Shown one piece after another: positions 1-64,000 of a stretch of DNA of 64,000 bases. The notes below the pieces were generated by a model that was given only the letters and a program-made list of their open reading frames with translations, did not search any database and was not told the DNA's origin. The DNA lies in assembly GCF_014048465.1 (NCBI RefSeq), contig NZ_PDLY01000001.1:558001-622000 (forward strand). Reading direction: 5' to 3'. The DNA comes from Bombella mellum. Lineage in GTDB: Bacteria; Pseudomonadota; Alphaproteobacteria; Acetobacterales; Acetobacteraceae. Within the stretch, counting starts at the first letter, position 1. The number at the start of each line of letters is the position of its first letter. Position numbers and translations under genes: made by a program.

Positions 1-1218
1 GCGGCGGAAGAGATGGCCTTCGAGCGGGCGGCCCTGATCAGGGACCGCATACGGGGTTTTGCCAATCTCCGGGCTTCAGGGGCGATCAACCCCGTCAGCA
101 TCAGGGAAGCGGACGTGGTGGCTCTCTGGCAGCAGGCCGGGCAGAGCTGCATACAGGTTTTCTTCATCCGTGGAGGACGGAACAACGGCAACAGGGCCTT
201 CTATCCTCGCCATGAGGCAGACGCCTCGGCAGCGGATGTGCTGTCTGCCTTTCTGCTCCAGTTCTATGAGGACAAGCAGCCTCCCTCACAGGTCATGACC
301 AACCTTGAGCCATCCGAACAGCCCCTGCTGGCCGAGGCCCTGACCCTCCAGCGGGGGCAGAAGGTCCAGCTGCTTCAGCCACAGCGGGGCGAGAAGAAGG
401 CCGTGCTGGATCACGCCGTGCTCAATGCCCGTGAGGCCCTGGAGCGTCGGCTGGCAGAAACGGCCGGGCAGGCCGTCCTGCTGGAGAAGGTGGCCGAACT
501 GTTCGATCTGCCAGCCCCTCCCGGGCGGATTGAAGTCTATGACAACTCCCATCTCATGGGTCAGGCTCCTTACGGGGCCATGATCGTGGGAGGGCCGGAA
601 GGTTTCGTGAAACGGGCTTACAGGAAGTTCGCCATCCGTGGCCCCGTGGCCCCGGGCGATGACTTCGGCATGATGAAGGAGGTCATGAGCCGCCGTTTCG
701 CCAGGCTGGGCATGGAGGATGAAGGTGGGGAGGGCTGGCCTGACCTTCTGCTGATTGACGGCGGGAAGGGGCAGGTCCGTGCCGTGAAGGAGATACTGGC
801 CGAGCGGGGCCTGTCCTCCATTCCCGTGGTGGGGATCGCCAAGGGCGTGGATCGCAATGCGGGGAGGGAGTGGTTCTTCGTGGACGGAAAGGAACCGTTC
901 CAGCTGCCCGTGAATGATGCCGTCCTTTATTATCTCCAGAGGCTGCGGGACGAGGTGCACCGTTTCGTCATCACGACACACAGGGCGGGGCGTTCCAAGG
1001 CCCTGACCCGTTCCGGGCTGGATGACATCCCGGGTGTCGGCCCGACCCGCAAGAAGGCTCTCCTGACCCGTTTTGGCTCTGTCAGGCAGGTTCGGCAGGC
1101 GGCTCTGGAGGAGCTGGAAGGTGTACCGGGAATTAATCGTGAAATGGCGCAGGTCATTTATGGATATTTCCATCCAGAATGGGTAAGAGAACAGAGTGAC
1201 GTCCTCGAAAAACCCTGA
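1..1218 (+). CDS. uvrC: UvrABC system protein C, 3' part (5' end outside window)
   Basis: Excinuclease subunit that makes both incisions around UvrB-bound DNA lesions. The frame is open to base 1, so the true start lies upstream and only about 405 residues are visible. The first visible residues ([15 protein letters not shown]) are the end of the UVR motif that contacts UvrB. The RNase H-like endonuclease domain follows ([11 protein letters not shown], then LLIDGGKGQ with its acidic residue), and two helix-hairpin-helix units close the protein ([17 protein letters not shown]). The GIY-YIG domain is missing only because of the window edge. pgsA follows 44 bp downstream on the same strand, the common proteobacterial uvrC-pgsA pairing. 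Identification is secure. Confidence 0.95.
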
Positions 1219-1262
1219 CTGAGCACCGTGTTGGGGAGTGACCTGCCATATAGGGATATAAG

Positions 1263-1829
1263 GTGATCAATCTTCCCAATCTTCTCACGCTGTTCCGTAT
1301 TCTTGTCATTCCGGTGCTGATCGGGTGTCTGGCAGCCGGTGGCCTGTGGGCAGACATGGCCTTCCTGCTTTATGTCGGAGCCTGCGTGACGGATTATCTT
1401 GATGGTGCTCTTGCCCGCCGACAGGGCCTGACGTCAGACCTGGGCCGGATGATGGACCCCATTGCCGACAAGCTCCTCGTGGGGGGGCTTCTGCTGGCTC
1501 TGGCGGGCATGGGGGGGCTGCGTTTTGGTTCGCTTTATGCGGCCATTCTCATCATGCTGAGGGAAATCCTCATCAGCGGCCTGCGGGAATATATGGCCTC
1601 CCGGAATGAGACGATCCCTTCCACCCGTCTGGCCAAATGGAAGACGGGAATGCAGATGGTGGCGATCGGTTTTCTGATTCTGGGACAGGGGGCGGTCGGC
1701 TCCCTGTATGACAGGGTCACGTGGTACTTTGGGGTGACAGGGGCTGCGCTGCTCTGGCTGTCCGTCATTCCGACCCTTCTGACAGGGACCGGGTACCTCA
1801 GGGCGACTGTGGCACGGATGCGGGGATAG
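1263..1829 (+). CDS. pgsA: CDP-diacylglycerol--glycerol-3-phosphate 3-phosphatidyltransferase
   Basis: Inner-membrane enzyme that makes phosphatidylglycerol phosphate from CDP-diacylglycerol and glycerol-3-phosphate. The 188-residue protein is mostly hydrophobic. It carries the CDP-alcohol phosphotransferase signature D-x2-D-G-x2-A-R-x8-G-x3-D-x3-D (DYLDGALARR then GRMMDPIADK, near residues 43-69). Length is normal for PgsA. Translation starts at GTG 1263, preceded by a weak purine-rich site (ATAAGG). It lies directly after uvrC. Confidence 0.93.
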   Translation: MINLPNLLTLFRILVIPVLIGCLAAGGLWADMAFLLYVGACVTDYLDGALARRQGLTSDLGRMMDPIADKLLVGGLLLALAGMGGLRFGSLYAAILIMLREILISGLREYMASRNETIPSTRLAKWKTGMQMVAIGFLILGQGAVGSLYDRVTWYFGVTGAALLWLSVIPTLLTGTGYLRATVARMRG

Positions 1830-1924
1830 ACTGGTTTGAGATATCGGGTAGATCATTATAGAGGTGACGGGAGACGGACTATGTTCTTCCAATGTCAGGT
1901 TGTGACGGTTGCAAAGGGGATGGC

Positions 1925-3469
1925 ATGAAAATCAGAGAAGGTAGCCTCAAGAAGGCAGGGGTCGTGATGTCCTTCTTTGCGGTGGGCTGCACTGGTTTTG
2001 CTGTCAGCTGTACGGGGCTGGACAGACATCTGAGCGGGACCGTCAATCCGTATGGCAATCCCAACACCCCCGACACCCGCAGCGAGACTGCCCAGCGCAT
2101 CCGTGGGGCGAAGGTGAGTGCGACGCCTGTCCTGCCGGAGGATGGAGATGTCTGGCCCGGTCAGCCGGAGCCGGTGCCCAGCCTTCGGGATGTCAGCCGC
2201 TCCGATGCCCATTTTATCGAGAAATGGCAGAAGGCCCGTCCGCAGCTTGATGCCGACCTGCGGCAGCAGCTGGGTGATGGCCAGGGCATGAGCGTCGGAG
2301 AGGATGTCAGCCAGCGTTACGGGTCTGGCCGGGAAGTGATGCCGATTGGCAGGCCTATTGCGTCCCATGTGAAGGATAATGCTCCGCCTTATATGGAATC
2401 AGTAAATCGTGGCATTGTCGTCATTCCGAATGGTGATGGCACCGATACGCTGATCGCTCCGGATGGCAGCATCAAGATTGTCAGCCACAGCAAGGCGGCA
2501 CTTTTTGAACATGCCAAGACATTTGGTCATGGTCATGGCAATGATGCGACAGGGCAGCCTACTTATGCGCAGCCGGATAACGGATATGTGGCCGAGGCTC
2601 CCCGCCATCTGCATGAAGATCAGCAGGCCCTGTCCGTACCCCCCGCCCTGCGGGCTGGGGCTGGCAGCGTTCCCGTGCAGGTACCTGCACCTCATGTGAC
2701 GGCGAAGCCGCCTGTGGTTTCCCAGCATCCGCGGCCGAAGGCTGAGGTCGTGCCGGTGCCTGCGCCCCATGTGGCAGTGAAGCCGCCTGTGGTTTCCGAG
2801 CCTCCGCACCCGCAGCCGAAGGCTGAGATCGTGCCGGTGCCTGCGCCTCATGTGGCAGCGAAGCCGCCTGTTGTTTCTCAGCCTCCGCATCCGCAGCCAA
2901 AGGCTGAGGTCGTGCCGGTGCCTGCGCCTCATGTGGCAGCGAAGCCGCCTGTTGTTTCTCAGCCTCCGCATCCGCAGCCGAAGGCTGAGATCGTGCCGGT
3001 ACCTGCGCCTCATGTGGCAGCGAAGCCGCCTGTTGTTTCTGAGCCACCGCACCCGCAGCCGAAGGCTGAGGTCGTGCCGGTACCTGCGCCTCATGTGGCA
3101 GTGAAGCCGCCTGTCGTTTCCGAGCCACCGCATCCGCAGCCGAAAGCTGAGGTCGTGGCGGGGCAGGATCATCCTGTCAGGCATAAGGCTCCGGCTGCTG
3201 AAACATCAGCCAGACATGCCGATGCGATGGTTGATGCGGCCCATCCGGTGGCGGAACTGTCGCAGCCGGAGAAGAAGGCCCACAAGGCGCAGCCTCATAA
3301 GGTGGCCGCTGCTCCTGAAAAACATGTGGCGGCTCCTGCGAAGAAAGAACGCCACTCCGGGAAGAAACATGGTGGGGACTATGTGGATGCGCTGGGCTTC
3401 GAAGCTCCCGTGCGTCATGCAAAGTCTCATCATGGCGATGGCGTGTATCAGTTTGACTGGGACAAATAA
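1925..3469 (+). CDS. Proline-rich tandem-repeat exported protein (probable lipoprotein)
   Basis: 514-residue protein of unknown function. I choose ATG 1925 over the in-frame ATG at 1892 because AGGGG sits 5 nt upstream and the product then opens with a signal peptide (MKIREGSLKKAGVVMSFF). Cysteines in AVGC and AVSC could be lipidated, though neither is a textbook lipobox. Residues about 270-410 are a proline-rich array of 27-residue units (core VPVPAPHVAAKPPVVS), followed by a Lys/His/Ala-rich tail. Such PxP-rich stretches often span the periplasm or bind cell wall. It stands alone between pgsA and rpmG. No enzyme motif is visible. Confidence 0.75.
   Translation: MKIREGSLKKAGVVMSFFAVGCTGFAVSCTGLDRHLSGTVNPYGNPNTPDTRSETAQRIRGAKVSATPVLPEDGDVWPGQPEPVPSLRDVSRSDAHFIEKWQKARPQLDADLRQQLGDGQGMSVGEDVSQRYGSGREVMPIGRPIASHVKDNAPPYMESVNRGIVVIPNGDGTDTLIAPDGSIKIVSHSKAALFEHAKTFGHGHGNDATGQPTYAQPDNGYVAEAPRHLHEDQQALSVPPALRAGAGSVPVQVPAPHVTAKPPVVSQHPRPKAEVVPVPAPHVAVKPPVVSEPPHPQPKAEIVPVPAPHVAAKPPVVSQPPHPQPKAEVVPVPAPHVAAKPPVVSQPPHPQPKAEIVPVPAPHVAAKPPVVSEPPHPQPKAEVVPVPAPHVAVKPPVVSEPPHPQPKAEVVAGQDHPVRHKAPAAETSARHADAMVDAAHPVAELSQPEKKAHKAQPHKVAAAPEKHVAAPAKKERHSGKKHGGDYVDALGFEAPVRHAKSHHGDGVYQFDWDK
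2741..3145 (+). repeat. Five tandem 81-bp coding repeats
   Basis: Inside the proline-rich gene the sequence GCTGAGRTCGTG recurs at 2741, 2822, 2903, 2984, 3065 and 3146, an exact 81-bp period (27 codons). A shorter degenerate unit precedes the array from about 2687. Units differ by a few bases, many synonymous (ATC/GTC, GCG/GTG, CAG/GAG). Copy number is a likely point of strain variation by slippage or recombination. Confidence 0.95.
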
Positions 3470-3641
3470 GACAGGCCTTTTGAGAAAAAGACCATAATCT
3501 GTCCCAATGGTGATATCCTGTGCCGGAAAGGGCTTGACCTGAAAGGCACAAGGTATCATTGTCCCGCTCAGGTATAGGGGATGTGCTGCTCCGACAATGA
3601 TGAAGCGGCGTCCCATCACGCGGCAGCAGTCCGAGGGTAAT

Positions 3642-3809
3642 ATGGCCAAGACAAACGTAATCATGATCCGTCTCGTTTCTTCCGCAGATACGGGCTATTT
3701 CTATGTCACGAAGAAGAATGCCCGCACGGCGACGGGCAAGATGGAAGTGCGCAAGTACGATCCGGTCGTGCGCAAGCACGTTGTCTTCCGTGAGGCAAAG
3801 ATCAAGTAA
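3642..3809 (+). CDS. rpmG: 50S ribosomal protein L33
   Basis: 55-residue L33, a small component of the large ribosomal subunit. The start is ATG 3642 ([11 protein letters not shown]), preceded by GAGGG; an in-frame ATG at 3597 would add 15 residues not found in L33. The body ([20 protein letters not shown]) is typical of the cysteine-free, zinc-independent form of alphaproteobacteria. A strong terminator follows within 30 bp, so the gene appears monocistronic. Confidence 0.97.
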
Positions 3810-3835
3810 TCATCAGTCTGGCTGATGAAGAGAAA

Positions 3836-3859
3836 GCGGCCTCCGGGCCGCTTTTTTTT
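3836..3859 (+). terminator. Rho-independent terminator after rpmG
   Basis: Stem GCGGCC / GGCCGC with a TCCG loop, followed by eight T residues. It lies 27 bp after the rpmG stop and before the converging FtsB-like gene. Confidence 0.93.
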
Positions 3860-3895
3860 ATGTCCATCAGCTCATGGGAGAGGCCGGGAACGTTC

Positions 3896-4219
3896 TCAGT
3901 AAAGGGCGTTCTTCTCGCCATAGGGGATGACCAGGTCCCCCTTGCGGCTGCTGTTGAGCATCACCCGGCTGCGTTCGTCGAGCATGTCCGGGTCCAGGGC
4001 ATTTTCATTCAGGGCCGTGACACGCCGCCGCCATATGTCCTGTTCCTTGTGAGCGTCCAGAAGGGCGGCCTGTGCCTGGGCCTGAAGTGTTTTCTGGTGC
4101 TGGTAGGCCTGTATGCCCAGATCACCATGCAGGGCATTCCAGAGGAAATAGACGGTGAGGAGCAGGAAGAGTGCTGGAGCGAATATGATGCCCAACCCAC
4201 GCCGTAGCAGAATGATCAT
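3896..4219 (-). CDS. FtsB/DivIC-family septum formation protein
   Basis: 107-residue small bitopic membrane protein. A short cytoplasmic N-terminus precedes one transmembrane helix (about residues 8-27, IIFAPALFLLLTVYFLWNAL), then a helical heptad-like segment (QKTLQAQAQAALLDAHKEQD). This is the layout of FtsB/DivIC, which links early and late divisome proteins. ATG at 4219 is preferred over TTG 4234 because GAGGAG lies 7 nt upstream. Its place downstream of eno on the same strand matches the common eno-ftsB order. A terminator-like hairpin separates the two, so it may be expressed separately. Confidence 0.8.
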   Translation of the reverse strand: MIILLRRGLGIIFAPALFLLLTVYFLWNALHGDLGIQAYQHQKTLQAQAQAALLDAHKEQDIWRRRVTALNENALDPDMLDERSRVMLNSSRKGDLVIPYGEKNALY

Positions 4220-4313
4220 GCAGTGGCTCCTCAATGTTCATGGCGACCGGAAAAAGTTCTGACCACCATTTATAGGGGCTTCTGTGGCAGAGGCAAGGCA
4301 GGAGCGGGCATGA

Positions 4314-4345
4314 AAAAAGCCCCCATCCGAGGATGAGGGCTTTTT
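4314..4345 (-). terminator. Terminator-like hairpin downstream of eno
   Basis: Near-perfect inverted repeat (GCCCCCATCC / GGATGAGGGC, one mismatch) flanked by A6 on the left and T5 on the right. It can therefore act in both directions. It lies 44 bp after the eno stop. Confidence 0.85.
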
Positions 4346-4388
4346 CTGCCTGACGGGCCAGTGTCCTGACCCGTGAGTGGTCAGCAGA

Positions 4389-5711
<1,323 letters not shown>

Positions 5712-5785
5712 CTATCATCAGGCACAGGTTAGGATCCGCTTTCGCTTTATTTCAGTCTCAAAATATGCGCCTGAGGTCAATTAAG

Positions 5786-6268
5786 ATGCGACAATTTCCT
5801 GTCACGGCAGCCATGCTTGTTGCGCTTGGCGGCGTTTTTCCCTTTCTGGTGGGCATATGGCTGTTTCTGGCCGGGGTTCTGACCTCTCTGCCCCATCTCA
5901 GCCTGATCCTTCTGGCCTATGGGGGGTGTCTCCTGTCCTTCTATGGGGCCGTGCAGTGGGGTCTTCTTGCCAGCAAACCCACGATCATCCTGCCGACGGG
6001 GGAAGGGCTGCGGGACAGGCGTGCCCTGCTGCTGGGAGCGTTCGCCTTCCTGTGGGGGTGGCTGTCCCTCTCCGTCGGGCTGCTTGGCAGCCTGCGGACC
6101 GGTTTCGGTCTGGAGACGCTCGGTTTCATCGGCGTGTTCGCTCTGGAACGAATCGCCAACCGCTGCGGTGACCTTCCGCCGGGATATTTCATGGTCAGGG
6201 CCGTCAGCACAGGGCTGTGTGTGATCGGCTTCCTGCTCGCCCTGCTGTCCCCGCAGGGACAGTTCTAA
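5786..6268 (+). CDS. DUF3429-family integral membrane protein
   Basis: 160-residue hydrophobic protein with about four or five transmembrane helices. It contains the family-type stretch GGCLLSFYGAVQWGLL and a later helix before LERIANRCGDLPPGYF. This resembles the DUF3429 family, related to eukaryotic TMEM69; the function is unknown. I choose ATG 5786 because GAGG lies 9 nt upstream, whereas the in-frame ATG at 5765 has no visible binding site. It sits alone between divergent eno and convergent kdsA. Confidence 0.72.
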   Translation: MRQFPVTAAMLVALGGVFPFLVGIWLFLAGVLTSLPHLSLILLAYGGCLLSFYGAVQWGLLASKPTIILPTGEGLRDRRALLLGAFAFLWGWLSLSVGLLGSLRTGFGLETLGFIGVFALERIANRCGDLPPGYFMVRAVSTGLCVIGFLLALLSPQGQF

Positions 6269-6286
6269 GGGCGGGCAGGTCTTCCG

Positions 6287-8763
<2,477 letters not shown>

Positions 8764-8826
8764 TTATATAGTGAAGAGGGGGGGAAGGGGAAGCAGATTG
8801 TGTGCTCCGCTTCCCCAAAAAACGGA

Positions 8827-9141
8827 TCAGGGATGCTGCGGTGTCTGGGCCGGTGCGGCAGGCTGCGTGGCGGGCGGATTGGCCAGGATGTCGCGGGTGC
8901 TTCCGCCGCTGGAGGCTCCACGGTTCAGCACGGCCAGGCACAGGCAGAGAATCATGAAGATGGCGGCCAGCACGGCGGTGCTGCGGGTCAGCAGGGTGGC
9001 CGTCCCACGGCCGGACATGAAGGAGCCAAGCCCCTGACTGCTGCCGACGCCAAGACCACCGCCTTCGCTACGCTGGATCAGGATAACGCCAATGAGGGCC
9101 AGGGCAACCAGAACAGTGAGGATAAGCAGTAATGTGGTCAT
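8827..9141 (-). CDS. secG: Preprotein translocase subunit SecG
   Basis: 104-residue auxiliary subunit of the SecYEG channel. Two transmembrane helices (about residues 2-22 and 50-72) flank the conserved cytoplasmic loop QRSEGGGLGVGSSQG. The C-terminal tail is Pro/Ala/Gln-rich, as in many alphaproteobacteria. It lies between tpiA and pyrG, the classical tpiA-secG-pyrG order. Confidence 0.94.
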   Translation of the reverse strand: MTTLLLILTVLVALALIGVILIQRSEGGGLGVGSSQGLGSFMSGRGTATLLTRSTAVLAAIFMILCLCLAVLNRGASSGGSTRDILANPPATQPAAPAQTPQHP

Positions 9142-9159
9142 GCAGTCAGGTCCAACAGG

Positions 9160-9954
9160 TTATGGGGAGGGCTGAGGCAGGGTCGCTTCAGCCGCAGCGT
9201 CGATGATGTCCAGAAAGCTCTGCGCTTCAAGGCTGGCACTGCCGACGAGCACTCCGTCCACGGCCTCGATGGACATGATGGAGGGTGCCTGCACGGCGGT
9301 GACAGACCCGCCATACAGGACCGGGACGCGAATGTCATCTGTCATGAGGCGCATTGGCAGCAGGGCACGGATCAGGGTGAGCTTCCTCTGGAGTTCCTCG
9401 CGGGAGGGCGTGATGCCGCTGCCGATGGCCCAGACAGGCTCATAAGCAAGGATTCCCCGGAAGCCCCGGGTCAGGGACCCTTCGATCTGGGTGGAGAGGA
9501 CGCTGGCGGCCCGCCCTTCGTTCCGTTCGGCCAGATGCTCGCCGATGCAGACGATCGGCACCAGCCCGGCGGCCGTGGCGGCCTTCACCTTCTGGCGGAT
9601 GATGGCATCCGTCTCGCCGTGGTTCTGGCGTCGCTCCGAATGGCCCAGGATGACATAGCGTGCACCGAGGTCCCGGATCATCGGAGCCGAGATGTCTCCG
9701 GTGAAGGGACCGGAGGAGGCGGGGTAACAGTCCTGCGCCCCCAGGGCCAGCCTTTCATGGGGCAGGTCGGCCGTCTTCAGGGCCTGATTGACGCCGTCAA
9801 GCTGTGTGAAGGGAGGACAGATGATGGTGTGGAGATGGGCCGGTGGAGGCGTGTCCTTCAGGCGGCGGGAGACATCCCGGGCGAGCTGGAGGCCGTGTTC
9901 GTGGCGGGCCTGCATCTTCCAGTTCCCAATGACGAATTTGGGTACGGTGGTCAT
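9160..9954 (-). CDS. tpiA: Triosephosphate isomerase
   Basis: Interconverts dihydroxyacetone phosphate and glyceraldehyde-3-phosphate. Start chosen at ATG 9954 (MTTVPKFVIGNWKM), with GGGGAGAG upstream; the longer frame to 10038 adds 28 residues absent from the family. The resulting 264-residue protein has catalytic Lys (GNWKM), His (ILGHSERRQ) and Glu (AYEPVWAIGSG), plus the phosphate loop VLYGGSV. It is the first gene of the minus-strand tpiA-secG-pyrG-kdsA group and is divergent from ppiD. Confidence 0.96.
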   Translation of the reverse strand: MTTVPKFVIGNWKMQARHEHGLQLARDVSRRLKDTPPPAHLHTIICPPFTQLDGVNQALKTADLPHERLALGAQDCYPASSGPFTGDISAPMIRDLGARYVILGHSERRQNHGETDAIIRQKVKAATAAGLVPIVCIGEHLAERNEGRAASVLSTQIEGSLTRGFRGILAYEPVWAIGSGITPSREELQRKLTLIRALLPMRLMTDDIRVPVLYGGSVTAVQAPSIMSIEAVDGVLVGSASLEAQSFLDIIDAAAEATLPQPSP

Positions 9955-10113
9955 TCTGCTCTCCCCGGTCTGCACGATGCATCCACTGCGCTTGGGCAAA
10001 GATAGGGACACGCCGTGCTGGTCAATCTGTGTCGGCATCTCTATGCTGGGGCAGCTTAGCGGGTTTCCTCTGCTAATGCTATTCTGCCATCAGTAAAGTG
10101 ATATGCGCCTTCG

Positions 10114-12081
10114 ATGATTACTGCCCTGCGTCATTTCCTGGTTGACTCCTGGCTCGGCCGGGTGATTGCCTTTGTGGTCTTTGCTTCCTTTATTGTTCTG
10201 GGGGGTACGTTTTTTGGACTGGGCGGCGGCATGGCCGGTCTGGGCGGTGATACCGTGGCGCAGGTCGGCTCGCACAAGATCACGCCCGTCGAGTTCCAGA
10301 AGGCCGTCCAGAGGCAGGTCGCCTATCTCATGCAGCAGAACGGGGGGGCGGTGGAGCTTCTGAGGACCCCCGAGGGCCGTCAGGAGATTGGACATGCGGC
10401 CCTGCGGAACCTCATCCTCGTTCATGAGGGGGCACAGGCCGGGAAGCGCAACGGTCTCAATCCGGGCGATGAAACGATTCGTGGCGTGATCTTTGCCATG
10501 CCGGATTTCAGGGACCCGAGCGGCCGCTTCAGCCCGCAGAAGATGGACAGTCTTCTTCATGTCAACAATCTCAGCCATCAGGACCTGATCCAGGAGACAC
10601 GGCGTATGCTGTATGGCCGGGCGACCATGCTGGCTTTTGGTCAGACCGTGCAGCCCCCGGCGCAGGAAGTGGACTGGATGGTCAACCATGTCGGTCACGG
10701 GCAGGTGGTGGACATGGTGCGTCTGCCTTTCTCCCTGGGGGAGGTTTCCACCCAGCCGACCGATGAACAGCTGAAACGTTATTACCAGAACCATCTCTGG
10801 CAGTTCCGTCAGCCGGAGTACCGTCATGCCCGCATCGTGGTCATGACGGCAGGCAGCGTGGCAAAGACACTCCAGATTTCCGATGCCGACCTTCAGGCTT
10901 CCTATAAGATGAAGATGGAGGACTCGGTCGAGGCGGCCCGTTACAACAGCCCGGAACTGCGTTCCATCGAGGTTCTGGCGGTGACGGATGAAGCCACGGC
11001 GGGGCAGCTGGCCGCCGCCTGGCAGGGGGGGCAGACCTGGAAAGCCCTCCAGAAACAGTATCCTAGGGCCATTCCGGCCACGCTGGACGATGCACGGCAG
11101 ACGGACCTGCCGGACCCGGCTCTGGCGAAGGTGGCGTTCGCCACGCCGGAAGGTCATGTGTCGCCCCCTGTCCATACGGCGGCGGGCTGGAGCGTGGTGC
11201 ATGTGCTGTCCATCAAACCGGCGAAACATGCCAGCTTTGAGAGCCTGAAAGACAGCATCCGTGAAGACCTGGCGAACGAACGGGCGGCCGCCATGCTGAA
11301 GGACCGTCAGAGGGCCTTTGAGGAGGCCGTGGCCGGTTCCGTCACGCTGGACAAGGTTCCGGCGGATATCGGGGCATTCCCTCTGGAGGGAAGCCTGGAT
11401 GCACACGGGAACCTGCCCGGTGGAGAACCGGCTCCGCTGCCGGGAGATGTGGCCCTGCGGCAGGCCATCATCAGTCAGGTCTTCAGCCAGAAGAAGGATG
11501 AGCCGCCACATGTCGTGACGGAACCGGATGGCAGCTCCTTTGCCGTTCTGGTGGATGATGTCACGCCGGGCAGGCAGGATTCCTATGAGACGGCCCGGCA
11601 GGCCGTGGTCGATGCCTGGATGGCGGATGCCCGGAAACATGCCACCGAGCAGCGGGCGACCGCCCTGTACCAGCAGGCGAAGAAGGAAGGACTGCGTCAG
11701 GCTCTGGCCGGGCAGAAGGAAGAGTCCCTGCTCCGGAAGGACGAGCATTTTTCCCGTCTCCAGCAGCGTCATGACGTGCCTGCCCTCATCCTGAGGGCCG
11801 CCCTTCAGCAGAAGGTCGGAGAGACAGCAATGCTTCAGGAAGGTGACGGGTACTGGCTCGTCAACGTGATCGGCACTTATGAGGAATCACCGACCCTGAT
11901 GCAGGCCATCCGGCAGCGTCTGACGGTCCAGATGACCGGGGCCTACCGTAACGATCTTCAGGAGACGCTGGGCATGTCCTATACCCGGGCGGCTCCGCCC
12001 CGTCATTTCAACGCAGCCCTGTTCAATGACGTGAACGAGAGGGTGCTCAGCATGATTTCAGGAAGGCTAGGTCAGCAGTGA
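10114..12081 (+). CDS. ppiD: Membrane-anchored periplasmic folding factor, PpiD/SurA type
   Basis: 655-residue protein with a short cytoplasmic N-terminus and one transmembrane helix (about residues 17-37). It is followed by a SurA_N-like chaperone segment (QVGSHKITPVEFQKAVQRQV) and a parvulin-like prolyl isomerase region near residues 230-370 (PALAKVAFATPEGHVSPPVH, then GWSVVHVLSI). This is the PpiD layout, acting on proteins leaving the Sec channel. Its stop overlaps the GTG start of trpE by 4 bp, so trp genes may be co-translated with it. PpiD family is firm; isomerase activity is not shown. Confidence 0.88.
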   Translation: MITALRHFLVDSWLGRVIAFVVFASFIVLGGTFFGLGGGMAGLGGDTVAQVGSHKITPVEFQKAVQRQVAYLMQQNGGAVELLRTPEGRQEIGHAALRNLILVHEGAQAGKRNGLNPGDETIRGVIFAMPDFRDPSGRFSPQKMDSLLHVNNLSHQDLIQETRRMLYGRATMLAFGQTVQPPAQEVDWMVNHVGHGQVVDMVRLPFSLGEVSTQPTDEQLKRYYQNHLWQFRQPEYRHARIVVMTAGSVAKTLQISDADLQASYKMKMEDSVEAARYNSPELRSIEVLAVTDEATAGQLAAAWQGGQTWKALQKQYPRAIPATLDDARQTDLPDPALAKVAFATPEGHVSPPVHTAAGWSVVHVLSIKPAKHASFESLKDSIREDLANERAAAMLKDRQRAFEEAVAGSVTLDKVPADIGAFPLEGSLDAHGNLPGGEPAPLPGDVALRQAIISQVFSQKKDEPPHVVTEPDGSSFAVLVDDVTPGRQDSYETARQAVVDAWMADARKHATEQRATALYQQAKKEGLRQALAGQKEESLLRKDEHFSRLQQRHDVPALILRAALQQKVGETAMLQEGDGYWLVNVIGTYEESPTLMQAIRQRLTVQMTGAYRNDLQETLGMSYTRAAPPRHFNAALFNDVNERVLSMISGRLGQQ

Positions 12082-13592
12082 GCAGGATTTTACACCGGGT
12101 GGAGGCAGCAGACCTGCTGACACCCCTTTCTGTCTTTCTCCGTCTGTCCCGTCTGGCTGATGATCCGTACCGCCTCTTTTTCGAGAGTGTGGAAGGTGGT
12201 GAGGCCAGAGGGCGTTACTCCATCATTGCCCTGCTGCCGGACACGGTCTGGCGGTGCAAGGACGGTCAGGCCTTTCGGGATGGGCAGAAGGAAGAGGCTG
12301 CCCCGCTGGTCTCGCTGAAGGCCCTGCTGGATGAGAGCCGGATGGAGCTGCCGGAGGGGATGCCGCCGATGATCGGTGGCGTTTTCGGGGTGCTGGGCTA
12401 TGACATGGTCCGGCAGATGGAAGAGCTGCCGAACCCGCCGCCCAACGACCTTGACCTGCCGGAGGGGGTGATGATCCGCCCCCGGCTGTTCGCCGTCTTC
12501 GACACGGTACGGGACGAACTCATTCTGGCGACGCCGCTGCGTGACGGTGTGGCGGTGGAAGAGGGAGAAGCCCTGCTGGCGGAAGCGGCTGAGGCCCTGC
12601 ACCAGCCGGTGCCGGACCCGGCGGAAACTCTGCCGGAGGGAAGCCAGCTGGAGGCTCCCGTCTCCAACATCACCCATGAGGATTTCCTTCAGAAGGTGAA
12701 GACGGCGCAGGATTACATTGCCGCCGGGGATGCCTTCCAGATCGTGCCGAGCCAGCGTTTCACGACGGCCTTTCCGCTGTCGTCTCTGGCTCTTTACCGC
12801 AGCCTGCGGCGCATCAATCCGGCTCCTTTCCTGTTCCTGATGGAGCTGGGCGAGTTTACCCTCGTCGGGTCGTCGCCGGAGATTCTGGTGCGGCTGCGTG
12901 ATGGCGTCGTGACGGTCCGCCCGCTGGCCGGAACCCGACCCCGTGGCCGGGACCGTGCCCATGATCTGGCCCTTGAGAAAGAGCTTCTTGCCGATGGCAA
13001 GGAGCTTGCCGAACATCTCATGCTGATCGACCTAGGGCGGAACGATGTCGGGCGCGTGTCCCGCCTGGGGACGGTGGAGGTGCCGGACCGTTTCGTGGTG
13101 GAACGCTACAGCCATGTCATGCACATTTCCTCCACGGTCACGGGCGAGATGAAGCCGGACTGCGGGGCACTGGATGCCCTTTCCGCCGCCTTCCCGGCAG
13201 GAACGCTGACGGGTGCGCCAAAGATACGCACCATGGAAATCATCGACGAGCTGGAGCCTACCCGGCGTGGCCCCTATGCCGGGTGCGTCGGCTATTTCGG
13301 TGCGGATGGTGACATGGACACCTGCATCGGCCTGCGCATGGCCCTGCTGAAGGATGGCCAGATGTACGTGCAGGCCGGCTGTGGCGTGGTGGCGGAATCT
13401 GATCCCGAGGCGGAATATCAGGAGACGAGGGCCAAGGCCCGTGCTCTCTTCACGGCGGCCGAGGCGGCCGTGAGCCAGGCCGTCCATAACGGATTGCAGA
13501 GGCTTTCTGCGGGAGGGGGATGTAAAACTCCCTTCGGCACCTCATCTGAGGGGACAGATATGACCTCTGGATGCGGGGAGACCGTCAGATGA
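12078..13592 (+). CDS. trpE: Anthranilate synthase component I
   Basis: Makes anthranilate from chorismate with ammonia supplied by TrpG, the first step of tryptophan synthesis. The 504-residue protein has the chorismate-binding core PLAGTRPRGRDRAHD, LMLIDLGRNDVGRVSRLG and FPAGTLTGAPKIRTME. The N-terminal region around FESVEGGEARGRYSII corresponds to the tryptophan feedback site. Start is GTG 12078, inside the ppiD stop; the end overlaps trpG by ATGA. The last 30 or so residues (after about 470) are a Gly/Ser/Thr-rich tail beyond the usual end. Confidence 0.95.
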   Translation: MSRILHRVEAADLLTPLSVFLRLSRLADDPYRLFFESVEGGEARGRYSIIALLPDTVWRCKDGQAFRDGQKEEAAPLVSLKALLDESRMELPEGMPPMIGGVFGVLGYDMVRQMEELPNPPPNDLDLPEGVMIRPRLFAVFDTVRDELILATPLRDGVAVEEGEALLAEAAEALHQPVPDPAETLPEGSQLEAPVSNITHEDFLQKVKTAQDYIAAGDAFQIVPSQRFTTAFPLSSLALYRSLRRINPAPFLFLMELGEFTLVGSSPEILVRLRDGVVTVRPLAGTRPRGRDRAHDLALEKELLADGKELAEHLMLIDLGRNDVGRVSRLGTVEVPDRFVVERYSHVMHISSTVTGEMKPDCGALDALSAAFPAGTLTGAPKIRTMEIIDELEPTRRGPYAGCVGYFGADGDMDTCIGLRMALLKDGQMYVQAGCGVVAESDPEAEYQETRAKARALFTAAEAAVSQAVHNGLQRLSAGGGCKTPFGTSSEGTDMTSGCGETVR

Positions 13593-14188
13593 TTCTGCTG
13601 ATCGACAATTACGACAGCTTCACCTTCAATCTGGTGCATCATTTTGGTGCGCTGGGCGTGGAGTGTGCCGTCAAGCGCAATGATGCCCTGACGGCGGACC
13701 GTGCGCTGGAGATGAACCCCTCGGCCATCGTGCTGTCGCCCGGCCCCTGTTCGCCAGATGAGGCAGGCATCTGCTGCGAGCTTATCAGGAAGGCGGCCGG
13801 AAAGGTGCCCGTGCTGGGTGTCTGTCTGGGGCACCAGTCCATCGGGCAGGTTTTCGGGGCTCGTGTCGTCAGGGCTTCCGTGCCGATGCACGGGAAGATC
13901 AACGCCATCCATCATGATGGAAGCGGGGTCTTCGCCGGTCTGCCGGACCCGGTGGACATGGTGCGTTACCACAGCCTGACGCTGGACCCGGACAGCATTC
14001 CTGACGAGCTTGCCGTCAATGCCAGGACGGAGGATGGCGTCATCATGGGGGTCCGTCATCGGGAACACCCGATTCATGGCGTGCAGTTCCATCCGGAAAG
14101 CATCGCCTCCAATTCGGGGCGTGAGCTTCTGGCCAATTTTCTCCGGCTGGCCGGTGTCCTGCCGGGCGGGCAGGGTGCTGCCGGCTGA
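13589..14188 (+). CDS. trpG: Anthranilate/aminodeoxychorismate synthase glutamine amidotransferase
   Basis: 199-residue class I glutamine amidotransferase feeding ammonia to TrpE, and possibly also to PabB in folate synthesis. Motifs: IDNYDSFTFNLVHHF, LSPGPCSPDEAG, nucleophile Cys in LGVCLGHQSIG, and His/Glu in GVQFHPESIAS. Start is ATG 13589, overlapping the trpE stop; the longer frame from 13571 adds six non-conserved residues. The stop overlaps trpD by one base (TGATG). Confidence 0.95.
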   Translation: MILLIDNYDSFTFNLVHHFGALGVECAVKRNDALTADRALEMNPSAIVLSPGPCSPDEAGICCELIRKAAGKVPVLGVCLGHQSIGQVFGARVVRASVPMHGKINAIHHDGSGVFAGLPDPVDMVRYHSLTLDPDSIPDELAVNARTEDGVIMGVRHREHPIHGVQFHPESIASNSGRELLANFLRLAGVLPGGQGAAG

Positions 14189-15261
14189 TGGGGAAGCAGG
14201 AAAAGCCCTTCACGAGGCTTCTCAGGAAGGTGGCTGCCGGGCAGGAGCTGGATGTGGCCGAGGCTGAACAGGCCTTCATGCTCGTCATGGAAGGGGCGGT
14301 CTCGGAGGCCGAGCTGGCCGCCTTCCTGACGGCCCTCCAGATGAGAGGGGAGACGGCGGAGGAGCTGTCCGGGGCCGTCCGGGCCGTCCGGCACAACATG
14401 CAGGCCCTTCGTGACGTGCCGGAAGATACGGTGGATGTCTGCGGTACGGGGGGAGATGGCCTGGGGACGCTGAACGTTTCCACGGCTACCGCCTTCGTGC
14501 TGGCCGGACTGGGCGTGCCGGTCGCCAAACATGGGGGGCGTGCCCTCTCCTCCCGTGCCGGGGCGACGGACGTTCTGGAGGCCCTGGGCATCCCTGCCGA
14601 TGCGGACCATGCCCGGCAGGAGGAACGGCTGAGGGCGGATCAGCTCGCCTTTCTGGCTGCGCCCCATCATCATCCGGCCATGCGGATCGCCGCTCCTGTC
14701 CGCAAGCAGCTGGGATTCAGGACGCTGTTCAACCTTCTTGGGCCGCTCTGCAACCCGGCCCGGGTGCGGCGGCAGCTTGTCGGTGTATTCTCCGAGGTAT
14801 GGTGCCGCCCCGTGGCGCATGTGCTGGGGGAACTTGGGGCTATCTCCGCCTGGGTCGTTCATGGCCACACGGATGAGGGAGGCATTGACGAGCTGACCCT
14901 TGCCGGTCCCACCCACAATGACGTGTGGGAGGATGGCCGGTTCTTCTCCTTCGAGCTGACGCCGGAGATGGCAGGGCTGCCTCATTATGAGGTGGCGGCT
15001 CTCAGGGGTGGTGATCCCGCCGAGAATGCACGGCGCATGGTCAGTCTTTTTGGTGGAGAAGCAGGCTGCTATCGTGATACAGTCCTGCTCAATGCAGCGG
15101 TTGGTCTGCATGTTGCCGGACGGGGCAACCTGCTCGAAGATGGTCAGCTTTCTGTTCCGGCACTTCGGCGCAACATTGCCGAGGCAGCACGTTCTCTTGA
15201 TGACGGGTTGGCCCAGGAGGCTTTAATCCGGGCGCAAAGGAGTGTAAGTGCTCGGGAATGA
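14188..15261 (+). CDS. trpD: Anthranilate phosphoribosyltransferase
   Basis: Transfers phosphoribose from PRPP to anthranilate. The 357 residues carry the PRPP loop VCGTGGDGLGTLNVSTA and the anthranilate-site stretch KHGGRALSSRAGATDVLEAL. An IGPSR-like start is replaced by the standard N-terminal helical domain. It is tightly coupled to trpG (1-bp overlap), with trpC 48 bp downstream. Confidence 0.96.
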   Translation: MGKQEKPFTRLLRKVAAGQELDVAEAEQAFMLVMEGAVSEAELAAFLTALQMRGETAEELSGAVRAVRHNMQALRDVPEDTVDVCGTGGDGLGTLNVSTATAFVLAGLGVPVAKHGGRALSSRAGATDVLEALGIPADADHARQEERLRADQLAFLAAPHHHPAMRIAAPVRKQLGFRTLFNLLGPLCNPARVRRQLVGVFSEVWCRPVAHVLGELGAISAWVVHGHTDEGGIDELTLAGPTHNDVWEDGRFFSFELTPEMAGLPHYEVAALRGGDPAENARRMVSLFGGEAGCYRDTVLLNAAVGLHVAGRGNLLEDGQLSVPALRRNIAEAARSLDDGLAQEALIRAQRSVSARE

Positions 15262-15309
15262 ACGCTAGAACCGTTCCTTAATGTTCCAAGGTAAAGATTC
15301 AGGACGATC

Positions 15310-16275
15310 ATGATTTTTTTGCCACAGCGGTCGATGGCTGCTTTTGCTCCTGTCGAGGACGGCGGACAGTTTCCGGTTTCTGAAGCGTCTGCGGAGAGCG
15401 GCGCGCAGGAAGCATCCAGCCCGGAAGAGTCCCGGCCTGCTCCGGCAGCGGAGGGGGAGACTGTCAGCCCCGCTGGGGATGAGGGTGACGTGCTGGCCCG
15501 CATCTGTGCCCGGACCCGCCTCGATGTCGAGCAGCGGATGCAGGTCATGCCCCTGAAGGAGATCGCCGCCCGTGCCAAGGAAGTGTCCATGCCGACCCGG
15601 GGGTTCGGGCAGGCCCTCCAGCATATCACGGCGGACAGGCGTGTCGGTCTCATTGCCGAGGTGAAGAAAGCTTCGCCTTCTGCCGGTGTCCTGCGGCCTG
15701 ACTATGACCCGGCCCAGATCGCCCGTTCCTATCAGAATGCGGGGGCGAGCTGTATTTCCGTCCTGACGGAAGGTTCCTGCTTCCACGGCAGCGTGGAGGA
15801 CCTGAAGGCCGTGCGGGCTGCATGCAGCCTGCCGATTCTGCGGAAGGACTTCATCCTTGAACCGTGGCAGGTGCATGAAAGCCGCCTGATCGGGGCGGAC
15901 TGCATCCTGCTCATCCTGGCGGCCCTGAAGGAAGACGAGGCTGTCGAGCTGATCGCCCTGGCCCGTGGTCTGGACATGGACGTGCTGCTTGAGGTGCATG
16001 ATGAGGAGGAGCTGAACCGGGCACTGGCCTATGACAGCTTCCTGATCGGCATCAACAACCGGAACCTCAAGACGCTGAAGACGGACATCCAGACGACGCT
16101 GGACCTCGCACCGCAGGTTCCACCGGACCGGCTTGTCGTTTCGGAAAGTGGCATCGCCACGACCGAGGACCTGACGAAGGTCGGGGAGGCTGGATGCAGT
16201 GCCGTTCTGGTTGGTGAATCCCTTCTGAGGGAAGATGATCCCGGCCTCGCCGCACGGCGGCTGCTCGGTTTTTAA
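15310..16275 (+). CDS. trpC: Indole-3-glycerol phosphate synthase with N-terminal extension
   Basis: Closes the pyrrole ring to make indole-3-glycerol phosphate. The TIM-barrel core starts near residue 60 (DVLARICARTRLDVEQRM) and shows IAEVKKASPSAGVL, LRKDFILEPWQVHESR, IGINNRNLKTLKTD and VVSESGIATTEDL. The 321-residue length exceeds the usual ~265 because of an Ala/Glu/Pro-rich low-complexity extension of about 55 residues. AGGA upstream supports ATG 15310; ATG 15334 would still leave most of the extension. trpF, trpB and trpA are not in this window. Confidence 0.93.
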   Translation: MIFLPQRSMAAFAPVEDGGQFPVSEASAESGAQEASSPEESRPAPAAEGETVSPAGDEGDVLARICARTRLDVEQRMQVMPLKEIAARAKEVSMPTRGFGQALQHITADRRVGLIAEVKKASPSAGVLRPDYDPAQIARSYQNAGASCISVLTEGSCFHGSVEDLKAVRAACSLPILRKDFILEPWQVHESRLIGADCILLILAALKEDEAVELIALARGLDMDVLLEVHDEEELNRALAYDSFLIGINNRNLKTLKTDIQTTLDLAPQVPPDRLVVSESGIATTEDLTKVGEAGCSAVLVGESLLREDDPGLAARRLLGF

Positions 16276-16390
16276 AGAGTACCAATCCAGTATAAAAAGT
16301 GGACGAACAGACTTCGCAACCGCTGGATTTCGGGGTGGAGTGTTGTTACAAGTCCGCCTCACGCAAAGTTGTTAACCCCGGGAGAGTGTC

Positions 16391-17395
16391 ATGGGTTCTA
16401 TGACGGATGCGCCGAGCCGCCAGAATGGCCCGGCGCTGTCGCAGGAAGAAATGGAGCGTGCCTACAGGGAAATGCTCCTGGTCCGCCGCTTCGAGGAGAA
16501 GGCTGGCCAGCTGTACGGCATGGGCCTGATCGGTGGCTTCTGCCATCTCTATATCGGTCAGGAAGCCGTCGTGGCCGGTATTGGCCTTGCCATGAAGAAA
16601 GGCGACCGTTCCATCACGTCATATCGTGATCATGGCCAGATGCTGGTCGCTGGCATGACGGCACGTGGCGTCATGGCGGAGCTGACAGGCCGTTCAGGAG
16701 GCTATTCCCACGGCAAGGGCGGCTCCATGCACATGTTCTCCAAGGAGCAGGAATTCTATGGGGGGCATGGCATCGTCGGTGCGCAGGTGGCCATCGGGAC
16801 CGGTCTTGCCCTGACGAGTGCCTACAAGAAGGATGGGGCCGTTTCCATCGTGTATTTCGGTGAGGGTGCGTCCAACCAGGGGCAGGTTTATGAGAGCTTC
16901 AATCTCGCCGCCCTGCACAGGCTGCCCTGCCTCTATGTGATCGAGAACAACCGTTACGGCATGGGTACCTCCATCGAGCGTTCCTCCGCCTCCAAGGATC
17001 TCTCGAAGAATGCCGCCCCGTGGGGAATTCCGTCCCGCAAGGTGGATGGCATGGATGTGGCCGCCGTCTATCAGGCCGCCAGGGAAGCCATGGAGCATTG
17101 CCGCTCCGGCAAGGGACCGTTCCTTCTGGAGATGGAGACCTACCGTTATCGTGGCCACTCCATGTCCGACCCGGCGAAGTATCGCCAGCGGTCCGAGGTG
17201 GACGAGATGCGCCGGACACGTGATCCGATCGAAGCGTTGAAAGCAGAAATGATCAAGCACGGGATTGATGAATCCTTCTTCAAGGCAGTGGAACAGGATG
17301 TGAAGGCCACTGTGAAGGATGCTGCCGAATTTGCAGAAACCAGCCCTGAGCCGGATGCGTCCGAGCTCTGGACCGACGTTCTGGTGGGGGAATAA
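16391..17395 (+). CDS. pdhA: Pyruvate dehydrogenase E1 component, alpha subunit
   Basis: Thiamine-diphosphate-dependent half of E1, decarboxylating pyruvate. The 334-residue protein has the family core RRFEEKAGQLYGMGLIGGFCH, the TPP/Mg motif beginning YFGEGASNQGQVYESFN and ending IENN, and the phosphorylation-loop-like YRYRGHSMSDPAKYR. GGGAGAG lies just before ATG 16391. It is the first gene of a pdhA-pdhB-pdhC-lpd-lipA run, with 3 bp to pdhB. Confidence 0.97.
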   Translation: MGSMTDAPSRQNGPALSQEEMERAYREMLLVRRFEEKAGQLYGMGLIGGFCHLYIGQEAVVAGIGLAMKKGDRSITSYRDHGQMLVAGMTARGVMAELTGRSGGYSHGKGGSMHMFSKEQEFYGGHGIVGAQVAIGTGLALTSAYKKDGAVSIVYFGEGASNQGQVYESFNLAALHRLPCLYVIENNRYGMGTSIERSSASKDLSKNAAPWGIPSRKVDGMDVAAVYQAAREAMEHCRSGKGPFLLEMETYRYRGHSMSDPAKYRQRSEVDEMRRTRDPIEALKAEMIKHGIDESFFKAVEQDVKATVKDAAEFAETSPEPDASELWTDVLVGE

Positions 17396-17398
17396 CTC

Positions 17399-18772
17399 AT
17401 GGCCTCTCCTATTCTCATGCCCGCTCTCTCCCCGACGATGGAGGAGGGAACACTGGCCCGCTGGGTCAAGAAAGAAGGTGATGTGGTCAAGCCTGGCGAG
17501 GTGATCGCCGAGATCGAGACCGACAAGGCCACCATGGAAATGGAAGCCGTCGAGGAAGGCGTGCTTGGCCGCATCCTCGTCACCGAGGGGACGGACCATG
17601 TGGCGGTGAACACGCCCATCGCCGTCCTGCTGGAAGAGGGTGAGGACGCCTCTGCGGCGGACGGGCTGGACCTTGGTCCCAAGGCCGGTCCTGCCTCCAA
17701 GGTGGAGAAGAACGTTCCTGCCCAGACGCCCGCCCCCCAGGCCCCGGCCAGCACCTCCACGACCGATCTGGTCGAACCTGAATGGGGTGAGACGGCCGAG
17801 ATCACCGTGCGCGAGGCTCTGCGTGATGCCATGGCTGCCGAGATGCGCCGTGATGAGGACGTGTTCCTGCTCGGTGAGGAAGTCGCCCAGTATCAGGGTG
17901 CCTACAAGGTCAGCCAGGGTCTTCTGGATGAATTTGGTGAGAAGCGTGTCATGGACATGCCCATCACGGAGCATGGCTTCACCGGCATGGCCGTTGGTGC
18001 CGCCCTGTCCGGTGTGAAGCCGATCGTCGAGTTCATGACGATGAACTTCTCCCTTCAGGCCGTGGATCACATCATCAACTCTGCCGCCAAGACACGTTAC
18101 ATGTCCGGTGGTCAGATGTCCTGTCCGATCGTGTTCCGTGGCCCCAACGGGGCGGCGGCCCGTGTCGGTGCGCAGCACTCCCAATGCTTTGGCAGCTGGT
18201 ATGCCCACATTCCGGGGCTGAAGGTCGTGGCTCCGTGGTCTGCGGCGGATGCCAAGGGGCTGCTCCGTGCGGCCATCCGTGATCCGAACCCGGTCGTGGT
18301 TCTGGAAAACGAGATCCTGTACGGCAGGAAGTTCCCGTGCCCGGTGGATGAGGACTTCATCCTGCCGATCGGCAAGGCCAAGATCGAGCGTGAAGGCAAG
18401 GACGTGACGCTGGTCGCTTTCTCCATCATGGTCGGCGTGGCTCTGGAAGCCGCCGAGCTTCTGGCCGAGCAGGGCATCGAGGCCGAGGTGATCAACCTGC
18501 GGACCCTGCGTCCGCTCGATACGGAAACGATCATCAGGAGCGTGAAGAAGACGAGCCGCATCGTGTCGGTGGAAGAAGGCTGGCCGGTTGCAGGCATCGG
18601 GTCCGAAATCTGCACGGTTGCCGTCGAGCAGGCATTTGACTGGCTGGACGCTCCTCCGGCCCGTGTCTGCGGGCTGGATATTCCTCTCCCTTATGCAGCA
18701 AATCTGGAGAAGCTGGCCCTGCCCAAGCCGGAATGGATTGTTGAGGCTGTGCGCAAGCAGTTTGGAGACTGA
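17399..18772 (+). CDS. pdhB: Pyruvate dehydrogenase E1 component, beta subunit with N-terminal lipoyl domain
   Basis: Second E1 subunit. Residues 1-80 form a complete lipoyl domain ([18 protein letters not shown], lipoyl Lys in [15 protein letters not shown]), then an Ala/Pro linker, then the transketolase-type beta domain ([53 protein letters not shown]). A lipoyl domain on E1-beta is a known alphaproteobacterial variant, as in Zymomonas and rhizobia. The 457-residue length fits this form. Confidence 0.97.
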
Positions 18773-18777
18773 AACCG

Positions 18778-20025
18778 ATGGCAACCAATATCTTAATGCC
18801 GGCCCTGTCTCCGACCATGACGGAAGGCACCGTTGCCCGCTGGCTTAAAAAAGAGGGTGACATGGTCCAGTCCGGCGATGTGATCGCCGAGATCGAGACC
18901 GACAAGGCGACCATGGAAGTGGAAGCGGCGGATGAGGGGATTCTTGGGAAAATCCTCATTCCGGAAGGGACCGAGCATGTGGCCGTGAAAACCCCGATCG
19001 CCATTCTGGTGGATGAGGGTGAGGATGTTCCGGAGGCCCCGGCCGCCGGAGCAAAGCCGGGACCGGAAAAGAAGGCTGAGGCAAAGGAGGAGACTCCGGC
19101 CCCGATCGAGATTTCTTCTTTCGATCCTGACAAGCAGTCGGTCGCACCTGAAAAAGGCAAGGGAGAGCGCATCTTCATTTCTCCTCTGGCCCGCCGCATT
19201 GCCAGGGAGCATGGGGTTGATATTGCCAGCCTGACCGGGACAGGCCCCAATGGCCGTATCCTGCGGCGTGACGTGGAGAAGGCGAAGGGGCAGAAGCCTG
19301 CTCCGGCTGCGTCGTCTGCGGCGGCTCCGTCAGCCGGTCATGTGGAGCATGTGAAGCATTCCGGAATGCGGAAGGTGATCGCCCGCCGCCTGACGGAATC
19401 CAAGACACAGGTACCGCATTTCTACGTCTCCGTTGATATCGAGCTGGATGCCCTGCTGGCCCTGCGCAGCCGCCTGAACAAAGCCCTGGAAGCCGAGGGC
19501 TGCAAGATCTCCGTCAATGACATGATGATCAAGGCTGTGGCCGTGGCCCTGAAGAAGCTGCCGGGTCTGAACGTCCAGTTCACCGAGACCGAGATGCTGC
19601 ATTTCGAGGATGTGGACATTTCCATGGCCGTCTCCGTGCCGGATGGGCTGGTGACGCCGGTCATCCGTCAGGCCGACCGCAAGAGCCTCAGGGAGATCAG
19701 TCAGGAGGCCCGCAGCCTTGCGACCCGTGCCCGTGACGGCAAGCTCTCGCCTGAGGACTATCAGGGTGGAACATTCTCCATCTCCAACATGGGCATGTTC
19801 GGCGTGAAGGATTTCGCCGCCATCATCAATCCGCCGCAGGCCGCCATCCTTGCGGTTGCTTCGGGTGAGAAACGCCCCGTGGTGCGGGATGGTGAGCTGG
19901 CCGTGGCAACCGTCATGACGGCCACGCTCTCGGTGGATCATCGTGCCGTGGATGGTGCTCTTGGTGCGCAGTGGCTCAACACGCTGCGTGACCTCATTCA
20001 GAACCCTTATTCTCTGGTGCTTTGA
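18778..20025 (+). CDS. pdhC: Dihydrolipoamide acetyltransferase (E2) of pyruvate dehydrogenase
   Basis: Core of the pyruvate dehydrogenase complex, passing acetyl groups from lipoamide to CoA. Domains in order: one lipoyl domain (residues 1-80, lipoyl Lys in [13 protein letters not shown]), a linker, a peripheral subunit-binding domain ([19 protein letters not shown]), a second linker, and the acetyltransferase domain ending with the catalytic [14 protein letters not shown]. 415 residues. Its lipoyl domain is near-identical in motif to that of PdhB just upstream. Confidence 0.97.
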
Positions 20026-20027
20026 TC

Positions 20028-21434
20028 ATGTCCGACCTTTTTGATCTTGTTGTGATCGGTGGTGGCCCGGGGGGCTATGTGGCCGCACTGCGGGCCAGCC
20101 AGCTTGGCATGAATGTGGCTCTGGTGGAGAGCACCCACATGGGTGGCGTGTGCCTCAACTGGGGCTGCATCCCCACCAAGGCCCTGCTGCGCTCCGCCGA
20201 AGTGTATCATACGCTCGGCCATCTCCAGGAGTATGGTCTTTCTGCCAGCCAGCCGTCTTTTGACCTTGCTGCCATCGTGAAGCGGTCCCGTGGCGTGGCG
20301 GAACGGATGGGGAAGGGCGTTGCCCATCTTCTGAAGAAAGCCAAGGTCACGACCTTTGATGGCCGTGGCAGGCTGGCCGGTCGCGCCGGTGAGGCGCATA
20401 AGGTCTCCATCACGAAAGATGGCAAGGAAACGGCCCAGATCCGTGCGCCTCATGTCATTCTGGCCACCGGGGCACGGGGGCGTCAGCTTCCCGGTCTGGA
20501 GACGGACGGCAAGCTGGTCTGGGGTGCCCGTGAGGCCATGACGCCGGATACGCTGCCCAGGCGGCTTCTGGTCATTGGTTCCGGTGCCATCGGCATCGAG
20601 TTTGCCTCTTTCTACCGTGATCTTGGCTGCGAGGTCACGATTGCTGAAGTGGCCGACCGTATCCTCATGACCGAGGATGCCGAGATCAGCGCACAGGCGC
20701 ACAAGGCGTTCGAGAAGCGTGGCATGACCATCCATACGGGTGCGAAGGTCGGTCCGCTGAAGAAGGGGGCCAATGAGGTCTCCACCACGATCGAGACGGC
20801 AAAAGGCAAGGTTGACCTGACGGTGGACCGTGTGATCTGCGCCGTGGGCATCGTCGGTAACGTGGAAGACCTCGGCCTCGAGGGTACGAAGGTCAAGGTG
20901 GACCGCTCACACATCCAGACGGATGAGTTCTGTCGTACGGGTGAGCCGGGCATTTATGCCATTGGTGATGTGGCGGCTCCGCCGTGGCTGGCTCACAAGG
21001 CAAGTCATGAAGGTGTGATCTGCGTCGAGAAGATCAGCGGACGCTCTCCTGAGCCTCTCCATGCCCGCAACATTCCGGGCTGCATCTACGCCCGCCCGCA
21101 GGTGGCTTCCGTGGGGCTGAGCGAGGAGAAGGCCAAGGCAGAGGGCTACAAGGTCCGTGTCGGGCGGTTCCCCTTCCTGGCCAACGGCAAGGCCGTGGCC
21201 ATGGGAGAGCCTGAAGGCATGACCAAGACGGTCTTTGACGCCGAGACGGGCGAGCTGCTCGGTGCCCACATGATCGGCTCCGAAGTCACGGAAATGATCC
21301 AGGGTTATGTCATTGCCCGTACGGGTGAGCTGACCGATGCCGAGCTTATGGAAACGGTCTTCCCGCATCCGACCATCTCGGAGACGATGCAGGAGGCCGT
21401 TCTTGCCGCTTATGAGGGTGCTCTGCACATCTGA
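20028..21434 (+). CDS. lpd: Dihydrolipoyl dehydrogenase (E3)
   Basis: FAD flavoprotein reoxidising dihydrolipoamide with NAD+. Features: FAD-binding VVIGGGPGGYVAALRA, redox disulfide in GVCLNWGCIPTKALL, NAD-binding LLVIGSGAIGIEFASFYRDL, and the C-terminal dimer interface with catalytic His (FPHPTISETMQEA). Start set at ATG 20028 (MSDLFDLVVI) rather than TTG 20022; 468 residues. It begins 2 bp after the pdhC stop. Confidence 0.97.
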   Translation: MSDLFDLVVIGGGPGGYVAALRASQLGMNVALVESTHMGGVCLNWGCIPTKALLRSAEVYHTLGHLQEYGLSASQPSFDLAAIVKRSRGVAERMGKGVAHLLKKAKVTTFDGRGRLAGRAGEAHKVSITKDGKETAQIRAPHVILATGARGRQLPGLETDGKLVWGAREAMTPDTLPRRLLVIGSGAIGIEFASFYRDLGCEVTIAEVADRILMTEDAEISAQAHKAFEKRGMTIHTGAKVGPLKKGANEVSTTIETAKGKVDLTVDRVICAVGIVGNVEDLGLEGTKVKVDRSHIQTDEFCRTGEPGIYAIGDVAAPPWLAHKASHEGVICVEKISGRSPEPLHARNIPGCIYARPQVASVGLSEEKAKAEGYKVRVGRFPFLANGKAVAMGEPEGMTKTVFDAETGELLGAHMIGSEVTEMIQGYVIARTGELTDAELMETVFPHPTISETMQEAVLAAYEGALHI

Positions 21435-21437
21435 TTC

Positions 21438-22418
21438 ATGGTCCAGCGTATCGTCATCAATCATCAGCGGGAGCGTATGGCGGCCATACGGCATCCTGAG
21501 AAGGCTCACCGGCCGGACAACCCCATCCAGAAGAAACCTTCATGGATCAGGGTGAAGGCTCCGGGGAGCAATCCCGTCTATGATGAGACACGAGAACTGA
21601 TGCGCAGGCATGGCCTGGCGACCGTCTGCGAGGAAGCAGCCTGCCCGAACATCGGGGAGTGCTGGTCCCAGCGTCATGCGACCATGATGATCATGGGTGA
21701 GATCTGCACGAGGGCCTGTGCCTTCTGCAATGTCACGACGGGCCTTCCCAACCGGCTGGACCCTGATGAGCCTGCCCATGTGGCGGAGGCCGTGGCCAAA
21801 CTGGGGCTGAAGCATGTGGTCATCACGTCGGTGGACCGTGATGACCTGCCTGATGGCGGGGCGCAGCATTTTGCCGACGTGATCGCTGCCATCAGGGCTG
21901 CGTCGCCCGGAACGACCATAGAAATCCTGACGCCCGACTTCCTGCGGAAGCCGGGTGCGCTGGAGGTGGTCGTGGAGGCCAGGCCGGACGTGTTCAACCA
22001 CAACATCGAGACGGTACCCCGGCTCTATCCGGGGATCCGTCCGGGTGCCCGTTACTATCAGTCCGTCCGTCTTCTGGATGAGGCCAAGAAGCTTGATCCG
22101 TCCATCTTCACGAAATCCGGCATGATGCTGGGGCTGGGGGAGGAGAAGATGGAGGTGGCGCAGGTGATGGATGATTTCCGGATTGCGGATGTCGATTTTC
22201 TGACTCTGGGTCAGTACCTGCAGCCAACGGTTAAACATGCTGCGGTAAAATCTTTCGTCACACCGGACGAGTTTGACGATTATGGGGCCATGGCCCGTGC
22301 GAAGGGGTTCCTTCAGGTCAGTTCATCACCGTTGACCCGGTCATCCTACCATGCGGACCGGGACTTCGCCGAGCTGCGTGAGGCCCGGGCACGTCGTTTG
22401 AAAAGAGGTCAGGACTGA
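21438..22418 (+). CDS. lipA: Lipoyl synthase
   Basis: Radical-SAM enzyme inserting two sulfur atoms into protein-bound octanoate, giving the lipoyl groups that PdhB and PdhC need. 326 residues with the two Fe-S motifs of LipA: auxiliary cluster C-x4-C-x5-C ([12 protein letters not shown]) and radical-SAM C-x3-C-x2-C (CTRACAFC). It starts 3 bp after lpd and shares one base with ratA. The context (pdh operon) supports the role directly. Confidence 0.97.
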
Positions 22419-22861
22419 TGCCGACACATGCCGAGCAGAGAATGATTCCTTACTCCGCCGAACAGCTTTTTGATCTGGTGGCGGATGTTGGCAAATATCC
22501 CGAGTTCCTGCCTTGGTGTGTGCGTTCCGTCATCCGGGCCCGTACGGAAAATGAACTGCTGGCGGATCTGACGATCGGCTTCGGGCCGTTCCGGGAGAGC
22601 TATACGAGCCGCGTGCGGCTGGAGCGGCCCCATCGCATCGTCGTGGGCTATGAGCGTGGCCCTTTCAAGCACCTGAAGAATGTCTGGACCTTCACGCCGG
22701 AAGGGCAGCAGTGCCGTGTCGATTTTTTTGTGGATTTCGAGTTCCGCTCCCGCCTGCTGCGGAATGCCATCGGGATGGTCTTCAATGAAGGCGTGAGACT
22801 GATGGTGAAGGCTTTCATCACCCGGGCTGGCAAGGTGTATGGCCCGCCAAAGGAAAACTGA
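22418..22861 (+). CDS. START-like protein, RatA / coenzyme Q-binding Coq10 family
   Basis: 147-residue single-domain protein beginning THAEQRMIPYSAEQLFDLVADVGKYPEFLPWC, the typical START of the polyketide-cyclase/Coq10 family. In E. coli RatA was reported to block ribosome subunit association; the mitochondrial homolog Coq10 binds ubiquinone. The lipA-coq10 pairing is frequent in alphaproteobacteria and favours the ubiquinone-related role. TGATG overlap with lipA indicates coupling. Confidence 0.88.
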   Translation: MPTHAEQRMIPYSAEQLFDLVADVGKYPEFLPWCVRSVIRARTENELLADLTIGFGPFRESYTSRVRLERPHRIVVGYERGPFKHLKNVWTFTPEGQQCRVDFFVDFEFRSRLLRNAIGMVFNEGVRLMVKAFITRAGKVYGPPKEN

Positions 22862-22954
22862 AAGCATACATTGTAAATAAACTATTTCATTGCAGCAAAG
22901 ACGATAAGGGTAGAAAGCTGTTTTATATGTAATATTTCTTTTAGATATGCGTGA

Positions 22955-22983
22955 TTGTCTTGAAGAAATAATCGTCCTAGAAT
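22955..22983 (+). promoter_or_regulatory. Probable sigma70 promoter for the His-rich exported gene
   Basis: TTGTCT (22955-22960) and TAGAAT (22978-22983) are separated by 17 bp. They lie in an AT-rich 163-bp gap, 42 bp ahead of the ATG at 23025. The predicted start of transcription is near 22990. Confidence 0.6.
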
Positions 22984-23024
22984 GCCTTCCGTCATCACAT
23001 GGAAGGATGATTGAGGAGGATTTT

Positions 23025-23312
23025 ATGAAGAAACTGTCTCTTTCTGCTCTCGCTCTGATCGGCCTGACCGCCGCTGCTGCTCCGGCTTTCGCTGCTGATG
23101 CCCACACGGGTGCAGGCCATCACCGTGGCCATCACCACCACGGCAAGAAGTGCGGCATGAAGCACGCTGGCCAGAAGAAGGACGACGGCAAGGCTCCGCA
23201 GGCTACTGAGGACCTGAACGCTTCTTCCCTGCAGAAGTCCCAGCCGGTTGTCCCGCCGACAGCTCCGGCCCAGCCTGCCGCCACGGACGCTGCTCCGGCC
23301 CAGGCCAACTGA
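23025..23312 (+). CDS. Small His-rich exported protein
   Basis: 95-residue protein of unknown function. ATG 23025 is preceded by a strong GAGGAGGA site and gives a clean Sec signal peptide (MKKLSLSALALIGLTAAAA, cleavage after AFA). The mature protein starts with a His cluster (HHRGHHHHGKKCGMKHAGQ) that could bind Ni, Cu or Zn, then a Pro/Ala/Gln-rich unstructured tail. It has its own promoter and terminator. A role in periplasmic metal handling is inference from composition only. Confidence 0.75.
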   Translation: MKKLSLSALALIGLTAAAAPAFAADAHTGAGHHRGHHHHGKKCGMKHAGQKKDDGKAPQATEDLNASSLQKSQPVVPPTAPAQPAATDAAPAQAN

Positions 23313-23337
23313 TCCAGAGCATTCTGTCAGTATGAAA

Positions 23338-23365
23338 ACGGCCCCAGCGATGGGGCCGTTTTTTT
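23338..23365 (+). terminator. Bidirectional Rho-independent terminator
   Basis: Stem ACGGCCCCA / TGGGGCCGT with a GCGA loop, preceded by AAAA and followed by seven T residues. It separates the His-rich gene from the converging slt gene. Confidence 0.93.
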
Positions 23366-23389
23366 ATGTCCTGCATGTGCAGGGAGACA

Positions 23390-25360
23390 TCACTGGCCGG
23401 AACGAATCGCATAGAGGGACATGTCGGCCTCGATATGTTCAATATAAAGCCGGGTTTCCCTGTAAGGGATGAGCATGATCCAGCGCAGAAGCGTGTCTTC
23501 ATCATCAAGGGTGGGGGTGGCCGGGCTGTCCATCTGGTCCTGCCACTGTCTGGAGCGTGTCGGGCCTGCGTTGTATGCCGCCAAGGCATAGGGGAGGACA
23601 TTGCCGGAGCGGGCGAGAAGGTCATCCATGAAGAGACTGCCGATCGTGACGTTGACGGTCGGGTCCAGCAGGTCGGAAGGGGACGTAAGGCTGTAAGGCA
23701 GGTTGTGGTGATGTGTCGTCTGTATGGCCGTGGGCAGCAGGAGCTGGGTCAGCCCCAGAGCGTGACGGGGGCTGACGGCAAAACTGTCCATGCTGCTTTC
23801 CTGCCGTATGAGGGCTGGCATGAGGCCATCAGGCAGGGAGGCAGGCAAGGCGACGGCGGGAGGTGGGTAGCCATCCGGATACAGGGTGAGGCCCTGACGG
23901 GCCAGCTGGCGGGCGGCAAGAATGGCAGCCTTAGGGAGATCGAGTGACAGGGCCAGCCGGGCGACGGCAATCTGTGCTGTCCTGTCAGTCTGGGTGCGGC
24001 CCTGAAGGTAGGTCAGGAACAGCGTTGCATTCATCATGTCGCCCGACTGGCGGAGCCGTGTGGCCGCATCCATCAGATCAGGGCGTGGACGAGCCTGTCC
24101 GGCAGCGGGGATGGGTGGCAGGGCCGCCAGCTGCTGTCTGAGGGCCGACCGGAACCGGGCATCCCTCAGAGCCGTGGAAAGGAAGGGGCTGTGATTCAGG
24201 CGGGCCAGAGCCAGCTGCCCATGGAAGGTCGTCGGGAGGGCGGCGGCCTTTCTGTAGAAAGGAGCGGCCTGGTCGGGATGTCCGTCTTCCATTGCCCGGC
24301 CCATCCAGTAAAGGCCGGTGGCACGCTGGTTCAGGTCTGTCATCGCAGCCAGTGCCCGGAAATGCGGGATGGCCCTGCCGGGGTCATGCAGGAACGAGAG
24401 TGCGACATAGCCAGCCATGAGGTGGCTGTCGGGGGTCTGCTCCGATGCCGGAATGGTTTCCAGAAGGGCAGAGCCGGTCTGCGGGGCGTCATTCCTGCCG
24501 GTACGGAGCAGCGCACGGACGAGAGATGTCCGCTCATCCTGCCATTGCAGGATGGTCGGTGCCGTCAGGGATGAGGCGGCTTTTCGGCTGGAGGACTGCG
24601 GCCAGAGCTGGACTGCCTCATCCAGCCTGTCATGGAGACGCAGATAGCGCAGCCGGTAATAGAGGAGGAAGTCATCACTCGTCGCAGGGACGGTCTGGAA
24701 GGCCGCATCCGCCTCGGCGGTGGCGAAACGGTTGGCCAGCCGTGCGGCCAGAAGGGGGCGCAGGGAAGACGGTACCCGCTGGAGCTGCTGCCGGGCGAGA
24801 GAAAGCGGGCCGGTGCGTTCCAGCCTTTCATAGCGTTTCAGCTCGTCATCCGGTGTCAGTGAGGTGGCGAACCGTGAGAGGAACGAGCGGCTTTCGCTGG
24901 CGGTCATGTCCGTGTCCCGCCAGAGCCTTCGTGCCTGGGAGGCCGGATCGGAGAGGAAGGGGACGCAGGCGGACAGCAGATCGCTGCGTGTTATGGGAAA
25001 GGCCGGACAGAGCGAACGGCGTGTCTGGGGATCGGGCGTGGCCAGCAGGGCCCGTTCATAACGGCTGCTGATCCTTTTCTCCAGCGGCCAGGCAGGCCGT
25101 TGACGGAGGAAGGCGGCATAGCGTTGCGCAGGGTAGCTCCCTCCGTCCGGAGCGGTCAGGGCCTTCCATTCATCCAGGCGGGAGGCGGAGGATGCGGAGG
25201 AAACGGGAGTGGTCAGGCCCAGCTCCTCTTCCAGCGACCGGTCGGCATCCCCCCGGGCCATGGAGACGGGCTGCAGCAGGGCGAGGGCCAGCAGCAGGCC
25301 GCCCCTCAGGAGGCGGGGTTTTTTCGGGAAGTCAGGAGGCGTGAGGGAAGAGTATCTCAT
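23390..25360 (-). CDS. slt: Soluble lytic murein transglycosylase
   Basis: Exported enzyme cleaving the glycan strand of peptidoglycan to 1,6-anhydromuropeptides. 656 residues: signal peptide (LLRGGLLLALALLQPVSMARG), a long alpha-superhelical region (TPR-like, residues ~60-480) and a C-terminal SLT lysozyme-like domain. The catalytic Glu lies in LIRQESSMD, with ALGLTQLLLPTA and ALAAYNAGP. The usual GLMQLMP is replaced by GLTQLLLP. The start overlaps the upstream TerC-like gene by 29 bp. Confidence 0.9.
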   Translation of the reverse strand: MRYSSLTPPDFPKKPRLLRGGLLLALALLQPVSMARGDADRSLEEELGLTTPVSSASSASRLDEWKALTAPDGGSYPAQRYAAFLRQRPAWPLEKRISSRYERALLATPDPQTRRSLCPAFPITRSDLLSACVPFLSDPASQARRLWRDTDMTASESRSFLSRFATSLTPDDELKRYERLERTGPLSLARQQLQRVPSSLRPLLAARLANRFATAEADAAFQTVPATSDDFLLYYRLRYLRLHDRLDEAVQLWPQSSSRKAASSLTAPTILQWQDERTSLVRALLRTGRNDAPQTGSALLETIPASEQTPDSHLMAGYVALSFLHDPGRAIPHFRALAAMTDLNQRATGLYWMGRAMEDGHPDQAAPFYRKAAALPTTFHGQLALARLNHSPFLSTALRDARFRSALRQQLAALPPIPAAGQARPRPDLMDAATRLRQSGDMMNATLFLTYLQGRTQTDRTAQIAVARLALSLDLPKAAILAARQLARQGLTLYPDGYPPPAVALPASLPDGLMPALIRQESSMDSFAVSPRHALGLTQLLLPTAIQTTHHHNLPYSLTSPSDLLDPTVNVTIGSLFMDDLLARSGNVLPYALAAYNAGPTRSRQWQDQMDSPATPTLDDEDTLLRWIMLIPYRETRLYIEHIEADMSLYAIRSGQ

Positions 25361-25970
25361 GATAGCCCAGAAAGAAGAGGTGGATGCTGAGGCCTATCAT
25401 GATGACGAACCCGAACCAGCCCAGCCAGCGCATGCGCAGCAGCAGGGTCGGCGTGTGCATGACGCCAAGGGTGATGATCAGGATGGACATGACCAGCCCG
25501 ATGATGAGGATGACATGATGGTAGATGGAGAGGCAGGCGATGGCGAGTATGTTGTCCAGCCCCAGTGCCAGATCGGCGATGATGATTTTTGGTATGGCCT
25601 CGGCCAGACTCGTGGAATGGCTGCTTTCTTCGTCCGGGTCGGGAGAGGTGAGGGCGCGGAAGAGGGACCAGCTCGTCCAGAGAAGAAGGACACCCGCCAC
25701 GATCTTCGTATAGGAGAAGATGAGCAGGTCGCTGAGGATGAGTGTCAGCCCGATCCGCAGGAAGGCGGCCAGGGCTGTGCCGAACATCAGGGCCTGCCGC
25801 CGGTACCTCCGCAGTTCCACCTTGGCGAGGGGGGAATGGAAGTCCTCATCCAGTCTGGTTGGCCTTATGCTGTCTATGATCTTCTTGAGGATGACCACAT
25901 TGTAGCCGCTGAGGGCCAGGTTCAGGAGGATGGTCAGAAAGACCATCAGGATGAAGTGGGAAAAAGACAT
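25332..25970 (-). CDS. TerC/YjbE-family integral membrane protein
   Basis: 212-residue protein with six or seven transmembrane helices. It has the two family repeats: an N-terminal LNLALSGYNVVIL and an internal LALGLDNILAIA. Family members with Asp in both motifs are linked to Mn(II) export and exoenzyme metallation; here the first motif has Gly-Tyr instead of Asp-Asn, so metal transport is less certain. Coupled to slt by overlap. The function stated is family knowledge, not shown here. Confidence 0.78.
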   Translation of the reverse strand: MSFSHFILMVFLTILLNLALSGYNVVILKKIIDSIRPTRLDEDFHSPLAKVELRRYRRQALMFGTALAAFLRIGLTLILSDLLIFSYTKIVAGVLLLWTSWSLFRALTSPDPDEESSHSTSLAEAIPKIIIADLALGLDNILAIACLSIYHHVILIIGLVMSILIITLGVMHTPTLLLRMRWLGWFGFVIMIGLSIHLFFLGYHEILFPHAS

Positions 25971-26195
25971 GGCCGTACTATGGATTGCAGTGTCTGGTCT
26001 CTACCGTTGCACCGGAGCATATAGACAGAAAAGGTTTCAAATGTGGAGAAACGATCGTCTCACGGAAAGCTTTTTGAAAAGACTGTCCGGTTTATGCTCT
26101 TGCAAAAGCTGGTTCATTCTCCTTAACACCTCTGGGCAAAAGGGTATCATTTGGGCTAATCAGGGCTGGATTGCTTTTCCTGCAGGAGTTACGTC

Positions 26196-27527
26196 ATGGT
26201 TCCCCGCTACGCGCGCCCCCGGATGACGGCCATCTGGTCCCCTGTCAACCGTTACCGTATCTGGTTCGAGATTGAGGCCCTGGCCTGTGAAGCCCTTGCC
26301 CGCAGGGGCGAGATTCCGGCAGAGGCGGCGGAGGTCATCCGGACAAAGGGCGATGCGGCCATGGCGGCGTTCTCTGATGCGGATGTGGCGAGGATCGACG
26401 AGATCGAGGCGGAAACACGCCATGACGTCATTGCCTTCCTGACATGGCTTGCGGAGAAGGTGGGGCCGGAGAGCCGTTTCGTCCATATGGGCATGACGTC
26501 CTCCGATGTGCTGGATACCTGCCTTGCCGTGCAGCTGACACAGGCGACCGACATTCTCCTTGAGGACATGGACATCCTGCTGACCGCCCTGAAGAAGCGG
26601 GCCCATGAGCACAAACATACCGTCACCATCGGGCGGAGCCACGGCATCCATGCGGAACCCATGAGCTTTGGCCAGAAGCTGGCCGGACATTATGCGGAAT
26701 TCGCCCGCAACCGTCGCCGCCTTGAGGTGGCCCGTGAGGAAATCGCCGTCTGTGCCATTTCCGGTGCGGTGGGGACCTATGCCCACATTTCTCCCGAGGT
26801 GGAGGAATATGTGGCCAGCCATCTGGGACTGAAGGCGGAATCCGTTTCCACGCAGGTGATCCCCCGTGACCGCCATGCGGCCTTCTTCTGCGCCCTGGGC
26901 GTGATCGCCAGCGGGATCGAGCGTCTGGCGACGGAAGTACGGCATCTCCAGCGGTCCGAGGTGCGCGAGGCGGAGGAGTTCTTCCATGCCGGCCAGAAGG
27001 GCAGCTCGGCCATGCCGCACAAGCGGAACCCGGTCCTCTCCGAGAACCTGACGGGTCTGGCCCGGCTCATCCGCTCCTATGTCACTCCGGCCCTGGAGAA
27101 CGTGGCCCTGTGGCATGAGCGTGACATCAGCCATTCTTCCGTCGAGCGGAACATCTGCCCGGATGGGACGATCACGCTGGACTTCGCCCTGGCCCGCCTG
27201 TCCGGCATGATGGAGAAGCTGGTGGTCTATCCCGACCAGATGATCGCCAACGTGGAGAGCCTGGGCGGTGTGGTCCATTCCGGCGAGGTGCTGCTGGTGC
27301 TGGCCCGGGCCGGCATCTCCCGTGAGGACGCCTACCGCATCGTCCAGCGTGCCGCCATGGCGACGTGGACGAAGCTGGGCACGCCCGAAGGGCGGACCTT
27401 CCGTGAGAATCTGGAGGCTGATCCCGAGGTTGCCGGGCGTGTCGAGAAGGCCGTGCTTGACGATGCGCTGGACCCGGCCCGTCATCTGCGTGCCGTGGAT
27501 CAGATTTTTGCCCGTGTTTTTGGCTGA
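26196..27527 (+). CDS. purB: Adenylosuccinate lyase
   Basis: Catalyses two fumarate-releasing steps of purine synthesis (SAICAR to AICAR, adenylosuccinate to AMP). 443 residues with the superfamily signature GQKGSSAMPHKRNPVLSEN and the His-containing segments TSSDVLDTC and GRSHGIHAEP. GGAG precedes ATG 26196. The 225-bp AT-rich gap upstream probably carries its promoter; purC follows 111 bp later. Confidence 0.97.
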   Translation: MVPRYARPRMTAIWSPVNRYRIWFEIEALACEALARRGEIPAEAAEVIRTKGDAAMAAFSDADVARIDEIEAETRHDVIAFLTWLAEKVGPESRFVHMGMTSSDVLDTCLAVQLTQATDILLEDMDILLTALKKRAHEHKHTVTIGRSHGIHAEPMSFGQKLAGHYAEFARNRRRLEVAREEIAVCAISGAVGTYAHISPEVEEYVASHLGLKAESVSTQVIPRDRHAAFFCALGVIASGIERLATEVRHLQRSEVREAEEFFHAGQKGSSAMPHKRNPVLSENLTGLARLIRSYVTPALENVALWHERDISHSSVERNICPDGTITLDFALARLSGMMEKLVVYPDQMIANVESLGGVVHSGEVLLVLARAGISREDAYRIVQRAAMATWTKLGTPEGRTFRENLEADPEVAGRVEKAVLDDALDPARHLRAVDQIFARVFG

Positions 27528-27638
27528 GGATCATGGCCGGGCTGCGTCCCGGCCTGATCTCAGGCTCGTATAAGGGCATCCGGCTGTGTTAAGCTGTTAA
27601 GAATGCCTGATAGGTGTATCGAGTTAAGGATTGAATGA

Positions 27639-28403
27639 ATGGCTCGCCGTCGTCAGATTTATGAGGGAAAAGCCAAGATCATCTTTGAGGGACCGGAGCC
27701 GGGGACGGTGGTCCAGTATTTCAAGGATGATGCGACAGCCGGCAATGGGGCCAAGAGTGGCGTCATCACGGGCAAGGGCGTCCTCAACAACCGTATCAGC
27801 GAATATCTGATGCAGCGTCTGGGGGAGCTGGGCATCCCCACGCACTTCATCCGCAGCCTGAACATGCGTGAGCAGCTGGTGCGTGAGGTGGAGATCATCC
27901 CGCTGGAGGTCGTGGTCCGCAATGTGGTGGCGGGGTCCCTGTCCAAGCGTTTCGGTCTGCCGGAAGGCGAGCGTCTGTCCCGCACCCTTGTGGAATATTA
28001 CTACAAGAATGATGCGCTGAATGATCCGCTGATCTCCGAGGAGCATATCGCCACGTTCGGCTGGGCGCATCCGCAGGAACTGGAGGAAATCCAGAGCCTG
28101 GCCCTGCGGGTGAATGATTTCCTGTGCGGGCTGTTCACCGGTGTCGGCATCACGCTGGTCGACTTCAAGCTGGAGTTCGGCCGCCTCTGGCAGGGGGATG
28201 AGATGCGGATCGTGCTGGCGGATGAGATCTCGCCGGACAACTGCCGCCTGTGGGACAGCCGGACACAGGAAAAAATGGACAAGGACCGGTTCCGCCGGGA
28301 CATGGGTGGCGTGGGCGAGGCCTATCAGGAGGTCGCACGCCGCCTTGGCATCCTCCCGGAGAACGGACAGGGTGAGAACGTATCTGCAGAAGGTGTACAA
28401 TGA
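27639..28403 (+). CDS. purC: Phosphoribosylaminoimidazole-succinocarboxamide synthase
   Basis: SAICAR synthase, joining aspartate to CAIR with ATP. 254 residues with [18 protein letters not shown], the family stretch [19 protein letters not shown], and [11 protein letters not shown] ... [14 protein letters not shown]. First gene of a run in which every junction overlaps or abuts: purC-purS ATGA, purS-next ATGA, purQ-purL 1 bp. Confidence 0.97.
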
Positions 28404-28642
28404 AGGTCAGGGTTTTTGTCTCTCTGAAGGATGGTGTCCTGGACCCGCAGGGCAAGGCGGTGGAGCATGCGCTGCATTCTCTCGGTTTCGAGGGAGCTTC
28501 CGGCGTGCGGATCAGCCGTGTGGTGGATCTGCATGTGAAGGCTGAGAATGCCGAGGCAGCCAGAAAGAAGGGCGAGGAGATGGCACGTGCCCTTCTGGCC
28601 AACGAAGTGATTGAAGACTTTCATGTGGAGGTGGTCGTATGA
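28400..28642 (+). CDS. purS: Phosphoribosylformylglycinamidine synthase subunit PurS
   Basis: 80-residue small subunit that bridges PurL and PurQ in the three-part FGAM synthase. Typical opening [20 protein letters not shown] and closing [12 protein letters not shown]. Overlaps purC and the following Rap1a-like gene by 4 bp each. Confidence 0.95.
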
Positions 28643-29397
28643 AGCCTATTCGACAGACAGGGCTGGTTTTGCTGCTGGGCGTGGCGTGCATGTTCCTGGG
28701 TACGGCAGCCCATGCGCAGCGTATTTCTTCTCTGTCCGGCGTGGAGCTGGGTGATCTCTGCCGGAAAGAGTCCAAGCGTGAGGCCTGCGGGTCCTACCTG
28801 GCTGGCGTGGTGGACGGGGCCGCATGGTCCCAGAGCTTCGGCACGCTGATGGGTGCCCGCCCGGCAACGGCTTTCTGCCTGCCTTCCGGGATCAAGGGCA
28901 TACAGGTACGCTCCCTCGTCGTCGGCTGGCTGGCCGGTCACGAGAATGCGGCCAGCCAGCCTGCTGGCCGTGCCGTCTACCAGGCCCTGCATGACAACTA
29001 TACCTGCCCCACGGGCATGGCCGGCATGTATGTCGAGCAGCGTGCCGAGGCGCAGAACATTTCATCCCTGCCGGGGCGTGGTCTTGTCTCCATGTGCACG
29101 CATGAGAGTGGTCTGCTGGCCTGTGACGGCTATCTGGCTGGCACGATGGACAGTGAGGTCTGGTCCCGCAACTATTCCACGGTCGAGGGCGTGCACACGC
29201 CGGTGGCGTTCTGCGTGCCGAAGGAGATCCGTGGTGCGCAGCTCCGTGCTCTTGTCGTGGGCTGGTATGCCGGTCATGAGGATGCCCTGAACGAACCTGC
29301 CGGACGTGGCATCTATCGTGCCCTGCATGACAATTATCCGTGCTCTTCCACGATACGCCCCATTGCCTCGGTACAGTCAGGGGGCAGAGGACAGTAA
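28639..29397 (+). CDS. Exported protein with two Rap1a/Tai-like domains, inside the pur operon
   Basis: 252 residues with a signal peptide (LVLLLGVACMFLGTAAHA). Two homologous halves follow. Each has the pattern Leu-x-x-x-Cys, a Cys-x-x-Tyr-Leu-x-Gly segment (CGSYLAGVVDG; CDGYLAGTMDS), FC-x-P, VVGW-x-AGHE and ALHDNY-x-C. The four cysteines per half suggest two disulfides. This resembles the Rap1a/Tai immunity-protein fold known from type VI effector-immunity pairs, but no T6SS effector is near. It sits between purS and purQ with a 4-bp overlap on one side and no gap on the other. A role in purine synthesis is unlikely, since it is exported. Confidence 0.75.
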   Translation: MKPIRQTGLVLLLGVACMFLGTAAHAQRISSLSGVELGDLCRKESKREACGSYLAGVVDGAAWSQSFGTLMGARPATAFCLPSGIKGIQVRSLVVGWLAGHENAASQPAGRAVYQALHDNYTCPTGMAGMYVEQRAEAQNISSLPGRGLVSMCTHESGLLACDGYLAGTMDSEVWSRNYSTVEGVHTPVAFCVPKEIRGAQLRALVVGWYAGHEDALNEPAGRGIYRALHDNYPCSSTIRPIASVQSGGRGQ

Positions 29398-30096
29398 ATG
29401 AAAACAGGTATCGTCGTTTTCCCGGGCACCAATCGGGAGCGCGACATGGCTCAGGCCTTCCGGGTGGTATCCGGCAAGACACCTCAGATGCTCTGGCATC
29501 AGCAGGATAATGTCGACGGGCTTGACCTGGTCGTTCTGCCGGGTGGTTTCAGCTTCGGTGACTATCTCCGCAGCGGGGCCATGGCGGCCCATTCTCCCAT
29601 CATGAAGGCCGTGCGCCGGTTTGCGGAGAAAGGGGGCTATGTCCTCGGCGTCTGCAACGGTTTCCAGATTCTGACGGAAGCCCAGATGCTGCCGGGTGCG
29701 CTCCTGCGTAACGCAGGGATGCGCTTCCTCTCTCAGGACTGCCACCTGAAGGTGGAAGGCCGGGACAGCATCTTCACGTCAGGCTGGAATCATGGAGATG
29801 TCTTCCGTGCGCCGATGGCGCATGGTGATGGCAACTACACGGCTGCGCCCGACGTTCTGGACCGTCTGGAAGGTGAGGGCCGGGTGGCCTTCCGCTACTG
29901 CACGGCAGAGGGCCACGTGAAGGATGGCGACGAGCATGTGAACATGAATGGCAGTGCCCGTTCCATTGCTGGCGTCCTGAGCGAGAACCGTCGTGTCTGC
30001 GGCCTCATGCCGCACCCCGAGAATCTGACGGAAGAGATTCTGGGCGGTACGGACGGGCTGCCGCTCTTCACCGGGATCATGGAGGCACTGGGCTGA
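29398..30096 (+). CDS. purQ: Phosphoribosylformylglycinamidine synthase subunit PurQ
   Basis: Glutaminase subunit supplying ammonia to PurL. 232 residues with [35 protein letters not shown], the nucleophile Cys in [13 protein letters not shown] and His/Glu in MPHPENL. It begins at the base after the preceding stop and shares one base with purL. Confidence 0.97.
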
Positions 30097-32336
30097 TGAC
30101 AGCAGCACCTGTTGATATCGAGCTTGCACGCTCTTTCGGCCTGAAAGATGACGAATACGAGACCGTGCTGTGCATCATGGGGCGGACGCCGAGCCTGACG
30201 GAGCTTGGCATTTTCTCCGTCATGTGGTCGGAGCACTGTTCCTACAAGTCGTCCCGTCTTCATCTCAAGACACTGCCGATCAAGGCACCATGGGTCATTC
30301 ATGGTCCGGGTGAGAATGCTGGCGTGATCGACATCGGGGACGGGCTGGCGGCCGTCTTTAAGATGGAGAGCCACAACCATCCGTCTTTCATCGAACCCTA
30401 TCAGGGGGCGGCGACGGGTGTTGGCGGCATCCTGCGTGACGTGTTCACCATGGGTGCCCGTCCTATCGCCAACCTGAATGCTCTGCGTTTCGGTGATCCG
30501 TCCCATAAGGACACGAAACGTGTCGTGGATGGTGTTGTCCGTGGGATTGGTGGATATGGCAACTGCATGGGCGTGCCGACTGTCGGTGGTGAGGTGAACT
30601 TCCACTCCTCCTACAACTGTAATCCGCTGGTCAATGCGATGACGGTCGGGCTGGCCCGGCAGGACCGTATTTTCCTCTCCGCAGCAGCCGGTGTCGGTAA
30701 CCCTGTCGTCTATGTCGGTTCCAAGACCGGCCGGGATGGCATTCATGGTGCCACCATGTCGTCCGCCGAGTTTGACTCCGAGTCCAGCTCCAAGCGGCCC
30801 ACGGTGCAGGTTGGAGATCCCTTCACCGAGAAGCTGCTTCTGGAGGCCTGCCTTGAGCTGATGGCCACCGATGCGGTGATTTCCATTCAGGACATGGGGG
30901 CCGCCGGCCTGACATCATCCGCCGTGGAAATGGCCAGCAAGGGCGGTGTCGGGATCGATCTGGACCTTGACCACGTTCCGCAGCGTGAAGCCAACATGCA
31001 GGCTTACGAGATGATGCTCTCGGAAAGTCAGGAACGCATGCTCATGGTGCTGCGTCCGGACCGGACGGAAGAGGCACGCAGGATTTTCGAGAAGTGGGAA
31101 CTGGATTTCGCCATCGTCGGTCGGCTGACTGACAGCGGGCGGATCACGGTGCGTCATAACGGGAAGGTCGAGGCGGACATTCCGCTTGGACCTCTGGCCG
31201 ACGAGGCTCCGGTCTATGACCGTCCGACCATGGAGTATGAGCGTCCGCCCGCCTTGGTCCCGCCTGCTGATCCGTGCGGCATCGAGAAGGGGCTGCTCCA
31301 GCTTCTGTCCAGTGCCAACGGGGCATCCCGGGCGTGGATATGGAACCAGTATGACAGTGGCGTGGGTGGTCAGACCGTACAGCGGCCCGGTGGGGCTGAT
31401 GCCGCCATCGTGCGGGTGGAGGGGACCGATCGTGGCCTTGCCATGACGACCGACTGCACCCCCCGCTACGGACAGGCCGATCCTTATGTTGGTGGGGCAC
31501 AGGCTGTGCTGGAGGTGTGGCGCAATCTGACGGCGACCGGTGCCAGACCGTTGGCCATGACGGACAACCTCAATTTCGCCAGCCCGGAAAATCCGCGCAT
31601 CATGACGCAGTTCGTCGAAGCCGTGAAAGGCATCGGTGATGCCGGACGTGCTCTGGACTTTCCGGTCGTCAGTGGCAACGTCTCCCTGTACAATGAGACC
31701 CGTGGTGATGATGGTTCGGTGACGGCCATCCAGCCGGCTCCCGTGATTGGTGGCGTGGGTGTGCTGGATGACGTGCAGAAAGCTGTCGGCCTGGCCATGC
31801 CGCAGGATGGCGAGCTGCTTCTGGTTGGTGAGACCTGGGGTGAGCTGGGCCAGTCCATGTGGCTGAAGGAAATCCTCGGGCGTGAGGAAGGTGCTCCTCC
31901 GGCCGTCGATTTTGCGGCGGAGCGTCGGAATGGCGACTTCGTGCGTGAGCAGATACAGAAGGGGGCCATCCAGGCCTGTCATGACGTGTCTGACGGGGGT
32001 CTCATCGTCGCTCTGGCCGAGATGGCCATGGCAGGCAACACGGGCTGTACGCTGGATATTGCGCCGGATGATCTGCCGGAGCACATCTACTGGTTTGCGG
32101 AAGACCAGGCCCGGTATGTGCTGGCAACCCGCCAGGCTGATGCCGTGCTGGACGCCGCAAAGGCTGCCGGTGTACCGGTACGCCGTCTGGGGCAGGCCGG
32201 TGGCGAGGTGCTGAAGCTCGGTGATGTCATGGCCGTGCCGGTTCAGCAGCTGCGCAGTCAGCATGCCTCTTTTTTCCCCCGCTTCATGGGGAAGGAGGAC
32301 GATGCTCCGGTCGTGCATCTGGATGAACTGTCCTGA
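30096..32336 (+). CDS. purL: Phosphoribosylformylglycinamidine synthase subunit PurL
   Basis: Catalytic FGAM synthetase subunit, 746 residues, the small PurL type that needs PurS and PurQ. Visible motifs: [16 protein letters not shown], the ATP/metal site [38 protein letters not shown], and the second-half repeat [21 protein letters not shown]. Confidence 0.98.
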
Positions 32337-32363
32337 GGGAACGGGAATGAGGAGTTTTCAGCC

Positions 32364-32594
32364 ATGATGACAGCGGAAGAGATCGAAAGGACCCTTCGGG
32401 GAGCCTTTCCCGATGCCGAGATTGTGGTTGAGGACCTTGCGGGCGATGGTGACCACTTCGCCTGTGAGGTCGTCAGTGAGAAATTCCGTGGCATGCCACG
32501 GGTAAGACAGCACAAGCTGGTTTATGAAGCCTTCGGGGACCGTGTCGGGACAGAGCTTCATGCTCTCGCCGTGAAGACACGTATCCCTGACTGA
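32364..32594 (+). CDS. bolA: BolA family protein
   Basis: 76-residue BolA/IbaG-type protein. The KH-like fold ends with the conserved VRQHKLVYEAFGD and LHALAVKTRIP. The conserved His in RQHKLVY is the usual Fe-S ligand in BolA-glutaredoxin complexes. The next gene is a CGFS glutaredoxin, its expected partner. Confidence 0.93.
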   Translation: MMTAEEIERTLRGAFPDAEIVVEDLAGDGDHFACEVVSEKFRGMPRVRQHKLVYEAFGDRVGTELHALAVKTRIPD

Positions 32595-32612
32595 TTGAAA
32601 GGACATGCTCAG

Positions 32613-32948
32613 ATGAATGATGCTGTTTTCCAGACCATCCAGTCCCTCGTGGACAGGAACCCCATCATGCTCTTCATGAAGGGTGACAAGCAGTTTCCGC
32701 AGTGCGGTTTTTCCGCCCGTGTCGTGCAGATTCTCAGCCATCTTGGGGTGGAGTTTGAGACAGAGAACGTGCTGGACAGTGCGGAGATGCGGCAGGGCAT
32801 CAAGGACTTTTCCCAGTGGCCGACAATTCCCCAGCTCTATGTGAAGGGCGAGTTCATCGGTGGCTGTGACATCGTCACGGACATGTATCAGAGCGGCGAG
32901 CTGGAAAGCCTGCTGGCAGAAAAGGGCCTGCTGAAGCACGCAGGCTGA
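32613..32948 (+). CDS. grxD: Monothiol glutaredoxin, Grx4 family
   Basis: 111-residue monothiol glutaredoxin that carries and transfers [2Fe-2S] clusters with BolA. Active-site CGFS in KGDKQFPQCGFSARV, cis-Pro segment WPTIPQLYVKGEFIGGCDI. ATG 32613 is chosen because AAAGGA lies 9 nt upstream; the TTG at 32595 would add six odd residues. Last gene of the purC-to-grxD run. Confidence 0.95.
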   Translation: MNDAVFQTIQSLVDRNPIMLFMKGDKQFPQCGFSARVVQILSHLGVEFETENVLDSAEMRQGIKDFSQWPTIPQLYVKGEFIGGCDIVTDMYQSGELESLLAEKGLLKHAG

Positions 32949-33112
32949 TCCTGCCGGAACAGGGGCGAAAACCTGTCAGATAAATGCCGTGACGGTTTTT
33001 CTGCGCATTGCTTTCTTTGTCGTGGCGTGGTTAAACTGCCCATCATTTCTTGTGTACAAGTAACGTCCCTGTATTCCGTGGAGCAGGATGACAAAGTTGA
33101 GAGGATAGTGAC

Positions 33113-33436
33113 ATGGTGAAATCCCTTAAGGGAGGGGTTCTTTTCGGGCTTCTGGGGTTTGCAGGGCTGGCATCTGCTCCCGCAGCTCATGCGGATCGTG
33201 TTCTTACCGAGCATGAAGCGAGCAAACTGACATTCAGTGCACTGATTGCACCGCCGTCCGCATTCTACCATGCGCCTGTCCGTCATTCGCTGGCCCGTAG
33301 ACACGCTGCGCCGGTCCGTCTGGCTGCGACGCATCATGTGGGCCGTTTCCAGCATGGTGTTGCCGTGCGGACCGTGGCCTTCCGTGGTCATGTCGTCAGC
33401 AGGCACCGTCGGAACACTCACCATCATCGTGGCTGA
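33113..33436 (+). CDS. Small basic exported protein, Arg/His-rich
   Basis: 107-residue protein of unknown function. A signal peptide (VLFGLLGFAGLASAPAAHA) is followed by a strongly basic mature part rich in His and Arg (HSLARRHAAPVRLAATHHVG, ending HRRNTHHHRG). No known domain recognised. It has a GAGGATAG-type ribosome site and a strong terminator, so it is probably a real single-gene unit. Confidence 0.65.
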   Translation: MVKSLKGGVLFGLLGFAGLASAPAAHADRVLTEHEASKLTFSALIAPPSAFYHAPVRHSLARRHAAPVRLAATHHVGRFQHGVAVRTVAFRGHVVSRHRRNTHHHRG

Positions 33437-33459
33437 TCTCGGCCAGCCTTGATGGAAAA

Positions 33460-33497
33460 GAAACCCCGTGGGCCTCGGGCTTCACGGGGTTTCTTTT
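33460..33497 (+). terminator. Bidirectional Rho-independent terminator
   Basis: 11-bp stem GAAACCCCGTG / CACGGGGTTTC with a 12-nt loop, followed by T residues on the plus strand; A residues precede it. It lies between the basic exported gene and converging yraN. Confidence 0.9.
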
Positions 33498-33506
33498 TGA
33501 TCGTTC

Positions 33507-34920
<1,414 letters not shown>

Positions 34921-34934
34921 TCATCTGACCAGAC

Positions 34935-34962
34935 AAAAAAACCACCCCGGTGGTGGGGTGGT
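34935..34962 (-). terminator. Rho-independent terminator after the permease cluster
   Basis: On the minus strand, ACCACCCC / GGGGTGGT pair around a 6-nt loop and are followed by a run of six T. It lies 11 bp after the stop of the last permease gene. Confidence 0.9.
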
Positions 34963-34972
34963 TTCAGGTGGT

Positions 34973-36418
34973 TCAGTGATGGGTGTGTTTCAGGCGGCTG
35001 CGGTGCAGGCCATAGCAGGCATAGATGCCCATGCCGACGATCAGCCACAGGGCCAGCCTTATCCATGTCATGATGTCCATGGAGAGCATGACGGCCCCGC
35101 AGGAGAGAATGCCAAGGATGGGGACGATGAACGGGCCACCCGGTGTCCGGAAGCGGCGCACGGCCTCGGGCTGGCGCAGGCGCAGGACCATCACACCGAA
35201 ACAGACGATGATGAAGGCGAGCAGCGTTCCGATGGAGGTCATCTTGCCGAGAATGTCGATGGGCAGACAGGCGGCCAGAAGGCTCGCCACCACGGCCGTG
35301 ATGACGTGGGAGGACCACGGCGTGCGGCTGCGTTCGTTCAGTTTCTCGAAGAGGGACGGGAGCAGGCCGTCCTTGGCCATGGAAAGGCAGATGCGGCTCT
35401 GGCCCATCAGCAGTCCGTAGATGACGGAAATGTAGCCCAAGGCAATGCCAAACGTGACAAGGGCGGAGAACCAGGGAACATGCAGGCTGTGCAGGACGGT
35501 GGCCACGGGGTTGGGGTCATGCAGCATCGCCCGGTAATTGACGACCCCGACTATCACGAAGGAGAAGATGGCATAGATGATGGCGGCGAGGACCAGGCTG
35601 CCCAGCACGCTCAGCGGAATGTTGCGCTGGGGGTTGTGACTGTCCTGCGCAGCGGTGGAGACGATGTCAAAGCCGATATAGGCAAAGAAGATGAGACCGG
35701 CAGCCCGCATCACGCCGCTGGGCCCGAATGACCCGAACTGCCCCGTATTGGCAGGAATGAAAGGGTGAAGATTGGCAGCCTTGATGTGTGGCAGGCAGAT
35801 GGCCGTCACGCTCCCGATGATCAGCAGCTTGAGGAAGACGATGGCCATGTTGACCCTGCTGGAGCTTCTGGTCCCGTACATCAGCAGGCCGGTGACGGCG
35901 AAGATGATGAAGACCGCCGGAGCATTGAACCATGCCCGCACGAACTGCCCGTCCGCCGTCATGATGGAGGCACCTGTGGGAGCGAGCAGGCGGGGGTCCA
36001 GCGAGATGCCGATTTCATGCAGCAGCGTGGAGAAATAGCCTGACCAGCTGGAGGCCACCGTGGAGGCGTTGACCGTATATTCCAGTATCAGGTCCCAGCC
36101 GATGATCCAGGCGATGCCTTCCCCCATGGAGGTATAGGCATAGGTGTAGGCCGAGCCGGATTCAGGGATCATGCCGGCCAGCTCCGCATAGCAGAGGCCT
36201 GCAAAGGCGCAGGCGATGGCGGCGATCATGAAGGAGAGCGTCACGGCGGGACCGGCATACTGCCCGGCGGCCACGCCGGTCATGGAGAACAGGCCTGCTC
36301 CAACGGTGACACCAACACCCAGGGCAACCAGCTGCCATGGTCCCAGGACACGCTGCAGTCCCGTCTCGGGGGCTGCCGTCTGGGATATCGGTTTGGTACG
36401 CCAGAAAGGCCGTCTCAT
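34973..36418 (-). CDS. APC-superfamily amino acid permease, copy 1 of 3
   Basis: 481-residue integral membrane protein with about twelve helices. The first helix has the substrate-binding turn VGVTVGAGLFSMTGVAAG, and helix 3 reads FAGLCYAELAGMIPESGSAYTYAYT. This matches the cationic/neutral amino acid transporter (CAT, YfnA-like) branch of the APC superfamily. Two close paralogs lie directly upstream in the same orientation. The substrate cannot be told from sequence. GGAG precedes ATG 36418. Confidence 0.88.
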   Translation of the reverse strand: MRRPFWRTKPISQTAAPETGLQRVLGPWQLVALGVGVTVGAGLFSMTGVAAGQYAGPAVTLSFMIAAIACAFAGLCYAELAGMIPESGSAYTYAYTSMGEGIAWIIGWDLILEYTVNASTVASSWSGYFSTLLHEIGISLDPRLLAPTGASIMTADGQFVRAWFNAPAVFIIFAVTGLLMYGTRSSSRVNMAIVFLKLLIIGSVTAICLPHIKAANLHPFIPANTGQFGSFGPSGVMRAAGLIFFAYIGFDIVSTAAQDSHNPQRNIPLSVLGSLVLAAIIYAIFSFVIVGVVNYRAMLHDPNPVATVLHSLHVPWFSALVTFGIALGYISVIYGLLMGQSRICLSMAKDGLLPSLFEKLNERSRTPWSSHVITAVVASLLAACLPIDILGKMTSIGTLLAFIIVCFGVMVLRLRQPEAVRRFRTPGGPFIVPILGILSCGAVMLSMDIMTWIRLALWLIVGMGIYACYGLHRSRLKHTHH

Positions 36419-36438
36419 GCAACTTGCTCCAAGATGTT

Positions 36439-37911
36439 TCAGGGTCGTTCAGAATGACAGGATGCGGGCCGGCTGTCCGTCCTGAGCTGACTGTGCCGTA
36501 TGCTATAGGCGAAATAGATGACGGCACCAATGGCCAACCAGACAATTAGGCGCATCCATGTGATCAGGCTCATGGAGAGCATGACGCTACCGCAGGAGAT
36601 GATGCCCAGCGAGGGGATGAGCAGCGGGCCGCCGGGCAGGCGGAAGGTGCGGGGTGCATCCGGGGCCGTGAAGCGCAGGGCGATGACGCCGGCACAGACG
36701 ATGGCGAAAGCCGTCAGGGTCCCGATGGAGGCCATGTTGGCCAGAATGTTGATAGGCAGACAGCAGGCCAGCAGGCCACTCACGAGGAAACTCAGCATGT
36801 GGCTGGGTACGGGCGTGTGGCTCCGGCTGTTCATCCGGCGGAAGAAGGCGGGTAGCAGCCCGTCCTGCGACATGCTCATCAGGATGCGGCTCTGGCCCAT
36901 CAGCAGCCCGTAGATGACCGAGACATAGCCGAGGCAGATGCCTCCCTTTATGAGCAGGCTGAGCCACGGGAGGTTGACGACATCCATGACGGTGGCGACC
37001 GGGCTGGGATCGTTGGCGAAGTGATGATAGTCCACCACACCCACCAGAACGGCCGAGAAAATCACGTAGACGATAGCGCAGATGATCTGGCTGCCCAGAA
37101 TGGCGAACGGCATGGAACGCTGGGGGTTCTTCGTGTCCTGAGCCGCCGTGGAGACGATGTCGAACCCGATATAGGCCAGGAAGGCCATCCCGGCGGCCCG
37201 CATGACACCGCTGAAGCCGAACTCCCCGTAATGGCCTCCGTTGGGTGGAATGAAGGGATGGAAATGCGCCAGCTGGACATGGGGGATGCAGGCCACGATC
37301 ATCCCGACCAGCACGCAGACCTTGATGCCCACGATGAGGCTGTTCATCCGGCCTGATTCCTTCATGCCCCGTGTCAGCATGATGGTGACCAGCCAGAGGA
37401 TGAACAGGCACGGGGCATTGAACCACGCATGGGCCATGTGGCCATCCGGCAGTTCCACCAGCGTCATGGGCGGGTGCAGGAGCCGGGGGTCTATGACGAT
37501 GCCCCAGTCCCGGAGGAAGGAGGTCATGTAGCCGGACCAGCTGGAGGCGACGGCCGCCGTGCTGACGGTATATTCAAGGATCAGGTCCCACCCGATGATC
37601 CAGGCCACGAGTTCCCCGAGGGCGGCATAGGCGTAGGAATAGGCCGAACCGCCGGAAGGGATCATGCCTGCCAGCTCGGCATAGCAGAGACCGGCGAAAC
37701 TGGCGGCAACCGCGGCGATGAGGAAGGCAAGCGGAATGGCCGGACCGGCATAGAGGCCGGATGCTACGCCCGTGAGGGAAAAAAGACCGGCCCCTATGGT
37801 CACGCCCACCCCGATGGCAATGAGCTGCCACGTCCCGAAGATGCGTTTCAGCCCGGTGGAGGGAGGAGTGGAAGAGGTGATGGCCTTTTTGCGCCACAGG
37901 GATGACATCAT
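36439..37911 (-). CDS. APC-superfamily amino acid permease, copy 2 of 3
   Basis: 490-residue paralog of the neighbouring permeases, with matching helix-1 (VGVTIGAGLFSLTGVASG) and helix-3 (CYAELAGMIPSGGSAYSYAY) motifs and the same ending block GGPLLIPSLGIISCG. It lies 20 bp upstream of copy 1, so they are likely co-transcribed. The C-terminus is longer and more polar (SQLRTDSRPASCHSERP). Confidence 0.88.
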   Translation of the reverse strand: MMSSLWRKKAITSSTPPSTGLKRIFGTWQLIAIGVGVTIGAGLFSLTGVASGLYAGPAIPLAFLIAAVAASFAGLCYAELAGMIPSGGSAYSYAYAALGELVAWIIGWDLILEYTVSTAAVASSWSGYMTSFLRDWGIVIDPRLLHPPMTLVELPDGHMAHAWFNAPCLFILWLVTIMLTRGMKESGRMNSLIVGIKVCVLVGMIVACIPHVQLAHFHPFIPPNGGHYGEFGFSGVMRAAGMAFLAYIGFDIVSTAAQDTKNPQRSMPFAILGSQIICAIVYVIFSAVLVGVVDYHHFANDPSPVATVMDVVNLPWLSLLIKGGICLGYVSVIYGLLMGQSRILMSMSQDGLLPAFFRRMNSRSHTPVPSHMLSFLVSGLLACCLPINILANMASIGTLTAFAIVCAGVIALRFTAPDAPRTFRLPGGPLLIPSLGIISCGSVMLSMSLITWMRLIVWLAIGAVIYFAYSIRHSQLRTDSRPASCHSERP

Positions 37912-38028
37912 GGGGAAGAAGGTCTCATGTCCGGTCGTTTCTGATCTGTCCCGGCTGAGGTGTCCTCCTGTGGGAAGTCACAGCCGGGGTGATCTTTCTT
38001 CTATGGAAGAATATTATAAATTTCCACC

Positions 38029-39477
38029 CTATTTTGTGGAATTGTTGCGTAGTCTGCTTTTTCTGATGCCATAAGCGAAATAGACGCAGAAGCCGACGGC
38101 CAGCCAGACGATCAGGCGCATCCATGTGAGCGGGCTCATGGACCCCATGACGATCCCGCAGGAAATGATCCCCAGCAGGGGCACGGCGAACGGCCCGCCC
38201 GGCACCTGGAAGCTGCGTGGTGCCTCGGGTGCCCGGAAGCGCAGGGCCGTCACGCCTGCACAGACGATGACGAAGGCGAGCAGGGTGCCGATGGAGGTCA
38301 TTTCTCCCAGCGTGGCGATGGGGACGCAGCCCGTCAGGACGGCGGCCGTCGCCGCGGTGATGATGTGGGCCGTCCAGGGTGTGCTGGTGCCCCTGTGCAG
38401 TCTGGCAAGGAAGGGAGGCAGAAGGCCGTCATCGGCCATGTTCATGGCAATCCGGCTCTGCCCGATGAGCAGGCCGAACAGCACGGAAATGAAACCGAAG
38501 GTGATGCCGATTTTCACCAGCACGGCCATCCAGGGCATGTGTATCCTGTCCATGGCCGTGGCGACGGGGCTGGGATCATGGGCGAGGGCACGATAGTCCA
38601 CCACACCAAGAAGGATGGTGGAGAAGACGACATAGATGACGGCGCAGGTCAGAAGGCTGCCTAGAATGCCGATCGGCATGTTGCGCTGGGGGTTCCTCGT
38701 GTCCTGGGCGGCCGTGGAGACGATGTCGATGCCTACATAGGCGAAGAAGGCCATTCCGGCGGCCCGCATGATGCCGCTGATGCCGAACTGCCCGAATGTT
38801 CCCGTGTTGGCCGGCATGAAGGGATGGAAGTGGCTGACATCCACGAAGGGCAGGCAGACGATGATCAGGCCGACGATGACGAGGATCTTCACCAGTACGA
38901 CCAGCGAGTTGAGACGGACGGAGAAGTTTGTACCCCGCATCAGCATCAGGGTGATGATGAAGAGGAGCAGCATTCCCGGTGCGTTGCACCACGCATGGGC
39001 GGTGTGGCCGTCCGGCATGACGACATCCGTCATTGGCGGTGCAAGCAGTCTCGGGTCAATGATGATGTTCCATCCCTTCAGCAGGGAGGCGATGTAACCC
39101 GAGGCACTGGAGGCCACGGCCGCCGCCCCGACCGTATATTCTAGGATCAGGTCCCAGCCGATGATCCAGGCGACGATCTCGCCCAGTCCCGCATAGGCAT
39201 AGGCATAGGCGGACCCGCCGGAGGGCAGCATCCCGGCCAGCTCGGCATAGCAGAGTCCGGCGAAGCTGGCGGCGATGGCGGCGATGAGGAAGGAGATGAT
39301 GACCGCCGGGCCGGCATTCTGTCCGGCGGCGACGCCCGTGAGGGAAAAGAGACCCGTGCCAACGGTGACACCAACACCCATGGCGATGAGACGCCAGGGG
39401 CCGAACACCCTCTTCAGTCCACTGTTCTGACTTTCTGGAGGGGGGACTTGTTTTGTCTGCCAGAAGGGCAAGGTCAT
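38029..39477 (-). CDS. APC-superfamily amino acid permease, copy 3 of 3
   Basis: 482-residue paralog with VGVTVGTGLFSLTGVAAG and CYAELAGMLPSGGSAYAYAY. It is the most upstream gene of the minus-strand cluster and is divergent from glyA. A 117-bp gap separates it from copy 2 and contains an 8-bp inverted repeat (CCCGGCTG at 37950, CAGCCGGG at 37981) without a T-run, possibly a leader or attenuating hairpin. Confidence 0.88.
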   Translation of the reverse strand: MTLPFWQTKQVPPPESQNSGLKRVFGPWRLIAMGVGVTVGTGLFSLTGVAAGQNAGPAVIISFLIAAIAASFAGLCYAELAGMLPSGGSAYAYAYAGLGEIVAWIIGWDLILEYTVGAAAVASSASGYIASLLKGWNIIIDPRLLAPPMTDVVMPDGHTAHAWCNAPGMLLLFIITLMLMRGTNFSVRLNSLVVLVKILVIVGLIIVCLPFVDVSHFHPFMPANTGTFGQFGISGIMRAAGMAFFAYVGIDIVSTAAQDTRNPQRNMPIGILGSLLTCAVIYVVFSTILLGVVDYRALAHDPSPVATAMDRIHMPWMAVLVKIGITFGFISVLFGLLIGQSRIAMNMADDGLLPPFLARLHRGTSTPWTAHIITAATAAVLTGCVPIATLGEMTSIGTLLAFVIVCAGVTALRFRAPEAPRSFQVPGGPFAVPLLGIISCGIVMGSMSPLTWMRLIVWLAVGFCVYFAYGIRKSRLRNNSTK

Positions 39478-39578
39478 TGGTGGGTCTCTCGCATTTTTTA
39501 AACGTAATTAATCCGCAACGATAGACGCGCTTAGCTCTCGCGCCTATAGAAAGAAAAGAGTTTTTTTGCGGGAGATGG

Positions 39579-40880
39579 ATGACAATGTCCAAAAGCACCA
39601 ATCAGGCCGGTCTGCATTCCTTCTTTCATGCCCCCCTCAGGGAGAGGGACCATGAAGTCAGTGCAATCCTGAATGCCGAGCTTGAACGTCAGCAGGATGG
39701 CATCGAGCTGATCGCTTCTGAGAACATGGCGTCCTTCGCCGTAATGGAGGCCCAGGGGTCCGTCCTGACCAACAAATACGCCGAGGGTCTGCCGGGCCGC
39801 CGCTATTATGGCGGCTGCGTTGATGTGGACAAGGTCGAGAACCTTGCCATTGACCGTCTGAAGAAACTTTTCGGTGCCGAATTCGTCAATGTCCAGCCGC
39901 ATTCCGGTGCCAATGCCAACCAGGCGGCCTTCATGGCACTGGCCAAGCCGGGTGACACCATCCTAGGCATGAGCCTTGCCGCTGGTGGGCACCTGACCCA
40001 CGGTGCTGCCCCGAACTATTCCGGCAAATGGTTCAAGGCCGTCCAGTACGGCGTGCGTGGCGAGGACGGTCTGCTCGACTATGAGGAGATGGAGCGTCTG
40101 GCCCGTGAGCACAAGCCCAGCATCATCGTGGCGGGCAGCTCGGCCTATCCCCGCGTGATCGACTTCCCCCGTTTCCGCAAGATTGCTGATGAGGTCGGTG
40201 CCTATCTGATGGTGGACATGGCCCATTTCGCCGGGCTTGTGGCGGCTGGCCTCTATCCCAGCCCGGTTCCCCACGCTGACATCACGACCTCCACGACGCA
40301 CAAGACGCTGCGTGGCCCCCGTGGCGGCATCATCATGACCAATGATGCGGAGATCGCCAAGAAGATCAATTCCGCCGTGTTCCCCGGTCTCCAGGGTGGC
40401 CCGCTGATGCACGTCATTGCTGGCAAGGCCGTCGCCTTTGGTGAGGCGCTGCAGGGTGAGTTCAAGGAGTATCAGCAGCGTGTGCAGGCGAATGCCCGTG
40501 CGCTGGCTGACGAGCTGCTGAAATGTGGGTTCGACATCGTGACGGGTGGTACGGACACTCATCTCGTGCTGGTGGACCTGCGCCCCAAGAAGGTGACCGG
40601 CAAGAAGGCCGAGGCCCTGATGGAGCGTGCAGGCATCACCGCCAACAAGAACGCCGTTCCGTTCGACCCGGAAAAGCCGTTCGTCACCTCTGGCGTGCGT
40701 CTGGGCAGCCCGGCCGCCACGGCCCGTGGCTTCGGAGAAGAAGAGTTCCGTCAGGTAGCCCGCATGATTGATGCGGTGCTGAGTGCCGACGAGAATGATG
40801 ACGCCACGTTCGAGCGTGTCCGCAAGGAAGTCAGGGACCTGTGCTCCCGCTTCCCGATCTATGATCGTGCGTCTGCCTGA
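39579..40880 (+). CDS. glyA: Serine hydroxymethyltransferase
   Basis: PLP enzyme interconverting serine and glycine and supplying one-carbon units on tetrahydrofolate, which the pur pathway uses. 433 residues. The PLP lysine is in [15 protein letters not shown]; other motifs are [19 protein letters not shown] and [18 protein letters not shown] 39579 and ATG 39585 are both possible; GGGAG lies 4 or 10 nt upstream respectively. Confidence 0.97.
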
Positions 40881-40939
40881 TCATGTGCAGCTCTGCCGGG
40901 GGCTGGGGTGAAACCCGGTTCCCGGCAGGAAGGCCGTCC

Positions 40940-42097
40940 TTAAAGAGTGTCCGTCGTGATGATGCGGATGCGGTACTGGATGTGCTTCTCAATATCCCGC
41001 AGGCGGGTCCGTTCCTCCAGCGTGGCGAACGTGACGGCCCGCCCCTGTTTTCCCGCACGGGCTGTCCGGCCGATGCGGTGAATGTAGAGTTCCGGCGTCT
41101 GGGGCAGGTCCATGTTCACGACGAGCTGGATGTTGTCAATGTCAAGCCCACGGGCGGCAATGTCCGTCGTCACGAGGATGGACCCGGTCTGGCTCTGATA
41201 GCGGTCCAGAGTCTTCTTCCGGTCTCCCTGTGTCTGCCCGCCATGCAGGGCGATGGCCCTGTATCCGGTTTTTCTCAGGAGTTTTGCGACGGAATCGGCC
41301 TTCTGCTTCGTCTTCGTGAAGATGATGCTCCGGCCTGTTCCGTCTTTGCCCTGTGCCCCTGAACGTTCCAGAAGTGTCAGGAGCAGGGAGTCTTTCTGCG
41401 CCTCGGTGATGAACAGGGCCTGCTGGCGGATGCGCCGTGGCGTGACCTCTTCCTCGCCGGGTTCCACCCGCACGGGGTCTTTCGTGACCTGTTTGGCCAG
41501 TGCCATGACAGGTTCCGGCAGCGTGGCGGAACAGAAGATGGTCTGGGGCCGGTCGGCGATGTAGGGCACGAGAGCCGTCATGCTGGCGGAGAATTCTTCA
41601 TCCAGAAGACGGTCGGCCTCATCCAGCACCAGATAGATGATGTGTTCCAGCGACAGTTCGCCTTTCTCCACGAAGTCCAGAAGACGGCCATGCGTGGCGA
41701 CGATGATGTCGGCTCCCTGTTCCAGTGAGCGTGCCTGCTGGTCACGGGGCACGCCGCCGCAGATGACCCGTGTGCGGAGAGGAAGCTGGCGGCCCAGCTG
41801 GCGGCAGACCCCGGCCGTCTGCATGGCGAGGTCACGGGTCGGTTCCAGTATCAGGACCCGTGGAATGGACCCGGCGGATTCATCCTGCTTGAGGTGGGCC
41901 AGCTTCTGGAGGGCGGGCAGGACGAAGGCGGCCGTCTTGCCCGTGCCGGTCTGGCCGGGCAGGAGAACGTCACGCCCTGCCAGCAGGGGAGGAATGCCCT
42001 GCTGCTGTATGGGTGTCGGTCTGGTCATGCCTGCTTTCCGGGCGGCCTGTGCCAGCTGGTCTGAGAGGCCGAGGTCTGAAAAATCTGTTTGTGTCAT
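40940..42097 (-). CDS. DEAD-box ATP-dependent RNA helicase (RhlE-like)
   Basis: 385 residues, little more than the helicase core. Q motif TRPTPIQQQGIPPLLAGRDV, Walker A PGQTGTGKTAAF, DEAD in VLDEADRLLDEEF, SAT in FCSATLP, and motif VI HRIGRTARAGKQG. It lacks the long basic C-terminal tail of most RhlE proteins. Convergent with glyA; the 59-bp gap has a GC-rich hairpin (CTGCCGGG / CCCGGCAG, 40893-40928) without a T-run. Confidence 0.92.
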   Translation of the reverse strand: MTQTDFSDLGLSDQLAQAARKAGMTRPTPIQQQGIPPLLAGRDVLLPGQTGTGKTAAFVLPALQKLAHLKQDESAGSIPRVLILEPTRDLAMQTAGVCRQLGRQLPLRTRVICGGVPRDQQARSLEQGADIIVATHGRLLDFVEKGELSLEHIIYLVLDEADRLLDEEFSASMTALVPYIADRPQTIFCSATLPEPVMALAKQVTKDPVRVEPGEEEVTPRRIRQQALFITEAQKDSLLLTLLERSGAQGKDGTGRSIIFTKTKQKADSVAKLLRKTGYRAIALHGGQTQGDRKKTLDRYQSQTGSILVTTDIAARGLDIDNIQLVVNMDLPQTPELYIHRIGRTARAGKQGRAVTFATLEERTRLRDIEKHIQYRIRIITTDTL

Positions 42098-42165
42098 GAA
42101 TGTCGTGCCTGCCAGAAGAAGGATGTTGACGTGATGGACGGGACCATACCCGGAGGAGGTTAGGA

Positions 42166-43116
42166 ATGCATGCAGCCATCATAGCCGAAGATTTTGCCGG
42201 AATGAGGTCCCAGGGGCGGGGGCTGGCAGAGCGGGCGGGCTTTTCATGGGAGTTTCATCCCGTCATCGTCAACAGGGCAAAACTCGTCTCACGTCTGTCC
42301 GTCCGTTTCTGGCCGCATTCTCCGGGTCTTTTTGCCCCATTCAGCCTTTCTTCCGCAACCCGTCTCATCATCAGTGTGGGTGGAAAGGGTGGCGTGGCTG
42401 GGGCGGCCCTTGGAAAACGGTACGGCCTGCCGGTGGTGCAGATACAGCATCCCCGGGCACGGCTGTCGCCTTTTGCCCTTGTCGTCGCCAGCAAACATGA
42501 CCGCCTCGTGGGGCCGAACGTGCTGTCTGTCAGGACGGCCATGCATGATGTCACACCGGCCCGCCTGGAGCAGGCCGCCAACCTGTGGAAGGAGCGCATC
42601 CGGGCGGGAGCGGAAAAGGTTCTGGGGGTGCTTCTGGGTGGGGCCAACGGGCGGTATCGGCTGGAGGAGGCCGAGGCTGCGACCCTGTCGGAGGAGCTGG
42701 TCGGCTTCATGAGGATGACCGGGGCCCGCTGCGTGCTGACGCCTTCCAGAAGGACGTCACGGCAGGCTCTGGCGGTGCTGCAGGAGCGTCTGGTGCCTCT
42801 GGGGGCTGTCGTGATGGAGGGGGATGGGGGAGACAATCCCTATATGGGGGTTCTGGCCTGTTCTGATATTCTGGCGGTTACGCAGGACAGTGTTTCCATG
42901 ATCTCCGAGGCGGTGGCGACGGACAGGCCCGTCTGCATCCTGCCTCTGGCGGGCCGGTCCTCCCGGCTGGAACATTTCGTGAGCATACTTGAAAAAGAGG
43001 GGCGTGTTCAGTCTTCTTTAAGGAAGACGTCATTTGTGTCCTGTGAAAGACTTGACGATACTTCCCGGGCAGCGGATGAAATACATCATCGCATTCAGGT
43101 CAGTCAGGAAGGATAA
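42166..43116 (+). CDS. ELM1/GtrOC1-family putative glycosyltransferase-like protein
   Basis: 316 residues resembling bacterial members of the 'mitochondrial fission ELM1' family, which have a GT-B-like fold. Visible pieces: IISVGGKGGVAGAALGKRYG, VVQIQHPRARLSPFALVV, VLGVLLGGANGRYRL, and a nucleotide-sugar-site-like CSDILAVTQDSVSMISEA. No substrate is known for the bacterial proteins. It is followed 4 bp later by a large gene of unknown function, likely in one unit. Confidence 0.75.
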   Translation: MHAAIIAEDFAGMRSQGRGLAERAGFSWEFHPVIVNRAKLVSRLSVRFWPHSPGLFAPFSLSSATRLIISVGGKGGVAGAALGKRYGLPVVQIQHPRARLSPFALVVASKHDRLVGPNVLSVRTAMHDVTPARLEQAANLWKERIRAGAEKVLGVLLGGANGRYRLEEAEAATLSEELVGFMRMTGARCVLTPSRRTSRQALAVLQERLVPLGAVVMEGDGGDNPYMGVLACSDILAVTQDSVSMISEAVATDRPVCILPLAGRSSRLEHFVSILEKEGRVQSSLRKTSFVSCERLDDTSRAADEIHHRIQVSQEG

Positions 43117-43120
43117 GCCC

Positions 43121-45010
43121 ATGCTGGATATAAAGACATTTGGTCCGCAGGGCGGGAATGTCCTTTACAAGGCCCTGTCCCATCCTCTGGCCGTTGATGC
43201 GATGAAGCAGCTGGAACAGACGCTCAACGGCAGGAGTCTCGCCGTTTATGACCCGGAGGGGTATCTGCCGACAGTTCGTGGCCTGTATCCGGCCATACGG
43301 CCATCCGTCATACTGACACATGACAGCGAGCAGGTCGGGCAGCCTGATGGGCTGGGCGGGCAGAAACAGGCCGTCGTCCATCTGGCGGAGACCGAAGCGG
43401 AAGCCGTGCTGGCCCTGTCCTTCGATCATGACAGGATGCGCTCCCGCCTTGAAGGGTTCCTGGGAGGGAAGCCTCTCCACACCCTGGGAGAGGCGAGGCT
43501 GCCAGATGACTTTCTGCCCTATCGGAGGTCCTATCTGGATAGGTGCAATTTTGCCACCAATTTTGCCTTTTTTCGGGAAACGGAACAGTTCAGCACAAGG
43601 CTGGTTACGGCGAATTACTGGTCGAATTACGGTGCGGCGGAACTGCGCTACTGGCTGAGGCTTTTTGATGGAACCGGTCATGTTCTGGCCGAATGGTTCC
43701 AGGAGGTGGAGGACGCCGATGCGGGAGTGGTGATCGACAGCCGCACGGTGAAGGAGCAGTTCGGCCTGCCGGATTTCGTGGGACAGCTCTTCATCCATGT
43801 CATCGGAGCCAAAGGCCATGATGTCGTGAAATATGCGCTGGACAGTTTTGGCCGCAATGGCGACCCCAGCCTGTCGGTCACGCATGATGCCAATGCATGG
43901 CCGTCCATGAGGTTTGCCACATTGCCCGCACCTGATGCGGATGAGACGGTCCGTCTCTGGGTACAGAACAGTCATGGCACGGCCATTCCATCAGGGGCGA
44001 TCACGCTGAACCCGATGGGTGAGGAAGACCACCGGGCCGTGGAGCAGGTCATCGGCCCTTATGAGACGGTTGCCGTTGATGTTGGTGCGTTGTTCCCTGA
44101 CCTGAAATGGCCGGCCCAGCTGGAACTGCGGTCCGGGCGTCATCTGGTACGGCCCCGTTATGAGGTCGTGCAGAGGGGCCGGACCCGTATTGCTCACATG
44201 AACGTTGAGCGGGCCGATCTGCTGCCGGACCCGGCGATCCGCACCATGTCCCCGTTGCTTGGGCGTGGTTTCGTCCTGCCTTTCCCGGTGCTGGACCCGG
44301 CCGTCCATACGAGCTTTGTCCAGCCGACACCCATGTCGGAATCCCTGAAAAGCCTGCCGATGAGGCTGGACCTGTTTGATGAAGCCGGTCAGAGCTGTGG
44401 GAGCCATTTTCTGGGTGATCTGCCCCGTAATCATCAGGGAGCCGTGGCCCTGCATGAACTGATGGACCAGCCAGGCCATGCGGAGCTTGTCTATGATTTC
44501 CGGAATGGGGGTGAGGGGGATGGCTGGCCTCATGCGCTGATGCGTTACCGTCATGTCGGGACAGACCATGCTGCCGAGACGAGTTTTGGCGGGCATATTT
44601 TCAACACCATGATGACGTGGCGGAATGAGCCGCAGTCCTATGCAGGCCCACCGCCGGGCCTGACCACCCGGCTGTTCCTGAAGCTGGGGCAGCAGCTTGA
44701 TGGCGTGACTCTGAGGAGCTTCTGCCATCTGATCTACCCTACCTCCCTGCGGGACGGGCGTCAGCCTTCCCGGACCTGTCTACATCTCCATGCGGCCAAT
44801 GGAACTGAACTGGCGCAGGAAACCATCAGTATCCAGCCTTCCGGCTCCTGGCTTCTGAAGCCTCATGAGCTTTTCGATGCGGAGCTGCTTCAGCGGGCTG
44901 GAGAGGGGGGGTATGTTCTCATACGGGACCTGACCTGCCGCCTGTTCGGATATCATGGGCTGGAGAATGGAGTGGGCAGCTTTTCTCTGGATCACATGTT
45001 TGGTTTCTGA
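43121..45010 (+). CDS. Large protein of unknown function following the ELM1-like gene
   Basis: 629 residues; I do not recognise the family. ATG 43121 is chosen because AAGGA lies about 10 nt upstream and the product (MLDIKTFGPQGGNVLYKAL) does not overlap the previous gene; the frame is open back to 43034. There is no signal peptide and no transmembrane helix. Residues 1-110 look alpha/beta (LAVYDPEGYLPTVRGLYP). The rest is rich in aromatic beta-strand-like stretches (ANYWSNYGAAELRYWLRLFD, WVQNSHGTAIPSGAITLNP) suggestive of repeated beta-sandwich units. Translational spacing of 4 bp to the ELM1-like gene suggests a shared pathway, perhaps of the cell surface. Confidence 0.7.
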   Translation: MLDIKTFGPQGGNVLYKALSHPLAVDAMKQLEQTLNGRSLAVYDPEGYLPTVRGLYPAIRPSVILTHDSEQVGQPDGLGGQKQAVVHLAETEAEAVLALSFDHDRMRSRLEGFLGGKPLHTLGEARLPDDFLPYRRSYLDRCNFATNFAFFRETEQFSTRLVTANYWSNYGAAELRYWLRLFDGTGHVLAEWFQEVEDADAGVVIDSRTVKEQFGLPDFVGQLFIHVIGAKGHDVVKYALDSFGRNGDPSLSVTHDANAWPSMRFATLPAPDADETVRLWVQNSHGTAIPSGAITLNPMGEEDHRAVEQVIGPYETVAVDVGALFPDLKWPAQLELRSGRHLVRPRYEVVQRGRTRIAHMNVERADLLPDPAIRTMSPLLGRGFVLPFPVLDPAVHTSFVQPTPMSESLKSLPMRLDLFDEAGQSCGSHFLGDLPRNHQGAVALHELMDQPGHAELVYDFRNGGEGDGWPHALMRYRHVGTDHAAETSFGGHIFNTMMTWRNEPQSYAGPPPGLTTRLFLKLGQQLDGVTLRSFCHLIYPTSLRDGRQPSRTCLHLHAANGTELAQETISIQPSGSWLLKPHELFDAELLQRAGEGGYVLIRDLTCRLFGYHGLENGVGSFSLDHMFGF

Positions 45011-45052
45011 GGATAGGATTAAAATAATCTGTATGGTCGGCCCTTATCTCTC

Positions 45053-45081
45053 TTGCCATGGAACGTGAGCGGCGGTATAAG
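45053..45081 (+). promoter_or_regulatory. Sigma70-type promoter of tRNA-Val
   Basis: TTGCCA (45053-45058) and TATAAG (45076-45081) with 17-bp spacing. Predicted transcription start is near 45088, 11 nt before the mature tRNA. Confidence 0.75.
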
Positions 45082-45098
45082 ACGCTCACCAGAGAGAT

Positions 45099-45173
45099 GG
45101 ATGCGTAGCTCAGCGGTAGAGCACTGCCTTCACACGGCAGGGGTCACAGGTTCAATCCCTGTCGCATCCACCA
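45099..45173 (+). tRNA. tRNA-Val (anticodon CAC)
   Basis: Complete cloverleaf. Acceptor GGATGCG / CGCATCC, D arm GCTC / GAGC, anticodon arm CTGCC-TTCACAC-GGCAG with anticodon CAC reading GUG, T arm ACAGG-TTCAATC-CCTGT, and an encoded CCA end. Phage genes start 129 bp downstream, so its 3' half is the likely phage attachment site. Confidence 0.95.
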
Positions 45174-45301
45174 TGATTTTCCTAGAAAACTGCCGTTTTT
45201 GACCGTTAGTGGCGGCTGCTGCGTCGTTCGCCATCGTCCATGAATGACCGTAAAAACGTGCGAGTCGTCATGAGAATTGGCACAAAACTGACACAGCGTT
45301 T

Positions 45302-45559
45302 TCAGGGCTTATTCCCCCAGCAGGCCGCATTTTCCCGCAGGGCATAGTCCAGATCAGCCACCTGAATACGGAGGTTTTTCAGTTCAGGATGGGCGATAAG
45401 CTCGGCATAGGCTCCCTGCTGCTGCTCAACTGTGGGCGTCCGCAGGTTCAGGCACTGCTGACGGATGCGGACATCGCTGCACCCTCCCAGCAGGGCGAGG
45501 CCACAGGCAAGCACCAGAGCACAGGAGACGTACATCCAGAGCGGATTTTCTTGGCTCAT
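45302..45559 (-). CDS. Outer-membrane spanin-like lipoprotein (Rz1-type)
   Basis: 85 residues with a lipoprotein signal ending LALLGGCSD (lipobox Leu-Gly-Gly-Cys), then a short soluble part (VRIRQQCLNLRTPTVEQQQG). It directly follows a small single-TM coiled-coil protein, sharing one base (TAATG), as spanin pairs do. Spanins fuse inner and outer membranes at the end of lysis. It is not proline-rich like lambda Rz1, so the call rests on lipobox and position. Confidence 0.65.
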   Translation of the reverse strand: MSQENPLWMYVSCALVLACGLALLGGCSDVRIRQQCLNLRTPTVEQQQGAYAELIAHPELKNLRIQVADLDYALRENAACWGNKP

Positions 45560-45795
45560 TACTGGCCCTCCTTTCCGTCCCTCAGCTTTGCCAGCAGCTC
45601 ATCATCCGTCTGTGGCGCACTGGCTGCGGCCTCGTTCATGCGGGCCATGGTGGCGTTCTGGGCATCCGCCTGGCTCAGGTTCTGCCGTTCAGACTGTACA
45701 CGGGCGGCGTTGCGCCCCGCCCGGTACAGAACCCAGCCAAACAGGGTGAGGGCGGCGATTGCCGCCACCCCCAGCCCGGCGTAGAGATACATCAT
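45559..45795 (-). CDS. Inner-membrane spanin-like protein (Rz-type)
   Basis: 78 residues. An N-terminal transmembrane helix (YLYAGLGVAAIAALTLFGWV) is followed by a charged helical periplasmic segment (NAARVQSERQNLSQADAQNA), the i-spanin layout. Upstream it overlaps the antirepressor stop by ATGA, and downstream it overlaps the lipoprotein start. Confidence 0.65.
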   Translation of the reverse strand: MMYLYAGLGVAAIAALTLFGWVLYRAGRNAARVQSERQNLSQADAQNATMARMNEAAASAPQTDDELLAKLRDGKEGQ

Positions 45796-46547
45796 GCCCG
45801 TTGCCTTTTATTCTCAAGGCCAAGGTCCGGCTGACCATTTAGCACTGCATCATTGTGCAATTTGATGATATGCCGCCCAATGCCGTTCATATAGGGGCGG
45901 GCCAGTTCGGCAGGGTAAAGCCATGTGCCCGTGCGAGCGCAGCGATGGCAGATAATACCCTGCTGCTTGGCAAGGGCAGATAATGCATTGCCGATTTTTC
46001 GGCGTGGTCCGTTGCGGCCTTTCTGGGTCAAACCGTATTCCTCGCACCATTCCTTGGCTGTTTTATCCGTTACAGCTGCCGTGCCAGCTTGATGCGTTAC
46101 GACCAGATTGGTGATCCGACTTTCCATCTCGGCCAGCTCTTCACGCATCTGGGCACGGGAGATGCTCTTTATCATCCCGCCCAAGACCTTGCGGGTATCG
46201 GCAGAGAGGGAGGTCCCGGCAATGGCATACCCGCCCGTCTTGCGGATGGTGGGGATGACCTCGGAGGTCAGCCATTTCTTGAACCGCTTAGCTTCCGGTT
46301 TTCGGCTTGTGAGGACGAGGGACCACAGGCCGGACTCATTGATGATGGTCCTGTCAGCGTTCAGGTTTCCACTGTTGTTAATAACCACAGTGGATTTTTC
46401 ATCATCATCGAGCCGTTTTGCAGCTGTTGGGGTATGAGAGATATCCAGAACAGCGCAAACATCCGCCAGCATCCACCACGGTTCATTATTCTGCTCGATG
46501 ACCCGAACTTCGTGCCCCTCAAAAGAGAAGGGAATGATGTTGCTCAT
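45792..46547 (-). CDS. Phage antirepressor with N-terminal BRO domain
   Basis: 251 residues. The BRO-N domain covers about residues 1-110 (GHEVRVIEQNNEPWWMLADV, LTSRKPEAKRFKKWLTSEVI, ending IRKTGGY). A helical linker leads to a C-terminal part with Cys-x2-Cys (ICHRCARTG), perhaps a DNA- or metal-binding module. Antirepressors of this type bind and inactivate phage repressors. The start overlaps the stop of the 86-residue gene by ATGA. It lies oddly beside the spanins at the prophage edge. Confidence 0.85.
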   Translation of the reverse strand: MSNIIPFSFEGHEVRVIEQNNEPWWMLADVCAVLDISHTPTAAKRLDDDEKSTVVINNSGNLNADRTIINESGLWSLVLTSRKPEAKRFKKWLTSEVIPTIRKTGGYAIAGTSLSADTRKVLGGMIKSISRAQMREELAEMESRITNLVVTHQAGTAAVTDKTAKEWCEEYGLTQKGRNGPRRKIGNALSALAKQQGIICHRCARTGTWLYPAELARPYMNGIGRHIIKLHNDAVLNGQPDLGLENKRQRA

Positions 46548-46804
46548 GCTGCTTCTCCCGCTGCCAGTGCGATCTCGGATACGAAGTCCGCATATTCGTT
46601 GTTCTGGTGGGCGATCATCATGTTTATCAGCCCGGATAGGGCGATGCCTCTATTTTCTCGGTCAGGAATGGCGTCATCCACGACAGCAAGAGTGCCGATC
46701 AGATGGTTGAGGTTCTGCTGCATCAGGCGGCATGTGGAGATCAGCCGCTCAAGGCGGGCCTCTGGTGTGGTGGCCGTAAAGGCGTTAGATTTGGTTTCAG
46801 CCAT
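46544..46804 (-). CDS. Small phage protein, paralog A (partner of BRO antirepressor)
   Basis: 86 residues of unknown function, helical and without signal or membrane segment. It is clearly paralogous to the gene at 54745-55002: both share NAFTA-T-PEARLERL-STCR, a central VVDDAIPDREN-like stretch and the ending YADFVSEI-x-x-AAGEAA. Each copy is coupled by ATGA to a different antirepressor gene. The context suggests a regulatory accessory to antirepression; that is inference. Confidence 0.8.
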   Translation of the reverse strand: MAETKSNAFTATTPEARLERLISTCRLMQQNLNHLIGTLAVVDDAIPDRENRGIALSGLINMMIAHQNNEYADFVSEIALAAGEAA

Positions 46805-46878
46805 GTCGAAAATCCTTCTTTCGATATTTGGTTAGGGCCGGGATGGAAGTTGCCTCTTCCTCTCGGCTCGTTTTTTAT

Positions 46879-46916
46879 GTATAACCTAATTATGGATACG
46901 TCAATAGAGGTTATAC
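46879..46916. promoter_or_regulatory. Inverted-repeat operator between divergent RHH and antirepressor operons
   Basis: Perfect 9-bp arms GTATAACCT (46879-46887) and AGGTTATAC (46908-46916) straddle the start codon of the ribbon-helix-helix gene. On the minus strand TTGACG and TATACA (15-bp spacing) lie inside it and could drive the paralog A / antirepressor pair. This is the expected layout of an Arc- or CopG-type autoregulated switch. Confidence 0.65.
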
Positions 46917-47092
46917 CTAAAAAGAAGAAGCGTGGACGCCCAGCAACAGGAAAAGATCCATTGCTGACAGGTCGTGTACCGGCCTCCTTAATTAAGGCTT
47001 TGGAAGAATGGGCTGCTCGTCATGACATTACCCGTTCCGAAGCCATCCGCCGCCTCATCCAGCGGGGGCTGGAGGCGGAGGAGAGGGGGTAG
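46892..47092 (+). CDS. Ribbon-helix-helix (CopG/Arc-type) DNA-binding protein
   Basis: 66 residues from ATG 46892. A basic N-terminal arm (KKKKRGRPATGKD) precedes a beta strand (LLTGRVPASL) and two helices (IKALEEWAARHDI, TRSEAIRRLIQRGLEAE), the RHH pattern. The frame is open far upstream, but the inverted repeat and divergent gene place the start here. A probable repressor of the divergent antirepressor operon and of itself. Confidence 0.8.
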   Translation: MDTSIEVIPKKKKRGRPATGKDPLLTGRVPASLIKALEEWAARHDITRSEAIRRLIQRGLEAEERG

Positions 47093-47116
47093 CCATTTTG
47101 GCACCCCCTTGTTCCG

Positions 47117-47428
47117 TCATGCTGCGGAACTGACCTGCGCCGCATTCGGCACAGCCTTCTTCTCCTTCACGGCGGCCTGTACGTCCTCAATGCCCCGCTC
47201 GATCTGCCGGGCACCCTGTTCGACCTGTGACAGGCCCGAAATCAGGCCCTGTGCGTCCAGATGTTCGGCCAGAAGCGGCTCGAGGATGCCGCCCACGGCA
47301 GATAGGGCGGACGTGGCGGCATGGATGCGGGCCTTTGTGGCCGCACTCTCATGATCGCCCAGGGCGTTGGTGATGAGGACTTTAATGCCGCCGAACACGG
47401 TGGCGGGGGTAGCGTTTGTGTCAGCCAT
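47117..47428 (-). CDS. Phage protein of unknown function
   Basis: 103 residues, Ala-rich and largely helical, with no membrane segment. Visible stretches are FGGIKVLITNALGDHESA and a C-terminal coiled-coil-like QVEQGARQIERGIEDVQAAV. It follows the holin candidate in the lysis cluster. I do not recognise it. Confidence 0.6.
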   Translation of the reverse strand: MADTNATPATVFGGIKVLITNALGDHESAATKARIHAATSALSAVGGILEPLLAEHLDAQGLISGLSQVEQGARQIERGIEDVQAAVKEKKAVPNAAQVSSAA

Positions 47429-47458
47429 GGTCTTTTCCTTTATACTTGAGGGGGTCAG

Positions 47459-47680
47459 TCAACGGGTCGTGGTGCTGTCGGACCGTCCCGGCCTAACATG
47501 GTTGGCGGCCCAGCCGATGTTGAGGGCGACAGCCGAGATGACCCGGTAGGGAAGCACCCAGCGGGAGCCTGCGGCCGGGGGCCTGATGAAGACCGTCACC
47601 AGATTGCAGACGACGATGAGGAGGGCGGCATAGCCCTGCACGCTGCCGGGAAGGGCCGTGAGAAGGTCGGAAAAATTCAT
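47459..47680 (-). CDS. Small membrane protein, holin candidate
   Basis: 73 residues with two hydrophobic segments (GYAALLIVVCNLVTVFI and VISAVALNIGWAA) and a short basic C-terminus, a size and layout seen in holins. The start overlaps the endolysin-like gene stop by ATGA, which supports a lysis role. No holin family motif can be confirmed by eye. Confidence 0.55.
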   Translation of the reverse strand: MNFSDLLTALPGSVQGYAALLIVVCNLVTVFIRPPAAGSRWVLPYRVISAVALNIGWAANHVRPGRSDSTTTR

Positions 47681-48114
47681 GAGATCCTCGGACTGTCAGG
47701 TGAGTGAAGGGAGTGGGAGGAAGCATCTCTGGCCACCCGTGCGACCAGCGGCCCGTAGGGGTTCTGTCCGTTCTCGAAGCGGATGATGGCGTTCATCAGG
47801 CCGGTGAGCAGGCGGGGGGATGGCGGGCCGAGCCGGGTATCCGGCTCCACGCCCAGCGCATGAGCCACGCCCCGGATGTAGGCGGCGGTATTGTTCTCGC
47901 TGGGCGGTGCCCACTTGCCGATGATGCCTGCCACCGTGTCGATGCCATCCCGCAGGATGTAGCGGCGGAGCTGGTCCCGCAGGGCGGCCAGCCCCGCCTC
48001 TGCCGTGGGGAAGCGGGCAAAGCGGGCGTTGGGTCCGGGTTCCAGCACTGCCCCGGCCTGTCCGACATAGTTCAGATTGCCCGGATTGTTGTTGCGGATG
48101 CCCCGTACTTCCAT
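47677..48114 (-). CDS. Putative phage endolysin / virion lysozyme-like protein
   Basis: 145 residues beginning with the motif GIRNNNPGNLNYVGQ, found in many phage peptidoglycan-degrading proteins (P5-like). It is followed by FPTAEAGLAALRDQLRRYI and WAPPSENNTAAYI. No signal peptide, so a holin would be needed for release. It sits between the XhlA-like gene and the holin candidate. Confidence 0.7.
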   Translation of the reverse strand: MEVRGIRNNNPGNLNYVGQAGAVLEPGPNARFARFPTAEAGLAALRDQLRRYILRDGIDTVAGIIGKWAPPSENNTAAYIRGVAHALGVEPDTRLGPPSPRLLTGLMNAIIRFENGQNPYGPLVARVARDASSHSLHSPDSPRIS

Positions 48115-48118
48115 GGGC

Positions 48119-48358
48119 CTACCCTCCGATGTGAAAAATTTTCATGATGACGGCGACGATGATTCCGCCTGCTCCTGACCCACCGGCAATGAACATGCTG
48201 CGCCATGAGTTTCCGTGCCTGACCTGGGAGAGGATCTGTTCCAGCATCTGCTGCTGGGTGGCCTGCCTGTCCTTGACGACGGCCATGTCCATCTCGACGG
48301 CCCGGATGTCCTTCTTGATCTCCAGCCCCTCGGCACGGGTCAGGTACTGGCTGCTCAT
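48119..48358 (-). CDS. XhlA-like small protein: coiled coil plus C-terminal membrane helix
   Basis: 79 residues from ATG 48358, which overlaps the upstream stop by ATGA; a longer frame to 48394 is unlikely. Charged helix EIKKDIRAVEMDMAVVKDRQ precedes a C-terminal hydrophobic segment (GGSGAGGIIVAVIMKIF). This is the layout of XhlA/haemolysin-like lysis proteins. Family assignment is by layout only. Confidence 0.55.
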   Translation of the reverse strand: MSSQYLTRAEGLEIKKDIRAVEMDMAVVKDRQATQQQMLEQILSQVRHGNSWRSMFIAGGSGAGGIIVAVIMKIFHIGG

Positions 48359-48663
48359 GGATGCCTCACCCCGGCCCCGGAGGCATCCACCCATGCACTT
48401 CCATTGAAGAAGACGGGCTGACCCGTCCCGGCACAGTCCGTGCAGAAGAAGGTCGTACCGACAGGAGCCGAAAGAGGCAGGGCGGAATAGGGGCGGGCTG
48501 TCAGGCTTGTCCCGCCAGATGCCCCAAATGTCATGAGGCCCTGAGCCGCCGGTGGAAGCTGGCCGCCATCAAAAATCCCGTGCTGGGCAGGAGGAACGAC
48601 AATGCTGTCTGCGAAAGCCGTACCAGCCAGCAGGGATGCAAGAAGTGTGAGCGTGAAGCGCAT
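48355..48663 (-). CDS. Exported or virion-associated phage protein of unknown function
   Basis: 102 residues with a signal-peptide-like start (MRFTLTLLASLLAGTAFA). The C-terminal part (VGTTFFCTDCAGTGQPVFFN, then SAWVDA) resembles short segments at ends of phage tail-fibre or adhesin proteins. The exact 19-bp repeat lies about 40 bp upstream and may drive it and the lysis genes behind it. Confidence 0.6.
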   Translation of the reverse strand: MRFTLTLLASLLAGTAFADSIVVPPAQHGIFDGGQLPPAAQGLMTFGASGGTSLTARPYSALPLSAPVGTTFFCTDCAGTGQPVFFNGSAWVDASGAGVRHP

Positions 48664-48702
48664 GAGAGTCCGTCTCCGTCATCAGGAAGGACAGTCAATC
48701 AT

Positions 48703-48721
48703 GTGTTTGTAATTCTGGTGT
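48703..48721 (-). repeat. 19-bp phage repeat, copy 1 (possible promoter element)
   Basis: GTGTTTGTAATTCTGGTGT on the plus strand, identical to the copy at 53741-53759. Both copies lie 30-40 bp upstream of a minus-strand start (48663 and 53709). No sigma70 pattern is obvious, so a phage-specific regulatory site is possible. Confidence 0.75.
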
Positions 48722-48724
48722 GTC

Positions 48725-51235
48725 TCATCGCCCATAGGGGCTCCATGTCGGCGATACGAGGAATCCCTGCCCCTGACTGCGCTGGACGAGCTTTTCATAG
48801 CGGGCCGTGTAGCCGGGATTTATCATGTCCTGTAGGCGGTAGATCACGCCATATTTCAGGGCGGCATTGATGCCCGGGATGTTGCCGAACGGTATCTGCC
48901 CGGAGGCAAAACGGACTAGATCGGCCAGATAGGTGCGGGCCTTCTCGGCATCGGGGCTGCCGACCAGTTCATCACGGGTGGCGGTGAATATCCCGGCGAG
49001 TTTTGCCATGTCTGCAATGGTCGGGCCTGCCAGTGTTTCAAGCGCACTGTTTCCGATTCGGTTCTGCTGGCCGAAGAGGAAGTCCCCATAGATGCCAGCC
49101 CCGCCACCCTGGGCCATGGCCGACATCCATGTGCGGACATCGCCTGCATCCCGTGGCTCTTTCCCGGCCAGAATGGCCTTGGCCTGCATGGCGACGTAGC
49201 CCAGCACGGTCGTGGCGGCGATCATGTGGATGATGCCGGGCAGGTCCAGCCCGTTGCGCTGCACCTCACGCTGATAGAAGCGGCGGATATGTGAGGCCGG
49301 GAAGCTCTTGAACTGGAGCATCAGCCGTGCGGCCTGTCCGAGCAGCGGGTTCACGTCATCCAGCCGGTTGCTGAACGCACGGAATTTTGCCTGCGTGCGG
49401 ACATCCGGTTCCGTCATTCCCTCCCGTGTCTGGTCGGTGATGTAGGCATAGAGCTTTCTGGTCAGGCTGTCCCGCACGTCATCGGCCGTCTGGCCTTTTT
49501 CGATGAGGGGAGCCACGGCCCCGTCAGACAGGCGGCCCATCTCGCTGGGCAGGATATGGTCTTCTCCAGCGGCTGTCCGCACGGCCTGCCGCATCACGTC
49601 CCATTCCGGCCGGGTGATGCCGAAGCGTTGCAGGCTGGCCCGCAGCTTTCCATCAAGGGCCTCATAGGACAGACCGGCATTACGCCCCAGATTGTGGGAG
49701 AGCATCATGCCGACGCCCTCGGACAGGCTGTCCGTCCAGTATTGCAGGCCGTTGATGCGGTAGAATTTGTTGATGAGGTCGCTCATCTTTCCCAGCGGCG
49801 CATCATTGGCAGAGAAACGGCTCATCACGGATCCAAGATGTCCTTGAAGCCCCACGCCCAGCAGCCGGGCGATCTCTTTGCGCTCTGACGGGTTTTTGCT
49901 GCTCAGGCCCGGCGCAAGGGCTTTCAGGCTGTTCCAGTAGCTTTCCAGCAGCGGGACGCCATTGTGTCTCAGCACGGCGGCATTGATGGCCAGATCGGGC
50001 AGGGAGGAGATCATCACCCCGCCCAGTTTCGTGATCTGGTTCCACGCATGGGCGTAGGCCCCGATGGTTTCCACCGTCTTGTTGGCCGGCTGTCTGCCCC
50101 GGCCTGTCACGATGTCCAGCAGGGCACTGCGCTCCAGCCTGCGGAGCCTGTCCACCATTCTGGCATCAGCCCTCTCACGGGCGGCCTGCACGCTTTCCTC
50201 GATCATGCTGCGGAACATGTTCTCAGGGTTCGTGCCCAGATCGCCCATCACGGCAGCGTTGCGTGCCCCGCTGATGAGGCCCTTGAAGATGCTGTCCACC
50301 ACATGACCCTGGCCGAACTTCCTGTTATAGGCCAGCCAGCCGTCAGCATCTTTGAAGTGCAGAACACGGTTCTGGCTGACCTTCTTGGCAAGGTTGGATG
50401 TGCCCCTGAAGCCGGAAAGCCAGTCCCGCCCGTTGGCATTGTCATGCTCACCGGTGGAGAGGTTCAGCCAGACATTGCGGAGGAAATCTTCCTTTGACTG
50501 CCTGGCGGGCATCATCTCGAAGGTACGGTCATCCAGCAGGGGAAGGATGGTATCCCGCCAGTTCTGATAGGCCCGGTCCGACCCGTCGCCCCGTATCTTC
50601 CACATGTCGTGGCTCTGGCGGGTGACGTAGTGGTCCACCTTGCCAATCCATGCGCCCTGCCTGTTCTGCATCAGACGCACGGTGTCCTGATAGCCGGACA
50701 GGATGCGGGCGGCCTCGGCAGCCAGCCTGTTGCCTGTTGGTGCCCCGGATTTCGGGTCATCAAGCCGCCACATCTCACGGGCCACATCGGCATCAAACTG
50801 CTCATCACGCTTCAGCAGTGCCCTGAAGACGCCTGCCTTGTCCAGATCGTGCATGAGAGGACCGAGAAGCTGGGCAGTGCGGGCGTGGCTGCTGGCATCC
50901 ACGGAGAGGGCAGCACCATGCTCCCCGGTCTGCTTCCCGGCAAGAATGCCTTCAAGGGAGGCCACCTCATCACCGGGCACGATGCGGCGGCGCAGGGCGG
51001 CACGCACGATGAGGTTCTTCTTGCGGGCATTGGCCTCGATGATGGCGGCCAGACGTTCCTCATCGGCCATGCGGGCACCGGCCTTCTCCAGTGCCTCCCG
51101 TGGGGACAGGCCTTGTTTCATGTAGCGTCCGGCTTCCTTCTCCAGCCGACCGAACATCTCGTCAAGCTCTGCCTTGGACATTTCACGCCCGGCGGCTTTC
51201 TCGGCTTCACTGTAGCAGGGGTTCTCGTGGGTCAT
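48725..51235 (-). CDS. Large internal virion / DNA-ejection protein
   Basis: 836 residues, mostly helical, no signal peptide. The N-terminus is charged (AEKAAGREMSKAELDEMFGR). The C-terminal half has small-residue-rich stretches typical of ejection proteins that form a trans-envelope channel (GIIHMIAATTVLGYVAMQAK, then GGGAGIYGDFLFGQQNRIG). Its place between the other large virion protein (ATGA overlap) and lysis genes matches gp15/gp16-like ejection proteins of short-tailed phages. No enzyme motif recognised. Confidence 0.7.
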   Translation of the reverse strand: MTHENPCYSEAEKAAGREMSKAELDEMFGRLEKEAGRYMKQGLSPREALEKAGARMADEERLAAIIEANARKKNLIVRAALRRRIVPGDEVASLEGILAGKQTGEHGAALSVDASSHARTAQLLGPLMHDLDKAGVFRALLKRDEQFDADVAREMWRLDDPKSGAPTGNRLAAEAARILSGYQDTVRLMQNRQGAWIGKVDHYVTRQSHDMWKIRGDGSDRAYQNWRDTILPLLDDRTFEMMPARQSKEDFLRNVWLNLSTGEHDNANGRDWLSGFRGTSNLAKKVSQNRVLHFKDADGWLAYNRKFGQGHVVDSIFKGLISGARNAAVMGDLGTNPENMFRSMIEESVQAARERADARMVDRLRRLERSALLDIVTGRGRQPANKTVETIGAYAHAWNQITKLGGVMISSLPDLAINAAVLRHNGVPLLESYWNSLKALAPGLSSKNPSERKEIARLLGVGLQGHLGSVMSRFSANDAPLGKMSDLINKFYRINGLQYWTDSLSEGVGMMLSHNLGRNAGLSYEALDGKLRASLQRFGITRPEWDVMRQAVRTAAGEDHILPSEMGRLSDGAVAPLIEKGQTADDVRDSLTRKLYAYITDQTREGMTEPDVRTQAKFRAFSNRLDDVNPLLGQAARLMLQFKSFPASHIRRFYQREVQRNGLDLPGIIHMIAATTVLGYVAMQAKAILAGKEPRDAGDVRTWMSAMAQGGGAGIYGDFLFGQQNRIGNSALETLAGPTIADMAKLAGIFTATRDELVGSPDAEKARTYLADLVRFASGQIPFGNIPGINAALKYGVIYRLQDMINPGYTARYEKLVQRSQGQGFLVSPTWSPYGR

Positions 51236-53709
51236 GGGGCTTTCCTTGTCAGGCAGGCGGCGGCGGAGGCGACGGCATCGGCATTACCGTCAGAGAGATC
51301 CTTTTCACGATGGATCTCTGCCAGCTCTTCGGGACTGATCTGGTCGCCCAGGGCGGCAAGCTGCCGGTCGATCTGGTCGGAACAGGCCTGCGCTTCGGTG
51401 ATGGCTTGACTTTTCGGGGCAGTATTTCCATTGTCAGAGGAGCTGCTGTGGCGACTACTGGTATACACGCCATCACTGCCGGATTTTTCAGGTGATGGCG
51501 GGGGAAGGTCGGCACTCTTTTCGGCAGGGTGCGACAGGTTGGGGCGGCTTCCGTCCCATAGCAGCTTTCTTTTTTCCAGATATTTCGTGTCGAAAGCACT
51601 GGATGTACCGACACGGTAATAGCCATCCTCCTTCAAGAGATGGAGGACAGCCGTGTCATGTTTGTCTTTCCTGCCTCTGGCATCGCCCATATGGACGGAG
51701 AAATACGAACCAGTGTCGTGTCCGGCTTTTGCTTCCTCCTGCCTGATCTGGTTCATGTGCTGGAAGATGTGACGGATGTAGGAATCAATGTCTGCAAAAC
51801 CATGCTCCCTTATTTCGTCACCATGACGGGCGGAAATGTGAAGCCTTCCATGCCCTCCACCTATGTCACGCCCGTTCTTTGTCAGTTTGGGAGCATGTTC
51901 TCCATCGCCGAGGATGACAGGCCAGTCAGGCACGCCATTGATCCCGGAAGGCATCCGCCCGACCATGACCGGGTTACGGCCTGCTGCTGAGAGATCCAGA
52001 TGCTCAATACCGCTGGTCGGGAGTGGGGAAACATCCTGACCCTGTTCCGGGCTGGGGGCTGTTTCCCTCTGGGCAGCAAGCCCGGCACGGTTCTGCGTGA
52101 CCTCATGATCTTCATGACCATGCAGGTTACGCATGATGGCTTCTGCCGCATCCTGCTGGATGGCATCAAGCCGCTGCCTTGCGTTCTGATAGGCCTCTTC
52201 CACATGGCCCTGCCAGCTGGCGTCGTGGCCTTTTCCCCGTTCTGCCTCGATGAGGCGCAGGGCCTGCTCCACGGCGTCTTCCGGGCTGTCCTTCTTCAGG
52301 ATGGACCCAGCAAGATCGTAAAGGTCCAGCCCTTCAAGGCCTGAATCAAGATGCTGGGCATAGACGCCCAGACGCTGGCGGGTGAGGGCATGGAGAAGCT
52401 CCTGCGTGGCCCCGATGCGCTCCATGTGGGTGGCACGGCCATGGTCCAGCATGTCCGCATACCGCTCCCATGTGGCATGGCCGGATACCCGCATGGCATC
52501 CTCCATGGCGGCATCTGGGTGCAGCCCGGACAGGATGGCCTCCGTGGCATGGGCATGCTCTTCCGGCGTGAGGGTGATGTCTGCTGCCCGTGCAGCTTCA
52601 TCGGCATCGTCGGCAGCCTGTGGCAGCTTCCCGGTCGGCATGGCAGGCTGGGGCGCAGCAGCATCTGGCTGCTCCGGCTCATCATCGGGACGCTCATACA
52701 GGGCCGCCTCATCCAGCGTATCAGCATGGCTCTGCCGGAGCTGGGAGAGGTCATCAGCAACCCTGTCCCGCAGGGGAGCCTGAGACACCGTTTCATCAGG
52801 CTCCGCACCATGCCCGGCCATGGTACGGTCAAGCTCGTCTCTGGCGTTCTGGACCTCATGAATGGTCAGCAGGCTCTCGGCATTGCCGGGACTGTCGCTG
52901 GCCATGGAAGCGAGACCATCGGCCAGAACCTGCCCCCTGGCACTGGTTCCGGCCCGTTCGAGACGTCGGCCAAAGGCATGGCCCAGACCATGCAGGCCAC
53001 CCCCCATGATGCTGCCAAAGCCGATGTCCCGGAGGGCCTGACCCATGCTCCAGTCATTGTGCTCATCACGGTCAAGATACATGTTGAGCGGCTCGAGGGC
53101 CGCCATGCCGATGGCTCCCTGGCTGGCACCCTGTACCACACGTCCCGGCAGGCTGCCGGAGAGGGCCGCCCCGGCACGGCGGTTCAGCCCTTCGGCACTG
53201 AGCAGCCCGTCCGCCACACGCTCCATGCCCAATCCCTCGGCACGGGCGGCGGCACTGCCAAGGGCGAGACCGATGCGCTCCTCCCCAAGGCCGGGGATCA
53301 GGGCGGCGGCATAGTTGATGGGGTCCAGAAAAGCAGGGGCAGCCCCGGCAACGGTATTCAGGGTGCCGCTGATGATGCCGTCAGGCCCGTTGCGGATGGT
53401 GTTCTGCCGGATGAGATCAGCCTGCTTCTCATCATTGAGGGTCTGGGCAAGTGCAGAAGAAACAGGCCTGTCGAAGTTCAGAACACCCCTGATGCCATAG
53501 CGGGCATTGGCATCTTCCGGGCTTAGGGTATCGCCTTCGGTGCTTTTCGTCTCATGGCGCAGCCAGTCACCGATGCGGACGACCGGCATGTCATTGATGC
53601 CCGCCATGACGGATGCACCAAGCGACTGTTCAAGGGACGACTGCTGCCCCGCCAGTCCTTCATCCTGAACGCTCCTGAGCGTGTTCAGTCCGCCTGAAAA
53701 TAATGACAT
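51232..53709 (-). CDS. Large virion protein with C-terminal nuclease-like (polyvalent) domain
   Basis: 825 residues. The N-terminal ~240 residues have hydrophobic, Gly/Ala-rich ejection-protein features (GTLNTVAGAAPAFLDPINYA, then ASQGAIGMAALEPLNMYLD). The middle is acidic and disordered (DDEPEQPDAAAPQPAMPTG). Residues about 605-725 form a compact domain: GGGHGRLHISARHGDEIREH, HMNQIRQEEA, then LHLLKEDGYYRVGTSSAFD and KRKLLWDG. The H-x-x-x-RH, Lys and Arg pattern recalls the Barnase-EndoU-ColicinE5/D-RelE-like nucleases found in phage polyvalent proteins. The assignment is by eye. Confidence 0.65.
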   Translation of the reverse strand: MSLFSGGLNTLRSVQDEGLAGQQSSLEQSLGASVMAGINDMPVVRIGDWLRHETKSTEGDTLSPEDANARYGIRGVLNFDRPVSSALAQTLNDEKQADLIRQNTIRNGPDGIISGTLNTVAGAAPAFLDPINYAAALIPGLGEERIGLALGSAAARAEGLGMERVADGLLSAEGLNRRAGAALSGSLPGRVVQGASQGAIGMAALEPLNMYLDRDEHNDWSMGQALRDIGFGSIMGGGLHGLGHAFGRRLERAGTSARGQVLADGLASMASDSPGNAESLLTIHEVQNARDELDRTMAGHGAEPDETVSQAPLRDRVADDLSQLRQSHADTLDEAALYERPDDEPEQPDAAAPQPAMPTGKLPQAADDADEAARAADITLTPEEHAHATEAILSGLHPDAAMEDAMRVSGHATWERYADMLDHGRATHMERIGATQELLHALTRQRLGVYAQHLDSGLEGLDLYDLAGSILKKDSPEDAVEQALRLIEAERGKGHDASWQGHVEEAYQNARQRLDAIQQDAAEAIMRNLHGHEDHEVTQNRAGLAAQRETAPSPEQGQDVSPLPTSGIEHLDLSAAGRNPVMVGRMPSGINGVPDWPVILGDGEHAPKLTKNGRDIGGGHGRLHISARHGDEIREHGFADIDSYIRHIFQHMNQIRQEEAKAGHDTGSYFSVHMGDARGRKDKHDTAVLHLLKEDGYYRVGTSSAFDTKYLEKRKLLWDGSRPNLSHPAEKSADLPPPSPEKSGSDGVYTSSRHSSSSDNGNTAPKSQAITEAQACSDQIDRQLAALGDQISPEELAEIHREKDLSDGNADAVASAAACLTRKAP

Positions 53710-53740
53710 ATGCCCTCCCCATGGTGGGAGAGCATGTCAG

Positions 53741-53759
53741 GTGTTTGTAATTCTGGTGT
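53741..53759 (-). repeat. 19-bp phage repeat, copy 2 (possible promoter element)
   Basis: Exact second copy of GTGTTTGTAATTCTGGTGT, 32 bp upstream of the minus-strand ATG at 53709. Flanking sequence differs from copy 1, so the match is not part of a longer duplication. Confidence 0.75.
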
Positions 53760-53819
53760 AAGTTGATTAGAATTTTTTAGGATCGTGCTTCCAGAAAGAG
53801 AGAACTCGGGAGGAAGAAT

Positions 53820-54419
53820 ATGTGTGATATCACTCAGGAAATCAAAGAACAGATAAATAATCTAGAAAGATATGTAGCGATTAGGTCTCGTCTTTTGAGG
53901 ATTTATTATTGTATAGAAAGAATTTCTAATATTTTAGATGATATTGGTGAGTCTTTTGATAAATGTAAATATGAAGAACTCCAAGAGTATTTTTCATTAA
54001 ATGATGCTTTTATTATATCGTATGGGGCTATTTTCAATAGTAGCCTTGCTGCTAAGCATGTTAGCTTTGATGATAAAATATTTGATGATGATATTGAATT
54101 AAAAAATATACATAAAGATATAATGCAACAGCGGAATAAGATTGTTGCTCATCATGATTTTAGAGATAAGGAAGAAGTAACAGGCAGTGGTTTTTATATA
54201 AAAAGTCTTGTAGAATGTAAAGTTGATGAAAATACTGTCAAGCTAACAACCAGTATGGCATTTGATAAAAATTCCATTTTTGTCACCAAGGAGAGAGTAA
54301 GAAAATATAAAGAAATCTATAATAAAATTATGGCGTATAGGGATAAAAAAGAAAGAAAGATATTGGATAAGATAGAAAAAATTACGAATAAGAAGGTGAT
54401 AGTTAATGGTGATATTTAA
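53820..54419 (+). CDS. AT-rich cargo gene encoding a HEPN-like protein
   Basis: 199 residues, mostly helical and rich in Lys, Ile and Asp. By eye its DNA is roughly 30% GC, against about 60% around it, and it runs opposite to the flanking late genes; both are signs of a late-acquired 'moron'. QQRNKIVAHHDF near residues 105-116 matches the HEPN ribonuclease pattern R-x4-6-H (R-N-K-I-V-A-H), following the helix IELKNIHKDIM. A preceding helical region (LLRIYYCIERISNILDDIGE) fits a HEPN four-helix bundle, perhaps of the AbiU2-like type. A role in abortive infection or superinfection exclusion is inference. Confidence 0.65.
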   Translation: MCDITQEIKEQINNLERYVAIRSRLLRIYYCIERISNILDDIGESFDKCKYEELQEYFSLNDAFIISYGAIFNSSLAAKHVSFDDKIFDDDIELKNIHKDIMQQRNKIVAHHDFRDKEEVTGSGFYIKSLVECKVDENTVKLTTSMAFDKNSIFVTKERVRKYKEIYNKIMAYRDKKERKILDKIEKITNKKVIVNGDI

Positions 54420-54480
54420 TTAATATTGAATTTATAAATCTGAATGCCCATGTCAGTTCTTGTCACAGTAATGGTTAACG

Positions 54481-54547
54481 GTGGGGCTTCTTGATAGGGG
54501 AATAGAATTCAATCTGTTCCTGCATAGAGATAAGCCCCCCGATTTTT
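54481..54547 (+). terminator. Possible terminator of the HEPN-like gene
   Basis: GGGGCTT (54483) can pair with AAGCCCC (54532) across a 42-nt loop that holds an inner GGAA / TTCC pair, followed by GATTTTT. The long loop makes this uncertain. Confidence 0.4.
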
Positions 54548-54556
54548 ATCTAGTGC

Positions 54557-54582
54557 AGAAAAGGGCACCCGCCAAGGTGCCC
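54557..54582 (-). terminator. Terminator immediately after the CRISPR-like unit
   Basis: On the minus strand GGGCACC and GGTGCCC pair around a 6-nt loop and are followed by TTTT. The upstream arm overlaps the degenerate 3' end of the last repeat, so a minus-strand transcript through the repeats would stop right after them. Confidence 0.8.
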
Positions 54583-54670
54583 CAAAATCCCCGCTAGGGC
54601 GGGGAACACGGAAACTGTGCAATTTTGCATAGTTTCAATTTCGGGCCATCCCCACGTGGGCGGGGAACAC
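54581..54670 (-). CRISPR. Two-repeat, one-spacer type I-E-like mini-array without cas genes
   Basis: Read on the minus strand, a 29-nt repeat (54670-54642) begins GTGTTCCCCGCCCACGTGGG and ends GATGGCCCG, like type I-E repeats such as GTGTTCCCCGC...GCGGGGATAAACCG of E. coli. A 32-nt spacer (54641-54610) and a second repeat (54609-54581, starting GTGTTCCCCGCCCTAGCGGG) follow. The 61-bp period equals 29+32 of type I-E. The second repeat has a perfect 7-bp stem (TCCCCGC / GCGGGGA) and a degenerate last six bases. The spacer is a self-complementary hairpin (GAAACTGTGCAA / TTGCATAGTTTC, one G-T pair), unlike a normal spacer. No cas gene is in the window. Confidence 0.7.
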
Positions 54671-54699
54671 TCTTCTGGTCTGGTCCTATTTCCTCCAAC

Positions 54700-54735
54700 T
54701 GGGAAAGAAGGGCCTGTGCAGAAATGCACAGGCCC
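54700..54735 (-). terminator. Strong hairpin after paralog B
   Basis: 11-bp stem GGGCCTGTGCA / TGCACAGGCCC with a 4-nt loop, followed on the minus strand by TTCTTT. The broken T-run suggests partial termination, which would let some transcripts continue into the CRISPR-like unit. Confidence 0.65.
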
Positions 54736-54744
54736 CCAGAATGG

Positions 54745-55002
54745 TCAGGCCGCTTCCCCCGCTGCCCGTCTGATTTCAGAGACGAAATCGCTGTATTCTT
54801 CGTTCTGGTGACTGATGAGCAGGCGTACGAGACCCGCCAGAGGAACCCCGGCGTTTTCTCTGTCGGGAATGCTGTCTTCCACGACAGAGAGGGCGGATAT
54901 CAGGTTGTCCCAGTTCTGCTGCACGTAGCGGCAGGTGGAAAGAAGCCGCTCAAGACGAGCCTCTGGCGTGGAGGCTGTGAAGGCGTTGGTTGGGCTGTTC
55001 AT
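54745..55002 (-). CDS. Small phage protein, paralog B (partner of Rha antirepressor)
   Basis: 85 residues from ATG 55002, with GGGAGAAG upstream and an ATGA overlap with the Rha-like stop. It aligns along its whole length with paralog A at 46544-46804 (NAFTASTPEARLERLLSTCR, VVEDSIPDREN, ending YSDFVSEIRRAAGEAA). Gene order relative to the antirepressor is reversed compared with paralog A. Function unknown. Confidence 0.8.
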   Translation of the reverse strand: MNSPTNAFTASTPEARLERLLSTCRYVQQNWDNLISALSVVEDSIPDRENAGVPLAGLVRLLISHQNEEYSDFVSEIRRAAGEAA

Positions 55003-55781
55003 GCTGCTTCTCCCTTGCCAGAGAGAATATCCAGAACGCTCGGTTTCCATTTGAGCTGCTGCTGGCTGCCTGTGCCATGCTTCCGGGTTGTGTCGAACAT
55101 GCGTCCGTAGGCTTTCCCGGCTTCCGTCATCGTCCAGTTGCTTCCGGTGGCGGAACCCGGTGTGCTGGTTTGCAGACCAGCTTCCGCTAGCATCTGATTG
55201 ACCCGACGGCCAGACAGGCCCCCCAGTTTTTCACCCAGTTCAGTTGGCGTTAGGTAGTTGTCATTGTCCGGAGCGGCGAGAGAGGTCATCCCCATCATCT
55301 CCACCGGGCTTTCTCCGCACTTGTTCCGGCAGTAACGGTCGCCGTAGATCACGGCCTGATTTTTGTCGTAGCCCAGATTGAGTGCAATCTTGTAGCCAGT
55401 GTTGAAGGTGGACAGCACTGCCGGACGGCGTTTGCGAGCCGGTGTCGTGGTGCGGGTATGCGCCGCCTCTGTTTCCAGTTCCAGCCAACGATCAACAATT
55501 TTCAGTCGTAGGTCAGCCCGGTATCCTGCAATTAAGGTAATGGTCAGGTTTTTGGGAAGATTGTAGCATTTCCGCTGCTCCCCCTTGGCATCTATGTACG
55601 TCCCAGCCAACCGGCTCAGATTTGAGCCGGTTAGATTGCAGTCGGTTGCCATTTTCTCCACGTCACGGACAACGTTCTTGTGCTGCTTCCCCGTCAGCTC
55701 CGCAATCTCACGGCTGGACATGGTGAGAGGCATCGCTGTGATCGTGCTGGATTTTGACACATTATTGGTGCTATTACTCAT
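54999..55781 (-). CDS. Rha-family phage regulatory protein / antirepressor
   Basis: 260 residues. The N-terminal Rha domain reads TMSSREIAELTGKQHKNVVR, then DVEKMATDCNLTGSNLS and YNLPKNLTITLIAGYRADLR. The C-terminal part has a helix-turn-helix-like YLTPTELGEKLGGLSGRRVN and ends KWKPSVLDILSGKGEAA. Rha proteins are phage regulators, often serving as antirepressors. It lies downstream of an Arc-like gene, like ant behind arc in P22 immI. An opposite-strand terminator in the gap covers its ribosome-binding site. Confidence 0.82.
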   Translation of the reverse strand: MSNSTNNVSKSSTITAMPLTMSSREIAELTGKQHKNVVRDVEKMATDCNLTGSNLSRLAGTYIDAKGEQRKCYNLPKNLTITLIAGYRADLRLKIVDRWLELETEAAHTRTTTPARKRRPAVLSTFNTGYKIALNLGYDKNQAVIYGDRYCRNKCGESPVEMMGMTSLAAPDNDNYLTPTELGEKLGGLSGRRVNQMLAEAGLQTSTPGSATGSNWTMTEAGKAYGRMFDTTRKHGTGSQQQLKWKPSVLDILSGKGEAA

Positions 55782-55787
55782 CCCAGA

Positions 55788-55855
55788 GTGTTCCTTTCGA
55801 GGTTCATTGTTCAGAGGCGTTGGGATTGGCTTGCAGGCTTTCCAACGCCTTTTTT
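55788..55855 (+). ncRNA. Candidate sar-like antisense RNA over the Arc-like / Rha junction
   Basis: A strong plus-strand terminator (AGGCGTTGG at 55815 pairing with CCAACGCCT at 55842, extendable by two pairs, then six T to 55855) lies in the gap between two minus-strand genes, where no plus-strand gene exists. A perfect -35 TTGACA is at 55754, but the -10 is poor, so the 5' end near 55788 is a guess. The RNA would be about 68 nt and would cover the Rha ribosome site (complement of AAAGGAAC). P22 sar RNA has this position and size relative to ant. Confidence 0.5.
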
Positions 55856-55867
55856 GTTATTTGCTGT

Positions 55868-56029
55868 TCAGTTCTCATCATTGTTCCTGTTGGCTTGATC
55901 GTAGATCTCCCGCAGAAGCAAGTTTAGCTCAGCCGTGAATGTCCGCCTTGCATCAAAAGCCCGCTTTCTGATCCATTCATGCACATCAGCATCAATGCGT
56001 GTGCTGGTTGGGCGTGGTGAATTTCCCAT
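55868..56029 (-). CDS. Arc-like ribbon-helix-helix repressor (53 residues)
   Basis: Short gene from ATG 56029, preceded by GGAGAA. The protein starts MGNSPRPTSTRIDADVHEWI and continues with RKRAFDARRT and FTAELNLLLREIYDQA: a beta strand followed by two helices, as in Arc/Mnt repressors. It sits directly upstream of the Rha-like antirepressor on the same strand and divergent from another RHH gene. It likely represses its own operon, as Arc does in P22. Confidence 0.78.
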   Translation of the reverse strand: MGNSPRPTSTRIDADVHEWIRKRAFDARRTFTAELNLLLREIYDQANRNNDEN

Positions 56030-56106
56030 AATTTCTCCAAATGATTACTTGCACATCTTGTGAATTACGTTTTTGGCATATTAGATTCTTGGAGGTCAAG
56101 ACCGAT

Positions 56107-56135
56107 TTGCAATTATTTTTATGTGCCTATATCAT
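56107..56135 (+). promoter_or_regulatory. Probable promoter of the 180-residue RHH gene with TTGCA half-sites
   Basis: TTGCAA (56107-56112) and TATCAT (56130-56135) with 17-bp spacing, 33 bp ahead of ATG 56168. TTGCA or its near copies recur in the 138-bp divergent gap (near 56050, 56107, 56140 and 56153), suggesting repressor half-sites. Confidence 0.55.
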
Positions 56136-56167
56136 CTTTGCACACACAAAATTGCAGGAGAGGTTAA

Positions 56168-56710
56168 ATGGCGGCAGAACGTAAGAAAAAGCGGACGCCT
56201 AAGACGGAGTCTTTGACTATTAGGTTGGATCCTAAAATGCGTTTTGCTTTAGATTTTGTTGCTCGCATGAAGGGACAGACAATTACTAAAGTAATTGAAA
56301 CGGCTGTAATGGAGAAAGCAGACAATGAGTTTGTTATTCATGAAACTTTTGATTGGAATGACGGAGAGGTTAAAGAGAAAAGAACATGGAAGGATTACTG
56401 GAATGTAAATGAAGCCGTCCGTTTTATAAATTTAGCAAGAGCAAAAGAAACAAATCCAACTTTTGAGGAAGAGTTTTGCCTTCAATTTATGGAAGATCAT
56501 AATAATTATTTCTTTAAAGGGGGAGATGGCTCCCCGGACAAAGAAAAACTTGATGTTCTTTGGCCTCTGATGCCAGAATTTTTGGCTGTTTGGGAAGAAA
56601 CAAAGGCAACAGATCGCGAGAAAGTAAAAATTATGATGGACAAGGCATTGATTAAAGCAGGGCTAATGCATGAAAATTTTGGTACTTGTGGGGAAGAACT
56701 TCCCTTCTAG
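56168..56710 (+). CDS. RHH-domain phage protein with unknown C-terminal part
   Basis: 180 residues; GGAGAGG precedes the ATG. Residues 12-50 (TESLTIRLDPKMRFALDFVA, then KGQTITKVIETAVMEK) form a ribbon-helix-helix. The remainder (FDWNDGEVKEKRTWKDYWNV, LWPLMPEFLAVWEETKATD) is acidic and Trp-rich, without a recognised domain. It is more AT-rich than the virion genes and runs opposite to them. It is divergent from the Arc-like gene, so the two may cross-regulate. A 16-codon signal-peptide-like stub follows at 56721-56771. Confidence 0.7.
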   Translation: MAAERKKKRTPKTESLTIRLDPKMRFALDFVARMKGQTITKVIETAVMEKADNEFVIHETFDWNDGEVKEKRTWKDYWNVNEAVRFINLARAKETNPTFEEEFCLQFMEDHNNYFFKGGDGSPDKEKLDVLWPLMPEFLAVWEETKATDREKVKIMMDKALIKAGLMHENFGTCGEELPF

Positions 56711-56791
56711 GAACCGCCCCATGAAAAATCTCCTTCTCATCGCCGCCGCCGTGCTGGGGTCTGTGAGGTAGGCTGAAACAGTTGGTGCGTC

Positions 56792-59077
56792 TCAGCTGCC
56801 CAGCTCCACATCCACGCTGATGCTGGTGACGGTCACGGGGAGCGGCTGGTCGGTCTGGAGGATGAAGCTGCCCTTCTGGGTCCAGTTTGGTGTTGGTATC
56901 CGCATGGTCAGGCCGGAGATGAGCGCAGGGCCGGTGTCTTTCTTCTGGTAGGGATTGGGTGCTGACGGCCCGGCGGCGGCACCCTGACCGTCCAGCCCGT
57001 GGAATGTCTTTCCATCGTCTGTGGAGACGCTCAGGCCGGAGCTGTTGTAGAGCGAGGCATAGACCTTGCTGACCCGCTTGCGCCGGGCGAACTGTGGAGG
57101 GTTTCCGAGATCCAGCGGCAGGGTGACGGCCCGTGCATGGATGGGCAGCCCGACCGTGACCACGCTGCCGGGCCGTGGCAGGGTGAGGGTGCCGTCATTC
57201 CCCACCGTCAGCCCCGTGAAGCCCCGCCCGTCAATGCAGGCGGACACGGTTGCTCCTGCCAGATGCCCCAGCCCGGAGACGGTGCCGGTTTCCTTCCCCT
57301 CATAGCGCAGGCCGCAGTCCACGAACCATGAGCGGGTGATGTCGTCATTCTCCATCCCCAGCTGGCGGGACTGGATGCGCTCGATGGTGTAGCTCTGCCG
57401 CCCGGCAAGGCTGCGCTTCACCACCACATAAGGCGTATCCTCGATGGCCCCGTAGCCATTCTCCTCCGGCACGACCGCAACGGACTGGAAGGCCCCGCCC
57501 TCCGTCCTGTGCTGGTGCCATGCCATGACGTTCTGTTCCTTCAGGTAGGTCATGCCGAGCATCGTGCCGTCAGACCGCACGGCCCAGATCAGGTTGAAGG
57601 GGAACTGGGCGAAGGACCAGTCGGAGATCGTGTAGCCATAGAAGAGATGGTCAGCCAGGACGGACAGGTCATTGCCCTGATAGATCTGTGCGTACCAGTC
57701 ATATTGCAGGTCACGGATATGGCTGCCCTTGTTCTCGATGAACAGCACGTCAGTATTGATGGGCAGGGGCTGCACGTCCGAGCTGCCCACGAACATCTGT
57801 GGTGTGGCCGTGAAGTTGCTGGGCGTGATGGGCGTGCCGGTCTGGCCGCCGGAGATCTTCCAGATGCCCGTTCCGGTGAAGGCCAGAAGGTCGGTCATCG
57901 GCACCAGATGCTTGATGGTGTTGACCTGCTGGCTGGCGATGGTGGCCGTTATGGCATCATCGGAGACGACCGGCGTGTGGATGTCGAAATTGGTGTAGTT
58001 GGCAGAGCGGGACATCCAGACGGTCTGGGGATAGGCGAGAGATCCGGCGAAGACACGCCTCTGCTGGAAATAGGTGACGGCAGAGGGATTGTTGCCACCA
58101 TCAAAAGGGTTCCGGTGGGCGGGCGGCCCGTTCTCGATATCGGGAGCATAGTTCACGTCATCAAGGATGGTGGATGACGTGTTGCCGATCAGTCCCCACT
58201 GCCCGGCGAAACGGCGATAGACGTTGTAATAGTCCGCTCCCGTCACGGCAGGCCATGAGAGCGTGTTGTAGTTCCCGTAGTTCGTGTAATAGCCGATGTT
58301 GTAGTTGGTCACGAACCGCCCGACCTCCACGGGAACCTGTGACGTGACGGTGCTGGTTTTGCCAGTCACAGGGTCAGTGACGGTATTGGTCTGGGTTGTC
58401 ATCTCCGTCTGGGAGGGGGCCAGAGTGGCGTTGCTCTCCGTGTTCCTCTCATTGGAGACGGAGGTGACGGCATATTCATATGTGACCCTGGGTACGCTGG
58501 TTGCCGTGCCTGCATTGCCAGCATTTCCTTCCACGGCAGAGGCTACGAGTGCAGAAGGGGCCTCTATCCCGGCACTGTAGGAGATCACCTCCAGCGTCCA
58601 GTCCAGCTCTCCGTGGCGGGAGAGGTTCATGGCCGGATAGCCGGAATGGGTGAGGGTCATCACGTCGGCAGACTGTGCATGGCGCAGCCAGAAGGCATCC
58701 CCGATGCTGTAAGGCGTTGCCAGCTCGTAGGGGCTGCCATCGGCATTGGCCAGATAGGCCCCGTTGCTGATGAAGCGGACATAGCGGTCGCCGAACTCCA
58801 GCACATAGGACTGGCTGTTGTTGTAGATGAAGGCGATCAGCTTCGGTGGTGGCCCGGAGGCATCGGCCCTGGACGTTCCGACATACTGCGTGCCGGGGCG
58901 GTTTGAGATGCCGCCCTGCACATGCACGAAGAAATTGGTCAGCTCGGCGGCACCGGAATGCCATTTCTCCATGTCGGCCCTGTATCCGACCAGGGGAGCC
59001 ATCACGCCCCCGCTGAAGGAGCTGAACCATGTGAGGCCGACCTGCGGGCCGGAAGGGGGCTGGGCCATCAGCTGCAT
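56792..59077 (-). CDS. Tail nozzle / tail tubular protein B
   Basis: 761 residues of the podovirus tail-tube distal part (gp12-like). The N-terminus has the family pattern SGGVMAPLVGYRADMEKWHS, FFVHVQGGISNRPGTQYVG and AFIYNNSQSYVLEFGDRYVR. A central segment (ADYYNVYRRFAGQWGLIGNT) and SYTIERIQSRQLG follow. The stop of the tail-spike C-terminal frame overlaps its start region by 10 bp; ATG 59068 (MAQPPSG) is an alternative start. Confidence 0.85.
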   Translation of the reverse strand: MQLMAQPPSGPQVGLTWFSSFSGGVMAPLVGYRADMEKWHSGAAELTNFFVHVQGGISNRPGTQYVGTSRADASGPPPKLIAFIYNNSQSYVLEFGDRYVRFISNGAYLANADGSPYELATPYSIGDAFWLRHAQSADVMTLTHSGYPAMNLSRHGELDWTLEVISYSAGIEAPSALVASAVEGNAGNAGTATSVPRVTYEYAVTSVSNERNTESNATLAPSQTEMTTQTNTVTDPVTGKTSTVTSQVPVEVGRFVTNYNIGYYTNYGNYNTLSWPAVTGADYYNVYRRFAGQWGLIGNTSSTILDDVNYAPDIENGPPAHRNPFDGGNNPSAVTYFQQRRVFAGSLAYPQTVWMSRSANYTNFDIHTPVVSDDAITATIASQQVNTIKHLVPMTDLLAFTGTGIWKISGGQTGTPITPSNFTATPQMFVGSSDVQPLPINTDVLFIENKGSHIRDLQYDWYAQIYQGNDLSVLADHLFYGYTISDWSFAQFPFNLIWAVRSDGTMLGMTYLKEQNVMAWHQHRTEGGAFQSVAVVPEENGYGAIEDTPYVVVKRSLAGRQSYTIERIQSRQLGMENDDITRSWFVDCGLRYEGKETGTVSGLGHLAGATVSACIDGRGFTGLTVGNDGTLTLPRPGSVVTVGLPIHARAVTLPLDLGNPPQFARRKRVSKVYASLYNSSGLSVSTDDGKTFHGLDGQGAAAGPSAPNPYQKKDTGPALISGLTMRIPTPNWTQKGSFILQTDQPLPVTVTSISVDVELGS

Positions 59078-59583
59078 GTTCCCGTGAAGAAGGTCAGGGT
59101 GGTGTCATTGCCAATGGCGATCTGGCTGGAACCGCCATTATAGAAGAATGCCTGATAGTAATCTCCCGGTGACGATTCATCCTCCATGGAAAGGGACAGG
59201 GAATCTGATGTCGCAATGGCGGGCCTGCTGATGCCTGAAAGCTGCACACCATTGCGGAATATGGCGAGGCTGATCGTGGAACCGGCCGTGCATCCGCTGA
59301 GCACGACGGAAGACGTGATCTTTGAGATGCCCTGCCCTGGAGCATAGGTATTGTTATGGAACTTGTCGCCTCGGTTTGCCCCGACATTCGGGAATGAGAC
59401 GATGGCCTGCGTGGATGGTGACACCATCTGGACTGATGTCTTGGTCGCCCGGAAGTGGGACCTCTCCCAGCTTTCAAAGAAGCTGGATGATCCTATGCGG
59501 TAGAACGGGTTTACCGTTTCTGGAATATTGTTTCTGTAAACGCCGTTATAGTTTGATGAACCGGTTTCTGAGACCAGATAAAG
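59068..59583 (-). pseudogene. C-terminal part of the tail spike, in a shifted frame
   Basis: After base 59583 the sensible reading moves one base off the upstream frame: LYLVSETGSSNYNGVYRNNI, NPFYRIGSSSFFESWERSHF, then SVQMVSPSTQAIVSFPNVG, running on to 59068 as a Gly/Ser-rich beta-type domain. Only the last 119 residues have an internal ATG (59427), and no ribosome site stands out there. The 172-residue frame reads as a natural continuation of the spike, so it is most likely the detached C-terminus. An independently started protein remains possible. Confidence 0.65.
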
Positions 59584-60716
59584 GGGTAGCGACTGTCCGT
59601 ATAGGCTGTGCCGGTGAGGATGTTTCGGGCAAACTTGATGTTTCCTGCAATGCGGGCACCGATGCTCTGTATGAAAAAATCACAGTCGGTGATGGTGGCA
59701 TCTCCGTCACGCTGCACGTCGATACAGAAAAAGCGCGCGCCAATGTCACAGTGCTGGATGAGGAAAACACCATAGCCGTGAAATGATATGCCTGTCCCTG
59801 CTCTGGCAAAGCCGCAGTTCTTGATGTGGGCATCCCCGCTCCATGACAGCTTCAGGTTACTTCCGGAGACATGGTCATTGCCGTCAAATTTTATGTTTTC
59901 GAAGCGGCACCATTGCGGCTGGGCATCATTGCCCAGTGTGTCGGGAGCGTAGACTTCCAGCTGATCAGTCATGTCTGCCCCGGCGATGATGCCAGCATTG
60001 CCAAAGCCTATGATGACCAGCTGTGGCGCATTGATGGTGGTCCAGCGGGTAATGACCCCTTTCTCAGGGGAGGCATTGGGGTAGGGCGTGCCAGAAAGCG
60101 GACGGGCATATATCTTGCTGTTGTGCCGGTACCATTTTCCATGGAGATGAACGGGTATGCCCAGTTCAATCCCGACGGTCATGGCGTCCTGTAATGCCTG
60201 GGTGTCATCTGTTGCGGTGGCATAGCCATTCTCGCCAACCTTATACCCGATGGCTGAGGTGGCCAGCATTTCGGGTCTGACGGAATCACTGCATATTTCC
60301 CACCAGCTGCCATCCAGAGACTGGATCCTGCCCGGATGAGAAGGTTGCGCCGGGACACGTCGGTAATGGGCTGTCGCCGGGTCAGAAGTGGCGGTGCGTG
60401 ACAGGGCAATGAAATACGTGACATCGGCAGAAATATCCGTTTTTTCAGCTTCTTCAGCACTGGAGAAGAGAATTGCGTCAGACTTTCTGGCAATGAGGTC
60501 AGATAATGGATGATCAGTGCCGTTTATGATGATGGTGCCGTCATTGATGCGGGCATTGTTCAGCGTGGGACTGTCAAATGTCTGATGGCTGTTATCCGCA
60601 ATGGCATCAGCCTTGTTGGAGAAGACGTTTTTCCATTCTTCGGCTGTCGGCGTGTAGCCCTGACGCCATGCAGGATATGAGGCAGGGCCACGGGATGATC
60701 CGAATTGACCGTTCAT
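59511..60716 (-). CDS. Tail spike/fibre with beta-helix domain, frame broken near the C-terminus
   Basis: 401 residues. The virion-attachment N-terminus (YPAWRQGYTPTAEEWKNVFS) is followed by a pectate-lyase-like right-handed beta-helix from about residue 170 (ATDDTQALQDAMTVGIELGI, FENIKFDGNDHVSGSNLKL, HIKNCGFARAGTGISFHGYG). Such spikes bind or cleave surface polysaccharide. The last ~20 residues in this frame look unnatural, while the -1 frame continues sensibly (see the 59068-59583 entry). The change occurs at the run CCCCTTT (minus strand, 59586-59580). Start overlaps the tail adaptor stop by ATGA. Confidence 0.8.
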   Translation of the reverse strand: MNGQFGSSRGPASYPAWRQGYTPTAEEWKNVFSNKADAIADNSHQTFDSPTLNNARINDGTIIINGTDHPLSDLIARKSDAILFSSAEEAEKTDISADVTYFIALSRTATSDPATAHYRRVPAQPSHPGRIQSLDGSWWEICSDSVRPEMLATSAIGYKVGENGYATATDDTQALQDAMTVGIELGIPVHLHGKWYRHNSKIYARPLSGTPYPNASPEKGVITRWTTINAPQLVIIGFGNAGIIAGADMTDQLEVYAPDTLGNDAQPQWCRFENIKFDGNDHVSGSNLKLSWSGDAHIKNCGFARAGTGISFHGYGVFLIQHCDIGARFFCIDVQRDGDATITDCDFFIQSIGARIAGNIKFARNILTGTAYTDSRYPFIWSQKPVHQTITAFTETIFQKR

Positions 60717-61681
60717 GCGTCGTATTCTCCAGTTTCATCATCAGCATTCGGATTGATGGTGGTGGTGTGATAGGGACGCCGCCAGCCGACAGGGCTGCGG
60801 CCAATGGTCAGGATGCCGACCCTGCCGTCAGGGGTATCTGCCGGGATGTATTGATGGTCATCATCAGCAATATCCCGTGTGGTCAGTCCGGTGGGGATGA
60901 CGCCATTTTTGCCCATGGGAGGCGCATAGGGAGACGCAGCCGGAGAAGGAGGCTGGCTTCCGCCTGCCACATAGCCCACATCCAGCGTATTGCTGGTCTG
61001 ATGGATGTCATGCCCATGATCGAGGCCAGAGAAGCGCACGCCCAGCCAGTCCGGCATGGTCTCGGTGTTTACGACATCCACACGCTGGTCAGCCAGGCAG
61101 GCCCGTTCCACCTCACGGCTGGCCTCCTGCTCCACGGCAGCGGTAGTATTGCCATCAATGCCGAGCGTGGTGGCGATGGCAGATGCAAGACAGAGCCAGA
61201 AAGCCCGACGGAAGGCGGCTGGCCAGTAGTCGATGTCCACGTTTTTTGTGATGTAGGTCGCGCTGACGGTCTGGCTGTCCGTCAGGATGACAGGGCGCAG
61301 CACTGTGCCCCCAGCCTTGCCCATGCCCTCGCCAAAACTGTCCCGCCGGTCGAACATCTTCATGCGCTGGTCCACGGGCCTGACGGTCTTTCCGTCATCG
61401 ACCCGCAGAACCCGCACGCTGTCCTCCGGCATGAGGATTTCATACCGCCAGAGAGGGCTGTCACTGGCCACAGCCGTGCCTGTTCCCACGCAGCGGGGCC
61501 ACTGCCATGTGTAGGCCGGTCCGCCAAAGCTGGCCGGATGGGCCAGCAGGCCGAGCAGCACGTCGTCATAATAGGCGGCGCAGACACTGGCCTCCACGGA
61601 CCCATCATCAAACGCCGTGATGTTGCTCTGTGTGCCCAGGCGCATCAGTGCCCGCCTGCACAGGTCAATGGCTGTCGTCAT
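60713..61681 (-). CDS. Tail adaptor / tail tubular protein A
   Basis: 322 residues. The N-terminal ~200 match the gp11/TTA adaptor family: MTTAIDLCRRALMRLGTQSN, then VCAAYYDDVLLGLLAHPA and YWPAAFRRAFWLCLASAIAT. This protein joins the portal to the tail nozzle. The C-terminal ~90 residues are Pro/Gly/Asp-rich (GGSQPPSPAASPYAPPMG) and extend past the usual family end. Confidence 0.85.
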   Translation of the reverse strand: MTTAIDLCRRALMRLGTQSNITAFDDGSVEASVCAAYYDDVLLGLLAHPASFGGPAYTWQWPRCVGTGTAVASDSPLWRYEILMPEDSVRVLRVDDGKTVRPVDQRMKMFDRRDSFGEGMGKAGGTVLRPVILTDSQTVSATYITKNVDIDYWPAAFRRAFWLCLASAIATTLGIDGNTTAAVEQEASREVERACLADQRVDVVNTETMPDWLGVRFSGLDHGHDIHQTSNTLDVGYVAGGSQPPSPAASPYAPPMGKNGVIPTGLTTRDIADDDHQYIPADTPDGRVGILTIGRSPVGWRRPYHTTTINPNADDETGEYDA

Positions 61682-61689
61682 GGCGTGAC

Positions 61690-61965
61690 TTACCCTTTGG
61701 CGGCTGTCTTCTTGCCAGACTTCTCATCGGCAGCCGGTTCATCAGTCTGGGGTGGTGCACCGTCAGGGCGTGTCAGGTCTTCCTGAAAGGCCCGGCTGGT
61801 CACGTCCCTCCGGGCCAGCTTTCCAGCCTTTTCCTTGGCGGAACGGGCCTCGTCATCCAGCGGCTCAAGATTGAAGCCGGGGATGCCTGCATAATCCACT
61901 TCCTCACCAACGGTCAGAAAGTGACCGTTGATGAAGCTGTTCTGGATGACACGATATCTTGCCAT
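61690..61965 (-). CDS. Small virion-cluster protein of unknown function
   Basis: 91 residues from ATG 61965, where GAGGCG lies upstream; the longer frame to 62016 overlaps the previous gene. Compact N-terminus (YRVIQNSFINGHFLTVGEEV) and a Lys/Ala/Asp-rich tail ending KKTAAKG. It lies between cement and tail adaptor genes, a position often held by a head-tail connector or accessory protein. Confidence 0.7.
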   Translation of the reverse strand: MARYRVIQNSFINGHFLTVGEEVDYAGIPGFNLEPLDDEARSAKEKAGKLARRDVTSRAFQEDLTRPDGAPPQTDEPAADEKSGKKTAAKG

Positions 61966-61972
61966 GATCGCC

Positions 61973-62410
61973 TCACGCCACGTAGTTCTTGGGGTAGGCG
62001 ATCTGGGCGGGAACATCGAGATTGATGCCCGCCGTCACCGTGCAGGATGTCATGGCCTGTGCCGGGTTGTAGGTCAGGCGCATGTAGCGGTAGGGCGTGT
62101 TGGAGAAGGCCGGTTTGGCCCGCACGGCAAACGGGCTGCCCGGCCCGATGAGGGAGAGGTCGATGCCCGGGAGCTCCTCCAGCGTGTTCCAGTTCTGGTT
62201 GTCCGTGGAGACCTGAATCTTCACGTCCAGCCTGCCACTGCTCGGAGAGGGCGTGTTGGGGAACTCGACCCAGACCTTGAAGCCCTCGGTCGGCCCGAAG
62301 TCACGGGGCTGGGAGAAGTCGACCACGTTGGTGGAGGGTGTGTCCTGCCCGGCGGGAGCCTGTGTCAGGTCCTGGGCGTTGGAGAAATTGAGCAGTCTGT
62401 CGGTGATCAT
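61973..62410 (-). CDS. Capsid cement protein, Bbp16 family
   Basis: 145 residues, beta-rich, beginning MITDRLLNFSNAQDLTQAPA with VDFSQPRDFGPTEGFKVWV and ending AGINLDVPAQIAYPKNYVA. This matches the Bbp16-type cement protein that decorates BPP-1-like capsids. It lies directly after the major capsid gene in transcription order, as in BPP-1. Confidence 0.78.
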   Translation of the reverse strand: MITDRLLNFSNAQDLTQAPAGQDTPSTNVVDFSQPRDFGPTEGFKVWVEFPNTPSPSSGRLDVKIQVSTDNQNWNTLEELPGIDLSLIGPGSPFAVRAKPAFSNTPYRYMRLTYNPAQAMTSCTVTAGINLDVPAQIAYPKNYVA

Positions 62411-62421
62411 GATGCGACCCC

Positions 62422-63474
62422 TTACTGGATGGTGTCTTCAGTGTTCATGATGGCGTCCACCACACGGATGGGGATGCCACGGAAGCGCAGCACCGGCTTG
62501 CCATCGAACTGGTCCTGCGTGAGCAGCACGTTGGTCTTGTTCATGGCCTGAATGGACAGGGCAGAAGCGATCGTGCGGTTCACATAGAAGACCGGGCGAC
62601 CGAAGGAGAGCGGCGTACCGCCCGTAGCCCGTGTGGCGGACTGCACGTTGGAGGCGGAGCTGGGCATGGTCGGGGGCTTGAAGCAGGCTGCGGCCATCAG
62701 GGCGATCAGGTTGGCGGCATCCGGACCAGTCAGCTTTGGCACGTCGATGTTGCCGATGCGGACGAAATACCGCCAGTCACGGATGGTCAGGCCGCAGTCC
62801 CATTTGTAGTGCATCTGGTAGGCCTGATACGGGTTGCCGTTCTCGTCCAGAATGGGCGCATCAGTCGTGACATCCTTCTGCTGGAGACCGGCAACGGAGC
62901 CTTTCGGGAAGATGCCGAAGCCCGCTGTAGGCCCCCAGCAGCAGAGCCAGATGGAGGTGTTGGTGCTGCCACGGCCTCCCGCATCCATCACGTTGGCAGC
63001 GGAGGGAGCCTTGCCGGTATCCAGCGTGTTGAAACGGGGCGACAGACCCGTGAAGGCCGCCACGTCCTTCTGCTCGTTGCCGTAGATCAGGGTGCGGGCC
63101 ATCTGCTGGTTCATTCCCTCAAGGAAGGCGAGGTCTTCAGACAGGCGGAAGGCGGCAACATCGCCTTCAAGGTTGGCCAAGGCCTTGTCGATGGTGGAAT
63201 AGGTTTCCAGCATCCCGCATGTGTCCGTCACCTGTGCGGTGGTGGACTTGCCACGGGGCACACCGTAGTTGAGCATACGCCATGTGGCGGCTGGCAGGCC
63301 CGTGCGGACGGTCGTCTTGTTGCCTGTCGGCAGGTTGCCTTCCTTCCAGATGAGGTCTTCCAGAATCTCGTTGGTCTGGGAGAGCAGGTTGACGGTATCG
63401 GCAATGCCGCCATTCGGATCACGGCGGGCGGCCCAGTCGGCCAGTGTCAGAAATGTGCTGCTGTTGAGCGACAT
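62422..63474 (-). CDS. Major capsid protein (Bbp17-like)
   Basis: 350 residues, starting MSLNSSTFLTLADWAARRDP, with QTNEILEDLIWKEGNLPTGN, AFLEGMNQQMARTLIYGNEQ and DCGLTIRDWRYFVRIGNIDV. This resembles the capsid proteins of BPP-1-like podoviruses (HK97 fold). Position between scaffold and cement genes supports it. Confidence 0.85.
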   Translation of the reverse strand: MSLNSSTFLTLADWAARRDPNGGIADTVNLLSQTNEILEDLIWKEGNLPTGNKTTVRTGLPAATWRMLNYGVPRGKSTTAQVTDTCGMLETYSTIDKALANLEGDVAAFRLSEDLAFLEGMNQQMARTLIYGNEQKDVAAFTGLSPRFNTLDTGKAPSAANVMDAGGRGSTNTSIWLCCWGPTAGFGIFPKGSVAGLQQKDVTTDAPILDENGNPYQAYQMHYKWDCGLTIRDWRYFVRIGNIDVPKLTGPDAANLIALMAAACFKPPTMPSSASNVQSATRATGGTPLSFGRPVFYVNRTIASALSIQAMNKTNVLLTQDQFDGKPVLRFRGIPIRVVDAIMNTEDTIQ

Positions 63475-63490
63475 GGTTCAGTTGTCCTTG

Positions 63491-64000
63491 TCAGTTGGAT
63501 CCGTAACGCCGCCGGGCGATGGCCTCGTAGCTGTTGTCTTTCAGCTCGCTGGCGGGTTTCCCCCGGTCGGGTGTCTGTGCAGCCCCCAGGGCCTTGCCGA
63601 TGGCATTGAAGGCATGGATGACGGCAGGGTGATTGCCCGCCCCGGTTTCGACCAGAGCCTTGCGGAGGGCATCTTTCTCGCCCCCGAACTGGCTGAAGAC
63701 ATGGGCCACGTTCTGCATGACCTCGGGTTTCAGGTTCTCGCCATCGGAGAGCGTCCTGTCATTCAGGGCCGTGTCACGCCAGCCCTGCTGGATGGAGGCG
63801 TGCTGTTCGGCAAGCCCCGTCAGGCGGTTCTGGAAGAACTCCAGCCCGTGTTTCGTGACGGCATCGAACTGCTCCTGAGACAGCCCATGCTCACGGGCCA
63901 GAGCCTCGTAGGAAGACAGGGCCTCCCTGTCGATCTCCATGCCCTCGGGCGGGGTGAACTCGTATTTTTCGGGGGCCTTGGGCCTGTCTTCGCCCTTGGC
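63491..64000 (-). CDS. Putative scaffolding protein, N-terminus outside window
   Basis: At least 169 residues; the frame is open through 64000, so the true start is beyond the edge. Visible: KAPEKYEFTPPEGMEIDREA, then LSQEQFDAVTKHGLEFFQNR, a charged helical region and the ending EAIARRRYGSN. The acidic, helical make-up and its place before the capsid gene suit a phage scaffold. Confidence 0.75.
   Translation of the reverse strand, partial: AKGEDRPKAPEKYEFTPPEGMEIDREALSSYEALAREHGLSQEQFDAVTKHGLEFFQNRLTGLAEQHASIQQGWRDTALNDRTLSDGENLKPEVMQNVAHVFSQFGGEKDALRKALVETGAGNHPAVIHAFNAIGKALGAAQTPDRGKPASELKDNSYEAIARRRYGSN

Follow-up and report, generated by a model that had tools for sequence, protein, structure and literature searches.

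What does an AT-rich gene, read against the virion genes on both sides of it, contribute to a prophage, and does the RNKIVAH motif of its product mark a HEPN ribonuclease? The gene lies in the 64-kb stretch of DNA analysed here (hereafter the window; G000:C1:558001-622000, from a genome, G000, of 2.07 Mb), where the following features belong directly to it.

53820..54419, + strand: HEPN-like protein gene, an intact ORF of 199 aa, ATG to TAA
53808..53814, + strand: ribosome-binding site GGGAGGA, read from the sequence
53745..53773, + strand: weak promoter-like site 5′ of the gene, 9/12 matches
54132..54152, + strand: RNKIVAH codons (residues 105-111), candidate catalytic R-x5-H, conserved in the alignment

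The ORF has a GC content of 27.8%, against 60.2% for the 64-kb window, and the 600-bp windows with the lowest GC in the 64 kb fall on it; the sharp drop in composition described in the original prediction is thereby confirmed, as is the reversed orientation relative to the late genes. The ORF is on the + strand, and the large virion genes that flank it (48725-51235, 51232-53709, and 56792-59077, assigned by PHROG matches) are on the − strand. One small gene of the same insertion, at 56168-56710, is likewise on the + strand. No promoter stands out in a scan of the gene region: three promoter-like sites were observed versus 3.0 expected in shuffles, and the site at 53745..53773 is therefore not significant. 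The gene is also included, at 100% identity, in a 44,511-base IMG/VR viral contig, which by arithmetic places the predicted prophage start near window position 45300.

A prophage slot with changing cargo

The gene is part of an inserted module, the neighborhood of which is organised as follows (numbers beginning with L denote related loci).

53761..56789, no strand: inserted module, absent in L058, L065, L069, and L071, with the junction unbroken there
51232..53709, − strand: left flank of the slot, 825-aa phage protein (phrog_3003, 2.6e-21)
56792..59077, − strand: right flank of the slot, tail protein (phrog_376, 3.4e-176)
53771..54654, no strand: segment replaced in L059, where homology ends at 53770 and resumes at 54655
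54745..55050, − strand: 101-aa protein (p101), which adjoins an array or remnant in L059, L064, and L067 too
54999..55781, − strand: Rha/Ant-type antirepressor (PF09669, 4.5e-16; PHROG anti-repressor, 1.3e-25)
55868..56029, − strand: 53-aa ORF, conserved in L059 and L067
56168..56710, + strand: 180-aa protein with a weak Arc/HicB-like N-terminus (PHROG 0.027-0.065 only), 99% identical in L059

In L058, window positions 53760 and 56790 match adjacent bases (5950/5949), and the same junction, with a 6-7 bp overlap, is found in L065, L069, and L071. The unbroken junctions in these four prophages thus define 53761-56789 as a clean 3,029-bp insertion between the tail gene and the 825-aa gene. The segment replaced in L059 comprises the HEPN-like gene and most of the mini-array described below, its substitute being an unrelated reversed 222-aa gene, and the L059 insertion has a different antirepressor from that of the window. 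At the same place, L067 contains an addiction-type pair (dnstrm_HI1420 antidote, 2.2e-20; the Gp49 match is below the cut-off). Among ten distinct prophages, the slot is empty in four (L058, L065, L069, L071) and holds an antirepressor, p101, and cargo in three (window, L059, L067), with one each for L062 (a reversed 157-aa gene), L070 (a 690-aa protein and an HTH partner), and L060 (a different gene order). This tally covers prophages in which the upstream side was viewed; it counts L061 with L067 and L057, which ends before the slot, with L070 as the same prophages, includes an L070 stretch that shows no tail gene, and leaves out a second partial match in G046 (C1:644138-645284). The slot comparison indicates that the cargo changes and tends to run opposite to the late genes, in agreement with the prediction that the ORF is a prophage cargo gene. 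L065 has an empty slot, yet carries elsewhere in the prophage an antirepressor 97% identical to that of the window.

Three other cargo genes were observed. The 222-aa protein in place of the HEPN-like gene (L059:5057-5725, − strand) is itself encoded by AT-rich DNA (31.5% GC) and, under the thresholds applied, matches nothing in Pfam, PADLOC, PHROGs, or PDB sequences. The reversed 690-aa multi-domain protein at L070:2683-4755 (− strand), situated before the 825-aa homologue, has an adenylate-kinase-like C-terminus and an N-terminus that may be PIN-like, and its HTH partner (L070:4730-5554, − strand) has a HigA-like N-terminus. In addition, a second p101-like ORF (67% identity) lies near the left prophage end, at window 46571-46789.

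The location bears on when the gene would act. Being phage-borne and sharing its insertion with an antirepressor gene, it could encode an RNase for early lytic takeover of the host rather than a defence expressed in the lysogen. We consider this quite unlikely, as the gene is oriented against the late genes and a toxin-antitoxin pair is among the alternative cargo found in the slot.

The motif, predicted fold, and family of the protein

A bare R-x4-6-H in the window protein is no evidence by itself, because half of shuffled proteins have one (49% of 200,000 shuffled versions of the 199-aa protein). In the same number of shuffles, R[NDH]-x3-5-H occurred in 10%, and two patterns picked post hoc, RN-x3-AH and RNK-x2-AH, in 0.05% and 0.006%, respectively. 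The weight of the motif evidence rests on family conservation and not on pattern occurrence. All 12 aligned family members share R105, N106, A110, and H111; H98 and D113 are each conserved in 11, and position 107 is K in nine, at an overall identity to the window protein of 15-28%. The 12-row alignment is free of duplicates and near-copies (L003-L008, L013-L016), although L017, L020, and L021 are mutually 88-92% alike. Nine of the 11 relatives were found by whole-protein or profile search and not by the motif pattern alone; L010-L015, L075, and L076 were retrieved by patterns containing the motif, and L010-L012, but not L075 and L076, coincide with loci from the whole-protein search. RNKIVAH has the form typical of the HEPN superfamily (R-x4-6-H with a polar residue after R), and the motif of this unnamed subfamily is mostly RNK-x2-AH-x-D.

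Since some HEPN families are described as inactive (PMC3710099), the protein could have the HEPN fold and a non-catalytic, binding or regulatory role. Such a role is distinctly improbable: R, N, and H of the motif do not vary among the 12 members, which is unexpected without selection for catalysis and so counts against it.

Two AlphaFold models of the single chain (monomers, built from six-row alignments) contain long helices at residues 2-42 (or 4-42), 51-72, 92-113 (or 117), and 157-189, with RNKIVAH at the end of helix 3 in both and a low-confidence beta hairpin following it. Mean pLDDT is 72 in both models, and residues 111-120 are at 42-44, so that H111 borders the confident part. The suggested check for a four-helix bundle thus gave four long predicted helices, with RNKIVAH (residues 105-111 of what had been called a helical 199-residue protein) in the third. 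At a pLDDT of 72, this four-helix arrangement with the motif ending helix 3 is that expected of a HEPN protein; the survey in PMC3710099 likewise assigns the motif this position.

Structural comparison by VIA-align, in which rows within 1 Z are tied, placed HEPN toxins in rows 1-4 for model 1 (Z 10.7, 9.9, 9.4, and 9.3, over 122-137 residues at rmsd 3.3-3.8; first unrelated row, 8.9) and HEPN chains in rows 1-7 for model 2 (Z 10.5-8.1), of which rows 5-7 do not separate from the first unrelated row (8.0). For helical bundles, a Z below about 13 may reflect a common arrangement, and because such bundles can reach these values without kinship, the ranking is support, not proof. Foldseek with the window protein model returned no match at E ≤ 0.001 and none below 0.1, and a BFVD fold search returned nothing at E ≤ 0.001.

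These results also bear on whether the protein is instead a helical, AT-rich orphan with a chance motif. Chance alone would give half of such proteins an R-x4-6-H, and no Foldseek E falls below 0.1; however, RN-x3-AH is conserved at 15-28% overall identity and both models rank HEPN chains first, which makes this alternative very improbable indeed. With the motif conserved in the family, the predicted fold class HEPN-like, and HEPN toxins at the top of the structural lists, the protein is probably a HEPN protein, as had been proposed.

The best structural matches are toxins of HEPN-MNT pairs (PDB 7ae6, 7ae8, 6m6w, 5yep). Such matches, together with the antidote-type toxin-antitoxin pair that L067 has in the same slot, would fit the HEPN protein being an addiction toxin that mainly keeps the prophage, under an unseen antitoxin or antisense control, and not a defence. 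However, no second ORF of at least 50 aa lies beside the gene on the same strand up to the mini-array (smaller ORFs were inspected by eye), and no nucleotidyltransferase was noticed in the insertion. Addiction is accordingly rather unlikely. The window gene further differs from HEPN-MNT systems in that no MNT gene was noticed beside it and in its motif spacing, which is 5 versus the 4 that R102/H107 in the 7ae titles imply for the toxins.

Membership in AbiU2, the family named for the suggested profile search, is not supported. The Pfam model HEPN_AbiU2 (PF18734) gave only a sub-threshold match to residues 94-120 (15.1 bits versus a cut-off of 26.8), and AbiU2 matches at E ≤ 0.1 were obtained for three of ten family members (best E, 0.017). 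AbiU2 members above the cut-off occur in four of 150 genomes, and one of them (L082) has the same form of motif, RNKFLAH, the region which the weak Pfam match to the window protein also spans. Comparison with four true AbiU2 members by hhalign, using very shallow profiles, gave probabilities of 0.4% and 2.6%, and the stretch aligned with the RNKFLAH-bearing member was, with profiles of that depth, the motif only. Because the AbiU2 score is below the cut-off and the profile comparison gave nothing significant, the protein is called HEPN-like, of an unnamed subfamily, and not AbiU2.

Other family models add little. The protein has no match in PHROG or NCBIfam, and its PADLOC matches are weak and scattered. 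A PADLOC match to type IV Cas11 (14.8 bits, residues 135-173) was found in one of ten members only and is taken as chance; PDC-M14B matches were found in two of ten (best E, 0.015). Matches to DUF4785 and Med3 are below the cut-off. Sequence searches of solved structures gave nothing credible.

The window protein detected six other genomes among 395 in the order, and a four-row profile detected three others among 397 in the family and four others among 398 in the phylum; within the genus, the gene is present in one of 11 genomes, that of the window. Searches of 50,697 phage records with the window protein and with two family members found no relatives, IMG/VR yielded the window's own prophage only (window protein or four-row profile) or nothing (query A5), and genome contigs searched with the single window protein yielded none. 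A plasmid search gave one weak match with the window protein (E 0.4) and none with L003. Relatives from Acetobacter and Gluconobacter are on plasmids (six records of 72,556), with RelE-type toxin pairs (RelBE or RelE-type) within 5 kb on the two plasmids viewed, and further relatives are on two more viral contigs. The nearest relative, L010 (uncultured Neokomagataea; 32% identity to the window protein), lies among resolvases and near an AriA-like ATPase (best PADLOC, 2.8e-34) and an AriB-like DUF4435 protein (5.4e-15); by annotation these two would have the make-up of PARIS systems, the pairing being our own reading. An 80-aa ORF at L010:7310-7552 (− strand) has a weak AbiU2-type match (E 0.0043, below the cut-off) and is perhaps a HEPN fragment.

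Type I-E arrays in the insertion and in related phage

The CRISPR-like unit noted beside the gene proved to be real, being a type I-E repeat-spacer-repeat in which two 29-nt repeats recur with a 61-bp period.

54671..54694, − strand: leader-like 24 nt, compared with phage-borne and host leaders
54642..54670, − strand: repeat 1 of the mini-array, GTGTTCCCCGCCCACGTGGGGATGGCCCG, compared with host repeats
54610..54641, − strand: 32-nt spacer between the repeats
54581..54609, − strand: repeat 2, GTGTTCCCCGCCCTAGCGGGGATTTTGGG, 29 nt, 61-bp period
54559..54584, − strand: terminator-like hairpin and TTTT after repeat 2, identified by eye

With two host-like repeats at the period of the host arrays (61), the unit has the build of a virus-borne mini-array. 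The 24-nt leader-like segment is 17-23/24 identical to sequence upstream of five other phage-borne repeats versus only 8-10/24 to the two host leaders. The terminator-like hairpin recurs after phage-borne repeats in L063, L064 (two places), L072, and L066, and is not among the terminators listed by a pattern scan. Apart from the weak Cas11 match mentioned above, the scanned module proteins gave no cas matches. The finding of a HEPN-like gene and a genuine mini-array in one swapped insertion upholds the suggestion of a small defence or conflict island.

The spacer at 54610-54641 is nearly an inverted repeat (AAACT..GCAAAATTGC..AGTTT, by eye), and the 141-nt array unit folds 4.2 sd better than shuffles. 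No target of the spacer was found in its own genome (24-nt core, ≤3 mismatches) or in the other 149 of the 150 family genomes (28-nt core, ≤3 mismatches), nor was an exact 20-mer found in IMG/VR.

The host has at least part of the machinery that such an array would need. Its cas3, cse1, cas6e, and cas1 genes, of type I-E, were found on another contig than the prophage, with ORFs present at the expected places of the other cas subunits. Contig C7 holds a cas-adjacent array of 13 repeats, and C6 has 45 repeat-pattern matches, 44 of which form a regular array with 43 spacers. This genome shows the pattern described for Bombella (PMC12282179), in which the canonical type I-E arrays differ from the orphan ones in their loops, and the host is on that ground probably Bombella or a close relative; phage-borne arrays are mentioned neither in the accessible text of that paper nor in the titles and abstract openings surveyed for the genus. 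An anti-CRISPR role deduced from host self-targeting was considered and rejected: the longest exact prophage match of the C6 spacers is 15 nt, the C7 spacers gave no prophage match at E ≤ 0.05, and ungapped matches of the 55 host spacers (one of which is counted twice) over 16 loci reach 24/32 at most.

Such arrays are found on a larger scale in a phage on contig G035:C21, from another genome of the genus, which has genes for a terminase, a portal protein, a tail sheath, and an antirepressor. Three type I-E arrays, all cas-less, lie between genes in different parts of this phage (L063:8629-8718, L064:1687-2081, L064:4535-5050). Six spacers directly follow its antirepressor-p101 pair, eight lie elsewhere, and one follows the portal gene in a one-spacer array of the same build as the window unit. 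Five of the 15 spacers match related prophages at 26-31/32, preceded by AAA, AAG, ATG, AAG, and ATG; AAG and ATG are typical type I-E PAMs. Two of these five best matches are in the window, one at 46540 (29/32, ATG in front, at the edge of the p101-like ORF at 46571-46789) and one in p101 at 54829-54854 (27/32). Against the 16 loci used for this comparison, the best of the 55 host spacers scored 24 and the best of 160 shuffles 23, all short of 26/32, and the remaining ten G035:C21 spacers have best matches of only 20-22. The loci, which do not include the G035:C21 contig, were gathered largely by similarity to the window region, a choice that favors antirepressor and p101 matches; the controls faced the same loci. 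One spacer, A2_8, matches its own phage at 29/32 and is preceded there by CGG, a self-match for which a rival-targeting reading must account by the missing PAM.

A spacer of the host orphan array (G000:C6:78567-81703) matches the G035:C21 phage at L063:1876-1904 in 28/29 nt, so the host lineage probably met that phage type. Lone type I-E-like repeats with the same terminator-like hairpin were also seen at L064:15155, L072:4710, and L066:5463, and are candidate RNA anti-CRISPRs or array remnants.

Viral mini-arrays that target related viruses have already been described (PMC6858448; review, PMC11656645). The arrays found here resemble them in that the window unit is a cas-less one-spacer array in a host with Cas proteins of the same subtype and in that spacers of the related phage match other phages of the group. 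They differ in having repeats that, for the window type, are near-copies of the host repeats and not identical, a phage-specific leader-like and terminator-like flank, and up to eight spacers per array in one phage. Solitary repeats that inhibit CRISPR (Racr), as described in PMC10651486, are similar in that the repeat mimic lies between prophage genes and the host has the same CRISPR subtype; unlike these, the window has a full repeat-spacer-repeat with a 32-nt spacer, and the lone repeats of L064, L066, and L072 fit better. A pure Racr reading of the window unit was rejected, given the full spacer and the handle variant ATGGCCCG, which precedes the L063-unit spacer that matches another prophage at 31/32. 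The unit may still be a candidate for a Racr role.

A proposed role in phage exclusion

We consider it fairly likely that the gene is exchangeable cargo of a temperate phage and encodes a HEPN ribonuclease, from a subfamily without a name, that acts to abort rival phages. The interpretation offered in the original prediction is, as a whole, partly supported. The resident prophage would express the gene as a separate unit opposed to the late genes; some trigger supplied by an incoming phage would activate a putative HEPN dimer, in which R105 and H111 would cut RNA; and the infected cell would stop growing, so that the rival phage fails. The one-spacer array may add sequence-specific exclusion as a second layer, with its guide loaded into the host type I-E Cascade, and the two layers may cooperate.

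One known system of similar outline is Tha, a tail-activated anti-phage HEPN RNase of a Staphylococcus prophage with the motif R265NSIMH270 (PMC11087260). Both are single prophage-encoded HEPN proteins with an R-N motif in prophages with mutually opposed transcription. Tha, compared here by its description, differs in its length of 301 aa, its N-terminal part, and its R-x4-H spacing, and its gene is part of the cI operon and is accompanied by an antisense inhibitor gene, of which no counterpart was identified here. For bee-gut prophages, the term "HEPN" does not occur in the main text of PMC10259446.

A broader proposal, which we regard as unlikely, is that temperate phages of the genus share a mobile two-layer exclusion cassette composed of the antirepressor, p101, a phage leader and array using the host Cascade, and a swappable effector, with HEPN as a backup triggered by CRISPR failure. 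In such a cassette, a swappable abortive effector (HEPN, toxin-antitoxin, or other) would act once the guided layer had been escaped or blocked.

Overall, a putative HEPN subfamily without a name is now placed in a precisely bounded prophage cargo slot, the natural empty and swapped versions of which serve as controls. The neighboring repeats are phage-carried type I-E arrays, some spacers of which match related prophages, including that of the window; phage-versus-phage use of a bacterial type I CRISPR system thus becomes testable in a bee-associated or similar acetic-acid bacterium.
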